64,000 nt of DNA, from positions 1 to 64,000 of the forward strand of contig CAINJJ010000050.1 in NCBI GenBank assembly GCA_903849645.1. Reading direction: 5' to 3'. The DNA comes from an uncultured Acidobacteriaceae bacterium. Its GTDB lineage: Bacteria > Acidobacteriota > Terriglobia > Terriglobales > Acidobacteriaceae. The notes beneath the pieces are model-generated. The model was not told where the DNA came from. It saw only the letters and a program-made list of their open reading frames with translations, and made no database searches. Positions 1-64,000 of the stretch are shown in pieces (positions within the stretch are counted from its first letter, which is position 1; each line of letters starts with the position of its first letter). Both the position numbers and the translations under genes were made by a program.

Positions 1-1
1 C

Positions 2-1823
2 AGCGGACGCCATCCCTTTGCCCGCCCCGATGCCGAGGACTTCCAGGCCATTCGCGCCATCCAGTTCTCTGACCCTGGCGAGCTGAACCCCGACGTCTCG
101 CCCGAACTCAAAAGCGTCATCGCCGCCTGCCTTGAAAAGAATCCCGCCACCCGCTACGCCTCCGCCGCCGAGGTGCGCGAGGCGCTCAAGACCATCATGA
201 AGGCCCTCAAGATCGAAACCGGCATCATCCCCGGCGATGCAGCGGCCAATCTGCCCACTACCGGTCCTGAAGCCGAAAAGCGCACCACCGGCTTCCTGTC
301 CATGCTCGCCGAGCGCTTCCGCGAGTCCGCCGCCGACCGCGCCCCGCAGAACTCCCTTGTCGTCCTGCCCTTCAGCAACCTCTCCGCCACTGAGGTTGCC
401 CCCCTCTACGGCTTCGCCCTCGCCGACGCCATCGCCGCTCGCCTCGCGCGCATCCCCGCTCTGGTCGTGCGCCCCTCCAGCACCCTCATGTCCGTCCCCA
501 TGGCCCAGATGGACCCCCTCGCCGTCGGCCAGAAGCTCCTCGTCTCCTTTGTCCTTGCGGGCAACTTCCTCCGCTCCGACGAGGGCTTTGACCTCAACTG
601 GCAACTGCTCGACGTGGCCTCGCAGAGCGTGCGCTCCGGCGGCGCCATCCGCGTAGCCTCGCTCGACCTGATCGCCGTCCAGACTGAAATCTCCAACGAA
701 GTCTTCGCCGCCCTCCACGGCCTCTCCGCCGCCGACCGCATGGACGCCGGCCAGAACGATGCTCAGCGGCCCGCCGTGCGCGACGCCTCGCTGCCCGGTC
801 CCGTGAGCGAAGACTACCTCCAGGCCCGCGCCCTCCTCAGTTCCTTCATGGTGCGCACCGGCTCCCGCTCCGACCTCGACCGCGCCCAGGCCCTCTTCAC
901 CAGCGTCACCGCCAAGGACCCCGAGTTTGCCGCCGGCTGGTGCGGCCTCGGCATCGCTGAGCTGCAATATGTCCGCCACGGCTTCGGCGGCCAGATTCAC
1001 GTGATGCACGCGCGCCGCGACTTCGACGAAGCGCTCCGTCTCGACCCTGCCTCGACCGAGGCCAACCTCTATCGCATCTACATGCTGCTCTCCCGCGGGG
1101 AGAAGGAATCCGCCCGCCACGGCGTCGCCAACCTGCTGGCCGGGGGCCGCCAACGACTGGAACGTCCACATGGTGGCCGGCATGGCCCTGCGCGGCGACG
1201 GCATGTACGACGAGGCCCTCCTCCAGTTCAACCGCGCCCTCAAGCTCAACCCCGCCAACGCGCCCATCCTCTATAACCACCGCGCCCGCGTCTACCACTA
1301 CGAAAACCAGATCGAGCTGGCCGGCGACGAGCTGGCAAAGGGCCTGGCCCTCGAGCCCCGCCACCCCCTGCTGCGCACCTCCGCCGGCTACCAGCAGATG
1401 CGCATGGGCAACCTGGACGTCGCCATCACCCTGTTGGAAGGCGTCATCCGCGACGACCCCTCCATGCGCATCGCCGTGCCCACTCTCGCCATCTGCTACG
1501 TCCAGACCGGCGCATGGGAGCGCGGCGCGGCCCTGCTCAAGGACGACACCATGGCCGCCGCTGAAGCCGACAACGAGATGGCCTACCGCCTCGCCACCTA
1601 CTTCGCCGTCGAGGGCGACTCCAGCGAAGCCCTCCACTGGCTCCGCCGCGCCATCTACCTCGGCAACGAAAACTACCCCTGGTTCCAGCGCAACCCCATG
1701 TGGAACAACCTCCGCACCAACGGCGACTTCGAACGCATCCTCGAAGACCTCAAGAAGAGCTTCCGCAAAAACCAGAAAACCTGGAAGCGGCTGCTGGAAC
1801 AGGTGCCGCCTGACGGGGAGTAG
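2..1823 (+). pseudogene. C-terminal part of Ser/Thr protein kinase with TolB/FlgO-like and TPR effector region; apparent 1-nt frameshift at ~1142-1146 (5' truncated by window)
   Basis: Frame 2 from position 2 reads SGRHPFARPDAEDFQAIRAIQF..ELKSVIAACLEKNPATRYASAAEVREAL (kinase subdomain XI-like), then LVVLPFSNLS..; TPR-like sequence continues in frame 3 (GAANDWNVHMVAGMALRGDGMYDEALLQFNRALKLNPANAPILYN..) to 1823. Could be a sequencing indel. Confidence 0.75.
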
Positions 1824-2016
1824 CACTTACGCCAGAGTGTGAGCCCCATGCGCCCCGACTCATCGCACAACGCGCTGACTTGCTGACTCGCTAACTCCGC
1901 GCAGCGGGGGTTGACTCGCTGATTCTTCGTCCAGCCGTTCTGCAGCCAGTACCCGGCAACTTCACGCCGCCATCCCATCCCGGTTGCTTTCGCCAAATTT
2001 TTTCTATCCTCGATGC

Positions 2017-2277
2017 ATGCAATTCCTCACCCAGGACGAGCTCGCGCGTCTGACCTCGCCGGAGCGCCTTGCGTTGATCTCGCAGCTTTGGGACAGCCTG
2101 GACGACGACCAGCTTCCCCTCACCGCCGCGCAGCGGGCCGATCTTGACTGCCGCCTCGCGACCCTCGACCAGGACCGGCGCGAGGGCGTCACCTGGGCCG
2201 CTCTCAAAGCCGAGCTTGAGCAGCGCTGCCCATCGTGTTTCCGATCATCTTTACCCCGCGCGCTCGTGTCGAGTTGA
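2017..2277 (+). CDS. Addiction module component / putative antitoxin (PF09720-like)
   Basis: MQFLTQDELARLTSPERLALISQLWDSLDDDQLPLTAAQRADLDCRLATLDQD.. pattern typical of the family; overlaps downstream ParE-like frame. Confidence 0.75.
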   Translation: MQFLTQDELARLTSPERLALISQLWDSLDDDQLPLTAAQRADLDCRLATLDQDRREGVTWAALKAELEQRCPSCFRSSLPRALVSS

Positions 2278-2531
2278 CCGACGCGCAGGACTGGTATGAG
2301 AACCAGGCTTCCGGTCTTGGAAACCGCTTTCGCGCCGCAATAGACTCCGTGGTTCAACGCATGAGTGCCAATCCACTCCAATTTCCCATGGTCTAAAGGA
2401 CCATCCGCCGCGCGCTGCTTCCCCGCTTCCCTTCCTTGCTAATGTTCGTCATCGAGGCGGACGAAACGCTCATGGTGGTGGCCTGTTTCCACGGCAGCCG
2501 CGATCCGGGGCATTGGCAAAAGCAGGCCTGA
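2235..2531 (+). pseudogene. RelE/ParE-family toxin interrupted by in-frame TAA (2394-2396)
   Basis: Frame from GTG 2235: VFPIIFTPRARVELTDAQDWYENQASGLGNRFRAAIDSVVQRMSANPLQFPMV*RTIRRALLPRFPSLLMFVIEADETLMVVACFHGSRDPGHWQKQA*. Confidence 0.8.
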
Positions 2532-2600
2532 TCCCTTATCCCGCCGTGTTACCATCCTCCCGAGATTTCGGTAGCAGCGAAAGACTCCCGGAGAGCCGCA

Positions 2601-4130
2601 ATGTCGCTTCGCCCTGCATCCTCGCCCATTCGTCGTTCTGGCGCCCTCAAGCTGGCAACCGCCGCTTCCCTAGCGGCTTTCCTGATGTTCCTGCTTCTGC
2701 CTGCCCAGGGCGCCGCGCAGACCTACCAGCCCACCTGGGACTCCATCGACAAGCGCCCCACTCCCGCCTGGTTCACTGACGCCAAGTTCGGCATCTTCAT
2801 CCACTGGGGCGTTTACTCCGTCCCCGCCTATGCGCCCGTCATCCCCGGCAAGCTCGCCTACTCCGAGTGGTACTGGCACCAGATGACCGAGGGCCGCGAC
2901 AACCCCAAGGCCAACCCCGTGGAAACCGGCACGTGGGCCTACCAGCAGAAGCAGTACGGCGCGGACTACGACTACAAGAACTTCGCGCCCCAGTTCAAGG
3001 CCGAACTCTTTGACCCCGACCAGTGGGCCGACCTCTTCGTTCGCTCCGGCGCAAAGTACATCGTGCCCACCTCCAAGCATCACGAGGGCTTCGCCATGTG
3101 GCCCAGCAAGGAGGCCTCCGCCACCTGGGGCCGCCCCTGGAACTCGGTCGAAGCCGGCCCCCACCGCGACCTGCTCGGCGACCTCAGCGACGCCGTCCGC
3201 CGCAAGGGCCTGCGCTTCGGCCTCTACTACTCGCTCTACGAGTGGTACAACCCCCTCTGGCTCACAGACAAGCCCAGCTATGTCAGCCAGCACATGTTCC
3301 CGCAGTTCAAGGACGTTGTCACCCGCTACAAGCCCTCCATCATCTTTACCGACGGCGAGTGGGAGCAGACAGCAGCCCAGTGGCGCAGCCCGGAACTGGT
3401 CGCCTGGCTCCTCAACGACTCCCCCGTCAAGGACGAAGTGGTCATCAACGACCGCTGGGGCTCTGACACCCGCCACAAGCACGGCGGCTACTGGACCACC
3501 GAGTACACCCCCGGCATGAGCGGCATGGAGCATCCCTGGGAAGAGAGCCGCGGCATGGGTTACAGCTACGGCTACAACCGCGCCGAGCGCCTCGCTGACT
3601 ACCACTCCGGCCGCGAACTGGTCACCATGCTGGTTGACATCGTCAGCCGCGGCGGCAACCTGCTGCTCGACATTGGCCCCAACGCCGACGGCACCATTCC
3701 CGTCATCATGCAGGAGCGTCTGGAGCAGATCGGCGCCTGGCTCAAGATCAACGGTGACGCCATCTACGGCACCCGGCCCTGGAAGGCCGCAAAGCAGTGG
3801 AGCGCCGGCGACGTGCCGCAAATCGGGTACAACGCGGAGTTCGAGACCGCCTATGACGTCTCCAAACTCACCGAAAGGCCTGCTCCCGGCAAGGCAGCCA
3901 TCGAGGCCTTCTTCACCACCAAGGGCAACGATGTCTACGCCATTCTGCCCCGCTGGAAGCAAGGCGCCTTCATGGTCAAGGACGTGACCGGCGTGAAGTC
4001 CGTGACCCTCCTCGGCTCGCCCACGCCTCTCAAGTTCAAGGCCACCCCGGCAGGCGTCTCCGTCGACCTTCCCGACCTGCCTGAAGAGATCCGCGCCCAG
4101 CCCGCCTGGGTGCTGAAACTGGCCCGATAG
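2601..4130 (+). CDS. Secreted alpha-L-fucosidase (GH29)
   Basis: Signal peptide; WFTDAKFGIFIHWGVYSVPAYA.., GAKYIVPTSKHHEGFAMWPSK, IIFTDGEWE, typical GH29 N-terminal half. Confidence 0.93.
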   Translation: MSLRPASSPIRRSGALKLATAASLAAFLMFLLLPAQGAAQTYQPTWDSIDKRPTPAWFTDAKFGIFIHWGVYSVPAYAPVIPGKLAYSEWYWHQMTEGRDNPKANPVETGTWAYQQKQYGADYDYKNFAPQFKAELFDPDQWADLFVRSGAKYIVPTSKHHEGFAMWPSKEASATWGRPWNSVEAGPHRDLLGDLSDAVRRKGLRFGLYYSLYEWYNPLWLTDKPSYVSQHMFPQFKDVVTRYKPSIIFTDGEWEQTAAQWRSPELVAWLLNDSPVKDEVVINDRWGSDTRHKHGGYWTTEYTPGMSGMEHPWEESRGMGYSYGYNRAERLADYHSGRELVTMLVDIVSRGGNLLLDIGPNADGTIPVIMQERLEQIGAWLKINGDAIYGTRPWKAAKQWSAGDVPQIGYNAEFETAYDVSKLTERPAPGKAAIEAFFTTKGNDVYAILPRWKQGAFMVKDVTGVKSVTLLGSPTPLKFKATPAGVSVDLPDLPEEIRAQPAWVLKLAR

Positions 4131-4230
4131 TCCACAGGCCTGGCAAACTCAGGGCCCCTCGCTTTGGGGGGCCTGGGAACCCTCGAACCCAAAAGAACCG
4201 GCTCCGCTCCCTGTTTCCAGTTCGCTGGCT

Positions 4231-4515
4231 TCACATCGCTGGCTTGACCGGCTTCTTCTGCCCCGGATCAATCTCCGCCTCGGCGGCGTGCAAATCGCTC
4301 TGCCGGTCCATCCACTCGTCCAGGCGCGACCGCTTGAAGCGCCAGCGGTTCCCCAGTTTGAAGGCCGGCACAAACCCCTCCGACGCATATTTGTAAAGAG
4401 TGTCAGGCGAGATGCCCAGATAGTCCGAGGCCTGGCGAATGTCCATGACCTCGCGCACCTCGGGAACCAGCAAATTGGTACGGGCTGCGGCGCTGCGCAT
4501 GGATGCCCCTTTCAA
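4231..4515 (-). CDS. Excisionase/MerR-type helix-turn-helix DNA-binding protein
   Basis: MDIRQASDYLGISPDTLYKYASEGFVPAFKLGNRWRFKRSRLDEWM is the classic HTH_17 pattern. Confidence 0.85.
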   Translation of the reverse strand: MKGASMRSAAARTNLLVPEVREVMDIRQASDYLGISPDTLYKYASEGFVPAFKLGNRWRFKRSRLDEWMDRQSDLHAAEAEIDPGQKKPVKPAM

Positions 4516-4762
4516 AGGAGTCGTGCTCCAGACAGATTTCCGGCACTCCTGCCGGTAGTCTTGTATATAGCGCGGTTTTACCCGTCATTTCAAGGATTTT
4601 CAGGCATTTACCGGAAATTCATCGGCTTTCCCAATCCCATTCGGGACTCGTCTCAAGGCCGGCAAAACCACAAAGCCCAGCCGATTGGGCCCCGCCCAAC
4701 CCTGCCCCCAACCCCTTGGGCTGTTACGACCGATGGTGCATCCGCAAGCTCCAGCCGCCGCC

Positions 4763-5077
4763 TCAGAACGCCTTCCGCCACCCCGCCGTTCTCTCAAAGC
4801 TCTGGAACCGCGTCTTCTCACCCCGCGTCAGGTAGAAGTCCAGCACATCGTCCTTCTGGAATACCGCGCAATCTGGCCAGCTCGCATCCTTCTCCAGGTG
4901 GGTGGCCTTCATGTGGTTGTCCACCAGAGTGATCTCCTCCGGCGAGCACTGCACCACCTTCTGCACCTTCAGCGAGAAAGCGGTCCCCGCCGGCGAATCC
5001 TTCGGCATCTGGTTGGCGATCTTGGTCACCAGCAGGATAAACACAAACGCTGCGGCAAAGAAGGCGATCTTCTTCAT
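4763..5077 (-). CDS. Hypothetical protein with N-terminal membrane anchor/signal
   Basis: MKKIAFFAAAFVFILLVTKIANQMPKDSPAG..; good coding character, no recognised domain. Confidence 0.65.
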   Translation of the reverse strand: MKKIAFFAAAFVFILLVTKIANQMPKDSPAGTAFSLKVQKVVQCSPEEITLVDNHMKATHLEKDASWPDCAVFQKDDVLDFYLTRGEKTRFQSFERTAGWRKAF

Positions 5078-5250
5078 TTCAATTGACTTTCCTGGAAGCT
5101 CGTCGAGCCGTTCCCTTGCCTGTCAGCCCACGCCGCAGGCGAACGCAACTCCGTAACCAGCCGGCTCCATCCCCGCACCAATCTAGTCCAACCGCCGTAG
5201 CAACTCAAGCCGCGCCGTCTGTGCAGCCTGTGGTCCCGCCGATCCGCAGC

Positions 5251-6468
5251 CTAGTTCTGGTCCTCGCGCCGGTGCAGCGTCGGCTTGTCGTCCGCGGTCG
5301 CGTTCGGGTCGCTCTGGCTCGTCGGGTCGCCTGAGCCGGTGCTCGCCCGGCGCAGCGATGGCCGCTTGGTGTCTTTCGAGTCGGTCAGGCGGCGCTTGTT
5401 CTCAATCCGCGCCAGCCGCGCCTTGATGTCGTCAAACTCCGACGTCGTCACCGTGTACTCGTCCCGCGCCGGCAAGATCCGCGCAATCTCTTCCTGCGAG
5501 TGCAGAATCCGATCCGGTGTCTGCGGATGGTCCGCGAACGCACGCGCCACCATTCCCGGCTTGCGCTTCTCCAGCGCCTGCACCTTCTCAAAGAAGCTGA
5601 TAAAGGCCTGCGGATCGTACCCCGAGCGGTACATGTACTGCACCCCCAGGTAGTCGGCCTCCGCCTCAAACTCCCGCGAGAAATGCAGGAAGGTCAGGGG
5701 CACCCCGATCGAAGCCGCCTCGTAGATCCCATACCCCGTCCACCCGCCGATGAAGATCAGCGGAATCGTCCCCAACTGCGCATAGTTCATCCGCGTCTGC
5801 TCGCGCACCGCGTGATGCGCGCACACGTGCGCCGTCTCATGGGCCATCACGCCGGCCAACTCAGCCTCTTCGTCCGCATTCAGAATCAGCCCCGAGTTCA
5901 CATAGAAAAATCCGCCGGGCAAAGCCATGGCGTTGATCTCGTCCGAGTCAATCACCTTGATCGTGAACGGCACCTTGCAGTCGGAGTTCTTCACGATGTT
6001 CTGCCCAATACGGTTCACATACTCCACCACAATCGGGTCGGTAATGAACTTGGTGCTCTTCTCAATCTCCGAGGCATACATCTTGCCCATCTTGATCTCA
6101 GTGTCGGTCGAGTACCAGTTCCCTACCCCGCGCCCGCCAATGTCGCGATTGCCCACGGCGCTCACGTCATCCTTGCTGCCCGGCTTCACTTCCACCTTCT
6201 GGCTGCCCACGTCCACGACCTTTTCCGGGTGAACGGCCGTCGCCGGAACATCGCCACCCACCGGCGTGGTTCCCGGCGCGGGCGGCTTGGCAGGCACGGT
6301 GGCCGGCGCGTCGCCGCCTACCGGCGTGGTCCCTGGGGCCGGTTGCGCTGTCGGGCCGCTTGCCGGGGGGGTGCTCGATGGGGTGGACTGAGCCCATCCC
6401 GCCGTGGCCAGCGCCAGCGCCAACCCAACCGCCGCTGCAACTGTCGAACTCTTCCAGCTTGACCTCAT
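5251..6468 (-). CDS. M48-family zinc metalloprotease, secreted, with N-terminal PAPGTTPVGGD repeats
   Basis: HETAH motif in ELAGVMAHETAHVCAHHAVREQ; FEAEADYLGVQYMYRSGYDP; signal peptide. Confidence 0.92.
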   Translation of the reverse strand: MRSSWKSSTVAAAVGLALALATAGWAQSTPSSTPPASGPTAQPAPGTTPVGGDAPATVPAKPPAPGTTPVGGDVPATAVHPEKVVDVGSQKVEVKPGSKDDVSAVGNRDIGGRGVGNWYSTDTEIKMGKMYASEIEKSTKFITDPIVVEYVNRIGQNIVKNSDCKVPFTIKVIDSDEINAMALPGGFFYVNSGLILNADEEAELAGVMAHETAHVCAHHAVREQTRMNYAQLGTIPLIFIGGWTGYGIYEAASIGVPLTFLHFSREFEAEADYLGVQYMYRSGYDPQAFISFFEKVQALEKRKPGMVARAFADHPQTPDRILHSQEEIARILPARDEYTVTTSEFDDIKARLARIENKRRLTDSKDTKRPSLRRASTGSGDPTSQSDPNATADDKPTLHRREDQN

Positions 6469-6724
6469 AACCTCACCTCCGGCGCATTTCCATTCTCGCC
6501 GATCGCGGCCCGATGCCCTGAGCCGCTTTGCTTCACTCGTTAGACGCTAGTATCCTCTCGTTTGGCAACCACCTGAAAGAAAATTCTGCCCCATCCCCCC
6601 ACCGCATCCACAAAAGGAGCATTTCCTTCCAGGATGCGCTTTCCAGCAATCGCCACGTGTTCCTCTTGGAGCTTGCTTCCGTCTGAATTAGAGTGGAGAA
6701 CACGCAGCATCCGGGGGAGACAAC

Positions 6725-8869
6725 GTGCGCAGAATCATTCTGGGATTAGCCGCCATGGCCATCTGCGCCACGGCGCCCCTTGCATCTCAGCCGCCCCGTT
6801 CCCCTGACCCTCTCGGCGACCTGCTCAGGCCCCACGGCCACGCACGTCCCGCGCCCGTCGTCGCCACGCGCACCCCCCAGGTCTTCTTCGACGCATCCAG
6901 CCTCGGTTCGCCCATCACGCTCGACAAGGGCTGGCGCGTCGGCATCACCGCCAACCCCGCCGCCGCCGCGCCCGAGTATGACGACTCCGCGTGGGCCGTC
7001 CGCGACGCCGCCGACTCCTTTGCCGATGTCCCCGACTCCGACCACCCGGCCGGCGCTCCAGATGCCCAGCCCAAGCCCGCGGCTCAGAGCGCTTCCGGCC
7101 CGCCCCACGGCCACCAGCGCCCCTTTGCCTGGTTCCGCATCCATTTGAAGCTCGCCCCCAATCACGGCCCCGTCGCCCTGTACATCGAGCTGCCCGTCTC
7201 CCACAGCACATCCATGAACTTCGGAGCCCAGGCGTTGGGCGTGGACATCTTCGCCAACGGCAAGCAGATCCAGCCTGAAGGCCCCCACGGCGACGCCCCC
7301 GAACGTTTCGAGCCCATCTCCCGCGTCTACAACCTCAACGTTCCTCCTTCGCAAACCGATGCAGTCCTCGCCGTTCGCTCCATCTTTGTGCCCCTCGGCT
7401 ATGGCGCCTATACCGGCTTCTTCTCCACCCGCAAGCTGCGCATCGGAGACCCCGACGACCTCAACCGCTCGCTCGAACTCTGGTCTCACCGCAGCCTCTT
7501 CGAGCGCCTGCCCCGCCTTGTAAACGCCGTCCTTCTCAGCATCCTGGCCCTGTTTCTCCTGGCGCTGTTTTTCACGCAGAAGGGACACATCGAGTACCTC
7601 TGGCTGGCCCTCTACGAACTCCTCCAGGCCCCCATCGGCTTTGTCGATCTCGCCGGCAGTTCTGCCCAACTCGACCGCCTCTGGTACGCCGCCGTCGTCC
7701 TCCAGCTCGTCGTCATCTCCGCCTATCTCTACTTCGAGTTCCTCATCGCCTTCCTGGCCCTGCGCAAGCGCTGGTACATCCTGGCCTTGCGCTACTCGGC
7801 CCCCGTCCTGCTTGGCGTTGCTCCCACGCTCCTGCTCCTCGGACGCAACCCCCTCGTGGCGGTCTTGCTGGCCGGCGTCTTCCTCTTTACCCTGGTGTGG
7901 ACCATCGCCTGGCTCATCTTCATCGTCGTCACCCTCATCGCCGCCACAATCCGCCGCAACTTTGAGGCCGGCCTCCTGCTCATTCCCCTCGTCCTCAGCC
8001 TCATCGGCACCATCGAACCGGTCCTCACCTCCGGCATGAGCGACTGGGTCGGCCGCCCCTTCCGTTCTCCGCTCACCATTGAAGCCGGGCCCATCCCCAT
8101 CCACTTTGCCTCCATCGCCGACTTCACCGGCGTCTTCGTGATCGTCCTCATCATCTTCGTCCGCTTCCTCCGTGTGCAGCGCGACCAGGAACGCGCATCC
8201 AGCGAACTGGCCGCCGCCCGCAGCGTTCAGGAGCTCATGATTCCCCAGGAGAAGCTCGCAACTCCCGGCTTCGAGGTCGACTCCATCTACAATCCGGCCA
8301 ATGAGGTCGGCGGCGACTTCTACCACGTCCAGTCCGCCCCCGACGGCAGCCTGCTCGTCGTCATCGGCGACGTGGCCGGCAAAGGCCTCAAGGCCGCCAT
8401 GAACGTCTCCATGCTCATGGGCGCGCTGCGCCGCATCCCTGAACGCAGCCCCGCCAAAATCCTGGAATCCCTCAACCGCGTTCTGACCGGCAGCGAGAGC
8501 TTCACTACCTGCCAGGCCGCCTGGTTCGGCGCCAACGGCGAGCTGGTCCTCGCCAACGCCGGCCACCTGCCCCCCTACCTCAACAGCCAGGAGGTGGCCC
8601 TGCCCGGCGGGCTGCCCCTGGGCGTACTGCCCGAGGTTCACTACGAAGAGGTGCGGCTCTACCTGCACCCCGGCGACCGCATCCTGCTCATGTCCGATGG
8701 CGTCGTCGAAGCCCGCCTCCCCTCCGGCGAGCTCTTCGGCTTTGACCGTGTACACAACCTGAGCAACCAGTCCGCCTTCTACATTGCTGACGCAGCCAAG
8801 GCCTTCGGCCAGGAGGACGACATCACCGTCCTCACCGTCCGCCGCCTCGCTCAGGCCATGGCTGCGTAG
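6725..8869 (+). CDS. Multi-pass membrane PP2C/SpoIIE-type phosphatase (RsbU-like) with extracytoplasmic N-terminal domain
   Basis: C-terminal ARSVQELMIPQEKLATPGFEVDSIYNPANEVGGDFYHV..LLVVIGDVAGKGLKAAM..; central TM helices; signal peptide. Confidence 0.9.
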   Translation: MRRIILGLAAMAICATAPLASQPPRSPDPLGDLLRPHGHARPAPVVATRTPQVFFDASSLGSPITLDKGWRVGITANPAAAAPEYDDSAWAVRDAADSFADVPDSDHPAGAPDAQPKPAAQSASGPPHGHQRPFAWFRIHLKLAPNHGPVALYIELPVSHSTSMNFGAQALGVDIFANGKQIQPEGPHGDAPERFEPISRVYNLNVPPSQTDAVLAVRSIFVPLGYGAYTGFFSTRKLRIGDPDDLNRSLELWSHRSLFERLPRLVNAVLLSILALFLLALFFTQKGHIEYLWLALYELLQAPIGFVDLAGSSAQLDRLWYAAVVLQLVVISAYLYFEFLIAFLALRKRWYILALRYSAPVLLGVAPTLLLLGRNPLVAVLLAGVFLFTLVWTIAWLIFIVVTLIAATIRRNFEAGLLLIPLVLSLIGTIEPVLTSGMSDWVGRPFRSPLTIEAGPIPIHFASIADFTGVFVIVLIIFVRFLRVQRDQERASSELAAARSVQELMIPQEKLATPGFEVDSIYNPANEVGGDFYHVQSAPDGSLLVVIGDVAGKGLKAAMNVSMLMGALRRIPERSPAKILESLNRVLTGSESFTTCQAAWFGANGELVLANAGHLPPYLNSQEVALPGGLPLGVLPEVHYEEVRLYLHPGDRILLMSDGVVEARLPSGELFGFDRVHNLSNQSAFYIADAAKAFGQEDDITVLTVRRLAQAMAA

Positions 8870-8941
8870 GCTACCGCACCATCGGGGAGCTGGATGGGTT
8901 TTCGCAGCCGCTCGCGCAGGCGAACATATAGGAAAGATGTT

Positions 8942-8958
8942 AAGCTAGCTCAAGCTAG
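8942..8958. promoter_or_regulatory. Possible operator of the downstream TA module: inverted repeat CTAGCT-CA-AGCTAG overlapping direct repeat AAGCTAG
   Basis: aagctagctcaagctag ~30 bp upstream of antitoxin ATG (8988). Confidence 0.4.
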
Positions 8959-8987
8959 ACAGTCTTGGCCATACGCAAGGAGACACC

Positions 8988-9236
8988 ATGCTGCACGTTG
9001 GCGCCTTCGAGGCAAAGAACACCTTCGGTTCCCTGCTCGACCGCGTAGAAGCAGGCGAAGATATCGTGATCACACGCCATGGCCGCCCGGTGGCCAGGCT
9101 GACCTCTGAACCCATGTTCGATGTGGCCAAGGCGAAAGCCGCCGCCGCACGAATCCGCCAGCGTGCCATGGAACGAAAGACTGGCCCCTTCAACTGGGAA
9201 GAATGGAAGGCATATCGCGATGAGGGCCGCAGGTGA
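8988..9236 (+). CDS. Type II antitoxin, Phd/YefM (VapB-partner) family
   Basis: MLHVGAFEAKNTFGSLLDRVEAGEDIVITRHGRPVARL. Confidence 0.9.
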   Translation: MLHVGAFEAKNTFGSLLDRVEAGEDIVITRHGRPVARLTSEPMFDVAKAKAAAARIRQRAMERKTGPFNWEEWKAYRDEGRR

Positions 9237-9646
9237 GCATCGTTCTGGACTGTTCGGCAACCCTGGCATGGATCTATCCGGACGAAACCACGGACGCTGT
9301 ACTCGCGGTCTTCGATCAGGTGATTCATCAAGGTGCCTTCGTCCCGGAACTATGGCGAACTGAGATTGCCAACTGCCTCACCCAAGGAGTGAGACGCTCC
9401 CGCATCACTGCAATTGAACGAAGCCAATCGCTATCCGACCTTGCCAACATGGGCATCATCACCGATAACCAGACCGGCAAACATGTCTGGCAGGAATCGT
9501 TAATTCTCGCAGATCGCCATCGGCTGACCGTCTACGACGCCACTTACCTGGAACTCGCGCTGCGCCTTTCGCTGCCGCTGGCCACCCTCGACGATGACCT
9601 GCGCAGGGCCGCGCAAGATGAAGGCGTGACCCTGCTGGGGAAGTAG
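9233..9646 (+). CDS. vapC: PIN-domain ribonuclease toxin (VapC family)
   Basis: MSIVLDCSATLAWIYPDE..VYDATYLELALRLSLPLATLDDDLRRAA; 4-nt GTGA overlap with antitoxin. Confidence 0.92.
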   Translation: MSIVLDCSATLAWIYPDETTDAVLAVFDQVIHQGAFVPELWRTEIANCLTQGVRRSRITAIERSQSLSDLANMGIITDNQTGKHVWQESLILADRHRLTVYDATYLELALRLSLPLATLDDDLRRAAQDEGVTLLGK

Positions 9647-9883
9647 TCCACGCCTAAAAGTGAGCGAGATGGGGATTTTTCACCAATCACCCTGAAGCGA
9701 GCGATAGTTAGGAAATAGCTCCTGTACTCTGAGTAGCCTGAATAGTTCTCAAACGTCGAAACCTGCCCATACCACAAGCTGCTCCGATAAAAAACGTGCG
9801 GCGTCACAGAAACGCCCCACCCTTGCGGATGAGGCGCCTTTGCTTTTGCGACCAACGGGAGCATCTGCCGCACCGCGGGTGCC

Positions 9884-11230
9884 TCAGTCGTAGTACTCCA
9901 GGCCAAGGTGCGTGATCAGGTCCGCGCCCATGATGTGCCGCAGCGTGTTCTTCAGCTTCATGAGCTGAATGAACAGGTCGTGCTCCGGATACAGCCCCGC
10001 GGCCGTCTGCGGCGACTTCAGATAGAAGCTCAGCCACTCCTGAATGCCGATCGACCGCAACTCCGGCGTCCGCTTGGCCAGGTCCAGCAGCAGCACCAGG
10101 TCCAGAGCAATCGGCGCAGCCAGAATCGAGTCGCGGCACAGGAAGTTCACCTTGATCTGCATCGGGTAGCCCAGCCAGCCAAAGATGTCGATGTTGTCCC
10201 AGGCTTCCTTGTCGTCCCCCCGCGGCGGATAGTAGTTGATCCGGATCTTGTGGAAGATGTCCTTGTAGAGATCCGGGTAAAGCTCCGGCTGGAAGATGTA
10301 CTCCAGCGACCCGAGCTTGGACTCTTCCTTGGTCTTGAACGACTGCGGATCGTCCAGCACTTCGCCGTCGCGGTTACCCAGGATGTTGGTCGAGAACCAC
10401 CCCGAAACGCCCAGCATCCGCGCCTTGAAGGCCGGCGCCAGAACCGTCTTCATGAAGGTCTGCCCGGTTTTGAAGTCCTTGCCGCAGATCGGCGCGGCAT
10501 TCCGCTTCGACAACTCGATCAGCGCGGCCGTATCTACCGTAAGGTTCGGCGCTCCATTGGCAAACGGCACACCCTCGCTCAGCGCGGCATAGGCATAGAT
10601 CTGCGACGGCGCAATTCCAACGTCGTTCGCCTCCAGACCCGCTTCAAACGCCTCGATGCTGGCGTGCACCGCCGTCGGCTCCAGGAAGATCTCGGTCGAG
10701 CCGCACCAGATCATCACCACCCGGTCCACGGTCTTTTTGAACGCCTGAATGTCGGCGATCAACTGATCCGCCAGATCCCGCTTGTTCTTGCCCGTCTTTA
10801 CATGCGTGCCGTGCAGCCGCTTTACGTAGAACTGGTCAAAGACCGCCGGCATCGGCTTGATCTTCTCCAGGTAGGGCTTCAGCTCCGCCAGCGTCTTCTC
10901 GTCCAGCACCTTTGCGTGCGCCGCTGACTCGTAGACATTGTCCTCAAAAATGTCCCATCCCGTAAACACCACGTCATTCAAGTCGGCGATCGGCGCAAAA
11001 TCCTTGATCAGCGGAAACTTGTTCTCTGTGCGCTTGCCCAGCCGGATGGTGCCCATCTGCGTCAGCGAGCCGATCGGCTTGGCCAGTCCGCGCCGCACCG
11101 CCTCCACTCCGGCAATCATCGTTGTGGCCACGGCGCCCAGGCCCACCACCATCACGCCCAGTTTGCCCGTTGCGGGCGCAACCTTGCTTGCTCCGGCGGT
11201 CTTCTGGCCGCTTTGTTCTTCATTTCCCAT
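9884..11230 (-). CDS. ino1: Inositol-3-phosphate synthase
   Basis: LGVMVVGLGAVATTMIAGVEAVRRGLAKPIGSLTQMGTIRLGKR.., VVMIWCGSTEIFLEP; myo-inositol-1-P synthase signature. Confidence 0.9.
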   Translation of the reverse strand: MGNEEQSGQKTAGASKVAPATGKLGVMVVGLGAVATTMIAGVEAVRRGLAKPIGSLTQMGTIRLGKRTENKFPLIKDFAPIADLNDVVFTGWDIFEDNVYESAAHAKVLDEKTLAELKPYLEKIKPMPAVFDQFYVKRLHGTHVKTGKNKRDLADQLIADIQAFKKTVDRVVMIWCGSTEIFLEPTAVHASIEAFEAGLEANDVGIAPSQIYAYAALSEGVPFANGAPNLTVDTAALIELSKRNAAPICGKDFKTGQTFMKTVLAPAFKARMLGVSGWFSTNILGNRDGEVLDDPQSFKTKEESKLGSLEYIFQPELYPDLYKDIFHKIRINYYPPRGDDKEAWDNIDIFGWLGYPMQIKVNFLCRDSILAAPIALDLVLLLDLAKRTPELRSIGIQEWLSFYLKSPQTAAGLYPEHDLFIQLMKLKNTLRHIMGADLITHLGLEYYD

Positions 11231-11330
11231 GGTTGTTCCTATCCTTCCTTTGCCTCATTGCGGTTTGCCAACATTTCAGGTTCAACTTGCAGCAGAAGCA
11301 CCCGGCAAAGCCGGATGCATATTCCTCGCT

Positions 11331-11969
11331 TCAGGCGGCGTCTGTCTGCCGCCCACGCTTCAGATGCGACCACACAAACCAGGCAATCCCCACCACCAGC
11401 GCTATCTCCACCGCTAGATGAAAACGGTGAAACGCCTCATGGAAGCGCGGATCGGTGTGCCACTTCTCGCCCAGCTTCATGCCCGCGTAGGCCAGCCCGA
11501 AGCACCATGGCCACGAGCCGACAAAGGTATAGATGTGAAACCGCAGTTGCGGCATCTTGGCAATGCCCGCCGGGAACGCAATGAACGTGCGCACCACCGG
11601 CAGCAGCCGCGCCAGCAACACGGTAATCGATCCGTATTTGTTAAAGAATTCCGTCATCCGGTCCAGGTCGTGGCGGCTCATCAGCACCCACTTGCCGTAC
11701 CGCTCCACCAGCGGACGCCCGCCCTTGGCCCCGATCCAGTAACCCACCACCGAGCCGAGATTGCAGCCCACCGCTCCCGCCGTCGCCACCCAAAGCAGGT
11801 TGAACTGGCCTTTATAAACCAGATACCCCGCGAACGGCATGATGATCTCCGACGGCAGCGGAACGCACGCCGACTCGATTCCCATCAGCGCGGCAACCCC
11901 GGCGTAACCGCCAAGCCCGATCACATGGATGACGAAATTGACAACAACAGCCAGGATTCTTTCAGTCAT
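11331..11969 (-). CDS. DedA-family membrane protein
   Basis: IESACVPLPSEIIMPFAGYLVYKG.., GSVVGYWIGAKGGRPLVERYGKW, RLLPVVRTFIAFPAGIAKM. Confidence 0.93.
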   Translation of the reverse strand: MTERILAVVVNFVIHVIGLGGYAGVAALMGIESACVPLPSEIIMPFAGYLVYKGQFNLLWVATAGAVGCNLGSVVGYWIGAKGGRPLVERYGKWVLMSRHDLDRMTEFFNKYGSITVLLARLLPVVRTFIAFPAGIAKMPQLRFHIYTFVGSWPWCFGLAYAGMKLGEKWHTDPRFHEAFHRFHLAVEIALVVGIAWFVWSHLKRGRQTDAA

Positions 11970-12104
11970 GAGCCAATCCAGTATATAGGCCCCGACCCGG
12001 AGCGCATCTCAGGCGCTCCCATCCCCCCGCAGCAGGCTGCCTGCGGTCCCTCTCCCCCCAGCCCTTTGCTACCATGAGGATGTACCCAAAGGAGAGCAAC
12101 TCCC

Positions 12105-12935
12105 GTGGCTGAATTTTCCCCTGTCCCCCTTACGCTTGAAGGCTCGAGCCTGCTCCATCAGTTCTTCCGCTTCGACTGGAAGGCCTGGCGCGCCACCCCG
12201 TCCGCCGACCGCGCCCGCATCGCCGCCGAGGCCATCGCCGCCCTCAAGCTCCTCGAGCACCCCGCCCAGGCAACCGAGGCGCGCTCCGCCCTCTTCTCCC
12301 AGCTCGGCCACAAGGGCGACCTGATCCTCATCCACTTCCGCAACTCCTTTGAGGAGCTGAACCAGGTCGAGCTCGACCTCGCCCAGACCGCCCTCTACGA
12401 CTACCTCACCCTCTCCCACTCCTACGTCTCCGTCGTCGAGCTCGGCCTCTACGAGTCCAGCCGCAAGACCTGGGAAGCCGCCTCCGCCAAGGGCCTTGAG
12501 CCCAACAGCCCCGAGTTCCAGGCCGAGGTCGCCGCCAGCCTGCAGCGCGCCTCCGCCGCCATGGCCCCCCGCCTCTTCCCTGCCTTTCCCGACGCCAAGT
12601 ACCTCTGCTTCTACCCCATGGACCGCAAGCGCGGCGAGGACAAGAACTGGTACAACGTGCCCTTTGCCGAGCGCCAGAGCATGATGCACGAGCACGGCCT
12701 CATCGGCCGCCGCTACGGCGACGTCGTCAAGCAGATCATCTCCGGCTCCATCGGCATGGATGACTGGGAGTGGGGCGTCGACCTCTTCGCCGAAGACCCG
12801 GTGGTCTTCAAAAAGCTCATCTACGAGATGCGCTTTGACGAGGTCAGCGCCGTCTACGCTCTCTTTGGCCAGTTCTTTCTCGGCGTCCGCCTGCCCGTTG
12901 ACAACCTCGCCGGCTGGCTCGAAGGCAAGCTCTAA
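12105..12935 (+). CDS. hemQ: Chlorite dismutase-family heme protein, HemQ-like (coproheme decarboxylase)
   Basis: HQFFRFDWKAW.., HKGDLILIHFRNSFEELNQVELDL, KYLCFYPMDRKRGEDKNWYNVPFAERQSMMHEHGLIGRRYGDVVKQIISGSIGMDDWEWGVDLFAEDPVVFKKLIYEMRFDEVSAVYALFGQFFLGVR. Confidence 0.92.
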   Translation: MAEFSPVPLTLEGSSLLHQFFRFDWKAWRATPSADRARIAAEAIAALKLLEHPAQATEARSALFSQLGHKGDLILIHFRNSFEELNQVELDLAQTALYDYLTLSHSYVSVVELGLYESSRKTWEAASAKGLEPNSPEFQAEVAASLQRASAAMAPRLFPAFPDAKYLCFYPMDRKRGEDKNWYNVPFAERQSMMHEHGLIGRRYGDVVKQIISGSIGMDDWEWGVDLFAEDPVVFKKLIYEMRFDEVSAVYALFGQFFLGVRLPVDNLAGWLEGKL

Positions 12936-12955
12936 ATTCAATCGGAGAACGCTCC

Positions 12956-13432
12956 ATGCAGGCGGACCAGGACGCAATTCAACGCATCAACGCGGTCAAG
13001 TATCTCTATATGCGCTCCATCAAGGAGCCGGTCGACAATCAGCTCGAGATCTATGTCGAACAGGCCGTCCCCAACGAGGAGAAGCGCGGCCTCGTCGCTC
13101 CTCCCGGAGCCCCTCCCGAACTGGCTCACCTGTTCTTGGATGTAGCGCCCGTGGAGACGCTGCCCGGCTGCCTCGGAATTCGCCTCCGCTGGAGCCGCTA
13201 CGCCGCCTACCAGGTGACCGAGCAGTACGTCGGCAACGGCGGCGTTCACGACGACGAAGCCTTCGAGGGAAGCCACCTTCGCGTCTACTCCAAGTCGCAC
13301 TTTCTCGATCACCTGGCCCGCAACATCGGCGTCCACGCCGCCCCGTTGCTGCACTTCAAAATCATGTGCGAAAACCACCTGATCGACGTGGCCTCCGAAC
13401 AGCCGCCCACCATCGAACTCACCACGCTCTAA
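12956..13432 (+). CDS. Conserved hypothetical protein downstream of hemQ
   Basis: Intact ORF 21 nt after hemQ stop; MQADQDAIQRINAVKYLYMRSIKEPVDNQLEIYVEQAV.. Confidence 0.7.
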   Translation: MQADQDAIQRINAVKYLYMRSIKEPVDNQLEIYVEQAVPNEEKRGLVAPPGAPPELAHLFLDVAPVETLPGCLGIRLRWSRYAAYQVTEQYVGNGGVHDDEAFEGSHLRVYSKSHFLDHLARNIGVHAAPLLHFKIMCENHLIDVASEQPPTIELTTL

Positions 13433-13536
13433 AGGTCGGCCCAGAGATGCGCTACCGCCCCGCCTGTTGCGCGCCTCATCTTCAGGAATAGCTTTCGGGA
13501 TATAATTCGACGATTCGTGGAGATTGGAGCTCGACC

Positions 13537-14079
13537 ATGATTTGCTCGATTCGCAAGCCCCTTGCCCGCTTCTTCGCCCTGTCCGCCACCCTTCTCTCCT
13601 TCGCTGCCCTATCTGCCCAAGCCCAGGAATGGAAGACCTACAGCTATCCCGCCGATGGCTTCAGCATGGCCTATCCTTCCGCGCCTCAACTCAAGTCGCA
13701 GGATGTTCCCACCGAAGCTGGCTCCTTTCAACTCCGCTCCTATATCGCCGAGGTGGCTCCGGTGGCACTCTTTGTCGGAGTCTGCGACTACGGCGCGCAG
13801 GTTGCCGGAAAAGTGCCCGCTGACATGCTCGAAGGGGCAAAGAACGGAGCACTCAAGAACTCCAACTCCCACCTCACCCGCGAGAAGAAGATTACGCTCG
13901 GAATTTATCCCGGCATCGAGTTCGAATCCGAAAGCGATTCAGCCCATTTTTATGCGCGCGTCTACCTGGTGGGCGAGACCCTCTACCAGACCCTCGTGGT
14001 CGCCCCGCTCGCAAACCCCTACCCCGATACCGTCCGCTTTCTCGATTCGTTTCAGTTGATTGCGCGCGTTCACAACTGA
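13537..14079 (+). CDS. Secreted hypothetical protein
   Basis: Signal peptide ending AALSAQA; EWKTYSYPADGFSMAYPSAPQLKSQ.. (PsbP/DUF-like sequence). Confidence 0.7.
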   Translation: MICSIRKPLARFFALSATLLSFAALSAQAQEWKTYSYPADGFSMAYPSAPQLKSQDVPTEAGSFQLRSYIAEVAPVALFVGVCDYGAQVAGKVPADMLEGAKNGALKNSNSHLTREKKITLGIYPGIEFESESDSAHFYARVYLVGETLYQTLVVAPLANPYPDTVRFLDSFQLIARVHN

Positions 14080-14093
14080 ACCATCCGGCTTGC

Positions 14094-14732
14094 TCAACCT
14101 TCCGTGTGCAAACCTGCCGGCGTCACTGCCAGGATCCGGCAGCGGCTCTTGCCCGCCGCGCTCCATGCCAGGGCCATCTCGCTCTCCATGTACGCGCAGT
14201 CTCCGGCTTCCAGCACCTCCTGCATCCCGCCCGCATCCAACTGCAGCTTGCCTTCCAGCACGTACACCAGCCCGTTGGTCTCCCGGTAAACATCGGAAAG
14301 GCTGGATGCCCCCCCGGCAGGAAACTCGATCATCTGCCCCACCAGCCGCGCTCCCGCCCCCACTGCATTGAGCGGGGTACTTTTCACCATCTCCGCATTT
14401 CTGCCCGTTCCCTGCAGATGCGCCTTGCGCGTAATCGAAAGCGTGTGCTTGGCCGGCTCGGAAAAAAAGTAGCTCATCCCCACCCCATAAACGCGGCAGA
14501 TGGTGGCCAGTGTGGGTAGCGTCGGAATCATCCGGTCCGTCTCCAGCTTTGAAAGCAGCGCAGTTGACAGGCCCGTCTCCACGGCCAGCCGCGACAAGGT
14601 AAGCCGCTTTTGCGTCCGCAGGGAACGCAACTTTGTGCCGATGCAATACGGTTCAAGAGACCATTGCGCGTATGTAACTGATTTCGCCATCACTCTTCCT
14701 TCTTCTCCAGTGTTCCAGCCATTCAGCCGCAT
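14094..14732 (-). CDS. XRE-family transcriptional regulator with C-terminal cupin domain
   Basis: LRSLRTQKRLTLSRLAVETGLSTALLSKLETDRMIPTLPTLATICRVYGV HTH; cupin-like IEFPAGGASSLSDVYRETNGLVYVLEGKLQLDAGG. Confidence 0.88.
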   Translation of the reverse strand: MRLNGWNTGEEGRVMAKSVTYAQWSLEPYCIGTKLRSLRTQKRLTLSRLAVETGLSTALLSKLETDRMIPTLPTLATICRVYGVGMSYFFSEPAKHTLSITRKAHLQGTGRNAEMVKSTPLNAVGAGARLVGQMIEFPAGGASSLSDVYRETNGLVYVLEGKLQLDAGGMQEVLEAGDCAYMESEMALAWSAAGKSRCRILAVTPAGLHTEG

Positions 14733-14885
14733 TGCATGGATGAATTCCTGAAGCCTTTCTGAATATCGCTCTCATCCAACGAACGCCCCGTTCCGCCTGA
14801 AGAACACTCCAGTCACCGGCGCGCATCTGAGCCCTCTCGTTTGCACTCTTCTACACCCGCGCGCAACTTACCGAAATCCCCTTTT

Positions 14886-14905
14886 AGTAACGCACCTGCG
14901 TTACT
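14886..14905. promoter_or_regulatory. Perfect inverted repeat AGTAACGCA-CC-TGCGTTACT in divergent intergenic region (putative operator)
   Basis: 9-nt arms, 2-nt spacer; between XRE-cupin gene (minus) and wHTH gene (plus). Confidence 0.5.
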
Positions 14906-15153
14906 TCTTTTCTGTAAGAATTGGAATTCTCTCCCTTCCATTAACTCCAGGGAAGAGGATAATGGTCCTGTAATCAAAATCACTGCGCTCATCAATGCAC
15001 AGGATCTCACTGGGACTGTTTCACTCTTTCTCCGTCTGAGTTGCTCTCATCGCATGTCCCCGTGACATTCGTCGCTCCTTTCCTGTGCCCTTCGGCATGA
15101 TGCCGGAGTGGGAACCATTCTGTGCGGAGTGGCGAGGAAGGGCTTTCGGCACG

Positions 15154-16953
15154 ATGGATCCGTCCCAATCAGCTCTGCCCGTTGAGGCCGAACAAGGGTA
15201 TTGCTTTGGCAACTTCCGGCTCGACCGGGATGGCACTCTGCGCCGCGCTGACTCTGTTGTTCACCTTCCCCCCAGAGAATTGGCCGCTCTCCGGCTTTTG
15301 CTCGCCCATGCCGGCCAGATCGTCTCTCCTCTAAAAATCAAAAAGGAGATCTGGGCTGGTGTCCACGTCACCGCCGACAGTGTTCTCAGGTGCCTCTCCT
15401 CGCTCCGCGCCCGCCTCGGCCCGGAGGAACTGATCCAGACCGTGTACAAGCGCGGCTATCGCTTCTCCACTGAAGTCCGGCGCCAGCATGATCCGCACCA
15501 GGGGGCGGTCCAGCGCATCGCCATCATGCCCTTCACCACCGGGTTCGCCGTCCCCGAACACCTGGGCGCGGCCATCGCGGAAGAAGCCCTTGCCCGGCTC
15601 TCCAACGCACACTTCACGGCCTTCGCCATTCTGGCTCGCGACTCCACCTTCACCCTCGCCCAGCGCGGGCTCACCGCCCAGCAGCTCGGCCAGCAACTGG
15701 GTGCCGATATTGTCCTCACAGGTTCCCTCTCCGCGATCTCAGCCCAGTTCCGGCTTCGCGCCGAGATGATCCAGGTCAGCGATGGAACCCAGATTTGGGT
15801 CGAAGATCTGCTCGTGCCTGGCGACTCCATTGGAGGGCTCGAAGCCGAACTCGCGGAGAGGCTGGTCTTCCGCCTGGGCCAGGACGGCCTCACGATCGCC
15901 GCCGCATCTGCCAATAATCTTCCCCCGCTGGACCCTGCCCTTCGCCGCAGCGCCCATGAGATCTATCTCCGCGGCCACCATGAGTGGCAGTCGCTCCAGC
16001 GTCACCGAATGCAGGACGGCCTCCAGCACCTCCTGCAAGCTGCTGAACTGGATCCCTCGCTCCTCAGCGCCAGTATCGATATCGCGCAGCTATGCGTAAC
16101 CCAGGCCTTCTATGGCTTCATGTCTCCTGCCGCGTCGGCTTCTCAGGTGCACCGCTTCGCTGGGTCCATTCCCGACGTTGCGCACAACGCGCCCCCCATT
16201 CTGCCCGCGCTCGGCTGGGTCAACCTTCACTTCGACCGCAACATGCCCGCCGCTCTCCAGGCCTTCTCTGACAGTGCCCACCTGCCCCACGACCCCTGGA
16301 CCACCCGCGCCCGTTCCATGTTCGCTCTCAGCCGTCACCGTTTCCAGGAAGCCCTTGCCCTGTTGCGTGCGGCGCTCTGCATCGACCCCTTCTCACCCTG
16401 GCTCCACGCCCGGCTCGCCTGGACGCACCACCTCGCCGAGCAACGTTCTGAAAGCGTCGATTGCATCCAACGCGCCCGCTCCCTCTTCCCCGAACACGAG
16501 GGCGTCGCACTCTACGGTTCCATCCTTCTCGCCTTTAACGGAGAGGTCCAAACGGCCCACCTGCTTGCTGAGAGCCTGGCCCGCCGTTCGCCTCACTTTG
16601 ACCTTGCCACTGCGGCCCATGCATACACACTGGCCTGTGACGGGCAAGAGGACAAGGCGCGTGGCATCCTCGAGCGCCTGCAATGGCTCGGCCGGGAACG
16701 CTTTGTGCTGACCGCTTTCAATCCTGCTGTTCATGTTGTCCTCGGTGACATGGACTCCGCCATCGCCGAGTTGAGGAACTCGGAGCTGACCCGCTGCCCC
16801 TGGTTCTTCCAGATGCTTGCCGACCCCCGCCTCAAGCCGCTGCGCCCCCACCCCGAGTTCCAAAGGATGACTGGCGAGCTTGCCCGATTGGAAGCCCAGG
16901 TCAAGCCTGAAATGCTCTCCCTGGGCTGGGACTCGCAGGGCTACCCTGCCTGA
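15154..16953 (+). CDS. wHTH (OmpR/CadC-type) transcriptional regulator with TPR-rich C-terminus
   Basis: GNFRLDRDGTLRRADSVVHLPPRELAALRLLLAHAGQIVSPLKIKKEIWAGVHVTADSVLRCLSSLRARLG..IQTVYKRGYRF; then IAIMPF.. and TPR-like repeats. ORF extends to 15085; start uncertain. Confidence 0.85.
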   Translation: MDPSQSALPVEAEQGYCFGNFRLDRDGTLRRADSVVHLPPRELAALRLLLAHAGQIVSPLKIKKEIWAGVHVTADSVLRCLSSLRARLGPEELIQTVYKRGYRFSTEVRRQHDPHQGAVQRIAIMPFTTGFAVPEHLGAAIAEEALARLSNAHFTAFAILARDSTFTLAQRGLTAQQLGQQLGADIVLTGSLSAISAQFRLRAEMIQVSDGTQIWVEDLLVPGDSIGGLEAELAERLVFRLGQDGLTIAAASANNLPPLDPALRRSAHEIYLRGHHEWQSLQRHRMQDGLQHLLQAAELDPSLLSASIDIAQLCVTQAFYGFMSPAASASQVHRFAGSIPDVAHNAPPILPALGWVNLHFDRNMPAALQAFSDSAHLPHDPWTTRARSMFALSRHRFQEALALLRAALCIDPFSPWLHARLAWTHHLAEQRSESVDCIQRARSLFPEHEGVALYGSILLAFNGEVQTAHLLAESLARRSPHFDLATAAHAYTLACDGQEDKARGILERLQWLGRERFVLTAFNPAVHVVLGDMDSAIAELRNSELTRCPWFFQMLADPRLKPLRPHPEFQRMTGELARLEAQVKPEMLSLGWDSQGYPA

Positions 16954-17119
16954 ACCTGCCTTAGTAAACCGATAAAGCTAGCCAATTCCCCCCTGCGCCT
17001 AGTACAGTTCTCACGGCGGCCTTTTGCGCTCCCGCGGCACGGCAAACGCCCCTGCCGGCCCGTCCATGCTTCGGACAAATACCGGGAACAATGGCCAGCC
17101 CCCTTGGAGGAACAAACTC

Positions 17120-19843
17120 ATGCCGCTTCGCCGCTGGCACTTTTTGCTCGCCTTTGCCCTCGCCGTCTTCACCGCTCATGCGCAGGCGCAACAGGCCCCC
17201 TATCTCGACACAAAGCTCTCCCCCGCCGAGCGCGCCCATGACCTTGTCGGCCGCATGACCCTGGACGAAAAGGCCGCCCAGCTTGAAGACTGGGCCACCG
17301 CCATCCCCCGCCTCGGCATTCCCGACTACCAGACCTGGAATGAAGCCCTCCACGGCGTGGCGCGCGCCGGCTACTCCACCGTCTTTCCCCAGGCCATCGG
17401 CATGGCCGCCAGTTGGGACCCGGAACTGGTCAAAAGCATGGGCAACGTCATCTCCGGCGAGGCTCGCGCCAAGTACAACCAGGCGCAGCGCGAAGGCAAC
17501 CATCGCATCTTTTACGGGCTCACCTTCTGGTCGCCCAATATCAACATCTTCCGTGACCCCCGCTGGGGACGCGGGCAGGAAACCTACGGCGAAGACCCGT
17601 TCCTCACCGCCCGCCTCGGCGTGGCCTTCGTGAATGGCGTCCAGGGCGCAGACCTCAACCACCTCCGCGCCGTCGCCACCAGCAAGCACTTCGCCGTGCA
17701 CTCCGGCCCTGAGTCGCTCCGCCACGGCTTCAATGTGGACCCCTCTGTCCGTGACCTGGAAGAGACCTATCTCCCCGCCTTCCGCGCCACCGTCACCGAG
17801 GGCCAGGTCCAGTCGGTCATGTGCGCCTACAACTCCATTGACGAGTTCCCCGCCTGCACCAACAAGATGCTCCTCAAGGAGCACCTCCGGGACGCCTGGG
17901 GATTCAAGGGCTTCGTCGTCTCCGACTGTGGCGCCATCGTGGACGTGAACCAGGGCCACAAGAAGACCCCCGACATCACGCACTCGGCCGCGCTTTCGCT
18001 CCAGGCCGGCACCGACCTCTCCTGCAGCATCTGGACTCCCGGCTTCAATACCCTCGCCGACGCCGTCCGCCAGGGATTGGTTACCGAAGATCTGGTCACC
18101 CAGGCCGCCGAACGCCTCTATACGGGCCGCTTCCAGCTCGGCCTGTTTGACCCCCAGGGCGCCAGCCCGCTCGACAGCATGCGCTTCACCGGCGAGGTCG
18201 TCGCTCAGGACCGCCAGGTCTCCCTCAAAGCCGCCCAGGAAAGCATCGTCCTGCTCAAGAACTCGGGCATCCTGCCACTCAAAGCCGAGCCGGGGCACAT
18301 CGCCGTCATCGGGCCCACCGCGGATCTGCTTCCTTCCATCCTCGGCAACTACGTGGGAACGCCCATCCACCCGGTCACGCCCCTCGACGGCATGACACAG
18401 CAGTTCAAGAGCTCCCCCATCCTCTACGCGCAGGGATCCACCCTGGCCGCGGGCGTCGGCGTTCCGGTGCCCCGTACCGCGTTTGGGCTGGACAAGGGCC
18501 TGAAGACCGAATTCTTCGCCACCCCCGACTGGACCGGCCGCCCCCTCGCGACGGTTACCCAACCCGCCGTCCAGACCGACTGGGAGAGCGCCCAGCCCGT
18601 CGCCCAGATCGCCACCCACAACTACTCCGTGCGCTGGACCGGCTCCCTCGCCGTTCCCGCCGCCGGCCACTATGTCTTCTCGGTCGAAGCGGGAGACAGC
18701 TTCCCCTACTCCCCGGTTGAGTCCTACCGGCTCGTCCTCGACGGCAAGGTCCTCGGCGAGGGCAGCCTCCGCCAGGGCGCAGACCTCTCCGCCATGGGCA
18801 ACTTCAAGTCGGCCCCCGGCGCATCGCCCACCGCCCCCCCCATCATGCAGTTCGCCAAGGTCCCCTCCATCGCCGTCGACTTCACAGACACCAACCCTCA
18901 CGACTTCCGCTTTGAGTACTCTCACTCCGGCGACCAGGCAGGCGGCGGCGTCACCCTCAAGTGGGAAGCTCCTGCCCAGGCCCAGCTCGATGAAGCCGTT
19001 GCCCGGGCCAGAGAATCGGACCTCGTGGTGGCCTTCGTCGGCCTCTCCCCCCAACTCGAGGGCGAAGAGATGAACATCAAGATCGACGGCTTCAGCGGCG
19101 GCGACCGCACCAGCCTCGACCTCCCCGCGCCCCAGCAGAAACTGCTTGAAGCCGTTGCCGCCACCGGCAAGCCGGTCATTGTCGTGCTTCAGAGCGGCTC
19201 CGCTGTCGCCCTCAACTGGGCCGGCAAGAATGCTGCAGCCGTTCTCGCTGCCTGGTACCCCGGCGTCGAAGGCGGCACCGCCATCGCCCGCACCCTGGCA
19301 GGCCTCAACAACCCCGCCGGACGGCTCCCCGTCACCTTCTACGCCTCGCTCGACGGCCTGCCCGACTTCACTGACTACAACTTCAAGAGCGGCGCCAAGG
19401 GCCGCACCTACCGCTACTTCCCCGGCAAGCCGCTGTGGGGATTCGGCTACGGGCTCAGCTACTCCACCTTCCAATACTCGCCCGTCAAGCTCTCCGCCGC
19501 GTCGCTCAAGGCAGGCGACCCACTCACCGCCACCGTCACCGTCACCAACTCCAGCGCGGTGGCCGGAGACGAGGTAGTCGAGGCCTATCTCAAGACCCCA
19601 CAGGCGGGCGGCCCCATCCAGTCGCTCGCCGCCTTCCAGCGCGTCAACATCGCCGCCGGCGCCAGCAAGGAAGTCACCCTCACCCTCGACCCCCGCTCCC
19701 TGTCCAGCGTGGACGACAAGGGCAACCGTTCCATCCTCGCCGGCAAGTACACCCTCACGGTAGCCGGTGCCCAACCCCAGGAAGCCGCCTCCAAATCCGA
19801 AGCCGCCTTCACCATCACCGGCTCCGCGCCGCTGCCGAAGTAG
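17120..19843 (+). CDS. Secreted GH3 beta-glycosidase (beta-xylosidase/beta-glucosidase type) with PA14-like insert
   Basis: Signal peptide; DLVGRMTLDEKAAQL, FWSPNINIFRDPRWGRGQETYGEDPFLTARLG, GFVVSDCGAI; TEFFATPDWTGRPLATVTQPAVQTDW..NYSVRWTGSLAVPAAGHYVFSVEAGD = PA14-like; C-terminal Fn3-like. Confidence 0.93.
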   Translation: MPLRRWHFLLAFALAVFTAHAQAQQAPYLDTKLSPAERAHDLVGRMTLDEKAAQLEDWATAIPRLGIPDYQTWNEALHGVARAGYSTVFPQAIGMAASWDPELVKSMGNVISGEARAKYNQAQREGNHRIFYGLTFWSPNINIFRDPRWGRGQETYGEDPFLTARLGVAFVNGVQGADLNHLRAVATSKHFAVHSGPESLRHGFNVDPSVRDLEETYLPAFRATVTEGQVQSVMCAYNSIDEFPACTNKMLLKEHLRDAWGFKGFVVSDCGAIVDVNQGHKKTPDITHSAALSLQAGTDLSCSIWTPGFNTLADAVRQGLVTEDLVTQAAERLYTGRFQLGLFDPQGASPLDSMRFTGEVVAQDRQVSLKAAQESIVLLKNSGILPLKAEPGHIAVIGPTADLLPSILGNYVGTPIHPVTPLDGMTQQFKSSPILYAQGSTLAAGVGVPVPRTAFGLDKGLKTEFFATPDWTGRPLATVTQPAVQTDWESAQPVAQIATHNYSVRWTGSLAVPAAGHYVFSVEAGDSFPYSPVESYRLVLDGKVLGEGSLRQGADLSAMGNFKSAPGASPTAPPIMQFAKVPSIAVDFTDTNPHDFRFEYSHSGDQAGGGVTLKWEAPAQAQLDEAVARARESDLVVAFVGLSPQLEGEEMNIKIDGFSGGDRTSLDLPAPQQKLLEAVAATGKPVIVVLQSGSAVALNWAGKNAAAVLAAWYPGVEGGTAIARTLAGLNNPAGRLPVTFYASLDGLPDFTDYNFKSGAKGRTYRYFPGKPLWGFGYGLSYSTFQYSPVKLSAASLKAGDPLTATVTVTNSSAVAGDEVVEAYLKTPQAGGPIQSLAAFQRVNIAAGASKEVTLTLDPRSLSSVDDKGNRSILAGKYTLTVAGAQPQEAASKSEAAFTITGSAPLPK

Positions 19844-19852
19844 CATCAAAAG

Positions 19853-19895
19853 CAATTGCGACGGCAGACCCAGCCTGGGTCTGCCGCTGCAATTG
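19853..19895. terminator. Strong hairpin between convergent genes
   Basis: caattgcGAcggcagaccca-gcc-tgggtctgccgCTgcaattg followed by tcaaaa. Confidence 0.75.
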
Positions 19896-19913
19896 TCAAA
19901 AGGGCCCAGCTGA

Positions 19914-21080
19914 TTACTTGACGGTCACCTTTCCCTCCTCCCCTTCCTTGAAGAAGCTCAGAGTCAGGTCAATCGCCTGCGCCTGCTTGTCCCTCCTGGG
20001 TCCGAACCCAAACTTGTATCCTTTCAGCAATGGCTCGTTCGTGACCTTGCGATAAAGGCTGTCTACCAAATCGCCCTGGTACACGTCGCCTTGCTTCATG
20101 CCAAGCAACTCGCGGACTTTGGCCATTTGCGCCGCGTCCAACTTCTCGATTGTCAGGGTCCGCAAGTGGTAGACCGGCCCCGGATTGACCGTCAGGTGAT
20201 AGCTCACCAAAGCGCGCTGGGCATCCCGAATTGGGTCATCCATCACCTCAATATCCGCATACCCGGAATGCTTATAGAGCGCCCACAGCCCCTCTTTGAG
20301 ACGCTCAAAAGGATCCCGCCCAACCACGTCGCCCGACGACGCCCCAAAAAAGCTCCTCAAGTCGCGCCCCGCAAGCAGAGGTCCGCCGTCTGCCGTCAGC
20401 TCGGAGATACGATAGCGCGGCCCTGCGTCAATCTCAGCTCTTATCGCCACGAGCCAGCGGTCGCCGTCCTTCCGGGGCGCATCGCGACGCAGCCGCACCT
20501 TCCCGTCCAGAAAACCCCGCTCCTCCAGGAGTTCGCCCATTCGGTAGGAAGCAAATTCCTCGCTTTCGGCCCTGTACGGCCGTCCCTCAAAGCTCTTCGC
20601 CTCTTGCGCCAGAGCATCCATGGCCTCGGCCGGCGGGTTCTGGAGCTGCACCTTGTCAATCAGCACCTTGGGAGCCAACAGGCTAAAGAGAATCGCAGGT
20701 TGCGGGCGCTCAGGAGCCTTGCCGGCAGGAAAGTACTCCGGATGCACCGGCGCAAACGCAAGAGGCCCCGGTTCCTCGCTTTGAACCTCAGCCGCAATTC
20801 CCTTTTCCTTCAGCAGTATCTTCAGCGCATCCCTAATCTTCCCCTCTCCCGCGGTCGTGGTTGCAACCTCATCCCCCAGACCGGGAATCCGCTTCTTCAG
20901 CAGGGTCCGTAACTCGTCATCGCTCCACCAGACGACGTTGCTGAACCTATAAGGGAGGCTGGATGGATAGGCCCCAGCCGGCTTTGCGGTTTGCAGTTGT
21001 CCGAAAGCAATCTGGCCCAGCAGCAGACCGGCCAGGACTGACTTGGAGACGCCGCGAAAAACCTTCGATTCCACACTCAT
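19914..21080 (-). CDS. Secreted POTRA-domain-like protein without recognisable beta-barrel
   Basis: IDKVQLQNPPAEAMDAL..RPYRAESEEFASYRMGELLEERGFLDGKVRL..YRISELTADGGPLL..PVYHLRTLTIEKLDAAQMAKVRELLGMKQGDVYQGDLVDSL. Confidence 0.65.
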   Translation of the reverse strand: MSVESKVFRGVSKSVLAGLLLGQIAFGQLQTAKPAGAYPSSLPYRFSNVVWWSDDELRTLLKKRIPGLGDEVATTTAGEGKIRDALKILLKEKGIAAEVQSEEPGPLAFAPVHPEYFPAGKAPERPQPAILFSLLAPKVLIDKVQLQNPPAEAMDALAQEAKSFEGRPYRAESEEFASYRMGELLEERGFLDGKVRLRRDAPRKDGDRWLVAIRAEIDAGPRYRISELTADGGPLLAGRDLRSFFGASSGDVVGRDPFERLKEGLWALYKHSGYADIEVMDDPIRDAQRALVSYHLTVNPGPVYHLRTLTIEKLDAAQMAKVRELLGMKQGDVYQGDLVDSLYRKVTNEPLLKGYKFGFGPRRDKQAQAIDLTLSFFKEGEEGKVTVK

Positions 21081-21303
21081 CGGGGTAGTGCCTCGCAGAA
21101 ATCTTAAGACATGTACGGAAAGCAAGCCCATATCCGCCTATCCATTCGTTCCACCCCCACCAGGCGCTCCCCCTCCGTGACCAACTTCACAACCCCGATC
21201 TTCCCAAGTGCGGAATAATTCAGCTGGATGCCAGTGGACTCGCCCCAACCCGGGGTGATATTCCTGCTTGTTGCCCAGTCCCCCACCCGAATGCGGAGGC
21301 AAA

Positions 21304-22443
21304 TTGCTCTTAGGCATATTGAAAGAAAACTCCCCCGGCGAGACCCGTGTCTCACTCTTGCCGGAAAGTCTCAAGTCCCTCGTCGCTCAGGGCATCGAAA
21401 TTGCCGTTGAATCCGGCGCGGGTCTCGGCGCGGGCGCATCCGACGCCGCCTATCTCGAGGCCGGCGCCACCGTCACTCCGGACCGAGCAACTCTCCTCGC
21501 CTCGGCCGATCTGCTCCCGCTCGTCAACGCCCCCGACGCCTCCGACCAGGCCCAGCTCAAGCCCGGCGCGGTCGTCATCGGCTTTCTGCGCCCCCTCGAC
21601 GCGCCTCAAGCCCTCTCAGCCGCCATCGCCCGCCCAGTCACCCTCTTCAGCATGGAGCTGGTCCCCCGCATCAGCCGCGCCCAGTCCATGGACGCGCTCT
21701 CCTCCATGGCCACCATCGCCGGTTACAAGGCCGTCATCTCCGCAGCGGACCGCCTCCCCCGCCTCTTTCCCATGCTCATGACCGCTGCCGGCACCATTCC
21801 CCCGGCGCGCGTCTTCGTCATCGGCGCGGGCGTTGCTGGACTCCAGGCCATCGCCACCGCCCGCCGCCTCGGCGCCGTCGTTGAAGCCTATGACGTCCGC
21901 GCCGCCGCCGGCGAGCAGGTCCGCTCCCTCGGCGCAAAGTTCCTCGACGTCGATCTCGGCGGCATCGCCACCGAAGGCGGCGGGGGCTACGCCGCCGAAC
22001 TCACCGAGGAAGCCCTCGACCGCGGACGTGACCTCATCACCCGCACCGCCGCCCACTCTGACGTCATCGTTACCACTGCCCAGGTCCCCGGCCGCCCCGC
22101 GCCCCGCCTCATCCGCGCCGATGCCATTCAGGCCATGCGCCCCGGCTCCGTACTCGTTGACCTGGCCGCCCCCGCCGGCGGCAACTGCGAGCTCACCCAG
22201 CCCGGCGTCACGCAAACCCTGGCCGGCGTCACCCTGCTCGCGCCCATGAACCTGCCCGCCGAAGTCCCCGTCCACGCCAGCCAGCTCTACGCCCGCAACA
22301 TCCTCAACTTCCTCGGCCTCATCCTCAAGAAAGGTGTCATCGCCGTCGACCTTGCCGACGAAGTGCTGGCCGGAGCCTGTGTAGCCCACGAGGGCGCCCC
22401 CGTCAACCCCCGCGTCGCCAAGCTTTTGCAGCCGGCCGGCTAA
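21304..22443 (+). CDS. pntAA: NAD(P) transhydrogenase subunit alpha part 1 (PntAA-type)
   Basis: LGILKENSPGETRVSLLPESLKSLVAQGIEIAVESGAG.., FVIGAGVAGLQAIATARRLGAVVEAYDVRAAAGEQVRSLGAKFLDVDL; start codon uncertain (TTG). Confidence 0.92.
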   Translation: MLLGILKENSPGETRVSLLPESLKSLVAQGIEIAVESGAGLGAGASDAAYLEAGATVTPDRATLLASADLLPLVNAPDASDQAQLKPGAVVIGFLRPLDAPQALSAAIARPVTLFSMELVPRISRAQSMDALSSMATIAGYKAVISAADRLPRLFPMLMTAAGTIPPARVFVIGAGVAGLQAIATARRLGAVVEAYDVRAAAGEQVRSLGAKFLDVDLGGIATEGGGGYAAELTEEALDRGRDLITRTAAHSDVIVTTAQVPGRPAPRLIRADAIQAMRPGSVLVDLAAPAGGNCELTQPGVTQTLAGVTLLAPMNLPAEVPVHASQLYARNILNFLGLILKKGVIAVDLADEVLAGACVAHEGAPVNPRVAKLLQPAG

Positions 22444-22502
22444 CTCCGCTCACAGGCGCATAGCGCCGCTAACTTCGCTAACCCCGCTGTTCCGAGACGC
22501 CT

Positions 22503-22829
22503 ATGAATCCCGCCGTCCTCATCGCTTCGGTTTACGTCTTCGCGCTGGCCGCCTTCCTTGGCTACCAGGTCATCAGCCGCGTGCCGCCACTGCTCCACAC
22601 GCCGCTCATGTCGGCCACCAACGCCATCTCCGGCATCTCCCTCATTGGCTCCCTGGTGCTGGCCGGCGCGGCCCACTACCCACTCGGCGCGCACATCCTC
22701 GGCTTTGTCGCCGTCACCACCGCCACCATCAACGTGGTCGGCGGATTCGGCATCACCGACCGCATGTTGAAGATGTTCGGCAAGCGCAAGACCGATGCCA
22801 AGCTCGCCGCGAAGGAGGTGTCCAGGTGA
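22503..22829 (+). CDS. pntAB: NAD(P) transhydrogenase subunit alpha part 2, membrane (PntAB-type)
   Basis: ALAAFLGYQVISRVPPLLHTPLMSATNAISGISLIGSLVLAG. Confidence 0.95.
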   Translation: MNPAVLIASVYVFALAAFLGYQVISRVPPLLHTPLMSATNAISGISLIGSLVLAGAAHYPLGAHILGFVAVTTATINVVGGFGITDRMLKMFGKRKTDAKLAAKEVSR

Positions 22830-24205
22830 ACCTCAACACCTACTTCATGGAGGCCACCTATCTCGTCGCCTCCATTCTCTTCATCCTCTCGCTCAAGATG
22901 ATGTCGCATCCCGAGACGGCCCGCCGCGGCATGTTCCTGGCTGAGGGCGGCATGTTCGCCGCCATCATCGGCACCCTGGTCGGCACCAACATCATCACCT
23001 GGACCTGGATCATCGCGGGTCTCGCACTTGGCTCCATCATCGGCGGATGGATGGCGGTCACCGTCCCCATGACCGCCATGCCCCAGCGGACCGCCCTCTC
23101 CCATGCCTTTGGCGCCCTCGCCGCCGCGCTTGTCGGCATCGGCGAATTCGTCGTCCACGCCTCCGAAATGGGCACCGTCACCCGCGGCGCACTCGGCTTT
23201 GAGGTCATGCTGGGCGCGCTCACCACCACCGGCTCGCTCATAGCCGCCGGAAAACTCCAGGGCGTCATCGGCGGCAAGCCTATCCAGTTTCGCGGGCAAA
23301 ACGCCGTCAACCTCGTCATCTTTCTCGGCATGGTCACCAGTTTCTTCTACTTCTGGGCCCACCCCGAGGTCGTTGTCGCCTTCTACACCATGCTCACCCT
23401 GGCCTTCGTCTTCGGCGTCATGCTGGTCATCCCCATCGGCTCGGCTGACATGCCCGTGGTCATGTCCCTGTTGAACTCATACGCGGGTCTGGCCGCCGCC
23501 GCCACCGGCTTCGTCCTCGGCAACAACGTGCTCATCATCGCCGGCACCCTCGACGGATTCTCCGGCTTCATCCTCTCCGTCCTCATGTGCAAGGCCATGA
23601 ACCGCTCCATCACCAACGTCCTCTTCGGCGGCTTTGGCTCCGTGATCGCCGAGGCGGCCACGGACACCGGCGGCGTCATGCGCGAAATCTCTCTCGACGA
23701 TGCAGCCATGCAACTCGCCTTCGCCAACCGCGTTGTCTTTGTGCCCGGCTACGGCTTGGCCACCGCGCAGGCGCAGCACGCCGTGCGCGAGCTCGCCGAA
23801 CTCCTCGAGTCCCGCGGCGTCACCGTCAAGTACGCCATCCACCCCGTCGCCGGCCGCATGCCCGGCCACATGAACGTCCTGCTGGCCGAGGCCAACGTCC
23901 CCTACTCCTCCCTGTATGAGATGGAGCAGATCAACCCCGAGTTCCCTTCCACGGATGTCGCCGTCGTCATCGGCGCCAACGACGTCGTCAACCCCGACGC
24001 CCGCGACAACCCCAAATCGCTCATCGCCGGCATGCCCATCCTGGAAGTGGACCGCGCCAAGAGCGTCATCGTCCTCAAACGCGGACAGGGCCGCGGCTTC
24101 TCCGGCCTCGAAAACCCGCTCTTCTACAAGCCCTGCACCACCATGCTCTACGGCGACGCCAAATCCTCGCTCAGCCACCTCGCCCAGGCCGTCCAGCACG
24201 TCTAG
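22826..24205 (+). CDS. pntB: NAD(P) transhydrogenase subunit beta
   Basis: VFVPGYGLATAQAQHAVRELAELLESRGVTVKYAIHPVAGRMPGHMNVLLAEANVPY; 4-nt overlap with pntAB. Confidence 0.96.
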   Translation: MNLNTYFMEATYLVASILFILSLKMMSHPETARRGMFLAEGGMFAAIIGTLVGTNIITWTWIIAGLALGSIIGGWMAVTVPMTAMPQRTALSHAFGALAAALVGIGEFVVHASEMGTVTRGALGFEVMLGALTTTGSLIAAGKLQGVIGGKPIQFRGQNAVNLVIFLGMVTSFFYFWAHPEVVVAFYTMLTLAFVFGVMLVIPIGSADMPVVMSLLNSYAGLAAAATGFVLGNNVLIIAGTLDGFSGFILSVLMCKAMNRSITNVLFGGFGSVIAEAATDTGGVMREISLDDAAMQLAFANRVVFVPGYGLATAQAQHAVRELAELLESRGVTVKYAIHPVAGRMPGHMNVLLAEANVPYSSLYEMEQINPEFPSTDVAVVIGANDVVNPDARDNPKSLIAGMPILEVDRAKSVIVLKRGQGRGFSGLENPLFYKPCTTMLYGDAKSSLSHLAQAVQHV

Positions 24206-24322
24206 CAGCATCCCGCCTGAAGGCCCCAGAGCCCCACACTCTGCGCCCTTCAGGTGCGTCTCCGCGCCAGCCGCTCACAGGCTCCATGGCGCCCTTACGG
24301 CACCGGCTATACACTCGCATCT

Positions 24323-25021
24323 ATGCCGTCTGCCGTAAAAACTGCACCCAAGCTCAAACGGACCTCCCTACGCGGCCCCCTCGCCCCTGACCGCATCGCC
24401 GCGATTCTGAAGGGCCTCGACGAAGCCTACCCGGAGGTCGAGTGTGCCCTCACCCACACATCCCCGTGGGAGTTGCTGGTCGCCACCATTCTCTCCGCCC
24501 AGTGCACCGACGTCCGGGTCAATATGGTTACGCCGGAGCTCTTCCGCCGCTTCCCAACGCCGTCCGCCATGGCCCAGGCCACGCTGCCCGAACTCGAAGA
24601 CCTCATCCGCACCACCGGCTTCTTCCACAACAAGGCCAAATCCCTCCAGGGCGCTGCGCGCAAGGTCATCACCGACTTTGGCGGCCAGGTCCCCAAAACC
24701 CTTGCCGAGCTTATCACCATCCCCGGCGCCGCTCGCAAAACGGCCAATGTTGTACTGGGCGTCTGCTTCCAAATAGCCGAAGGCGTGGTTGTCGACACGC
24801 ACGTCTTCCGCATCGCCCGGCGGCTGGCTCTGGCGAAGGGAGACACCGCGCAAAGGGTTGAGCAGGAGCTCATGCGCATCCTGCCTCCCGACCGCTGGAT
24901 CGCCTTCTCCCACCAGCTCATTCACCACGGCCGGCAGGTTTGCGATGCCCGCAAGCCCAAATGCGACCGCTGCAACCTCGAACAGCTCTGCACCTCGAAG
25001 GACAAGACCTGGCAGTCCTGA
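24323..25021 (+). CDS. nth: Endonuclease III
   Basis: LLVATILSAQCTDVRVNMVTPELFRRFPTPSAMAQA..LPGAARKTANVVLG-like (IPGAARKTANVVLGVCF), C-terminal Cys cluster CDARKPKCDRCNLEQLC. Confidence 0.96.
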   Translation: MPSAVKTAPKLKRTSLRGPLAPDRIAAILKGLDEAYPEVECALTHTSPWELLVATILSAQCTDVRVNMVTPELFRRFPTPSAMAQATLPELEDLIRTTGFFHNKAKSLQGAARKVITDFGGQVPKTLAELITIPGAARKTANVVLGVCFQIAEGVVVDTHVFRIARRLALAKGDTAQRVEQELMRILPPDRWIAFSHQLIHHGRQVCDARKPKCDRCNLEQLCTSKDKTWQS

Positions 25022-25104
25022 GATGAAGAGACTCTGATGGCTGAAGGGAGGCAAACGAGTAATGCAGCGCTGCCTTCATGGTTGGAGAATGTCGGAGGGG
25101 GTCG

Positions 25105-25884
25105 CTATTCGGTCCGCAGGGCGCGCACTACAGCAGCCACCAGCCCCGGTATGTCATACGGATCGGCCGCCGCCGCCGGCGGCCAGCCATTCTCCACGAG
25201 CGTCTTGCTGGTGATGGGCCCGATGGAGATGGCGGGAACCCCGGGAAACGGCCATGCGACCCCTGCCGCCCGCGCCGCGTCCGCCAGATGCGTCACACTC
25301 GAAGAGCTGGTAAACGTCGCGGCATCGATCCCCACGGAGAGTGCCTGCCGGAGCTGCTCTGGAGCCGCATCTGGCATCCAGTTCGAATAGGCATCGGCCA
25401 CATCCACCCGTGCCCCACCCGCTCGGAGCGCGTCGGGAATCACGTCCCGTGCCACGGCGGCCCGCGCCAGCAGGAATCTCTTGCCCTTTATCTGGCCTTC
25501 CAACCCCTCAATCAAACTTTCGGCCACGTATGATTCTGGAACTAAAGAGACCTCCAGTCCCGCCCTCCGAGCTGCCGCGGAGGTCGATTCGCCAACTGCT
25601 GCGACCTTGAGCCCTTCCGGTTGCGGCCTTTTGACACCCAAAAGCTCCGCCCGGCCAACAAAGGCTCGAACCGCATTCGAGCTGGCCAGAATCAACCAAT
25701 CGAATGCCTGTATCTCCAGAAGCGCCCTGTCCAGGGCCTCAAAGCTGGCAGGAGGGCGAATCTCCAGCACGGGAACCTCTACCGCCTCAGCCCCCAGCGC
25801 CCTCAACCCTTCGCTCAGCTTGCCGGCCTGATGCGCTGCCCGGGTCACAAGCACCCGTCGGCCCGCCAGCAACTGTTCGCTCAC
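25105..25884 (-). CDS. hemD: Uroporphyrinogen-III synthase
   Basis: RRVLVTRAAHQAGKLSEGLRALGAEAVEVPVLEIRPP..LASSNAVRAF..; directly downstream of hemC. Confidence 0.9.
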   Translation of the reverse strand: MSEQLLAGRRVLVTRAAHQAGKLSEGLRALGAEAVEVPVLEIRPPASFEALDRALLEIQAFDWLILASSNAVRAFVGRAELLGVKRPQPEGLKVAAVGESTSAAARRAGLEVSLVPESYVAESLIEGLEGQIKGKRFLLARAAVARDVIPDALRAGGARVDVADAYSNWMPDAAPEQLRQALSVGIDAATFTSSSSVTHLADAARAAGVAWPFPGVPAISIGPITSKTLVENGWPPAAAADPYDIPGLVAAVVRALRTE

Positions 25885-26834
25885 CGGGGGCCCCCGGCAG
25901 CAGCCTCCAGCAATGGCCCTGCCCCGGCCTCCAGCAGCATCGACGCCGCCAGCCTGCCCAGCGCCGCCGGGTCCGAACCTGCCCGCACCGCCCGATGATA
26001 GATGCGGACCGCGTGACCGCTCTCCGGAACCGCCACCACGCCGAACATCTCATCCCAAAGCTCAGACTCATCGTCCGCGCCCGTCAGGTTCGCCGCCCGG
26101 CAATGGATTCCAATCGGGACCTGGCAGCCGCCGCCCAGCGCCGCAAGCGCAGCCCTCTCGGCAGTCACCGCGAAATTTGTCGCCGGATCATTCAAAAACG
26201 CAATCGCCTCCATGGTCGCCGCGGCATCGTCTCGGGTCTCGATTCCCAGGGAACCCTGTCCCGCAGCCGGGCAAAACTCGGTCGGTTGGAGCCGTTCCCT
26301 CACCCACTCGGTCTTTTCCAGCCGGTCCAGCCCCGCCGCCGCCAGCAGAATGGCATCCACCTGCCCCTCGCCCAGCTTGCGCAGCCGCGTGTCCACGTTC
26401 CCGCGGAACTCGACAGCCTCAATATCCGGACGCAGGGCCTTCAATTGCGCGCGCCGCCTCTGGCTGCTCGTCCCCACTCTCGCTCCCTGGGGCAGTGCCG
26501 CCAGGTTAGGAAACTCGACCGATACAAACACGTCGCGGGGGTCCACACGCGGCGGCGTGGCGGCCAGCGCAAAGGGTGCCGGCAACTCCGTCGGCAGGTC
26601 TTTGAGCGAATGCACCGCCAAATCGACGCGCCCTTCCGCCAAGGCCTCCTCAATCTCCTTGGTAAACATCCCCTTGGAGCCGACCTGCGCAAAAGTGACC
26701 TCCTGCAGCCGGTCCCCGGTAGTCTTGATGATCTCGATCTCGACCGTGTGTCCCTGCCCGCGCAGCATCGCGGCAATGTGATTCGCCTGCCAAAGGGCAA
26801 GCTGCGAACCCCTGCTCCCAATCCGCAGATTCAT
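25881..26834 (-). CDS. hemC: Hydroxymethylbilane synthase
   Basis: MNLRIGSRGSQLALWQANHIAAMLRG.., GSKGMFTKEIEEALAEGRVDLAVHSLKDLPTELP. Confidence 0.97.
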   Translation of the reverse strand: MNLRIGSRGSQLALWQANHIAAMLRGQGHTVEIEIIKTTGDRLQEVTFAQVGSKGMFTKEIEEALAEGRVDLAVHSLKDLPTELPAPFALAATPPRVDPRDVFVSVEFPNLAALPQGARVGTSSQRRRAQLKALRPDIEAVEFRGNVDTRLRKLGEGQVDAILLAAAGLDRLEKTEWVRERLQPTEFCPAAGQGSLGIETRDDAAATMEAIAFLNDPATNFAVTAERAALAALGGGCQVPIGIHCRAANLTGADDESELWDEMFGVVAVPESGHAVRIYHRAVRAGSDPAALGRLAASMLLEAGAGPLLEAAAGGPR

Positions 26835-28198
26835 CGGCTGCCCATCCCGCTTGTTTCGCTCACCTTCACTCCTTCACCCTTGTCCGCGCCAACAGCCTTG
26901 TCCGCCGAACCCGGAGCCTTCGCCGGGTCGGTGTCTCTCTCCGCGGTCGCCGGCAGCGACCATGTATCGCACAGCGCTTCCAGCCTCACCGAGTCGTTCT
27001 CCCGCGCCGCCTGCTTCAGCGCCTGCATCGGCGGATGCAAAAACTTGTTCACCAGCCCTCGCGTCAACGCCTCCACGGCAGCAATCTGTTCCGGGCTCAG
27101 AGCCCCAAGCCGCGACTGCGCGCGCTTCAACTCCGTCTGGCGAATCTCCTCAGCCTGATGCTGCAGCGCCACAATCGCCGGGGCCACGTTCACCGTCCGC
27201 TGGCGCTGGTGGAACCGCTCCACTTCCCCTTCGATCAGGGTCTCGGCGTCGCCTGCCTCGCGGCTCCGTTCCGCCATGTGCGAGGCCGCCACCTGCTGCA
27301 GGTCGTCAATGTCATAGACAAAGATGCCCTCCAGCTTGCCCATCGCCGCGTCCACATCGCGCGGCACCGCAATGTCGATAAAGAACATGGGCCGGTTTCG
27401 CCGCTTGTGGAGAAATGCCTGCCCGTGTTCGCGCCTGAAGATCGGATGCGGAGCGCCCGTCGAGCTGATTACGATGTCCGCCTGGCTCGCCGCCTCATAC
27501 AACTCCTCAAACGGAATCACCCTGCCATTGAAGGGCTCCGCCATCCGCCGCGCGCGCTCCATCGTCCGGTTGGTCACCAGGATGGCCCCGGCGCCCTGTT
27601 GCACCAGGTGCCGCGCCGCCAGTTCGCTCATCTTGCCCGCACCCACCAGGAATACCGTCCGCCCCTGCAGCGACCCGAATATCTTTCGCGCCAACTCCAC
27701 CGCCACAGAGGCAATCGAAACCGAGTTCGAACCGATCTCCGTCTCCGAGCGCACCTTCTTCGCGGCGGCAAAGGCGCTCTGCAGCAGGTGCTCCAACTGC
27801 CCCGCCACCGTGCCGGAGGCGCGCGCCACGGCAAAGGCTTCCTTTACCTGGCCCAGAATCTGCGGCTCGCCCACCACCATCGAGTCCAGGCTGGCCGCCA
27901 CCCGAAACAGGTGCCGCACCGCCTCCTGGTCCTTGTGCTCATAGATATGCGGACTCAGCAACGCCGGATCAAGCCCGAAATGGCGGCCCAGGAAGCCCGT
28001 CAAATCCGTCTCCGCGGACTCGACCGAAGCCACAATCTCAACCCGGTTGCAGGTTGAGACAATCATGCACTCCGTTACGCCCGGCTCCGCCGCCAGCGCC
28101 CGCGTCGTCTCGGGAAGGTCTTCGCGCGAGATCGCGATCCGCTCACGCAATTCAATCGGCGCGGTCTTGTGATTCACTCCAATCAGGGCCAGTGTCAT
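26831..28198 (-). CDS. hemA: Glutamyl-tRNA reductase
   Basis: MTLALIGVNHKTAPIELRERIAIS.., MIVSTCNRVEIVASVE, VGEPQILGQVKEAF. Confidence 0.97.
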   Translation of the reverse strand: MTLALIGVNHKTAPIELRERIAISREDLPETTRALAAEPGVTECMIVSTCNRVEIVASVESAETDLTGFLGRHFGLDPALLSPHIYEHKDQEAVRHLFRVAASLDSMVVGEPQILGQVKEAFAVARASGTVAGQLEHLLQSAFAAAKKVRSETEIGSNSVSIASVAVELARKIFGSLQGRTVFLVGAGKMSELAARHLVQQGAGAILVTNRTMERARRMAEPFNGRVIPFEELYEAASQADIVISSTGAPHPIFRREHGQAFLHKRRNRPMFFIDIAVPRDVDAAMGKLEGIFVYDIDDLQQVAASHMAERSREAGDAETLIEGEVERFHQRQRTVNVAPAIVALQHQAEEIRQTELKRAQSRLGALSPEQIAAVEALTRGLVNKFLHPPMQALKQAARENDSVRLEALCDTWSLPATAERDTDPAKAPGSADKAVGADKGEGVKVSETSGMGSR

Positions 28199-29031
28199 CG
28201 GGGACCGTACCTGTGGACCTGGCTGAAAACATTGGCCAGCATCACCACCAGCATCACAATGAATACGGCTCCGGAGAGATACGCCGCCCGGCGGCCGCGC
28301 AGCCCCTGCGTCCGCCGCACAAACAGGAGCGCCACATACACGGCCCACATGGTGAACGAGGCAATGACTTTGGGATCGCGGAAATATGCCGCCCCCAGCA
28401 CCGTCTCCTGCGCCAGAACGGACCCAATCACCAGCCCCACCGTCATGCAGGGAAATCCAAACTCCAGCGTGGCGTGGGCAATGCGCTCCAGCGTATCCAG
28501 CGGCGGCATCCAGTCCAGCGGCAGCCACCAGGAGTCCGTCCCCGGCTTCCGCTTGCTCTTCAGCCTGCGCTCCTGCACCAGGTAGAGAACCGAGGCCAGC
28601 AGGCTGAACCCGAGCGCCACATAGGCCGCCAGCAGGGCTGCAATGTGCGCCACCAGCCAGCTGATCCTTACCCCTTCCGACGGAAAGACATACCGCTCTG
28701 CGCCCAGAGCAGGCACAAAGACTGCAAAGAACGTGATCGGCAGCACGAAGATGCCCAGCGACACCGCGTCATAGAGCCACCAAACCAGGAAGAAAACGCC
28801 GGCCACTGCAAATCCCAGCAGCGACTCCACCTCCCGCACGCCTACCGGCATCCAGCTATGGCCCTGCACCAGCATCTCCACCACCGAAACAAAGTGGAAA
28901 AAAAAGGCCAGGCCGCCCAGGTGGACACAGCTCTTCCGCCAGCGGACCACTCCATACAGCACGGCCGGAAAGATTGCGATGGATGCGGCCGCGTAGAGGA
29001 TGGCCGCGACCCGAAGCCAGAGAAGGTACAT
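28195..29031 (-). CDS. CcsA/HemX-type cytochrome c assembly membrane protein
   Basis: MYLLWLRVAAILYAAASIAIFPAVLYGVVRWRK.., WLVAHIAALLAAYVALGFSLLASVLYLVQERRLKSK; immediately upstream of hemA. Confidence 0.88.
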   Translation of the reverse strand: MYLLWLRVAAILYAAASIAIFPAVLYGVVRWRKSCVHLGGLAFFFHFVSVVEMLVQGHSWMPVGVREVESLLGFAVAGVFFLVWWLYDAVSLGIFVLPITFFAVFVPALGAERYVFPSEGVRISWLVAHIAALLAAYVALGFSLLASVLYLVQERRLKSKRKPGTDSWWLPLDWMPPLDTLERIAHATLEFGFPCMTVGLVIGSVLAQETVLGAAYFRDPKVIASFTMWAVYVALLFVRRTQGLRGRRAAYLSGAVFIVMLVVMLANVFSQVHRYGPR

Positions 29032-29225
29032 ATCGATCTTCACCTTAAAGGCGCAAAACAACAGTATACTGTGACGCAAATCACTCGCAGAAGGCGTCAA
29101 ACGAATCGCACGTGCCGATTTTGGTGCGCTGTTTCACTCCGGCTCGCTCAGGCGGCTCATCCGCAAGCAAAACCGAGGCTTTCGGCGACCCTTCCACCCT
29201 GGACCGCGGCCCGGACAGCCTGCCG

Positions 29226-29735
29226 CTACAGCCCCTTCTTCATCACGGCAAGCCCCGCCCGCGAGGCCTCCACATCGTCCTCGGACTTGCCTCCGCTGAA
29301 GGCCACAATCACCCAGCCTCCCTTTACCCGGCCAATCACCCCGCCCTGCCAGCCAAACTCGCCTGTCATCGGCGGCCGCCCGGCGGTGCCGCTGTCCTTC
29401 AGCGTCTCGGCCATCTCTGAAGCCTTGGCGTAGGCAATTCCCAGCAGGTTGTTGCCCTTTTCCGTGGCTGTGGGCGCGTCCTTCATCCGCCCCACCACGG
29501 CCATCTTGGACGTCCACCCTTCAATCGTCTCGCCCTCGGCATAGGCCACCACGGCCACGCCGCCAATCTTCAACTCGGCCGCCCGCTTCTTCATCGCCTC
29601 CAGGGCCGCGCTCGTCACGGCATCCAGCTTCTTCGCGCTTACGGGCTTTGGCCCGCCTGCCGCCTGCACCCGCACCCCGCCCGCCATCAAGCCCGCCAAT
29701 ACCAGTACCGCCGCCGTCAAGACACGCCTCTCCAT
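29226..29735 (-). CDS. Secreted GlcG/HbpS-family (DUF336) putative heme-binding protein
   Basis: Signal peptide; LDAVTSAALEAMKKRAAELKIGGVAVVAYAEGETIEGW..GWQGGVIGRVKGGWVIVAFSGGKSEDDVEASRAGLAVM. Confidence 0.7.
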   Translation of the reverse strand: MERRVLTAAVLVLAGLMAGGVRVQAAGGPKPVSAKKLDAVTSAALEAMKKRAAELKIGGVAVVAYAEGETIEGWTSKMAVVGRMKDAPTATEKGNNLLGIAYAKASEMAETLKDSGTAGRPPMTGEFGWQGGVIGRVKGGWVIVAFSGGKSEDDVEASRAGLAVMKKGL

Positions 29736-29887
29736 CCAATACCCTCCATGGCAAATTTCACCCGGCCCGGAAGCCGCCCGGACACCGGAGAATCATACCT
29801 TCCGCAGGCTCTACGCTCCATCGGCCCCTCCCCTAAGCCCCGCAGCCTACCCCTCCGCCATCCCGTCACGTTACTCTTGAATGCAGC

Positions 29888-32631
<2,744 letters not shown>

Positions 32632-32635
<4 letters not shown>

Positions 32636-33756
32636 AATCCACCCTGCGCCAAGCCGCCGGCAGTCTTCTTGTTGTTGGACTGGGCGGAACCGAACTCACC
32701 AGCCTTGAGCGCGCATGGCTCCGCCTTATCCGTCCCGGCGGCATCATCCTCTTCAAGCGCAACATTACAGACGCGGCACAGACCCGCGCCCTTCTGGATG
32801 AGGCCACAGGCTTCTGCGCACCGCACGCCGCGCGCTTTGTCGATGTGGAGGGCGGCACCGTCAACCGACTGCGCGACGCCCTAGCTCCCATCCCCTCCGT
32901 CTCAGCCGTCGCCGCCGCCGTACTCTCTCTCGCAGAGCCCGCGCTGGCCCGCACCCACGGCGAACTCATCGCGCAATCCGTCCGCGCCTTCGGCTTCAAC
33001 ACAACGCTGGCGCCGGTTGTCGATCTCGCCCTGCCTGAGGCCGCAGAGGTCCTCGGCTCGCGCACCGCAAGCCCCGATCCGGCAGTGGTCATCGCCTACG
33101 CGCGCCAGTTCCTCTCCGGCCTCGCGGCCCACGGCGTTTCCGGCTGCGGCAAGCACTTTCCCGGCCTCGGCGGGGCCAGCGGCGACACACACTTCCTGAC
33201 CCCTTCCATCGGGCGAAGCACGAGACAGATGGAAGCCGACCTCGCCCCCTACCGCGAACTGCATGCGCAGATGCCCATCGTCATGACCAACCACGCGGCC
33301 TATCCCGCAACGCCCGGCAAGCAGACACCTGCCTCGGCCTCGCGCTACTGGATTACAAAGATTCTTCGCGAACGCATCGGCTATCGCGGACTCATCCTCT
33401 CCGACGATCTCGAAATGGGCGGCATTCTCAAGTTCATGCCCATCGAAGAGGCCGCCATCGAAGCCTTCCGCGCCGGCTCGGATCTGGTCGAGATATGCCA
33501 CAGCGCCGAGCTCATCCTGCGCACGTACGAAGCGCTCCTCACCGAGGCCGAGCGTTCCGCAGCCTTCCGCGCACTGCTGCTCAAGCGCGGACAACAATCC
33601 TCCCGCAAGCGCGCAAAACTCTACACCGCGCCCATCCCGCGCCCGCTCACGGCCAAGCAATTCGCAACGCTGCAAACGCGCATCGCGCGCTTCGCCGGCC
33701 AGATCGCCGCCAGCGAGTCCACTCCACGCGCCACCTCGCCCGCGGAGGCCTCATGA
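32632..33756 (+). CDS. nagZ: GH3 beta-N-acetylhexosaminidase (NagZ-like)
   Basis: GGIILFKRNITDAAQTRALLDEATG.., GVSGCGKHFPGLGGASGDTHFLTPSI, RGLILSDDLEMGGI. Confidence 0.92.
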
Positions 33757-34922
33757 CCGCGCGTACCATGGTCGTGGCAGGCGTCATGAGCGGCACCTCC
33801 GCCGACGGCATCGACGTGGCCATCGTGCGCATTGCAGCAGGCCGTTCCAAACCTGCGCTCACCCTGCTGGCCCACGAGGGCTTCCGCTACCCTGCACCCC
33901 TGCGCCGTGCCGTGCTGGCCGCCATGAACGCCTCCTCCATCAGCACCGCCGAACTGGCGCGCCTGAACTGGCGTCTAGGCCTCGCCTATGCCGAGGCCGT
34001 CAAGGCAACCGCGGAGAAGCACTCTCTCCGCCTCGACCTCATTGGATGCCATGGGCAGACGCTCTACCATCAGCCGCGCGCCGTGAGCTATGCCGGCCGC
34101 AGCTTTGCCTGCACCTGGCAGTTAGGCGAACCCGCAGTCCTTGCCGCCTCGCTGGGCGTGCCGGTGGTTTCAAACTTCCGCCCCGCAGACATGGCCGCCG
34201 GCGGTCAGGGCGCTCCGCTCGTGCCTCTGCTCGACTACGTGCTCTTCGCCAACCGCAAACGCGGCCGCGTGCTGCAGAACATCGGCGGCATCGCCAACCT
34301 CACCGCCATCCCCGCCGGCGCAGCTTCCTCCGCCGTTGTGGCCTTTGACACAGGCCCCGGCAACATGATCATCGACTGGCTCGCGCAGGAGCTCACCGGC
34401 GCGCGCTTCGACCGCAACGGCCAAAGCGCCGCTCGCGGAACTGTGCTGAAACCGGTCCTCGCCACGCTCCTCCGCAACCCTTACTTCCATCTCAAGCCAC
34501 CGCGCACCGCCGGTCGCGAGCAGTTCGGCCGCGAGTTCGCCGCGCGCTTTCTCGCCGCCTGCCGGAAGCTCAGCCCGCGCACTGAAGACGCCATGGCCAC
34601 CGCTACCGCCTTCACCGCCGAGACCATCGCTGCCAGCTACAAGTCCTTCGTTCGCCGCTCCATGCAAGGCCAGACCGTGGATTACATCGTCTCCGGCGGC
34701 GGCGCGCGCAACGCCACCCTCATGGCGATGCTTGCCCAGCGCCTTGAACCTCTGGGCTGCGACCTCGCCACGAGCGAGCAGTTCGGACTGCCCGCCGAGG
34801 CCAAGGAGGCCGCCGCCTTTGCCCTCCTCGCCTGGCAAACCTGGCACAGGCAGCCGGGCAACGTCCCCAAGGCCACCGGCGCCACCGGCCCTGCCATCCT
34901 CGGCCAGGTGACCTATGTCTAG
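33753..34922 (+). CDS. anmK: Anhydro-N-acetylmuramic acid kinase
   Basis: MVVAGVMSGTSADGIDVAIVRI.., DLIGCHGQTLYHQP, NIGGIANLTAIP, AFDTGPGNMIIDW. Confidence 0.96.
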   Translation: MTARTMVVAGVMSGTSADGIDVAIVRIAAGRSKPALTLLAHEGFRYPAPLRRAVLAAMNASSISTAELARLNWRLGLAYAEAVKATAEKHSLRLDLIGCHGQTLYHQPRAVSYAGRSFACTWQLGEPAVLAASLGVPVVSNFRPADMAAGGQGAPLVPLLDYVLFANRKRGRVLQNIGGIANLTAIPAGAASSAVVAFDTGPGNMIIDWLAQELTGARFDRNGQSAARGTVLKPVLATLLRNPYFHLKPPRTAGREQFGREFAARFLAACRKLSPRTEDAMATATAFTAETIAASYKSFVRRSMQGQTVDYIVSGGGARNATLMAMLAQRLEPLGCDLATSEQFGLPAEAKEAAAFALLAWQTWHRQPGNVPKATGATGPAILGQVTYV

Positions 34923-36480
34923 GCGGGCGCAAACATTCGCCGGCCGGCGTTCGTTGCGTGCTTCCCTTCCGTTTCTTGCGCTTGCTCTGCTTTTCGCCAT
35001 CACGAGCTGCCGCTCCACCCCACGCGACCCGCAAACTCTCGTCTTCCTCATTGAAAGCAGCCCCGCCAATCTCGACCCGCGCATCGGCACCGATGGCCAG
35101 TCCGAGCACATCGACGAGCTGCTCTTTGACGGTCTCGTCTCCCGCGATGCGAGCTTCCGCTTCACTCCCGCCCTGGCCGCCAAATGGGAACAGCCCAACC
35201 CGCTCACCCTCGTCTTTCACCTTCGCGATGGCGTCCGCTTCCATGATGGCCGCCCGTTCACCGCGCGCGATGTCCTGTGGACCATCAACTCCATGCGCTC
35301 CGGCGCCGTCATCACGCCCAAGTCAGCCGCCTACGCCTCCGTTGATACTGTCGAGGCGCCCGATGCGCGCACGGTTGTCTTTCATCTCAAGCACCCCGAC
35401 AACTTTCTCCTCACCAACCTCTCCACTGGCGCCATGGGCATCGTCCCCGAGGGCAGCGGACGCGAGTTCTGGCGTCATCCCATCGGCACCGGCCCCTTTC
35501 GCTTCGTCAGCCAGCAGATTGACCAGGATGTCGTCGTCGAGCACAACCCTCTGAGTTGGTCCGCCGTACCCGCCCTTGAACGCGTGCGCTTCCGCATTGT
35601 TCCCGACGCCATCACCGAGTCGCTTGAGCTTGAAAAAGGCTCGGCCGATGTTGCCGTCAACTCCCTGCCCATGGACGCCTTGCCAGTCCTTGCCGCGCTC
35701 CCGAATCTCATCGTCGAAGACGCGCCCGGCACGCAGATCCAGTACCTCACTTTCAACCTGCGCGACCCGCTCCTGCAGGACCCGCGCGTGCGTCAGGCCA
35801 TCGCCTGCGCAATCGATCGCACACAGATCATCGACACCCTCCTCCGCGGCCACGCACAGCCCGCCGGAAGCCTGCTGCCCGCAGCCCATTGGGCCTTCAC
35901 CGGCGATGTCGCCCGCTACGACTTCGACCCCGCGCGCGCGGTCCAACTTCTCGATCGGGCCGGCTACCGTGCCGGCCCTACGGGCGTCCGCCTTCATCTC
36001 ACCATGAAGACCAGCACCGTCGAGGACGTGCGCTCCCTCGCCGCCGTTCTCCAGCAGCAGCTTGCCCGTGTCGGCATCGCGCTCGACCTCCGCAGCTACG
36101 AGTTCGCCACCTTCTATTCCGATGTCACACGCGGCGCATTCCAGATGTATTCGCTCCGCTGGATCGGCGGCAACGAGCAACCGGACATCTTCAGCTATGT
36201 CTATGCGACCGCCAACTTCTCCCCCAAAGGAGCCAATCGCAGCCACTACTCCAACCCGCGTTTGGATGCCCTGCTGAGCGACGCCGCCCAAAGCGCCGAC
36301 AACGCAAAGCGCCGTGCCGACTATGCCGAAGCGCAGCAGATTCTGGCCCGCGATCTGCCCGCCATCAACCTCTGGTATCGCGACACCATCGTCGTCCATA
36401 GCCGCCGCTTGCAGCACGTGGTCCCCACTCCCTCGGGAAGTTATTCATTCCTGGAAGCGGCGGAGTTGCGCTCCGAATAA
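34915..36480 (+). CDS. Peptide/oligopeptide ABC transporter substrate-binding lipoprotein (SBP_bac_5)
   Basis: LIESSPANLDPRIGTDGQSEHIDELLFDGLVSRDASFRFTPALAAKWEQ..VFHLRDGVRFHDGRPFTARDVLWTINSM. Confidence 0.93.
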   Translation: MSRRAQTFAGRRSLRASLPFLALALLFAITSCRSTPRDPQTLVFLIESSPANLDPRIGTDGQSEHIDELLFDGLVSRDASFRFTPALAAKWEQPNPLTLVFHLRDGVRFHDGRPFTARDVLWTINSMRSGAVITPKSAAYASVDTVEAPDARTVVFHLKHPDNFLLTNLSTGAMGIVPEGSGREFWRHPIGTGPFRFVSQQIDQDVVVEHNPLSWSAVPALERVRFRIVPDAITESLELEKGSADVAVNSLPMDALPVLAALPNLIVEDAPGTQIQYLTFNLRDPLLQDPRVRQAIACAIDRTQIIDTLLRGHAQPAGSLLPAAHWAFTGDVARYDFDPARAVQLLDRAGYRAGPTGVRLHLTMKTSTVEDVRSLAAVLQQQLARVGIALDLRSYEFATFYSDVTRGAFQMYSLRWIGGNEQPDIFSYVYATANFSPKGANRSHYSNPRLDALLSDAAQSADNAKRRADYAEAQQILARDLPAINLWYRDTIVVHSRRLQHVVPTPSGSYSFLEAAELRSE

Positions 36481-36709
36481 CAGCCCTCAAAGCCTCTCGC
36501 AGCGCGGCCTTCAGCTTGTCTTAAGGTTCGGCGCAAAGCCCCCTCGCCTGAATGCCTATTGTTTGCAGCATCTTCAGCGCAGCTTCATGTTGCGCGCCGC
36601 ACTATGGGATGAGCCGTTCAACCTTTTAGCGCTTTCGCTCGTCTACCCAAACAGAGAAAACGCATCCTTCCTGCACACGGAAAGGTAATTGCCCGTGGAG
36701 AATTTGCAA

Positions 36710-37882
36710 ATGAGCAACAACAAGAACATCAGCTTTCGATTCGCATGGCTTCCTGCTTTCATCCTGCTGGCCTGCGCCGCGGCCCTCAGTGCCCAGGCCC
36801 CCGCCCGCTTTGTCGGAGCCATCACCGCCATCAACGGCGCATCCATCACGGTCAAGACCGACGCCGGCGAATCCTACCAGGTCAGTGTTGATTCCTCCGC
36901 GTCGTTGAGGCGCATCGCGCCCGGGCAAAAAGACCTCAGCACCGCCGACGCCATGCAGTTCGCCGACCTTGCCGTTGGAGACCGCGCCCTGGTCAAGCTC
37001 GATCCCAATGCCCCCGCGGGCACTCTGCAGGCCCTCCAGATCATCGCCGTCAAGCAGGCCGACCTTGCCCTCAAGCAGCAGAAGGATCGCGAAGACTGGC
37101 AGCGCCGCGGCGTAGGCGGCCTTGTCAAGAGCGTCGATGCCGGCTCCGGCGTCATCCTGTTGACCAGCGGCGCAGGGGCGCAGCTCAAGACCATCACCGT
37201 GCACACCACAAAGACCACCATGCTCAAGCGCTATGCGCCCGCCTCCGTCCGCTTTGACGCGGCCCAGCCGGCGCCCATCGACGCCATCCACACCGGAGAC
37301 CAACTGCGCGCCCGCGGAACCAAGAGCCCCGATGGCCTCGAACTCTCCGCCGAAGAGGTCGTCTCCGGCAGCTTCCGCAACATCTCGGGAACCATCACCT
37401 CCCTTGACCCGGCCACGTCAACACTCGTCGTCAAGGACCTGCTGTCAAAAAAGCAAGTCACGATTCACATCTCCACTGAAGCCCAGATGCGCCGCCTTCC
37501 CGACCGCATGGCCACCATGCTCGCCATGGCCCTCAAAGCGCCCGCGGGCGGCCGCTCCGCTCCACCTGCTGCCGGAAACACCACGGCTCCCATGCAGCGC
37601 GGCGGAACAGGACAGATGGGCGGCGGCGGCCAATGGGCCGGCCAGGGCTCCGGCGGCGGTGACCCGCAGCAGATGTTGAACCGTGCCCCGGCCATTCAAC
37701 TGGCAGATCTCAAAAAGGGTGACGCCGTGATGCTCGTCGCCACAGACGGCGCGACGGAAGTCACGGCCATCACGCTGCTCGCCGGCGTTGAGCCGCTGCT
37801 TGAAGCGCCTGCCGCAAGTCAGAGCCTGCTCTCCAACTGGAGCATGGGTGGCGGCGCCGGCGCTGCCGATGCAAATCAGTAA
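36710..37882 (+). CDS. Secreted DUF5666-like protein with Gly-rich segment
   Basis: ARFVGAITAINGASITVKTDAGESYQVSVDSSA..; MQRGGTGQMGGGGQWAGQGSGGGDPQQM. Confidence 0.7.
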   Translation: MSNNKNISFRFAWLPAFILLACAAALSAQAPARFVGAITAINGASITVKTDAGESYQVSVDSSASLRRIAPGQKDLSTADAMQFADLAVGDRALVKLDPNAPAGTLQALQIIAVKQADLALKQQKDREDWQRRGVGGLVKSVDAGSGVILLTSGAGAQLKTITVHTTKTTMLKRYAPASVRFDAAQPAPIDAIHTGDQLRARGTKSPDGLELSAEEVVSGSFRNISGTITSLDPATSTLVVKDLLSKKQVTIHISTEAQMRRLPDRMATMLAMALKAPAGGRSAPPAAGNTTAPMQRGGTGQMGGGGQWAGQGSGGGDPQQMLNRAPAIQLADLKKGDAVMLVATDGATEVTAITLLAGVEPLLEAPAASQSLLSNWSMGGGAGAADANQ

Positions 37883-40800
37883 GACCGTTCCATACGAAGT
37901 GAAAACAAGCGAGGAACTCGTGTATTCAAAACTGCAATGCCTCATTCATTTTCTGATTGCCCTGGCCATGGGATTGGCCGGAGTTCTGGGAGCGACCGCG
38001 CAGACCGCGGTCACGGCGACTCCTCCGGCTACCGCCACCCTGCATGGCCACATCGCCGACCCCACGGGCGCTCTCATTCCCGGCGCCACCGTCACGCTCG
38101 TCACCTCTGCCGGAACTGCTGTCACCACCACCACAGCCGACTCGAGCGGCGCATACACGCTCGCCAACCTCGCGCCCGGCGGCTACATCGTCAAGGCCAG
38201 CTACGACGGCTTCGCCCCTTTCACCTCGCCCACCATCCAGCTTGCGGCCGGGCAGATGAAACGCGTCGACATCGCCATGGCCATCGAGGTCGCGCAGCAG
38301 AGCGTCGAAGTCACCGACGAGTCCTCCTCCATCAACGTTGAAGCCAGCAGCAACGCCAGTTCGGTTGTGCTCAAGGGCAAGGATCTTGACGCGTTGTCTG
38401 ACGACCCCGACGAGCTGTCCAACGAACTGTCCGCGCTCGCCGGCCCTTCCGCCGGACCCAATGGTGGCCAGATCTACATCGACGGCTTCAGCGGCGGGCA
38501 ACTGCCGCCCAAGTCCGCCATTCGCGAGATCCGCATCAATCAGAATCCCTTCTCGGCCGAGTTTGATCGCCTCGGCTACGGCCGCATCGAGATCCTCACC
38601 AAGCCCGGCACAGACAAGCTCCACGGCCAGGTCTTTGTCCAGGGCAACGACAAGCCCTTCAACACGGGCAACCCCTTCACCTCCACCATTCCCGACTACT
38701 ACAGCTATCAGTTCAACGCCACGCTCAATGGCGCGCTCTCCAAAAAGAGTTCCTTCTTCGTCAGCGCCGAGCAGCGCAACAACGAAAACGTCAACGCATG
38801 GCGCATTCCCGATGCCGTTCTCGAAACCAGCCCCGGCGTCTTTACTGACACTGTCAACTACGGCGTCAACCAGTTGAACCGCCGCATCCGCGACAACCTC
38901 TCCGCGCGCATCGATCTGCAGCTCGGCGCAAGAAACACCTTCACGGTGCGCTATGGCTTCTGGGCTGAGTCGGAGCACAACAACCTCAATCAGCAATCGC
39001 TGCCCAGCGCATCCACACACGAGTCCAACACCGACCACACCGTGCAGATGAGCGACGCAATCGTCATCAACGATCATGCCGTCAACGAGACCCGCTTTCA
39101 GTTCGAGCGGCAAAACGAAAATCACTACCCCGACTCCACCGCCCGCACCATTGGCGTCGCGGGAGACTTCACCGGCGGCGGCTACAACGGCGGCAAATAC
39201 CTGGACCACGCCACCCGCCTCGAGTTCCAGAACCTCACTACGTTGAGCCACGGGGCGCACGCCATCAAATTCGGCGCCCGCATGAGAGACACGCGCGACG
39301 CCAACCTCACCAACTCCAACTTCAACGGCTCTTTCACCTTTGACTCCTTCAGCAAATACCTCAACATGGCCAACGGCCTCTCCGCGGGCACGCCGTTCGA
39401 TACCCTCGTAGCCGCCGGCTATGGCCCCACATCCGGTGGCTATTCAAGCGGCCAGCAGTCCACCCTCGCCAACGTCTTCGACGTGGCGCTCTTCGCCCAG
39501 GATGACTGGAAGTTCAACCGGCGGCTTACCCTTTCCGCCGGTCTCCGCTGGGAGGCACAGAATCATGTCGCCGACCATAACGACTGGGCCCCGCGCGTTG
39601 CCATCGCCTATGCGCTCGACGGCGGCGGCAAAGACAACAAGAAGACCAAAACCGTGGTGCGCGCCGGTTACGGACTCTTCTATGACCGCTTTGACAGCCG
39701 CAGCCTGCTCACCATCATCCGCTCTGGCGCTCAGCATCAAATCGTGCTCAACAAGCCCGTCTGCACCGACACCGCAACCACTCTCGGCGCAATCGACCTG
39801 ACAAGCTGCTCCAGCCTCGGCAGCTCGTCCGCGGCCTCGGTCCCGGTGCGTTATGAAGTGGCTCCCCACTACCAGTCGCCTTACACCGGACAGGCAGGCG
39901 CAAGCCTCGAGCGCCAACTCCCCGCCGGCAACAGCATAACCCTCACCTACCTGCGCTCCTTCGGCGTGCACCAGATGGTCAACCGCAACGCCAATCAGGC
40001 TACCGGAGGAACCCCGCAGGACAGCACCGGCGGCTACCTCTACGAGTTCTACCCAGAGGCCGTCTTCAAACAGGACCAGGTGATCGTCAGCGTCAACGGC
40101 AAGCTGGGCAAGAACGCCACCGTGATGGGCTCCTACACCTTTGCGCGCGCCAACAGCAACAGCGCGGGCGGCGGCGCTTCCAACGCCTACAACCTCGACC
40201 AGGACTACGGCCGCGCGGGCTTCGTCGCGCGCAACATGCTCTTTCTCATGGGCAGCTACAACGGACCGTGGGGCATCCGCTTCAATCCTTTCATGGTGGC
40301 CCAGTCCGGCCGCCCCTTCAACATCACACTGCCCACCGATCCATTGAACAACCTCTTCAATCAGCGGCCCGCCAAGGCTTCGACCGCCGACTGCTCCGCC
40401 AGCGCCGGCCGCTTTGTTGAAACCACCTTTGGCTGCCTCGACACCACTCCGGCCCTCGCCACCAATGTGGACCTGCTGCCCGTCAATCTCGGCAACGGTC
40501 CAGCCGCCATCGCGGTCAACCTGCGCATCAGCAAGTCCATCGGCATCGGCCCCAAGCTCGCCGCAGCCAACGGAAATCAGGATGGCGGCGGACCTCCGGG
40601 AGGTGGCGGACCGCCCCCAGGTGGTGGCCGTGGCGGACCCGGCGGTGGTGGTCCGGGCGGCGGCCTTGGACCGGGTGGACTGGGCGGCGGTGGCGGCCGG
40701 GGCGGCATGGGTGGCATGTTCGGTTCAACCGGTACGGGTCACAAGTACTCGCTGAACTTCAGCGTTCAGGCCCTGAACCTCTTCAATGACATCGACTACG

Positions 40801-40958
40801 GAACCCCCAACGGAACGGTCGTTCCCACCCTCGATTCAACTACCGGAACCTGGGGGCCCGGCAAGCAGTTTGGCCACTCCACCAGCCTCGCCGGCCAGAT
40901 CTTCTCCACCGGCTCCGCAGCCCGCCGCATCTTCGGGCAGGTCATCCTCTCCTTCTAA
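37869..40958 (+). CDS. TonB-dependent receptor, Oar-like with carboxypeptidase-regulatory N-domain and Gly/Pro-rich insert
   Basis: [61 protein letters not shown].., [44 protein letters not shown]. Confidence 0.93.
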   Translation: [1029 protein letters not shown]

Positions 40959-40975
40959 ACCGCTATGAACTGGCA

Positions 40976-41008
40976 AGGGCCGAAGCTTCGTGCTTCGGCC
41001 CTCTTTTT
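40976..41008 (+). terminator. Rho-independent terminator
   Basis: agggccgaagc-ttcgt-gcttcggccct-cttttt between convergent genes. Confidence 0.85.
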
Positions 41009-41026
41009 ATGCCCGGCCTCATGCGC

Positions 41027-43654
41027 CTACTTCGACGCGCCCACGGTCGCCTGCGCCGCCACATTGGCAAAGGCGTCCGTCAGCGAAACCACCTGCAACT
41101 GCGCCTTCAGCGCCTCAAGCGATGCGGCAGTCTTCACCGCAACCTCGACCGTCTCGCCCGGCATCACGTCAAAGTAGTTGTCCGAGACCTCCGCATCCAC
41201 GCTGCCAAACGACAGGTACACGCTCCGTGCCAGCACCGCCGACCCAATGCGAATCCTGTAGCTGCCCTTCTCGCCCGCTGCCTCCACCTTCAGCGCGGCC
41301 GGCTTGAGATGAATCTCCTTCACCGGCGCCAGATATGCAAGGTTACGCGAGACCGTCTCCTTGCCCACAACAAGCTCAGCCACAACAAATACCCGCGACG
41401 TGTCCGCCGCGCCCGCATCCGTCAGCTTCTTCAGCGGCCACTCGAGATACACCTTGCTCGCCAGTGCCGCCACATCCACCAGATGGCTCTCTTCCAACAG
41501 CACCTTGCCGTCAAAGTCCATCAGCCGCACCCGCAGCGTCGCCGCCTCGGCCTTCACCTTGTCGCTTACGATGTAAACCTTCACCGCTCCATCTTCAACA
41601 TGCGGAGAAACCAGCAAAGGCGCGTAGAAGCGCTTTGCATAATACTGCAGCGCCTTCCAGCGACCGAAGTAGTCAATCGAAGACCACGAGGCCACCGGCC
41701 AGCAATCGTTCAACTGCCAGAAGATCGAGCCCATCGTCTCCGGCCGCGACCGGCGAAAATGCTCCGCGCCAATCTTGATTCCCTCGGCCTGCAACACCTG
41801 GCTCACATACAGAAAACTCGCAAAGTCCTTCGGCTCCGCATAGTCCTTCAGCAGGTAGTTGTGAATGATGTCGTTGCCTTCATTGTTCTTCTGATGATTC
41901 AGCATCACCGGCGTAAAGATGTTCGCGCGGTCTTCCGGCAGCGTAAACGCCTCCACCGTCTTCAACTCCGGGAAGGACTGGAACCCGTACTCGGTCACGA
42001 AACGCGCATGATGCGTCTCGTAGGTCGAGAACGGCACGCGCCCATGCCACACATCCCAGATATGTGCGTCGCCGCTCTGGTAGTGGTCGCTCAGCTCCTC
42101 ATAGTCCGCGCTCGGCGAACTCGGCCAGTAAGGCGTCTCCGGGTTCAGCCGCGCCACCACCCGATTCAGAATGCCGCTGAACTCGGTCAGGTAGTCCTGC
42201 CACATCTGGCTCTTGATATCCAATGGCATCTTGTCGCGCGGCGCCCAGCCCATCGCGATCTCCGTCTCGTTGTTGCCCGACCACAGCACGATGCTCGGAT
42301 GATCGCGCAGCCGCCGCACCTGGTCCTCTGCTTCAGCCTCGATGTTCTGCTTGAAGGCATACGTCCCCGGCTGCCAGTCATTGCCAAACTGGAAGTCCTG
42401 CCACACCATGATGCCCAGCTCATCGCAGATGGAGTAGAACTCCTCCGTCTCGTAGTAGCCGCCGCCCCAGTGACGGATCGTGTTCATGTTGGCGTCGCGC
42501 GCCGACTCCAAGATCCGCCGGTAGTCCGCCGTCTTCACGCGATTGGGAAAGCTGTCGAAGGGAATCACGTCCGCGCCCTTGGCAAACACGGGAATCCCGT
42601 TCACCACCAGCTCAAACGACCGCCCCCACTTGTCCAGTTCCCGATGCAGCACGATGGTGCGCAGGCCCACTTTCGTCTTGCGCTCTTCGCTCGGCTGCGC
42701 GCCCGTTCCCGCCTGCGCCGTGAACTCATACAGCGGCTGCTCCCCATACCCCGCGGGATACCACAGCTTGGGCTGCCGAATCTCGATCGGCAGATCAATC
42801 ACGTTGCGCCCCGCGTGCAGCGTGGTCCTGGTGCTCAGCGTCACCGCCTTGCCATCGGGCGCGTACAGCACGCTCACCTTCGCCGGACCCGCCGCCGCGG
42901 CTTCCACCTCTACCTGCGCGTCCAGGTGCGCCACGTCCCCGCTCACGTCCCGCTGGTGAATCGAGAAGTCCGCGATGCGCACCTTGTCCCAGGCCTCTAC
43001 GCGCACCGGCTTCCAGATACCGCTGGTCACAAACCGCGGGCCCCAGTCCCAGCCATACTCGTAGGCAGGCTTCCGCAGATAGGTCTTCCCATCCACCTTT
43101 GTCTTCGGCTGCCACGGGTCGGCCGCCGCCATCTCGTCGGCCACCTTGTCCGGCGAGGCAAACACCACCTTCAGCTCGTTCTTGCCCGCGTGCAACATTC
43201 CCTTCGCCGCCACCCGCCACACCCTGAAGCTGTTGCCCGCCGTCAGCGCCTGCGCACCATTCAGATACACCGTGGACGGACCGTCCAGCCCATCAAACAC
43301 CAGGTCCACATTCGCGCGGCTCAGCAGTGCGGGAGGGACATCAAAGCTCAGCCGGTACTCCCAGCTCTCCTTCTCAATCCACTGCAGTTTGGGTTCGTTA
43401 TCACGAAAGAAGGGGTCGGGAATCTTCTTGTTGGCCAGCAGGTCCAGGTGCACATCGCCCGGAACGGTCGCCGGAAGCCAGCCAGCCGCCTCCGCCTGCC
43501 CCGCCGTCGCCTGCCGGAACTCCCAGCCGTGGTCGAGGATCAAAACCGCATTCTGCCCCTGCTTTGACTGGGCTTCGGCGCTATGGACCGCCATGCTCAA
43601 GACCACTGCCGCTACCGCACAGCTCACAACCGAAACCGCACTCATCCCTCGCAT
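41027..43654 (-). CDS. Secreted beta-mannosidase (GH2)
   Basis: WEFRQATAGQAEAAGWLPATVPGDVHLDLLANKKIPDPFFRDNEPKLQWIEKESWEYRLSF.., GADVIPFDSFPNRV, NTIRHWGGGYYETEEFYSICDELGIMVWQDFQF. Confidence 0.96.
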   Translation of the reverse strand: MRGMSAVSVVSCAVAAVVLSMAVHSAEAQSKQGQNAVLILDHGWEFRQATAGQAEAAGWLPATVPGDVHLDLLANKKIPDPFFRDNEPKLQWIEKESWEYRLSFDVPPALLSRANVDLVFDGLDGPSTVYLNGAQALTAGNSFRVWRVAAKGMLHAGKNELKVVFASPDKVADEMAAADPWQPKTKVDGKTYLRKPAYEYGWDWGPRFVTSGIWKPVRVEAWDKVRIADFSIHQRDVSGDVAHLDAQVEVEAAAAGPAKVSVLYAPDGKAVTLSTRTTLHAGRNVIDLPIEIRQPKLWYPAGYGEQPLYEFTAQAGTGAQPSEERKTKVGLRTIVLHRELDKWGRSFELVVNGIPVFAKGADVIPFDSFPNRVKTADYRRILESARDANMNTIRHWGGGYYETEEFYSICDELGIMVWQDFQFGNDWQPGTYAFKQNIEAEAEDQVRRLRDHPSIVLWSGNNETEIAMGWAPRDKMPLDIKSQMWQDYLTEFSGILNRVVARLNPETPYWPSSPSADYEELSDHYQSGDAHIWDVWHGRVPFSTYETHHARFVTEYGFQSFPELKTVEAFTLPEDRANIFTPVMLNHQKNNEGNDIIHNYLLKDYAEPKDFASFLYVSQVLQAEGIKIGAEHFRRSRPETMGSIFWQLNDCWPVASWSSIDYFGRWKALQYYAKRFYAPLLVSPHVEDGAVKVYIVSDKVKAEAATLRVRLMDFDGKVLLEESHLVDVAALASKVYLEWPLKKLTDAGAADTSRVFVVAELVVGKETVSRNLAYLAPVKEIHLKPAALKVEAAGEKGSYRIRIGSAVLARSVYLSFGSVDAEVSDNYFDVMPGETVEVAVKTAASLEALKAQLQVVSLTDAFANVAAQATVGASK

Positions 43655-43760
43655 CCAATCTCCTCCGGGGCCTCACGTCGTACCGCTTTCGCAGCCGAAA
43701 ACCATGAGCCAAAAAATCGATGATAAGGGTATCATGCACGGTCGACGCCGTCTCCGGCCC

Positions 43761-44867
43761 TCAGCGGCGACGCTCCAGCAGCCGGCGGTAGAGCCTCTCC
43801 CACTCATCCGCCTTGGCGTCCATGCTGAAGCTCTCCAATATCCGCTCGCGCGCCGCCTTCCCTCCCGCGCCGCGCGCCTCCGGGCTCGTTCGCATCACCG
43901 CAACCAGCGCCTCCGCCAGCGCCTCGGGCGCCTTCGCGGGAACCACTGAACCGCACTCGCCCGCCATCTCCCGCACGCCCCCCACGTCTGTGGCCACCAC
44001 CGGCTTTTCCATCGCCATCGCCTCACCCAGCGCCAGCGGCATTCCCTCCCATGCCGAACCCAGCACGAAGCCGTCCGCGGCATCCAGCAGCGCCGGCACA
44101 TCGCGCCGCAGGCCCAGCCATTTCACCCGGCCCTCTACGCCCAACCCTTCCGCTAGCCTCTTCAGCGCCTCCAACTCACTTCGTCCTGCCTCTCCGGCAA
44201 TCGCCAGCCGGCTCATTGGCTCCGCCTTGCTCCCCAGCGCAAACGCCCGCAGCAGGTTCGGATAGTCCTTCGCCGCCACCACCCGCCCCGTCGCCAGCCA
44301 TTGAAACTCGCTCCCCACCCCAAGCTCGCGGCGCATCTCCGCACGCCGCTCTGGGTCGGCGGCAAACTCGGTCGTATCTATCCCGTTGGTCAGCACCGAA
44401 CACTTGTCTGCCCCCACCGCCTTCAGCCGTACATAGCGCTCCGCCGCCGCCGTGCTCACCGCCGTCGTATGCGCACTCCAGGCATCTGTCAGCCGGTAGG
44501 CCGTCATCCGCGCCCGCCCGCCCTCGTAAACGTTGTGAATGGTAGATAGAACTGCTGCGCCCGGATGAAACAGCCCAAGCACTCGCGCCGCCATGTTCGC
44601 TGGAAAGGTATGGCTGTGAATAATCTCCGGCGCAAAGCCGCGCAGCGCCCCATGCGCGCGGGACAGCCCGGCCGCCACCCCCGCCGGGCTCTTCCGCATG
44701 TCCAGATGAATCACCGGGAGCTCCGTCGCCCACTGCTCGACTTGCGCCGCCTTCAGCACCACCAGCGTAATCGCGTGTCCCCGCCCCGCCATCCGCTCGC
44801 CGAGCGCGATCACCTGCCGCTCCGCGCCACCAACTCCCAGCGAGGTGACCATGTACGCAATGCGCAT
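43761..44867 (-). CDS. Glycosyltransferase family 4
   Basis: MRIAYMVTSLGVGGAERQVIALGERMAGRGHAI.., GMPLALGEAMAMEKPVVATDVGGVREM. Confidence 0.95.
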   Translation of the reverse strand: MRIAYMVTSLGVGGAERQVIALGERMAGRGHAITLVVLKAAQVEQWATELPVIHLDMRKSPAGVAAGLSRAHGALRGFAPEIIHSHTFPANMAARVLGLFHPGAAVLSTIHNVYEGGRARMTAYRLTDAWSAHTTAVSTAAAERYVRLKAVGADKCSVLTNGIDTTEFAADPERRAEMRRELGVGSEFQWLATGRVVAAKDYPNLLRAFALGSKAEPMSRLAIAGEAGRSELEALKRLAEGLGVEGRVKWLGLRRDVPALLDAADGFVLGSAWEGMPLALGEAMAMEKPVVATDVGGVREMAGECGSVVPAKAPEALAEALVAVMRTSPEARGAGGKAARERILESFSMDAKADEWERLYRRLLERRR

Positions 44868-44919
44868 GTCCGTTCCACATCAGCTTTCAATGGATGTGGA
44901 ACGATTCTAACGCGCCTGC

Positions 44920-45402
44920 TCAGGACTTGACGCTTTTCCCCAGCCCGCGCCCCATCACCCAGTCCACCGCAAACAGGCCCGGCCCAAAGACCAGCACCAG
45001 CAGAGCCGCAAACCAGAACGTGAACGGATCGGCCGCATAGAACTTGTCTGGCGCGGACAGCACGCCCAGAAAAGCCTCCCGGTCCGCCGTCCAATAGGCC
45101 ACCGTCATGTTCAGGAACAGCACCAGCGCCACCAATCGCGATCCCAGCCCCAGCGCCAGCAGAATCCCGCCCGCAAACTCCACCAGCGCCACAAACAGAG
45201 CCGTCATGCCAGGCGCGGGCAGATTCAACGAGGCAAAGAACTCCGTCACGTGTTGCAGGTTGTGCAGCTTGCCCCATCCAGTCTGCGCAAACTGCCATCC
45301 CCAGTAAAGCCGCACCAGCAGCAGCAAAGGGCTCTGCGCGTGATTGGCCAGAGCCGTGGCCCGTTTGCAGAAATCTCTTGCAACTTCGATCAGTTTATTC
45401 AT
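44920..45402 (-). CDS. DoxX-family membrane protein (bufferin-locus partner)
   Basis: LLLLVRLYWGWQFAQTGWGKLHNLQHVTEFFASLNLPAPGMTALFVALVEFAGGILLALGLGSRLVAL; overlaps the DUF2063 gene. Confidence 0.92.
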   Translation of the reverse strand: MNKLIEVARDFCKRATALANHAQSPLLLLVRLYWGWQFAQTGWGKLHNLQHVTEFFASLNLPAPGMTALFVALVEFAGGILLALGLGSRLVALVLFLNMTVAYWTADREAFLGVLSAPDKFYAADPFTFWFAALLVLVFGPGLFAVDWVMGRGLGKSVKS

Positions 45403-46309
45403 CTTCCCTTCCTGTCCGTTGGGGTTGCTCTTCACTGCTTGCTCTGCACAGCCAGCCGAGCTCCGCCCAGGTGGCAAACCACTCTCTCACCTTCTTTGGC
45501 CGGCGGCCCTCCGCCAGCTTTGACCCTTCAAACCCCGCTTCCAGTGCGGCTCCCAGCGTCAATCCTCTGCGCAGGGCGCTCAGGGTGCGATACTCCTCCG
45601 GCTCCATCCGCCGGTAATAGACCGACATCTCCACCCGGTGCGCCGCCAGCCAGGTAGCCCGTCGGCGCAGCCGAGGCAGCCTCATCGGCTCCATTGGAAC
45701 AGCCTCCCCGCGGACCCCGGCCTCACTTGCCTCGCGCTTCTGCCTGTCATGCAGTCCAAGCACCAGGTCGTCGGCCGGATGCTCCAGCGCCATCAACTGC
45801 ACATGGGGCTGCAAGCCAATCCGCGAATCCCCGCTCAGCGCCGCAACCTCATCCAGCGTCAGCGGCGTCAGCGCCTCCTGGTCAAACGCCTCCACAAAGG
45901 CCCACTCAATCCGCGCCACATCTACTGCCAGCCCGTGCCGCCGCCCGCCCCGCTCCGGGTGCGCCGCCAGCCAATCGGCAAGCTTGGACCCAAGGTTGCG
46001 CAGAGTGAATGACCGACTCGGATGCTCTGTAAGGTAGGCCACCGAAAGAGCCTCAAAGGCCCGTGCGCCAACTACCGCCTGCAGCGCGGGAAAATCCTCC
46101 GCCAGCGCCCCAAGCATGCGAAACCAGTACTGCCGGTTATAGATCTCCAGCCGCTCAAACGCGGTCAACCGGCTGTTTGGCGCAATGAACGAGCCCGCCA
46201 CCGCCTCCATCGCGCGGCCGTCCGGTGCGGTCTGCGCCATCGCATCGTCCGCTGTCAGAGGCATCATCACCGCCGCCGCCATCGCGCGTTGCAGAGTCTC
46301 CAGGTTCAT
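45395..46309 (-). CDS. bufC: HvfC/BufC-like (DUF2063) putative DNA-binding-domain/partner protein of MNIO enzyme
   Basis: LTAFERLEIYNRQYWFRMLGALAEDFPALQAVVGARAFEALSVAYLTEHPSRSFTLRNLGSKLADWL; translationally coupled to DUF692 gene. Confidence 0.9.
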   Translation of the reverse strand: MNLETLQRAMAAAVMMPLTADDAMAQTAPDGRAMEAVAGSFIAPNSRLTAFERLEIYNRQYWFRMLGALAEDFPALQAVVGARAFEALSVAYLTEHPSRSFTLRNLGSKLADWLAAHPERGGRRHGLAVDVARIEWAFVEAFDQEALTPLTLDEVAALSGDSRIGLQPHVQLMALEHPADDLVLGLHDRQKREASEAGVRGEAVPMEPMRLPRLRRRATWLAAHRVEMSVYYRRMEPEEYRTLSALRRGLTLGAALEAGFEGSKLAEGRRPKKVREWFATWAELGWLCRASSEEQPQRTGREDE

Positions 46310-47166
46310 CGCGCCGCCTCCGCGAGTTGCACTGTCTGCCGCGTCAGGTAGCGCTCCGCCTTCTTCGCCTCGGCATGCACCTCGTCAAAGCCCGGAATCC
46401 GGTCGTCCCACTCCAGCAGCGTTGGCGTCGGTCCGCAGCGCTCGATCGCCCGCGCATATAGGTCCCATACCGGGTCGATCACCGGATGGTCGTGCGTGTC
46501 CAGAATGTACTTCTCATAGTTCGAATGACCGGCAATGTGAATCTGCGCCACCCGATGCGCCGCTACCGCATTCACATACACCATCGGATCAAACTCGTGA
46601 TTCACGCTTGACACATAAATGTTGTTCACGTCCAGCAGAATCCCGCAGTCCGCCCGCTCCACCACTTCGTTCAGAAACTCCCACTCCGTCATCTCCGAGC
46701 CACTGAACGCCGCGTAGGAACTCACGTTCTCCACCGCTACCGGAATCTCCAGGAAGTCCTGCACCATGCGCACCCGCTCCACCGTGCGCTCCACCGCCTC
46801 CCACGTATAGGGCAGCGGCAGCAGGTCGTGCGTATAGGTGCCGTCCACGCTTCCCCAGCAGAGATGGTCGCTCAGCCACGGAGTCTTCGTCCGCCGCACC
46901 AGTTGCTTGAGCCGCCGCAGGTGCTCCGGGTCCGGGGCGGTCACCGAGCCAAAATACATTGACACCCCATGCTGCACCACCCGGTAGCGCTCCAGAATCT
47001 CGTCGAGCACCTTCAACGGCCGCCCCGCATCGATCATGAAGTTCTCCGAGATGATCTCGAACCAGTCCACCACCGGCTTCTTGTCGAAGATGTGCCGGTA
47101 GTGCGGAATCCGAAGTCCGATTCCGATGCCAAGGTCCTGATATCCGTTGAAGCGATTCCCGGCCAT
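46306..47166 (-). CDS. bufB: MNIO-family (DUF692) multinuclear non-heme iron oxidase, BufB/HvfB-like
   Basis: GIGLRIPHYRHIFDKKPVVDWFEIISENFM.., VVQHGVSMYFGSV, WLSDHLCWGS, VAVENVSSYAAF, LLDVNNIYVSSVNHEFDP, QIHIAGHSNYEKYILDTHDHPV. Confidence 0.94.
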   Translation of the reverse strand: MAGNRFNGYQDLGIGIGLRIPHYRHIFDKKPVVDWFEIISENFMIDAGRPLKVLDEILERYRVVQHGVSMYFGSVTAPDPEHLRRLKQLVRRTKTPWLSDHLCWGSVDGTYTHDLLPLPYTWEAVERTVERVRMVQDFLEIPVAVENVSSYAAFSGSEMTEWEFLNEVVERADCGILLDVNNIYVSSVNHEFDPMVYVNAVAAHRVAQIHIAGHSNYEKYILDTHDHPVIDPVWDLYARAIERCGPTPTLLEWDDRIPGFDEVHAEAKKAERYLTRQTVQLAEAAR

Positions 47167-47288
47167 ACTTGTCCTGTCGCAGGGAACCACGCATGGACCC
47201 TGCCTCACGATAGATTTTGAAATTTGATTTGTTTGGCGGCGGCAGAAATGCCTGGCTGGGCTTCCTGCCGCGCCCTGGTGAGGGGGAG

Positions 47289-47585
47289 TTAGATCGCGCT
47301 CGGCTTGGAGCCGTCGGTGGCGCAGCCGCCCTTGCCCTTGCAGCTGTTTTTGGCCTTGCAGCCGTTGTCGCCCGTCTTGCAGCCGCCCTGGCCCTTGCAG
47401 TCGTTCTTGCCCTTACAGGAGTGCTTTGAAGTGTCCTTGTCCTGGGCCGTATAGCGCAGGCCTGCCTTGGCCGCCTTCACCGTCGAGCCGTTGTGGTTCT
47501 GGGTGGACTGCGCCGCGACGGAGGTTCCGCCCATCAGGCCGGAGAGAGCTGCGGTCAGGAGCAATGCGTTGATCTGATTCTTCAT
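47289..47585 (-). CDS. Secreted Cys-rich bufferin-type RiPP precursor (BufA2-like)
   Basis: MKNQINALLLTAALSGLMGGTSVAAQ signal peptide, then ..SKHSCKGKNDCKGQGGCKTGDNGCKAKNSCKGKGGCATDGSKPSAI; immediately upstream of DUF692 gene. Confidence 0.88.
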   Translation of the reverse strand: MKNQINALLLTAALSGLMGGTSVAAQSTQNHNGSTVKAAKAGLRYTAQDKDTSKHSCKGKNDCKGQGGCKTGDNGCKAKNSCKGKGGCATDGSKPSAI

Positions 47586-47864
47586 GGTATTTTGACCTCG
47601 TTTGGGAAGTTGGGGGCGGATGCTCTCCGCCGGTTCGCTCACTGCATCGGGCCCCTCTGCGGTCCCGCGCTTCCGGTGTCATGCCCTATGGGAGTGTGTG
47701 TCCGCGGGAAAGGTTACAAGCGAAATCAGAAAGGCTCGAATTTCCATTTCCGTAGCACCACCCATCCGTTCAGCCGCACCGGAATGGCCTCGTCAAGGGC
47801 CTCTGAGCTAACCTGATCCTGCCCCCTCCGTTGAGGCGTGGTGATTGTCTGGAGGAGACCTGCC

Positions 47865-48299
47865 ATGAACCCCAAGGGATTGCGAGCCCTGAGCGGCGCA
47901 AGCCTGCTGATTGTCCTGCTCCAGAGCGCCTGCACCGCGGTGCTCACCATCAGCGGCATCCGGGTGGCCATCGGCCTCACCGCCCTGGCCGCGGCCAGCG
48001 GCATCTACGCCCCGGCCAAAGGCTTCCATCAGGACGCCATTCGCATCCCCATGCTCTGGCTGGCCACCATCGGCGCCCTGGTCAACCTCGCCGTCCTTGC
48101 CTGGATCTGGAAGCTCCGCGCCGCCCCCGCCGCGCAGTGGCGCAGGCGCGAACTCACGCCCCGCCAGAAGCGCTCGGAACGCCTCCAGGTTGCCCTGTCC
48201 GTTGTCACCCTGATTCTTGTGGGATTCGAAGTGTGGACCCATACCTTGGTCCACCGGACCGGCCCCCCGCCTGCTCCAGACGCTCAGCATCTTCGCTAG
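47865..48299 (+). CDS. Small multi-pass membrane hypothetical protein
   Basis: MNPKGLRALSGASLLIVLLQSACTAVLTISGIRVAIGLTALAAASGIY..; several hydrophobic segments. Confidence 0.7.
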   Translation: MNPKGLRALSGASLLIVLLQSACTAVLTISGIRVAIGLTALAAASGIYAPAKGFHQDAIRIPMLWLATIGALVNLAVLAWIWKLRAAPAAQWRRRELTPRQKRSERLQVALSVVTLILVGFEVWTHTLVHRTGPPPAPDAQHLR

Positions 48300-48544
48300 C
48301 CGGGGTCTTTGAGATCCAGTTCCCTGTCCAGCCGCGCGTGCAACCGTTCGCTGTAGCCCGCCGGCAGCTCAAACACCCGGTCGTCCGCCATCAGAACCAC
48401 AACGTTGCGCGTCGAGTCCAGCACCGCCGAGCAGATCTCGCACGTCTCCAGGTGCTTGTCGATGTCCGCGCGCAGGGCCGCATCCACCTCGCCATCGATA
48501 TAGGCCGAGATGTGCTCCCACACGTGTTTGCAGTCGATCTTCAT
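48296..48544 (-). CDS. Anti-sigma factor, zf-HC2 (ZAS-like)
   Basis: MKIDCKHVWEHISAYIDGEVDAALRADIDKHLETCEICSAVL; H-x3-C-x2-C arrangement. Confidence 0.9.
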   Translation of the reverse strand: MKIDCKHVWEHISAYIDGEVDAALRADIDKHLETCEICSAVLDSTRNVVVLMADDRVFELPAGYSERLHARLDRELDLKDPG

Positions 48545-49170
48545 TTGCCTAACCCAAACAGCCCTTTGCGCCGCGGCGCAAATCCCTTCAGTTGCGGAGC
48601 CAGCTCCCGCTGCAGCAGGGCCCGCGCCCGGTGCAGGCGGACCTTGACCGCCCCTTCTTGAATGCCCAGCGCCGCCGCGGTTTCGCGCACGTCCATCTCT
48701 TCGATGTCACGAAGCATCACAACGTTACGGTAAATCGCCGGAAGCCCCTCGATCGCCTTGCGCAGAATCGCGCCCAGTTCCTTCCGCTCCAGCTCTTCCA
48801 GCGGAATCTCCCGCCAGCTCGTCAAAATCGCCGGCGTGTAATCGCCGCTCTGCTCGTCGGTCTCCGCCTCCAGCGAGTCCTCCCGCCGGCTCGCCTGTTT
48901 GCGCAGCCGTCCCAGCCCCTCGTTGCGCGCAATCGACAACACCCACGTGCGAAACTGCGCATCGCCACGAAACAGGTGCAGGTTCTGATACACCTTGATC
49001 GCCGTCTCCTGCGCCGCATCCTCGGCCTCGGCTTCATTCTTCAAGAGGGAATAAAGCATGAAATAGATTCCGCGCTCCAGAGGCCGGATCAGGTCGTGAA
49101 ACAGGTGCTTCTCCCCCGCAAGGATGCGGCGGATGCACTCGGCCTCGAACTCGGGATTGGATGCGCTCAT
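48541..49170 (-). CDS. ECF RNA polymerase sigma factor
   Basis: CIRRILAGEKHLFHDLIRPLERGIYFMLYSLLKNEAEAEDAAQETAIKVYQNLHLFRGDAQFRTWVLSIARNEG.., region 4 IYRNVVMLRDIEEMDVRETAAALGIQEGAVKVRLHRARALL. Confidence 0.95.
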   Translation of the reverse strand: MSASNPEFEAECIRRILAGEKHLFHDLIRPLERGIYFMLYSLLKNEAEAEDAAQETAIKVYQNLHLFRGDAQFRTWVLSIARNEGLGRLRKQASRREDSLEAETDEQSGDYTPAILTSWREIPLEELERKELGAILRKAIEGLPAIYRNVVMLRDIEEMDVRETAAALGIQEGAVKVRLHRARALLQRELAPQLKGFAPRRKGLFGLGK

Positions 49171-49383
49171 CTGGCTCTGCGAGGGGCCAAAGCGGGACCA
49201 CCGTGGCTCTCCCTGCCCCTTGCTTTGAACTATAGCGCGACTGCCCTTTGGACTTCGCGTCCGCAACATGCGCAGGCCGCCGGAAAGGCCGGCTCAGATC
49301 AATAGTCTGCAAGTTTTTCGCTTGCAACAGATTACTTTCACTCAAATTGCACTTTCCGCTGTACAATCTCCACGAGGAGACCC

Positions 49384-49725
49384 ATGGCCGGAGATATTCA
49401 ACTTCAGTGCAGCGATTGCGGGCAGGACTTCACCTTCACCGCTGCGGATCAGGCGTTCTTTCAGGAACGTGGTTACTCGACCCCAAAACGTTGCAAGAAT
49501 TGCCGCTTGGCAAAGAAGAACGATCAGGGGGGCTCCGGCTACCGTTCGGCTCCAGCACAGGGTACACCTGTTATTTGCTCGGGTTGCGGCCAGCCTACAA
49601 CAGTGCCTTTTGAGCCGCGTGGTGACAGGCCGGTCTTCTGCCGCGACTGCTACCAGGCGCGCAAGGGCAGCGGTGGCGGTCCGGGCGGCGGTGGCGGAAG
49701 CTCCCGCGGGCGCGGCAGGTACTAA
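49384..49725 (+). CDS. Zinc-ribbon protein with Gly/Arg-rich C-terminal tail
   Basis: CSDCGQDFTFTAADQAFFQERGYSTPKRCKNC (zf-trcl-like) and ICSGCGQPTTVPFEPRGDRPVFCRDCY; tail GSGGGPGGGGGSSRGRGRY. Confidence 0.88.
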   Translation: MAGDIQLQCSDCGQDFTFTAADQAFFQERGYSTPKRCKNCRLAKKNDQGGSGYRSAPAQGTPVICSGCGQPTTVPFEPRGDRPVFCRDCYQARKGSGGGPGGGGGSSRGRGRY

Positions 49726-49882
49726 ATCGTAGCGGGCTGGATTTTCAAGCAATCTCCGGCCCCGCTCGACGCTTCCATATTCCAGGCAGAGGCCTTTTGT
49801 GCGGTTGACCCACCAGGCTCAGGTCAACTTATCATTGCCGCTCGAGTTATGCCTGCTGAAATCAGCAATCAAGTCAGATTCA

Positions 49883-49924
49883 CAAAAGAGCGGGGCAGCG
49901 AATTTTCGCCGCCCCGCTCTTTTG
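49883..49924. terminator. Bidirectional hairpin terminator between convergent genes
   Basis: caaaagagcggggc-agcgaattttcgcc-gccccgctcttttg. Confidence 0.8.
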
Positions 49925-49951
49925 TCGTTCCAGCGCTCTTGGTCAGTCCGG

Positions 49952-51400
49952 TTACTTCTTTTCCCCAGCCGCAAACTGCGTCCACGGACCCGCCTTCATG
50001 TCCTTGAGAATCGGCTTCAGATAGATATACTCCGGATGCGCCGCCAGAAACGGAGCCGCGATGAAGTCCTCGCCGCAAGGATGGCCTGCCCGCCCGATAA
50101 ACGACAGATGGGCGGCCATCTCCGAGTCCGCCACCTTGCCCGTCACCGCTCCGCCCGGGTAATACGGCGCCCATTCCCACTCCGGCACCCCGCGCTTCAC
50201 CGTATCCACGTGCCCGCAGAGCGAACGCTCATCCGCCTCCGTCTTGCCCGAGTAGCTGTCGTCATGGTCTGCCATGAACTTCTCGGCCATTTCAGTATCG
50301 ATGCGCCCCTTGGACTCGGCGATCTTCTTCTCCCAGGTCACGCGCCTCGCATTCGGCGAACTGCCCAGGTTGCTTGGGTCAAAGCCATCTGTCTCCGTCC
50401 TGATCAGGTCCGGGTCGCGGGGGAAGTTGGAGCTGACAAAGTAACCATCCTTCGAACGCCACAGCGGCGTGTTCTTCAAGCCCAGTTCCAGGTACGCAAC
50501 CTCCCCGCTGTTGCGATCCCCGATCAACCAGTCGTTGGCGTAGCCGCCGTTGTTGCCGTCCTTGATCAGCGCCACATATTCATCGATGGAGCCGCCATAC
50601 TGCAGCGCCTTCCGCGAGCGCACAAACTCAGGCTTTCCGTTCGAGTCCCACCCCTCAAACTGCGTAATCGTGGTCTCCGTCACCATCAACCCTGCCGCAT
50701 TCACCCCGAAGTCGTCCTCACTGGTAATCACGCCAGGCTCGCCATCCACCAGCATCCGGTGCCCCTTGGCCGGTTGAATATCAAAGATCACCGTCCACCG
50801 CTCTCCCTCGGCATAGCTTGACCAGTTGTTGTGCGCAATCACGATCTTTCCGCCCCTGGTGTAGCTGCCCGTGGCGATGAACGCCGAGCAGCGCCCCTCG
50901 GGCTTGATCTTCGGAGCGCCCGCCGCCTTCTCCTTCTTGTCCAGCCAGGGCACATAGTACTCCGACAGCTCCATCTCCCCGTTCAGCGCCACAATGTCCC
51001 ACACATCGGCCTTCCCGCCCTTCGACTGAACCCCTTTGGCGATTCCCGCCAGCTCCTGCTGATACTCCGGGTCAATGTGCGGCCAGAGCATGGTGCGCCC
51101 CGCCTCACGGTAGAACTGCCAGTTGCGCTTGGTGGCGTGGCGGCTCTCCAACTGCGTCACCCGCAGCAGGTCCTCAATCTCAGCCGAAAGCAGGCTGCCA
51201 TGCTGAAAGCCAATCTGCGCGGGTGTGCCTTCCAGGTGCACATACGTCCACCCTCCCCGCTCGAAGCGGTAGCCGGGGTCTGTGCTGTTGGGGGTGGCAG
51301 TACTCGATGGCGCGCCAGTCGCGGCGGCAGGCAGAGTTGCAAGGGCGGAAAACGCGAAAAGAGCAAGCGCCGGAACGGCGCGGCGGAGCAGAGCAGGCAT
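49952..51400 (-). CDS. Secreted C45/phospholipase B-like Ntn-hydrolase candidate
   Basis: YVHLEGTPAQIGFQHGSLLSAEIEDLL.., GRCSAFIATGSYTRGGKIVIAHNNWSSYAEGERW (candidate N-terminal Cys nucleophile). Confidence 0.7.
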   Translation of the reverse strand: MPALLRRAVPALALFAFSALATLPAAATGAPSSTATPNSTDPGYRFERGGWTYVHLEGTPAQIGFQHGSLLSAEIEDLLRVTQLESRHATKRNWQFYREAGRTMLWPHIDPEYQQELAGIAKGVQSKGGKADVWDIVALNGEMELSEYYVPWLDKKEKAAGAPKIKPEGRCSAFIATGSYTRGGKIVIAHNNWSSYAEGERWTVIFDIQPAKGHRMLVDGEPGVITSEDDFGVNAAGLMVTETTITQFEGWDSNGKPEFVRSRKALQYGGSIDEYVALIKDGNNGGYANDWLIGDRNSGEVAYLELGLKNTPLWRSKDGYFVSSNFPRDPDLIRTETDGFDPSNLGSSPNARRVTWEKKIAESKGRIDTEMAEKFMADHDDSYSGKTEADERSLCGHVDTVKRGVPEWEWAPYYPGGAVTGKVADSEMAAHLSFIGRAGHPCGEDFIAAPFLAAHPEYIYLKPILKDMKAGPWTQFAAGEKK

Positions 51401-51456
51401 CCAGGTTCCTCCAGATTTCCCTGAAGATACCACGGTGCCTCAATCGCCGCGAAACG

Positions 51457-53493
51457 TCAACGCTTCTTCGCCGGCTTCCCGGCAGCTTTCTTCGCTGCGG
51501 GTTTGGCCGCCTTCACGGGCTTGGCTGGCGTCGCCGCCGGCTTCTTCTTTCCCGCGGCAGGCTTCGCGGCCGGAGCTTTCGCCGCCACCTTCGCTACCGG
51601 CTTCGGCGCAGGCTTTGCCAGCCCCTTCACGGCAGCCTTGGCCGGTTTAGCCGCGCCAGCCGGGTGTGCCTTTTGCGTCGCGGGCTTGGCAGCAGGCGCA
51701 TGCTTCGCCGCAGGTGCAGGTTTTGTTGCAGGTACAGGCTTGACCGCCGGCGCTGCAGCCGCCTTGCCCTTCTTCGCTTCGGCCGCAACTTTGGCCGGCT
51801 TCACCGGCGCTTCCACGGGCGCGTTCTTCCCGGCAGCCCCATGGCCCCTTCCGTGGAACGCATCTTCCACCTTCGCCGCAGCCACAGCGGGCGCCTTCTT
51901 TTCCTTGGGCGACGCCTTGGGAGCCCGCGACGGGGGAGGCGGAGGCGGTTCATCCTCGTCCTCCTCATCCTCCTCGGCATCCAGGTCGTCGTCCGCATCC
52001 AGCGGCTCGGTTTCGATAGCGATGTCCGAATCCAGATCCACCTTGGGCAGGCTCAGGCTCAGATCCAGATCATCATCGTCCCCGCCAATGTCGTCCAGGT
52101 CATCGTCGTCGTCTGACTCGTCCTCGGAATCCTCGTCATCATCAAACGAAGCCTCCTTGATCTTGGCCTCGGCGCCGCGCTTCGCCCGTGGACGCTTGAT
52201 CGTCACCTGCGGCGGAGGCGCCGGCGGCGAGTGCGGCTCAAGGAACGCGCGAACCTCCTCCGGCGTCGTCAGCCTTCCATCAATCAGCTCCAGAAAAACC
52301 GAGTGCACAATCTCCGCATACCCGGCCAGCTCCGGCGTGATGCGCATCTCCTGCATCAGCGCATGAGGAATCCGTCCCCTGGTCTCCGGCCAGGCTTTCA
52401 GGAACTGGTTGAAGCGCTCCTTTACGGCTGCATCCTTTGTTGTAAATCCAAGCCAGAGAATCGCTTCCGGATCATAGCTCATGAAAAGCTTGAAGCTCGT
52501 CGAAGGCGTCGCATTGTCTTTGGACAGCAGCACCTTGGCAAATCCAGACGCCAGCGCATCCAGGCTGTTCCACTCTTGCACAAACCCAGGACGCAGCATC
52601 AGCTTCTTCAGCGCCGCCAGATCCTTGGCCGCCAGCTTCGCCGTCAGCAAATGCATCTGCGCCGCCGAAATGTCCGCATGAACCCCCTGCACCAGCAGCT
52701 CCACCGCCAGATCGTGCAGCGCCTTGAGCCGCTCCTCGTCCGCCTTCGCCGCGGTCCAGGCCGGGAACAGCACCTTCATCCAGCCCTCGGCCTCCAGCGC
52801 ACGCAGAATCTTCAGCCCCTCTTCCTCATGGCCTATCTGCTCCAGTTCCTGGCTCCGCGCCTGTGCGGAGAGGTGCTCGATCACGCCCTCTTCCCGGGCA
52901 TTGTCATAGCGGGTCCGGGTCTTGCTGTCGAACTCCCAGCCCAGCCGCGCCTGGTAGCGCGTCGCCCGGATCAAGAGCGACGGCTCCTCCAGAAACCCGT
53001 AATTCGACACCAGCCGCAGCGTCCGAGACTCGATATCCGCAGCCCCGTTCATGGGGTCCATCAGCAGCCCATAGGAGCCTTCATTCAGGGAGAGCGCCAT
53101 CGCGTTGACCGTGAAGTCCCGGCGGCGCAGGTCTTCCTGGATCGAGGCCGGGTGGTAAACCGGGCTCCCCGGCTTGGGATACTCGCACCGGTGCGCGCTC
53201 ACCAGGTCCACGCGGACGGTCCCCGGAAAGCACAGGTAAAGCGATCGCTTCTGTTCGTCCTGGCCCCAGACCTTGCCGCCCAGGCTCTCAATTTTGCTCT
53301 TGAGATTCAGTGCATCGCCATGCACAGCCACTTCAAGATCGCGAACCGCGTGGCCGCTGGTCAAATCGCGAACCGCATCCCCGGTCAGGAACAGGATCGT
53401 TCCCGCCTCGCGGGCTGTATCGCGCAACTGTTGCAATGCGTGCTTCTGGTCGGCCGACAGCCGATTTTCCAGCAGATAAATGTAGTCCGGCAT
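51457..53493 (-). CDS. Class II poly(A) polymerase/tRNA nucleotidyltransferase-like protein with long acidic then Lys/Ala/Pro-rich C-terminal tail
   Basis: ILFLTGDAVRDLTSGHAVRDLEVAVHGDA.., RVDLVSAHRCEYPKPGSPVYHPASIQEDLRRRDFTVNAMALSLN..LLMDPMNGAADIESRTLRLV; tail EDSEDESDDDDDLDD.. then KPAPAAKHAPAAKPATQKAHPAGAAKPAKAAVKG.. Confidence 0.88.
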   Translation of the reverse strand: MPDYIYLLENRLSADQKHALQQLRDTAREAGTILFLTGDAVRDLTSGHAVRDLEVAVHGDALNLKSKIESLGGKVWGQDEQKRSLYLCFPGTVRVDLVSAHRCEYPKPGSPVYHPASIQEDLRRRDFTVNAMALSLNEGSYGLLMDPMNGAADIESRTLRLVSNYGFLEEPSLLIRATRYQARLGWEFDSKTRTRYDNAREEGVIEHLSAQARSQELEQIGHEEEGLKILRALEAEGWMKVLFPAWTAAKADEERLKALHDLAVELLVQGVHADISAAQMHLLTAKLAAKDLAALKKLMLRPGFVQEWNSLDALASGFAKVLLSKDNATPSTSFKLFMSYDPEAILWLGFTTKDAAVKERFNQFLKAWPETRGRIPHALMQEMRITPELAGYAEIVHSVFLELIDGRLTTPEEVRAFLEPHSPPAPPPQVTIKRPRAKRGAEAKIKEASFDDDEDSEDESDDDDDLDDIGGDDDDLDLSLSLPKVDLDSDIAIETEPLDADDDLDAEEDEEDEDEPPPPPPSRAPKASPKEKKAPAVAAAKVEDAFHGRGHGAAGKNAPVEAPVKPAKVAAEAKKGKAAAAPAVKPVPATKPAPAAKHAPAAKPATQKAHPAGAAKPAKAAVKGLAKPAPKPVAKVAAKAPAAKPAAGKKKPAATPAKPVKAAKPAAKKAAGKPAKKR

Positions 53494-53788
53494 TTCGTTT
53501 CCCTGCCTCTGCCGCCCGTTTTCTTTGCCAAGTGGCTGATGTTGCAACGGTTACGGCGCAGCCTGCCAATGGTTGCAAAGCAGTACAGTAACACAAGTCA
53601 GCCCCCTTGGCTAGGCAACTCGCCACCCTTGAAATACCCCTTTGGGGTAACTGTTTCATATACAAGGACTCCCCCCCCCAGTCGCTCCCGGAAGCTCCCC
53701 TTCCTTGTACCGTTTCAGGACAGTTTGCACCCCTTTTGCTGCATCTTCCGCCATGACCCAAGCCCGCTCCATGCGACAATTCTCACCA

Positions 53789-54307
53789 ATGGCCTCCGTG
53801 CGCAAGCCCGTGATCGTACGCAAGTTCTCCCGGGATTGGTCCGCCGGTTATGCCGGCGCCACACTCGGCCAAAGCCCATCCGAGCTTGAAATCCTCGACC
53901 TCGCCGGCAAGGTGCTCCGCATCGGCTGGTCCGAGGTCAAATGGGTCTGCTACGTCCGCGACTTCCCGGCCTCTTCCTCTGACCAGGCCAACCCCGAGCG
54001 CCTGCTTCACAAGCGCTTCTCGATCCGCCCGCGCGCCCCCGGCCTCTGGCTCCGCCTCACCCTCACCGATGGCGACGAACTCGAAGGCCTGGCCGCCAAT
54101 GACCGCTCCCTGGTAGACGGCGCGGGCCTGCTCCTCACCCCGCCCGACATGCGCTCCAACACCCAGCGCATTTACATTCCCCGCCAGGCCATCCAGACCC
54201 TTGAAGTCCTCAGCCTCATCGGCGCCCCCGGCCGCCGTCATGCCACCGCCACTCACCCCCGTACCGAGCAGCCCGACCTCTTCCCATCCGACGCCGACAC
54301 GCCATAA
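53789..54307 (+). CDS. Conserved hypothetical protein (DUF6982-like)
   Basis: MASVRKPVIVRKFSRDWSAGYAGATLGQSPSELEILDLAGKVLRIGWSEVKWVCYVRDF..; start uncertain within ORF 53705..54307. Confidence 0.7.
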   Translation: MASVRKPVIVRKFSRDWSAGYAGATLGQSPSELEILDLAGKVLRIGWSEVKWVCYVRDFPASSSDQANPERLLHKRFSIRPRAPGLWLRLTLTDGDELEGLAANDRSLVDGAGLLLTPPDMRSNTQRIYIPRQAIQTLEVLSLIGAPGRRHATATHPRTEQPDLFPSDADTP

Positions 54308-54351
54308 ACTGGCTGCGAAAAGCCGGTAAATTCCATCGATGTGTCCGGGCA

Positions 54352-54507
54352 CGACTTCACAGGCCGCGGAAAGACTCGATGGGAGGCACGAAGGGTCAGG
54401 GCCCGACTTCACAGGCCGCGGAAAGACTTGATGGGAGGCACGAAGTGTCAGGGCCCGACTTCACAGGCCGCGGAAAGACTCGATGGGAGGCACGAAGTGT
54501 CAGGGCA
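54352..54507. repeat. Tandem repeat, 52-bp period, 3 near-identical copies plus partial flanks
   Basis: cgacttcacaggccgcggaaagactcgatgggaggcacgaagtgtcagggcc starts at 54352, 54404, 54456, with partial unit at 54508. Confidence 0.95.
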
Positions 54508-54634
54508 CGACTTCAGTCGTGCCGTAAGCCCCATATAATCGAGCGGGCTTTAGCCCCTGCGGTATGCTTTTCAGGCTGTGTGCTCAAAAACCAACCTTTT
54601 CGGCAGCCAGTAAGACCGGGCTCAAATGCCCGGT
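54504..54634. repeat. Cluster of three REP-like hairpins upstream of lpxD
   Basis: ggcacgact-tc-agtcgtgcc (54504-54523); gggct-tt-agccc (54545-54556); accgggc-tcaaat-gcccggt (54615-54634). Confidence 0.75.
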
Positions 54635-54660
54635 GCAACCCTTCCGTTACAATTCCATTG

Positions 54661-55713
54661 ATGAACCTGGGCGAATTGGCAAGCAGGCTGGGCGCGGAGT
54701 TGCGCGGCGACCCGAGCCTTGAAGTGACGGGCGTCAAAGGAATTGAGGAGGCTGGCCCCACCGAGGTCACCTTCGTCGCCAACCCCCGCTATGCGGGCCT
54801 GGCCCGCAAGACCCGCGCGGCCGCCATCCTCGTCGAGCCGGACTTTCCGGAGATCGACGCCCCCACCCTCCGCCTCAAGAATCCCTACCTCGCCTTCTCC
54901 CGGACCCTGGCCCTCTTCTACCAGGCGCCGGTCTACGCCCCCGGCATCCACCCCACCGCCGTCATCGACCCCACCGCCGACATCGGCGAGGGCGCCCACA
55001 TCGGCGCCTATGTCGTTGTCGGTCCAGGGGTAAGCCTTGGCCCCGACGCCACCCTCCTGGCCCATGTCGTGCTCTATCCCGGCGTCAAGGCCGGCGCCCG
55101 CTTCTTCGCCCATGCCCACGCCGTGGTCCGTGAAGCCTGCATCCTGGGCGACAACGTCACCCTTGAAAACGGAGCCATCATCGGCGCCGACGGCTTCGGC
55201 TTCGCCAAGAACGAGGACGGCCACTGGGAGAAGATTCCCCAATCCGGGCCCGTTCACCTCGGCAATCGCGTCGATGTGCAGGCCAATGCCTGCATCGACC
55301 GCGCAACCGTCGGCGTTACCGAGATCGGCGACGGCAGCAAGGTCGATAACCTCGTCCAGGTCGGCCACGGCTCCCGCGTCGGCCAGAACACGCTTATCTG
55401 CGCCCAGACCGGCCTCGCCGGCTCCTCCGTCATCGGCAGCAACGCCATCCTCGCCGGACAGGCAGGCGTGGCCGGCCATTGCACGCTCGGCGACGGCGTC
55501 ATCCTCACCGCCCAGTCCGCCGTCTCTCACGACATCCCCGCCGGCAAGGTCATCTCCGGCTCCCCCGGCTTCGACAACCGCGTCTGGCTCCGCGCCGTAG
55601 CCATCTTTCAGCGCCTTCCGGAACTGCTCAAACGCCTTGATCGCGTCGAAAAGGGCCTCGCCGCCAGGCCGTCCTCCGGAAGCTCCGCCGGCGAAGAGGA
55701 ATACCGGAAATGA
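54661..55713 (+). CDS. lpxD: UDP-3-O-(3-hydroxyacyl)glucosamine N-acyltransferase
   Basis: MNLGELASRLGAELRGDPSLEVTGVKGIEEAGPTEVTFVANPRYAG.., hexapeptide repeats IIGADGFGFAKNEDGHWEKIPQSGPVHLGNRVDVQANACIDRATVG. Confidence 0.97.
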   Translation: MNLGELASRLGAELRGDPSLEVTGVKGIEEAGPTEVTFVANPRYAGLARKTRAAAILVEPDFPEIDAPTLRLKNPYLAFSRTLALFYQAPVYAPGIHPTAVIDPTADIGEGAHIGAYVVVGPGVSLGPDATLLAHVVLYPGVKAGARFFAHAHAVVREACILGDNVTLENGAIIGADGFGFAKNEDGHWEKIPQSGPVHLGNRVDVQANACIDRATVGVTEIGDGSKVDNLVQVGHGSRVGQNTLICAQTGLAGSSVIGSNAILAGQAGVAGHCTLGDGVILTAQSAVSHDIPAGKVISGSPGFDNRVWLRAVAIFQRLPELLKRLDRVEKGLAARPSSGSSAGEEEYRK

Positions 55714-56087
55714 AGGCAAGCATGAATCTGCGCCATGGAATTCTGACCGCCCTGCTCGCGCCTGCCCTGCTCTGGGCCGCGGGCTGCCACTCCTATCACA
55801 TTGAAACCACCGTCGAAAACCGCACCGGCGGCGCTATCCAGTTGCTTGAGGTCGACTATCCCAGCGCCAGCTTCGGGGCAAACCGCCTCGCGCCGGGTGA
55901 GGTCTTCCCCTACCGCATTCAGTTGCGCGGCGATGGCCCCCTCAAGGTGCAATACACGGCCGCCGACGGCCATCCGGTGCAGATTGAAGGCCCCGCGGTG
56001 GCCGAACGCCAGGAGGGCGCCCTCAAAATCGTGCTCCTGCCTGAAGGCAAGGCCGAGTTCCATCCCGAATTGACGCCTAAACTCTGA
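55710..56087 (+). CDS. Small lipoprotein-like hypothetical protein
   Basis: LLAPALLWAAGCHSYHIETTVENRTGGAIQLLEVDYPSASFG; ATGA overlap with lpxD. Confidence 0.75.
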   Translation: MKASMNLRHGILTALLAPALLWAAGCHSYHIETTVENRTGGAIQLLEVDYPSASFGANRLAPGEVFPYRIQLRGDGPLKVQYTAADGHPVQIEGPAVAERQEGALKIVLLPEGKAEFHPELTPKL

Positions 56088-56187
56088 AATAATTCGGACA
56101 TCCTCAACTTCGGCTGCGCCGGGGCCTCGGTTGTACTGCGACCCTCTGCCTCTGCCGATAAGCCACTTGCAGGCTCCACGGAGTGAT

Positions 56188-58479
56188 GTGACCGCATTGC
56201 AGCCAGTCCGTACCGGTGGACTCTCCCCGTCCAGGTGGATGGGGAAGTATGCCTTCGCTGTCCGGCTCCTCGGCTGCTTCTTTTCCGTCACGGTTGCCAC
56301 CGCGCTCACGGGCTTTGAGGCAGATGTCATTCTGATCTGGGTCGTCAACGGCCTCCTGCTCTCCTACCTGCTTCTCGCCCCCCGCTGGCGCTGGCCCGCC
56401 TATCTCTGCGCGGGCTTTCTCGGCCAGTTGGCGGGCAGCCTCGTGGTCTATCCGCACCTCCGCATTGACCTCATCCTCATCACCCTCAATATGGCCGAGG
56501 TCTTTCTGAGCGCCCAGTTTCTCCGTGGCCGCTCCACCCAGCTTCCCCGATTCACGGAGCGTGCCTACGTCTTCCGCTTCTTCTGTGTCGCGGTGCTCGC
56601 TGTTCCAATTGCCTTCGGGCTCATCTTTGCCTTCATCTCGGCGTTTTGGCTCCAGACTGACCCCCTCTCGCAGTTTCGCAACTGGGCCGTATCCGACGGC
56701 CTGGGCGCTGCCGTCTCCACCCCGGCCTTCGTCGCCATCTTCCAGAGTCGTTTCAGAGAGTCCGTCAACTGGAAGAAGAACTGGCCTTACCTGGCCATTT
56801 TTGTCGCCTTGACCATCGCGGGATTCACACGATCCACAGTCCCCATTGTCTTCCTGCTCTACCCCCTTCTCATCATGGTCCTCCTGCGCCTGGGGCTGGC
56901 CTGGGCAGCCATGGCAAACCTCTTTGCCGCCGGCGTCGGAAGCTGGTGCACGGCACATGGCCTCGGCTTGTTCGCCGTCATTGGGCCGTCCATTCCAGGC
57001 GGGGCCGCGCTCCTGCTGCAAACCGCCGTTCTCGGCGGCATCATCACCGTCTATGGCGTGTCGATCCTCATTGAGAAGCAGAAAGCCACGGAACAACAGT
57101 TACGCGAAATCGTGACCGTGCACAATCTTGTCACTGAAAACTCCCGCGACCTCATCATGATCGCCGACTTCCACGGCCATCGCTCCTACATCTCCGCCGC
57201 CACCGAATCCATGATCGGCTGGAAGCGCGAGGAGTTGCGCGAAATCAAGAGCATGGATCTGGTCCACCCCGATGACCTGCCAAGAGCCGTGGCTGCCGTC
57301 ACAAGGCTCCATGCAGGAGCACCCGGTGAAATGTTCGAGGCTCGCGTCAAAAAGCGCAGCGGGGACTATGTCTGGGTAGAGGCCAGCCTGCGCCGCATCC
57401 GCGGTTCCGGACCGCTGGCTGCCCCCGGCATTCTCAATATCGTTCGCGACATCACCGAGCGCAAGATCGCCGAGCAGGCGCGGGAATTTCACCACTCCCT
57501 CATCGGGGCCATCCAGGGCGCTTCGCTCGACGGAATCCTCGTCGTCAATGACGAGGGAAAAGCGGTCTCCTACAACAAGAAGTTCTCCGAGGTGTGGGGA
57601 ATCTCCACGCCGGATATACCCCCGGCCCTGCACGAACAGATGCTCCAGGTGCCGGACGAGGAACTGCTCTCCCAATGCCTTGACCTTGTCAGCGACCCCG
57701 ATGGTTTCCTCGATCGGGTCAAGGAACTCTACGCCGATCCGCAGGCCGACGAACTCTCAGAAGTTGAAATGAAGGATGGCCGAACCCTCGAACGCTATAC
57801 CACCGGCCTGCACAGCATTGCAGGCCAATACCTGGGCCGGGTCTGGTTCTTCCGCGACATCACCGGGCGCAAACGCGCCGAACAGCAGCTCCAGGATGCC
57901 TACAAGACCGTCGAGGTGCTGGCCGGGATGGACGCCCTCACCGGGCTGGCAAACCGCCGCCGCTTCGACGAGACCCTGGAGGCGGAGTGGCGGCGCGCCG
58001 TCCGCGACCGCAAGCCCATCTCCCTTTTGTTATTTGATGTGGATCTGTTCAAGCTCTACAACGATACCTATGGCCACCTCGCCGGCGACGCCTGCCTCAG
58101 GGAAATCGCTCAATCCGCCCTCGAAGTCGTCAAGCGGCCGGGCGATCTGGTGGCTCGATTCGGCGGCGAGGAGTTCGCCGTTGTGCTGCCCGGCACCCCG
58201 AGCGAAGGTGCAAAACTGATTGCCGAGGAGATCTGCGCCGCCCTGCGCAACCGCAAACTGCCCCACAGCGCCAGTCCGCACCTTTGCGTCACCGTCTCCG
58301 TCGGTTACGCCACCGTGCTCCCTGCCCCCGGTGTCTCCATCGCTTCTCTCATTCAGGCAGCAGACGGCGCTCTCTACAAGGCCAAGAACAAGGGCCGTAA
58401 CCAGGTATGCAGCGGCGACGCACTTCTCGCTCAGGCGTCAGTTCCGCCTGAAATCACCCCCGCCATCAATCCCAGCTAG
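56188..58479 (+). CDS. MASE1-PAS-GGDEF diguanylate cyclase
   Basis: N-terminal MASE1-like TM region, PAS (LVTENSRDLIMIADFHGHRSYISAATESMIGWKREEL), GGDEF domain with RFGGEEFAVVLP; start codon uncertain. Confidence 0.92.
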   Translation: MTALQPVRTGGLSPSRWMGKYAFAVRLLGCFFSVTVATALTGFEADVILIWVVNGLLLSYLLLAPRWRWPAYLCAGFLGQLAGSLVVYPHLRIDLILITLNMAEVFLSAQFLRGRSTQLPRFTERAYVFRFFCVAVLAVPIAFGLIFAFISAFWLQTDPLSQFRNWAVSDGLGAAVSTPAFVAIFQSRFRESVNWKKNWPYLAIFVALTIAGFTRSTVPIVFLLYPLLIMVLLRLGLAWAAMANLFAAGVGSWCTAHGLGLFAVIGPSIPGGAALLLQTAVLGGIITVYGVSILIEKQKATEQQLREIVTVHNLVTENSRDLIMIADFHGHRSYISAATESMIGWKREELREIKSMDLVHPDDLPRAVAAVTRLHAGAPGEMFEARVKKRSGDYVWVEASLRRIRGSGPLAAPGILNIVRDITERKIAEQAREFHHSLIGAIQGASLDGILVVNDEGKAVSYNKKFSEVWGISTPDIPPALHEQMLQVPDEELLSQCLDLVSDPDGFLDRVKELYADPQADELSEVEMKDGRTLERYTTGLHSIAGQYLGRVWFFRDITGRKRAEQQLQDAYKTVEVLAGMDALTGLANRRRFDETLEAEWRRAVRDRKPISLLLFDVDLFKLYNDTYGHLAGDACLREIAQSALEVVKRPGDLVARFGGEEFAVVLPGTPSEGAKLIAEEICAALRNRKLPHSASPHLCVTVSVGYATVLPAPGVSIASLIQAADGALYKAKNKGRNQVCSGDALLAQASVPPEITPAINPS

Positions 58480-58490
58480 AGAGCCACGCT

Positions 58491-58697
58491 GAAGGCCGCT
58501 GGCCCCACTGCAGGTGGCTCCCCCTGCCGCAAAAGTCTGGGTGCCCCGTGTCCGCAGCCTTATCGCGGGCATGGGTGGGAAACCACAACCCCAAACAGCG
58601 CCGCTCCCCTGATAGCCCGGGCCCTGTATGAGATCCGCGCCGAAGGCCGCTGGCCTCACCGCAGGGGGCCGAAGGCCGCTGGCCCCACCGCAGGTGG
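58491..58697. repeat. Three dispersed copies of GAAGGCCGCTGGCCCCACCGCAGGTGG-type intergenic repeat
   Basis: Copies at 58491-58517, 58642-58667, 58671-58697. Confidence 0.85.
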
Positions 58698-58700
58698 TGG

Positions 58701-59651
58701 TTAGCGGACCATGCTTTGGAAGAGAGGCGATTGCAGCAGGCTGTTGAACTCGGCGTCGGTTGTCGAGAAGTGGATGGAAAGCTTGCCGGAGTCCGAGGCA
58801 ATCGACGTCGCGGCCAGCGCCGCCTTTTCCGCATCCGAGCCGCCCATCTTGCGCACCAGCACCGCCGCGTTCAGCAGCGATGAGATGGTGGCCGCGGCGA
58901 ACGAGTCTCCGGTCGAGATGGTCAGGTCAAACTTCACCCCATGCTGGAAGTCCATCGAATACCACGAGGCCACCAGCCGCTTGCGCACCGTCTCAAAGTC
59001 CGTGACTGAACCGGCCTCGCCCAGCACCTGGCGCATCATGATCTGCGTGCCCTTCTGGTCGAGAATGCTCCACAGCGGCTCGTAGTCCACCGTCCTCATT
59101 GCGTCCATCATGGCCGCGTTGCTCAGCAGGCTCGGTGCTATGCCGTCCCGCGCGTCCAGCGCCTTCTCCACAGCCTCTGACGTACCAAAGACCATCGTCG
59201 ACGGGTCCGTAAAGCACACCACCATCCCCGACTTGCCCATCGGGTACACCTTGTTGGTGCGCACCAGCGTGGCCTTCACCTTCTGCTTGCGAAAGTTGGC
59301 GATGATGTCCGGCGTGGAAAACTGCCCCTGCGCCACGCCCACCGTATCCAGTTGGTCGCCTCCGTCCTTGGGACGAAACAGCGCAAACGCCAGTTGCTCC
59401 ACATCATGATTGTCGTTGAGGCCTGACTTCCGCAGCGCCTCGTCAAACGCCTTCAATTCAGGAGGCATCACGCGGTCCCGCAGGTCCATCGCCGCAGTCG
59501 AGTTCTGCATCGCCCGGTAGTCAATCACCACCAACTGCTGCACTTCATGCGGAATCGCGCTGCGCGCATCAGTCGACAACTGAGCCGCCTGCATGGAAGC
59601 CGCGGCCGCCAACACCAAAACTGGAATCACAAAACGAAAGATTGCCTTCAA
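58701..59651 (-). CDS. Secreted hypothetical protein
   Basis: Signal peptide MKAIFRFVIPVLVLAAAASMQAAQ; HEVQQLVVIDYRAMQNSTAAMDLRDRVMPPELKAFDEALRKSGLN.. Confidence 0.8.
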   Translation of the reverse strand: MKAIFRFVIPVLVLAAAASMQAAQLSTDARSAIPHEVQQLVVIDYRAMQNSTAAMDLRDRVMPPELKAFDEALRKSGLNDNHDVEQLAFALFRPKDGGDQLDTVGVAQGQFSTPDIIANFRKQKVKATLVRTNKVYPMGKSGMVVCFTDPSTMVFGTSEAVEKALDARDGIAPSLLSNAAMMDAMRTVDYEPLWSILDQKGTQIMMRQVLGEAGSVTDFETVRKRLVASWYSMDFQHGVKFDLTISTGDSFAAATISSLLNAAVLVRKMGGSDAEKAALAATSIASDSGKLSIHFSTTDAEFNSLLQSPLFQSMVR

Positions 59652-59716
59652 AGAGTCGTTCCTCCGCAGCCGGCCTCGCCCTTCAATGCGATTTGCCTGG
59701 CCGCAATTCTCTTATT

Positions 59717-60673
59717 TTACGCGCCCGCCGCCTGTTCGCCAGGCCGGGCCGGTTGGAGTTCTCCCGGCCACGCCAAGGGCGCCAGGAGCCGGTGTTCCAG
59801 GACCTTGGTTCCCTCATCGAACCCAATTAACTGACGCATCCATTCGCTGTCCCGCTCACAGGCAGCCTCCGGCAGAAGCCCCACGACCTCGCCCTCTACA
59901 GGGGCCGACTTGTGCTTCCTGGCCAGCGCCGCCACCGCGCGGTAGACCTGGGAAAGTGGTGTCGCCTGAAAATCGGTGATGTTCATCGCCAGTTGCGCCC
60001 GGCCCTGCACCAGCACACCCATGGCCTTCACGCCCTTCAACCCGCCTGAAGCCGCCCGGATCTCCCGCGCTATCGCCCGCACCATGGCCACCTCGTTCGA
60101 GTCAAAGTAGAGGTTGTAGTCCACCAGGAACCGCCTCGCTCCCACGGCGCAGGCTCCCGCCGTCGGGTGAAGCCCCGGTCCTCCCAGGTCTGGCCGGCGC
60201 GCCGAATCCTGCCGCACCGCGTCCCGCAATCCCTCAAACTGGCCCCGCCGCACCTCGTCCAGGCTGGCCCGGTCCGGCCGCGCCGCCGCCGCCTCGTAAA
60301 AGAACACCGGAACCGCAAACCGCCGCCAGATCTCCAGCCCCGCCTGCCGCGCCAGCAGAGCGCACTGATCCAGCTTGATGCCAGAGACCGGCACAAACGG
60401 AATCACGTCCGCCGCCCCGATGCGCGGATGAACTCCCTGCTGCCGGGTCAGGTCGATCAGTTCCACGGCCTTGCCCGCCCCGCGAATCGCCGCCTCCACC
60501 ACCGCCCCAGGCTCGCCGGCAATCGTCACCACGGACCGGTTGTGATCCGGGTCCATCGTCCAGTCAAGAAGCTTCACGCCCTCCACCCGCATCGCCGCCA
60601 CAATGGCCTCGACACGCTTGGCATCCTTGCCCTCGGAGAAGTTCGGAACGCACTCTACAACTGCTTGGCTCAT
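59717..60673 (-). CDS. ftcD: Glutamate formimidoyltransferase
   Basis: VVECVPNFSEGKDAKRVEAIVAAMRVEGVKLLDWTMDPDHNRSVVTIAGEPGAV..GVHPRIGAADVIPFVPV. Confidence 0.96.
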   Translation of the reverse strand: MSQAVVECVPNFSEGKDAKRVEAIVAAMRVEGVKLLDWTMDPDHNRSVVTIAGEPGAVVEAAIRGAGKAVELIDLTRQQGVHPRIGAADVIPFVPVSGIKLDQCALLARQAGLEIWRRFAVPVFFYEAAAARPDRASLDEVRRGQFEGLRDAVRQDSARRPDLGGPGLHPTAGACAVGARRFLVDYNLYFDSNEVAMVRAIAREIRAASGGLKGVKAMGVLVQGRAQLAMNITDFQATPLSQVYRAVAALARKHKSAPVEGEVVGLLPEAACERDSEWMRQLIGFDEGTKVLEHRLLAPLAWPGELQPARPGEQAAGA

Positions 60674-60716
60674 AGCCCCTTTGCCCCGCCCACATCCTGC
60701 TCCGACGGGGGCCTGC

Positions 60717-61421
60717 TCATTTCCACAGCGTATAGCCCACCTGCACCTGAATGCTGGCGTTCACGCCGGGGTTCCGGTCGCCCAGGGATGCCGACGAAAT
60801 ATGCACCGCGTTCACGCCCAGGTCAATCGAACGCTTCGGCCGCGTGAAGTAGTGAAACCCGATGCCCCCCTGCGGCGTAAAGTTGAACACCGAAGTCCCC
60901 CCTGGGTTCCCGTGCGGAATCAGTACGTCCGGCGGAAACTTGTGCGTCGTGTAAATCAGCCCGCCCGCCCCCTGAAACCAGGGCTGAAACCGCCGCGAGC
61001 TGGTCAAAAAATTCCAGCGCAGGATCACCGGCGTCATGCTCGCTCCCGTGAACGTCCCACCTCCCACTGGAGCCGTATAGGTAGCTCCGTGATAGGTAAA
61101 GGTCTGCTCGTGCGCCGCCGGTGTATACGCCTGGAAAAACGGGCTGACGCTCGCGCCCAGTTCAAACTGCCCCGAGACGAATCCGGCATGAATCACCGGC
61201 GTCAGCGGCTTTGCTGCCTGGAACCCAGCCCACAGAAACTTGTAGCTGGACCGGTCGCCCACGCCCGTGCCCCAGTTCACAATCGGCCCATACTCCCAGC
61301 TCCTGGCTGTGCGCACCTGCGCCACGGGGTTATCCGCCGCGCCGGCGGCATTTGGGGCCTGGGCAGAGGCCGCGGTCCCCGCAGCCAAAATCAACAGCAG
61401 AAGCTTTCCAGTTCGGGTCAA
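60717..61421 (-). CDS. Outer membrane acyloxyacyl hydrolase / lipid A deacylase PagL-like
   Basis: C-terminal DLGVNAVHISSASLGDRNPGVNASIQVQVGYTLWK with H-x-S motif; beta-rich, secreted; start inferred as TTG. Confidence 0.8.
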   Translation of the reverse strand: MTRTGKLLLLILAAGTAASAQAPNAAGAADNPVAQVRTARSWEYGPIVNWGTGVGDRSSYKFLWAGFQAAKPLTPVIHAGFVSGQFELGASVSPFFQAYTPAAHEQTFTYHGATYTAPVGGGTFTGASMTPVILRWNFLTSSRRFQPWFQGAGGLIYTTHKFPPDVLIPHGNPGGTSVFNFTPQGGIGFHYFTRPKRSIDLGVNAVHISSASLGDRNPGVNASIQVQVGYTLWK

Positions 61422-61457
61422 CGTTCTTCCCTTCTCTTGATAAAGTTCCAATTCCCC

Positions 61458-61486
61458 AAAAAAGGCCGCCACAACCGGGCGGCCTT
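61458..61486 (-). terminator. Hairpin terminator on minus strand (downstream of yebC, upstream of PagL-like gene)
   Basis: minus strand aaggccgcc-cggttgt-ggcggcctt-tttt. Confidence 0.8.
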
Positions 61487-61547
61487 CCTGAGTGAAAGCT
61501 TGCAATGCGCCTAGGACTTCACGTGTAGTTCGTCCGGCCGGAGGGAG

Positions 61548-61600
61548 CAGGGGGCTTCAGCCCCCTGAAAACCAGGCCAATCCTCAGGGCCGTCAGGCCC
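61548..61600. repeat. Two adjacent short hairpins, REP-like
   Basis: cagggggct-tc-agccccctg (61548-61567, with internal tc) and gggcc-gtca-ggccc (61587-61600). Confidence 0.6.
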
Positions 61601-61636
61601 GGATCAAGGCAAATCGCAACAAATGCAACGGTAGTA

Positions 61637-62386
61637 CTAGCCGGCCGCTGCTTCCATCTGCTCCGCGTCCATATCAAAGTTCGAATAGACGTTTTGCGTG
61701 TCGTCGCAGTCTTCCAGCGTCTCCAGCAGGCGGATCATCTGGTTGGCCGCCGAACCTTCGAGCTTTGTATATGTGGACGCAACCATTGTCACTTCGCTCA
61801 TCACGGTCGCAATCCCGGCAGCTTTGACCGCTGCCGCAACCGCTTCGTGCGAACCCGGATCGGTCACAATCTCCCACGTGTCGCCTTCGTCGTTGAGGTC
61901 CTCGCCGCCGTGTTCCAGCACGATGTCCATCAACTGCTCTTCGCTCGCCGCGTCCTTTTCGACCGCGATCAGCCCCTTCTTTGAGAACATGAAGCGCACC
62001 GAGCCGGTCTCGCCCAGGTTGCCCCCGTTCTTTGAGAAGGCATGGCGAATCTCGCTCACCGCCCGGTTGCGGTTGTCCGTCAGCACGTCCACGATGATGG
62101 CCACGCCGCCCGGGCCGTAGCCCTCAAAGCTGATCTCCTCGTAGTTCACGCCTTCCAGTTCGCCGGTGCCGCGCTGAATCGCGCGCTTGATGTTTTCCTG
62201 CGGCATGTTTTCCGCCTTGGCGGCCAGAATGGCGGTGCGCAGGCGGGGGTTGCCGTCAGGGTCGCCGCCGCCGCCCTTTGCGGAGATGGTGATTTCCCTG
62301 ATCAGACGGGTGAATATCTTGCCGCGCTTGGCATCCAGCGCGCCCTTCTTGTGCTTGATTGTGGCCCATTTTGAATGGCCGGACAT
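61637..62386 (-). CDS. yebC: YebC/PmpR-family regulator/translation factor
   Basis: [76 protein letters not shown]. Confidence 0.98.
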
Positions 62387-62542
62387 GAGAACCTCAATGG
62401 TAGTGAAGATGCCGGCGCGGGCACGCGCCTGACCTTGTGATTGTACCACCGGCGTCGAACCCTCCGGCAGCCCGTTTCCCATCCCCCGCTTGAGGGGATT
62501 ATCCTTGCCTCGTTCTTCAATTTGGCTCCCATGAGGTGCTGA

Positions 62543-64000
62543 GTGCAAAGGGTTGTACGATTTCTGTTTGTTCTACTTGGAGTCCTGTTTTTAGCCGCAA
62601 CGTCTCAAGCGAATCAGTCCGCCGAAACCCAGCAGAAATCGGGCTTCGTCCGTCTCGACCGGGTCACCGCTTCCCGGGCAATCCCCAACGGCATTGAGAT
62701 CCGCTCCGGATCAGCCATCCTCCAGATCACCGCCCTGCGCGACGACGTCGTTCGCGTCCGCATCGGCCCCGCAGGCCAGTTGCCCGAGGACGCCTCCTGG
62801 GCCATCCTCGCCTCCGCCCGCACCGCCGCCGTTCCAGTTTCCGCCGAGAACAACGCCTCCGCGGTCGGCTTCAAGACCGCCAAGCTCCACGTCAGCGTTC
62901 GCAAGGACCCCCTCGAGCTCACCGTCACTGACAACGAGGGCCGCGTCATCTCCGAGGACCTGCCTGGGCGCCCCACCGAGTTCCACGGCGCATCCTTCCG
63001 CGTCTTTCACAAGTCCCCCGCCGACGAGCACTACTTCGGCCTTGGCGACAAACCCGGCCCCCTCGACCGCCGCAACGAAGCCTTCGTCGACTGGAACACC
63101 GACGCCTTCGGCTGGCAGGAGTCCACCGACCCCATCTACAAGTCCATCCCCTGGTTCATCACGTTTCGCAAGGGCATGGCCGCGGGCATCTTTCTCGACA
63201 ACACCTGGCGCGCCAGCTTCGACTTCAACAAGGAGTACCGCGACGGCTACTCCTTCGGCTCCGAGGGCGGCCCGCTGGACTATTACATCGTCAATGGACC
63301 CGAACCCAGGGCGGTCGTCCAGACCTGGGCCTGGCTCACCGGCCCCACCCCCCTCCCCCCGCTCTGGTCCTTCGGCTACCAGCAGTCCCGCTACAGCTAC
63401 TACCCCGAGTCCGAGGTCCGCCGCATCGCCAGCCGCCTGCGCAGCGAGCGCATCCCCGCCGACGTCATCTGGCTCGATATCGACTACCAGCTCAAGAACC
63501 GGCCCTTCACCGTGGACCCGGACCGCTTTCCCCACTTCGACCAGTTGATTCAGGACCTCAAGGCCCAGCATTTGCACACCGTGGTCATCACCGACCTCCA
63601 CCTCGCCTACCAGCCCAACATCGGCTACAAGCCCTACGATGAAGGCGCAGCCGGCGACCACTTCGTCAAGAATCCCGACGGCTCCACCTACGTCGGCGTT
63701 GTCTGGCCCGGCAAGGCCGTCTTCCCTGACTTCACCCGCAAGTCCTCCCGCGACTGGTGGGGCTCGCTCTACTCCGACTTTGTCGCCAAGGGCGTCGCCG
63801 GGTTCTGGAACGACATGAACGAGCCGGCCATCTTCGACGTCGCCTCAAAGACCATGCCCGACGACATCCAGCACCGCATCGACGAGCCTGGTTTCGCCCC
63901 CCGCACCGCCAGCCACCTTGAGATTCATAACGTCTTCGGCATGGAAAACAGTCGCGGCACCTTCGAGGGCCTTCTCAAGATCAACCCCAACTCCCGGCCC
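62543..64000 (+). CDS. Secreted GH31 alpha-glycosidase (3' end outside window)
   Basis: From GTG 62543: signal peptide [124 protein letters not shown]. Confidence 0.96.

Follow-up and report, generated by a model that had tools for sequence, protein, structure and literature searches.

The gene bufA lies on the minus strand at positions 47289..47585 of the window (the whole 64,000-nucleotide stretch that was analysed). Its open reading frame translates to a 98-amino-acid precursor, MKNQINALLLTAALSGLMGGTSVAAQ...HSCKGKNDCKGQGGCKTGDNGCKAKNSCKGKGGCATDGSKPSAI, and the plus strand of the same interval is interrupted by a stop. Judged by eye, the N terminus is a putative Sec-type signal peptide (MKNQINALLLTAALSGLMGGTSVAA, with predicted cleavage before Q; 47511..47585, minus strand), having a charged start, a hydrophobic stretch, and an AxA-like end. 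The core, HSCKGKNDCKGQGGCKTGDNGCKAKNSCKGKGGCATDG, has cysteines at positions 57, 63, 69, 76, 82, and 88, separated by 5, 5, 6, 5, and 5 residues. Lysine follows five of the six, and alanine follows the sixth. Half-unit 1 (CKGKNDCKGQGGC, residues 57-69, Cys1-Cys3; 47379..47417, minus strand) is joined by the linker KTGDNG (47361..47378, minus strand) to half-unit 2 (CKAKNSCKGKGGC, residues 76-88, Cys4-Cys6; 47322..47360, minus strand). The half-units are identical at 10 of 13 residues, which was matched in none of 20,000 full shuffles of the core and in 7 of 20,000 shuffles with the cysteines fixed. The six cysteines, their spacing, and the two 13-residue units described in the initial annotation are borne out, and the internal duplication that it proposed is supported as a pseudo-duplication. 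Among relatives, the core is nearly invariant (KHSCKGKNDCKGQGGCKSSDNGCKGKNSCKGKGGCATDGSK), and 83 of 93 compact domains have a 6-residue linker. The third position of the CKxKN motif is almost always glycine in relatives (CKGKN), and the alanine in CKAKN of the second bufA half is a minority variant. Because the cysteine pattern is conserved across related loci, it is not an accident of the bufA sequence. The feature is confirmed as real, well conserved, and beyond chance.

Three further genes form an operon with bufA on the same strand, with reading frames that overlap from bufB onward. The first, bufB (46306..47166), encodes an MNIO (DUF692) bufferin maturase (NF050167, 351.3 bits, cut-off 310; PF05114, E=4.5e-108). 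It overlaps by 4 bp with bufC (45395..46309), which encodes the DUF2063 partner of the MNIO (PF09836, 64 bits). The last encodes a DoxX-family membrane protein (44920..45402; PF07681, 72.5 bits; NF050144 HvfX, 57 bits, below the cut-off of 80). The gap between bufA and bufB showed neither a sigma-70 promoter nor a terminator. In most related loci bufB is directly downstream of the precursor gene, bufC adjoins bufB in most relatives, and most relatives keep the gene order. In the Acidobacteriaceae genome (4.5 Mb, 56 contigs) there is a single MNIO and a single Buf2 match, and DUF2282 is absent. In one related locus (L056), two differing compact bufA-like precursor frames occur together with a sigma/anti-sigma pair and bufB.

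The best family for bufA was NF050166 (BufA2), with E=5.4e-8 and 32.9 bits, short of the curated 60-bit cut-off. Close relatives of bufA scored 37-48 bits, and canonical Acidobacteriota members scored 62-70 bits. Since bufA is below the cut-off, we file it as a divergent Buf2-like variant and not as a certified BufA2 equivalog. As in Buf2, six (or twelve tandem) cysteines follow the signal peptide, and the cluster encodes MNIO, DUF2063, and DoxX proteins, its BufB scoring higher than the MNIO_BufB cut-off. Relatives of the precursor also adjoin BufB and BufC. The precursor has no Pfam match to PF10048, which marks Buf1/DUF2282, and its motifs are C-K only, with none of the five-residue EGKCG motifs of the Buf_EGKCG/oxazolin group. 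JUQZ, lactococcin 972, and WGxxGxxG gave weak matches below cut-off and were rejected as families.

We compared bufA with canonical Buf2 precursors from Acidobacteriota (L082-L091) and Pseudomonadota (L175-L179). They share C-x-G-x-N-x-C and a second N-x-C-K-G with bufA, but their second half has no third cysteine or GGC end, and Cys6 is displaced further on. This makes bufA a compact Buf2 variant. Buf2/BufA2 proteins in a published survey resemble it in having a signal peptide, six cysteines, the CxGxNxCKGxG core twice, and bufB-bufC-doxX; they have 6 cysteines (90%) or 12 in tandem (PMC12452194). However, the second half of bufA is compact and ends in GGC with Cys6 there, whereas canonical Buf2 has GW or GF and then Cys6 several residues on (13-14 after Cys5 in Acidobacteriota members). 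The bufA set also differs from canonical Buf2 in its linked ECF sigma/zf-HC2 anti-sigma pair and in its 4-Cys and three-domain relatives. A tblastn search of plasmids with the bufA precursor found no match, whereas searching with a canonical Buf2 sequence gave 15 plasmid records; five of these served as an outgroup.

Other known systems share some of these features. Like the bufA system, the Cys-Lys captophorins have multiple Cys-Lys motifs, an MNIO with Asp at the FonB-Phe250 site, and a DUF2063 partner (PMC13097082). Buf1/DUF2282 of Caulobacter vibrioides has the same cluster type, but it has four cysteines, in a layout that resembles the 4-Cys relatives of bufA, and a DUF2282 domain. The Buf1 proteins beside Buf2 genes in L175 and L177 have [KQ]NDCKAG at a central cysteine. 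The Buf_EGKCG group (oxazolin, fontiphorin, and bulbicupramide) also has repeated Lys/Cys motifs modified by an MNIO and DUF2063 protein, but with lysine before the cysteine, where bufA has it after, and with a five-residue repeat whose number varies freely. PMC8692599 describes a DUF692-linked precursor with six cysteines and suggests a metal role for it, and the 'Cys-Lys' precursor group has been named (PMC13097082). The available portion of PMC13097082 includes an AlphaFold model of BufA2B2C2 and gives no mapping of the modified cysteines of the Cys-Lys group, and the survey states that Buf2 modifications are not chemically identified (PMC12452194). Because 6- and 12-Cys Buf2 proteins and the Cys-Lys group are already published, the basic bufA finding is not new. 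What is new here, and useful, is the compact Buf2 form, a whole-domain rule for copy number, an unequal cysteine pattern from which modification of C63 and C82 is predicted, and the linked ECF switch.

To survey relatives we scanned GTDB genomes, which gave 356 relatives, and 80 loci were kept. By title, nearly all are from Acidobacteriota and a few from Verrucomicrobiota. In the window's phylum, BufA2 family matches occurred in 31 of 297 genomes and matches to a compact-core profile in 50 of 396; the phylum of the Spartobacteria record L077 had matches in 11 of 289 genomes.

The six cysteines are not followed by lysine equally often. In 93 compact domains, lysine follows Cys2 and Cys5 in 93/93 each, but it follows Cys1 in 84/92, Cys3 in 74/87, Cys4 in 53/85, and Cys6 in 8/93. 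In canonical Buf2, lysine follows Cys2 in 8 of 11. Cysteine losses in compact domains are confined to Cys3 and Cys4; one row that appeared to lack Cys1 (-23456) was a mis-paired stretch of L135. Both Cys3 and Cys4 are absent from 12 rows (12 sampled genomes), which group as a single supported clade on the MNIO tree (99/89). The two are also missing together from one domain each of L101 and L135 and from the two domains of L152. Loss of Cys4 alone occurs in L106, L135, and L156. The 4-Cys clade retains its MNIO, and most of its members retain the promoter motif described below. Cys3 and Cys4 are dispensable in relatives, and the six cysteines are unequal. Because Cys3 and Cys4 are neighbours, their joint loss could be one short deletion. 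Losses of Cys4 alone leave Cys3 without a partner and so weaken the case for an obligatory Cys3-Cys4 disulphide.

After loss of Cys3 and Cys4, the remaining layout is C1-C2-C5-C6, which matches Buf1. In Buf1, the outer cysteine pair forms a disulphide and the central two cysteines are modified (PMC12452194). By analogy, we infer a Cys1/Cys6 disulphide in bufA. An AlphaFold2 model of the precursor with 29 relatives had a pLDDT of 49.7 and a pTM of 0.15, and because of this low confidence no cysteine pairing was read from it.

The MNIO bears on which cysteines are modified. BufB has LLEWDD where 3bww of H. somni has LLERDF, which places Asp at the FonB-Phe250 site, and Asp is at this site in 116 of 123 related open reading frames. 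This Phe-to-Asp replacement is reported for the MNIOs of the Cys-Lys captophorins, in which the modelled Asp contacts the substrate lysine (PMC13097082). That contact ties the lysine after a cysteine to recognition, and it speaks for modification at Cys2 and Cys5. With the invariant lysines, this suggests that Cys2 (C63, in N-D-C-K-G; 47397..47399, minus strand) and Cys5 (C82, in N-S-C-K-G; 47340..47342, minus strand) are likely to be the modified residues, predicted to become thiooxazoles. The initial annotation had proposed two equivalent sites per peptide. Two modification sites are indeed likely, but the six cysteines are not equivalent, given their unequal pairing with lysine and the loss of Cys3 and Cys4 in several relatives.

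The hallmarks of bufferins and captophorins are cysteines converted to 5-thiooxazoles (-4 Da per site, absorbing at ~305 nm), copper binding, and protection against copper stress. The best explanation for bufA, which we consider fairly probable, is that it encodes a Buf2-type bufferin (a Cys-Lys captophorin) in which C63 and C82 become thiooxazoles, forming one Cu(I)-buffering domain made from a sigma-switched operon. The initial annotation's view of bufA as a DUF692 (MNIO) precursor with a likely metal role is supported.

Because five of the six bufA cysteines precede lysine, more than two could be modified. Taken furthest, every such cysteine would become a thiooxazole, and the peptide would be a multi-site copper sponge with no defined site. 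Every repeat cysteine of EGKCG peptides is modified (PMC13097082; PMC12538549), and some relatives from the Verrucomicrobiota search have extra C-K-G-K-x-x hexads beside the domain. However, the lysines after Cys1, Cys3, and Cys4 are often replaced and those after Cys2 and Cys5 never are in compact domains, and 4-Cys relatives do without two of the five sites. We therefore regard a sponge as rather unlikely.

The 10/13 identity of the halves and the invariant N-x-C-K-G in both could also mean that the 13-residue halves are equivalent modules that work independently, both being modified and each holding its own metal ion (2:1). The initial annotation had treated the 13-residue unit as such a module, whose copy number should vary among homologues. 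We took a census of 113 distinct related precursors, in which the domains of L101, L135, L152, L154, and L155 were counted by hand; the L154 sequence is cut at its N terminus, which makes its count uncertain. Copies change by the whole 6-Cys domain: most precursors have a single domain, at least a dozen have two, and three are present in L133. None of the 113 has one or three half-units. Because copy number shifts by whole domains, the evolving unit is the 6-Cys domain, with loose hexads, and not the 13-residue half, and the independent-module claim was rejected on this census. The two halves appear to be one pseudo-symmetric domain. Two further observations argue against separate modules: the halves are unlike each other in canonical Buf2, and the dispensable Cys3 and Cys4 sit where the halves meet, so that the remaining Cys1/Cys6 pair spans both. 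Two independent modules are thus quite improbable, and one shared metal site is at least as plausible as two equivalent sites per peptide.

The least credible alternative, an unmodified metallothionein-like peptide beside an MNIO that acts on another substrate, fits the richness of bufA in cysteine and the Buf2 genes that stand away from MNIO genes elsewhere (PMC12452194), but it is very improbable here because bufB directly follows the precursor gene in most related loci, the genome has a single MNIO and a single precursor, and the MNIO is of the matching Cys-Lys type.

Some variant architectures were seen among the relatives. L133 (G346:C105) has three nearly identical 6-Cys domains (18 domain cysteines), apparently from a recent tandem amplification, and a lipoprotein-like cysteine after its signal region. 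In some relatives additional C-x5-C hexads occur outside the domain. Extra C-K-G-K-x-x or CKGPEGCG hexads lie beside the 6-Cys domain in L169-L174, L109, L154, and L104, and L173 has four CKGKDx hexads in a row before it.

Upstream of bufA on the same strand are genes for an ECF sigma factor (48541..49170; PF04542/PF08281) and an 82-amino-acid zf-HC2 (HxxxCxxC) anti-sigma factor (48296..48544; PF13490, 51.7 bits; RsrA-like TIGR03988, 36 bits, below cut-off). A small membrane protein gene (47865..48299, plus strand) is convergent with the pair and travels with it; its product has no Pfam match above cut-off. Each of the three was matched in 44 loci. Among the loci, this set (window 47838-49170) is found upstream on the same strand, upstream and divergent, or downstream of DoxX. 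In the survey, sigma genes are described only with Buf1 clusters (PMC12452194), whereas here the pair accompanies Buf2. On a plasmid of Asticcacaulis excentricus (L177), Buf1 and Buf2 sets lie back to back, and a sigma factor and NrsF follow the Buf2 set.

An ECF-type promoter-like element (TGTAACCTTT...ACTCCCAT; 47688..47718, minus strand) starts 133 nt upstream of the bufA start and is conserved in relatives. In many loci the region about 90-250 nt upstream of bufA contains a TGTAAC-CTTT ... [AG][CG]TC element, and GTAAC occurs in 59 of 80 upstream regions, compared with 21 expected from shuffles. Among loci with long flanks, the motif accompanies a linked sigma factor (22/13 versus 5/19; Fisher p=0.0017, with relatedness uncorrected). 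In L022, L036, L057, and L071, each divergent sigma gene carries an element of its own, a pattern that would be expected if the sigma factor were autoregulated. No such element was found before the window's own sigma gene in the stretch examined. The linked ECF sigma factor probably controls bufA-bufB-bufC-doxX.

Under the preferred reading, a two-thiooxazole copper buffer, metal or thiol stress would cause the zinc-finger anti-sigma factor to release the ECF sigma factor, which would turn on bufA-bufB-bufC-doxX. In the cytoplasm, BufB and BufC would turn the cysteines of the two N-x-C-K-G motifs, Cys2 (C63) and Cys5 (C82), into 5-thiooxazoles, with the BufB Asp beside the catalytic Asp reading the lysine after the target cysteine. 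The modified peptide would then be exported by Sec and lose its signal peptide. Cys1/Cys6, and perhaps Cys3/Cys4, may form disulphides, and the two thiooxazole thiols would hold Cu(I) in the periplasm. A more specific proposal, which we advance tentatively and at somewhat less than even odds, is that these precursors form a distinct pseudo-symmetric Buf2 subfamily of Acidobacteriota and Verrucomicrobiota, with an ECF/zinc anti-sigma switch, thiooxazoles only at Cys2 and Cys5, and one copper site across the halves; the 4-Cys relatives would be its minimal copper core.

With two likely cysteines named, natural variation makes the question of Buf2 modification testable with a few point variants, and the natural 4-, 6-, 12-, and 18-Cys forms could be used to count copper per domain. 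The sigma link suggests that an ECF sigma/zinc anti-sigma pair controls the Buf2 operons of soil Acidobacteriota. A separate observation concerns L153 (G246:C243, minus strand), in which a long open frame, spanning 806 residues of the analysed stretch, has a divergent Buf2-like cysteine segment, HACMGLNSC...NECKSLGSC, near its C-terminal end. This long frame is possibly a fusion with a Buf2-like segment.
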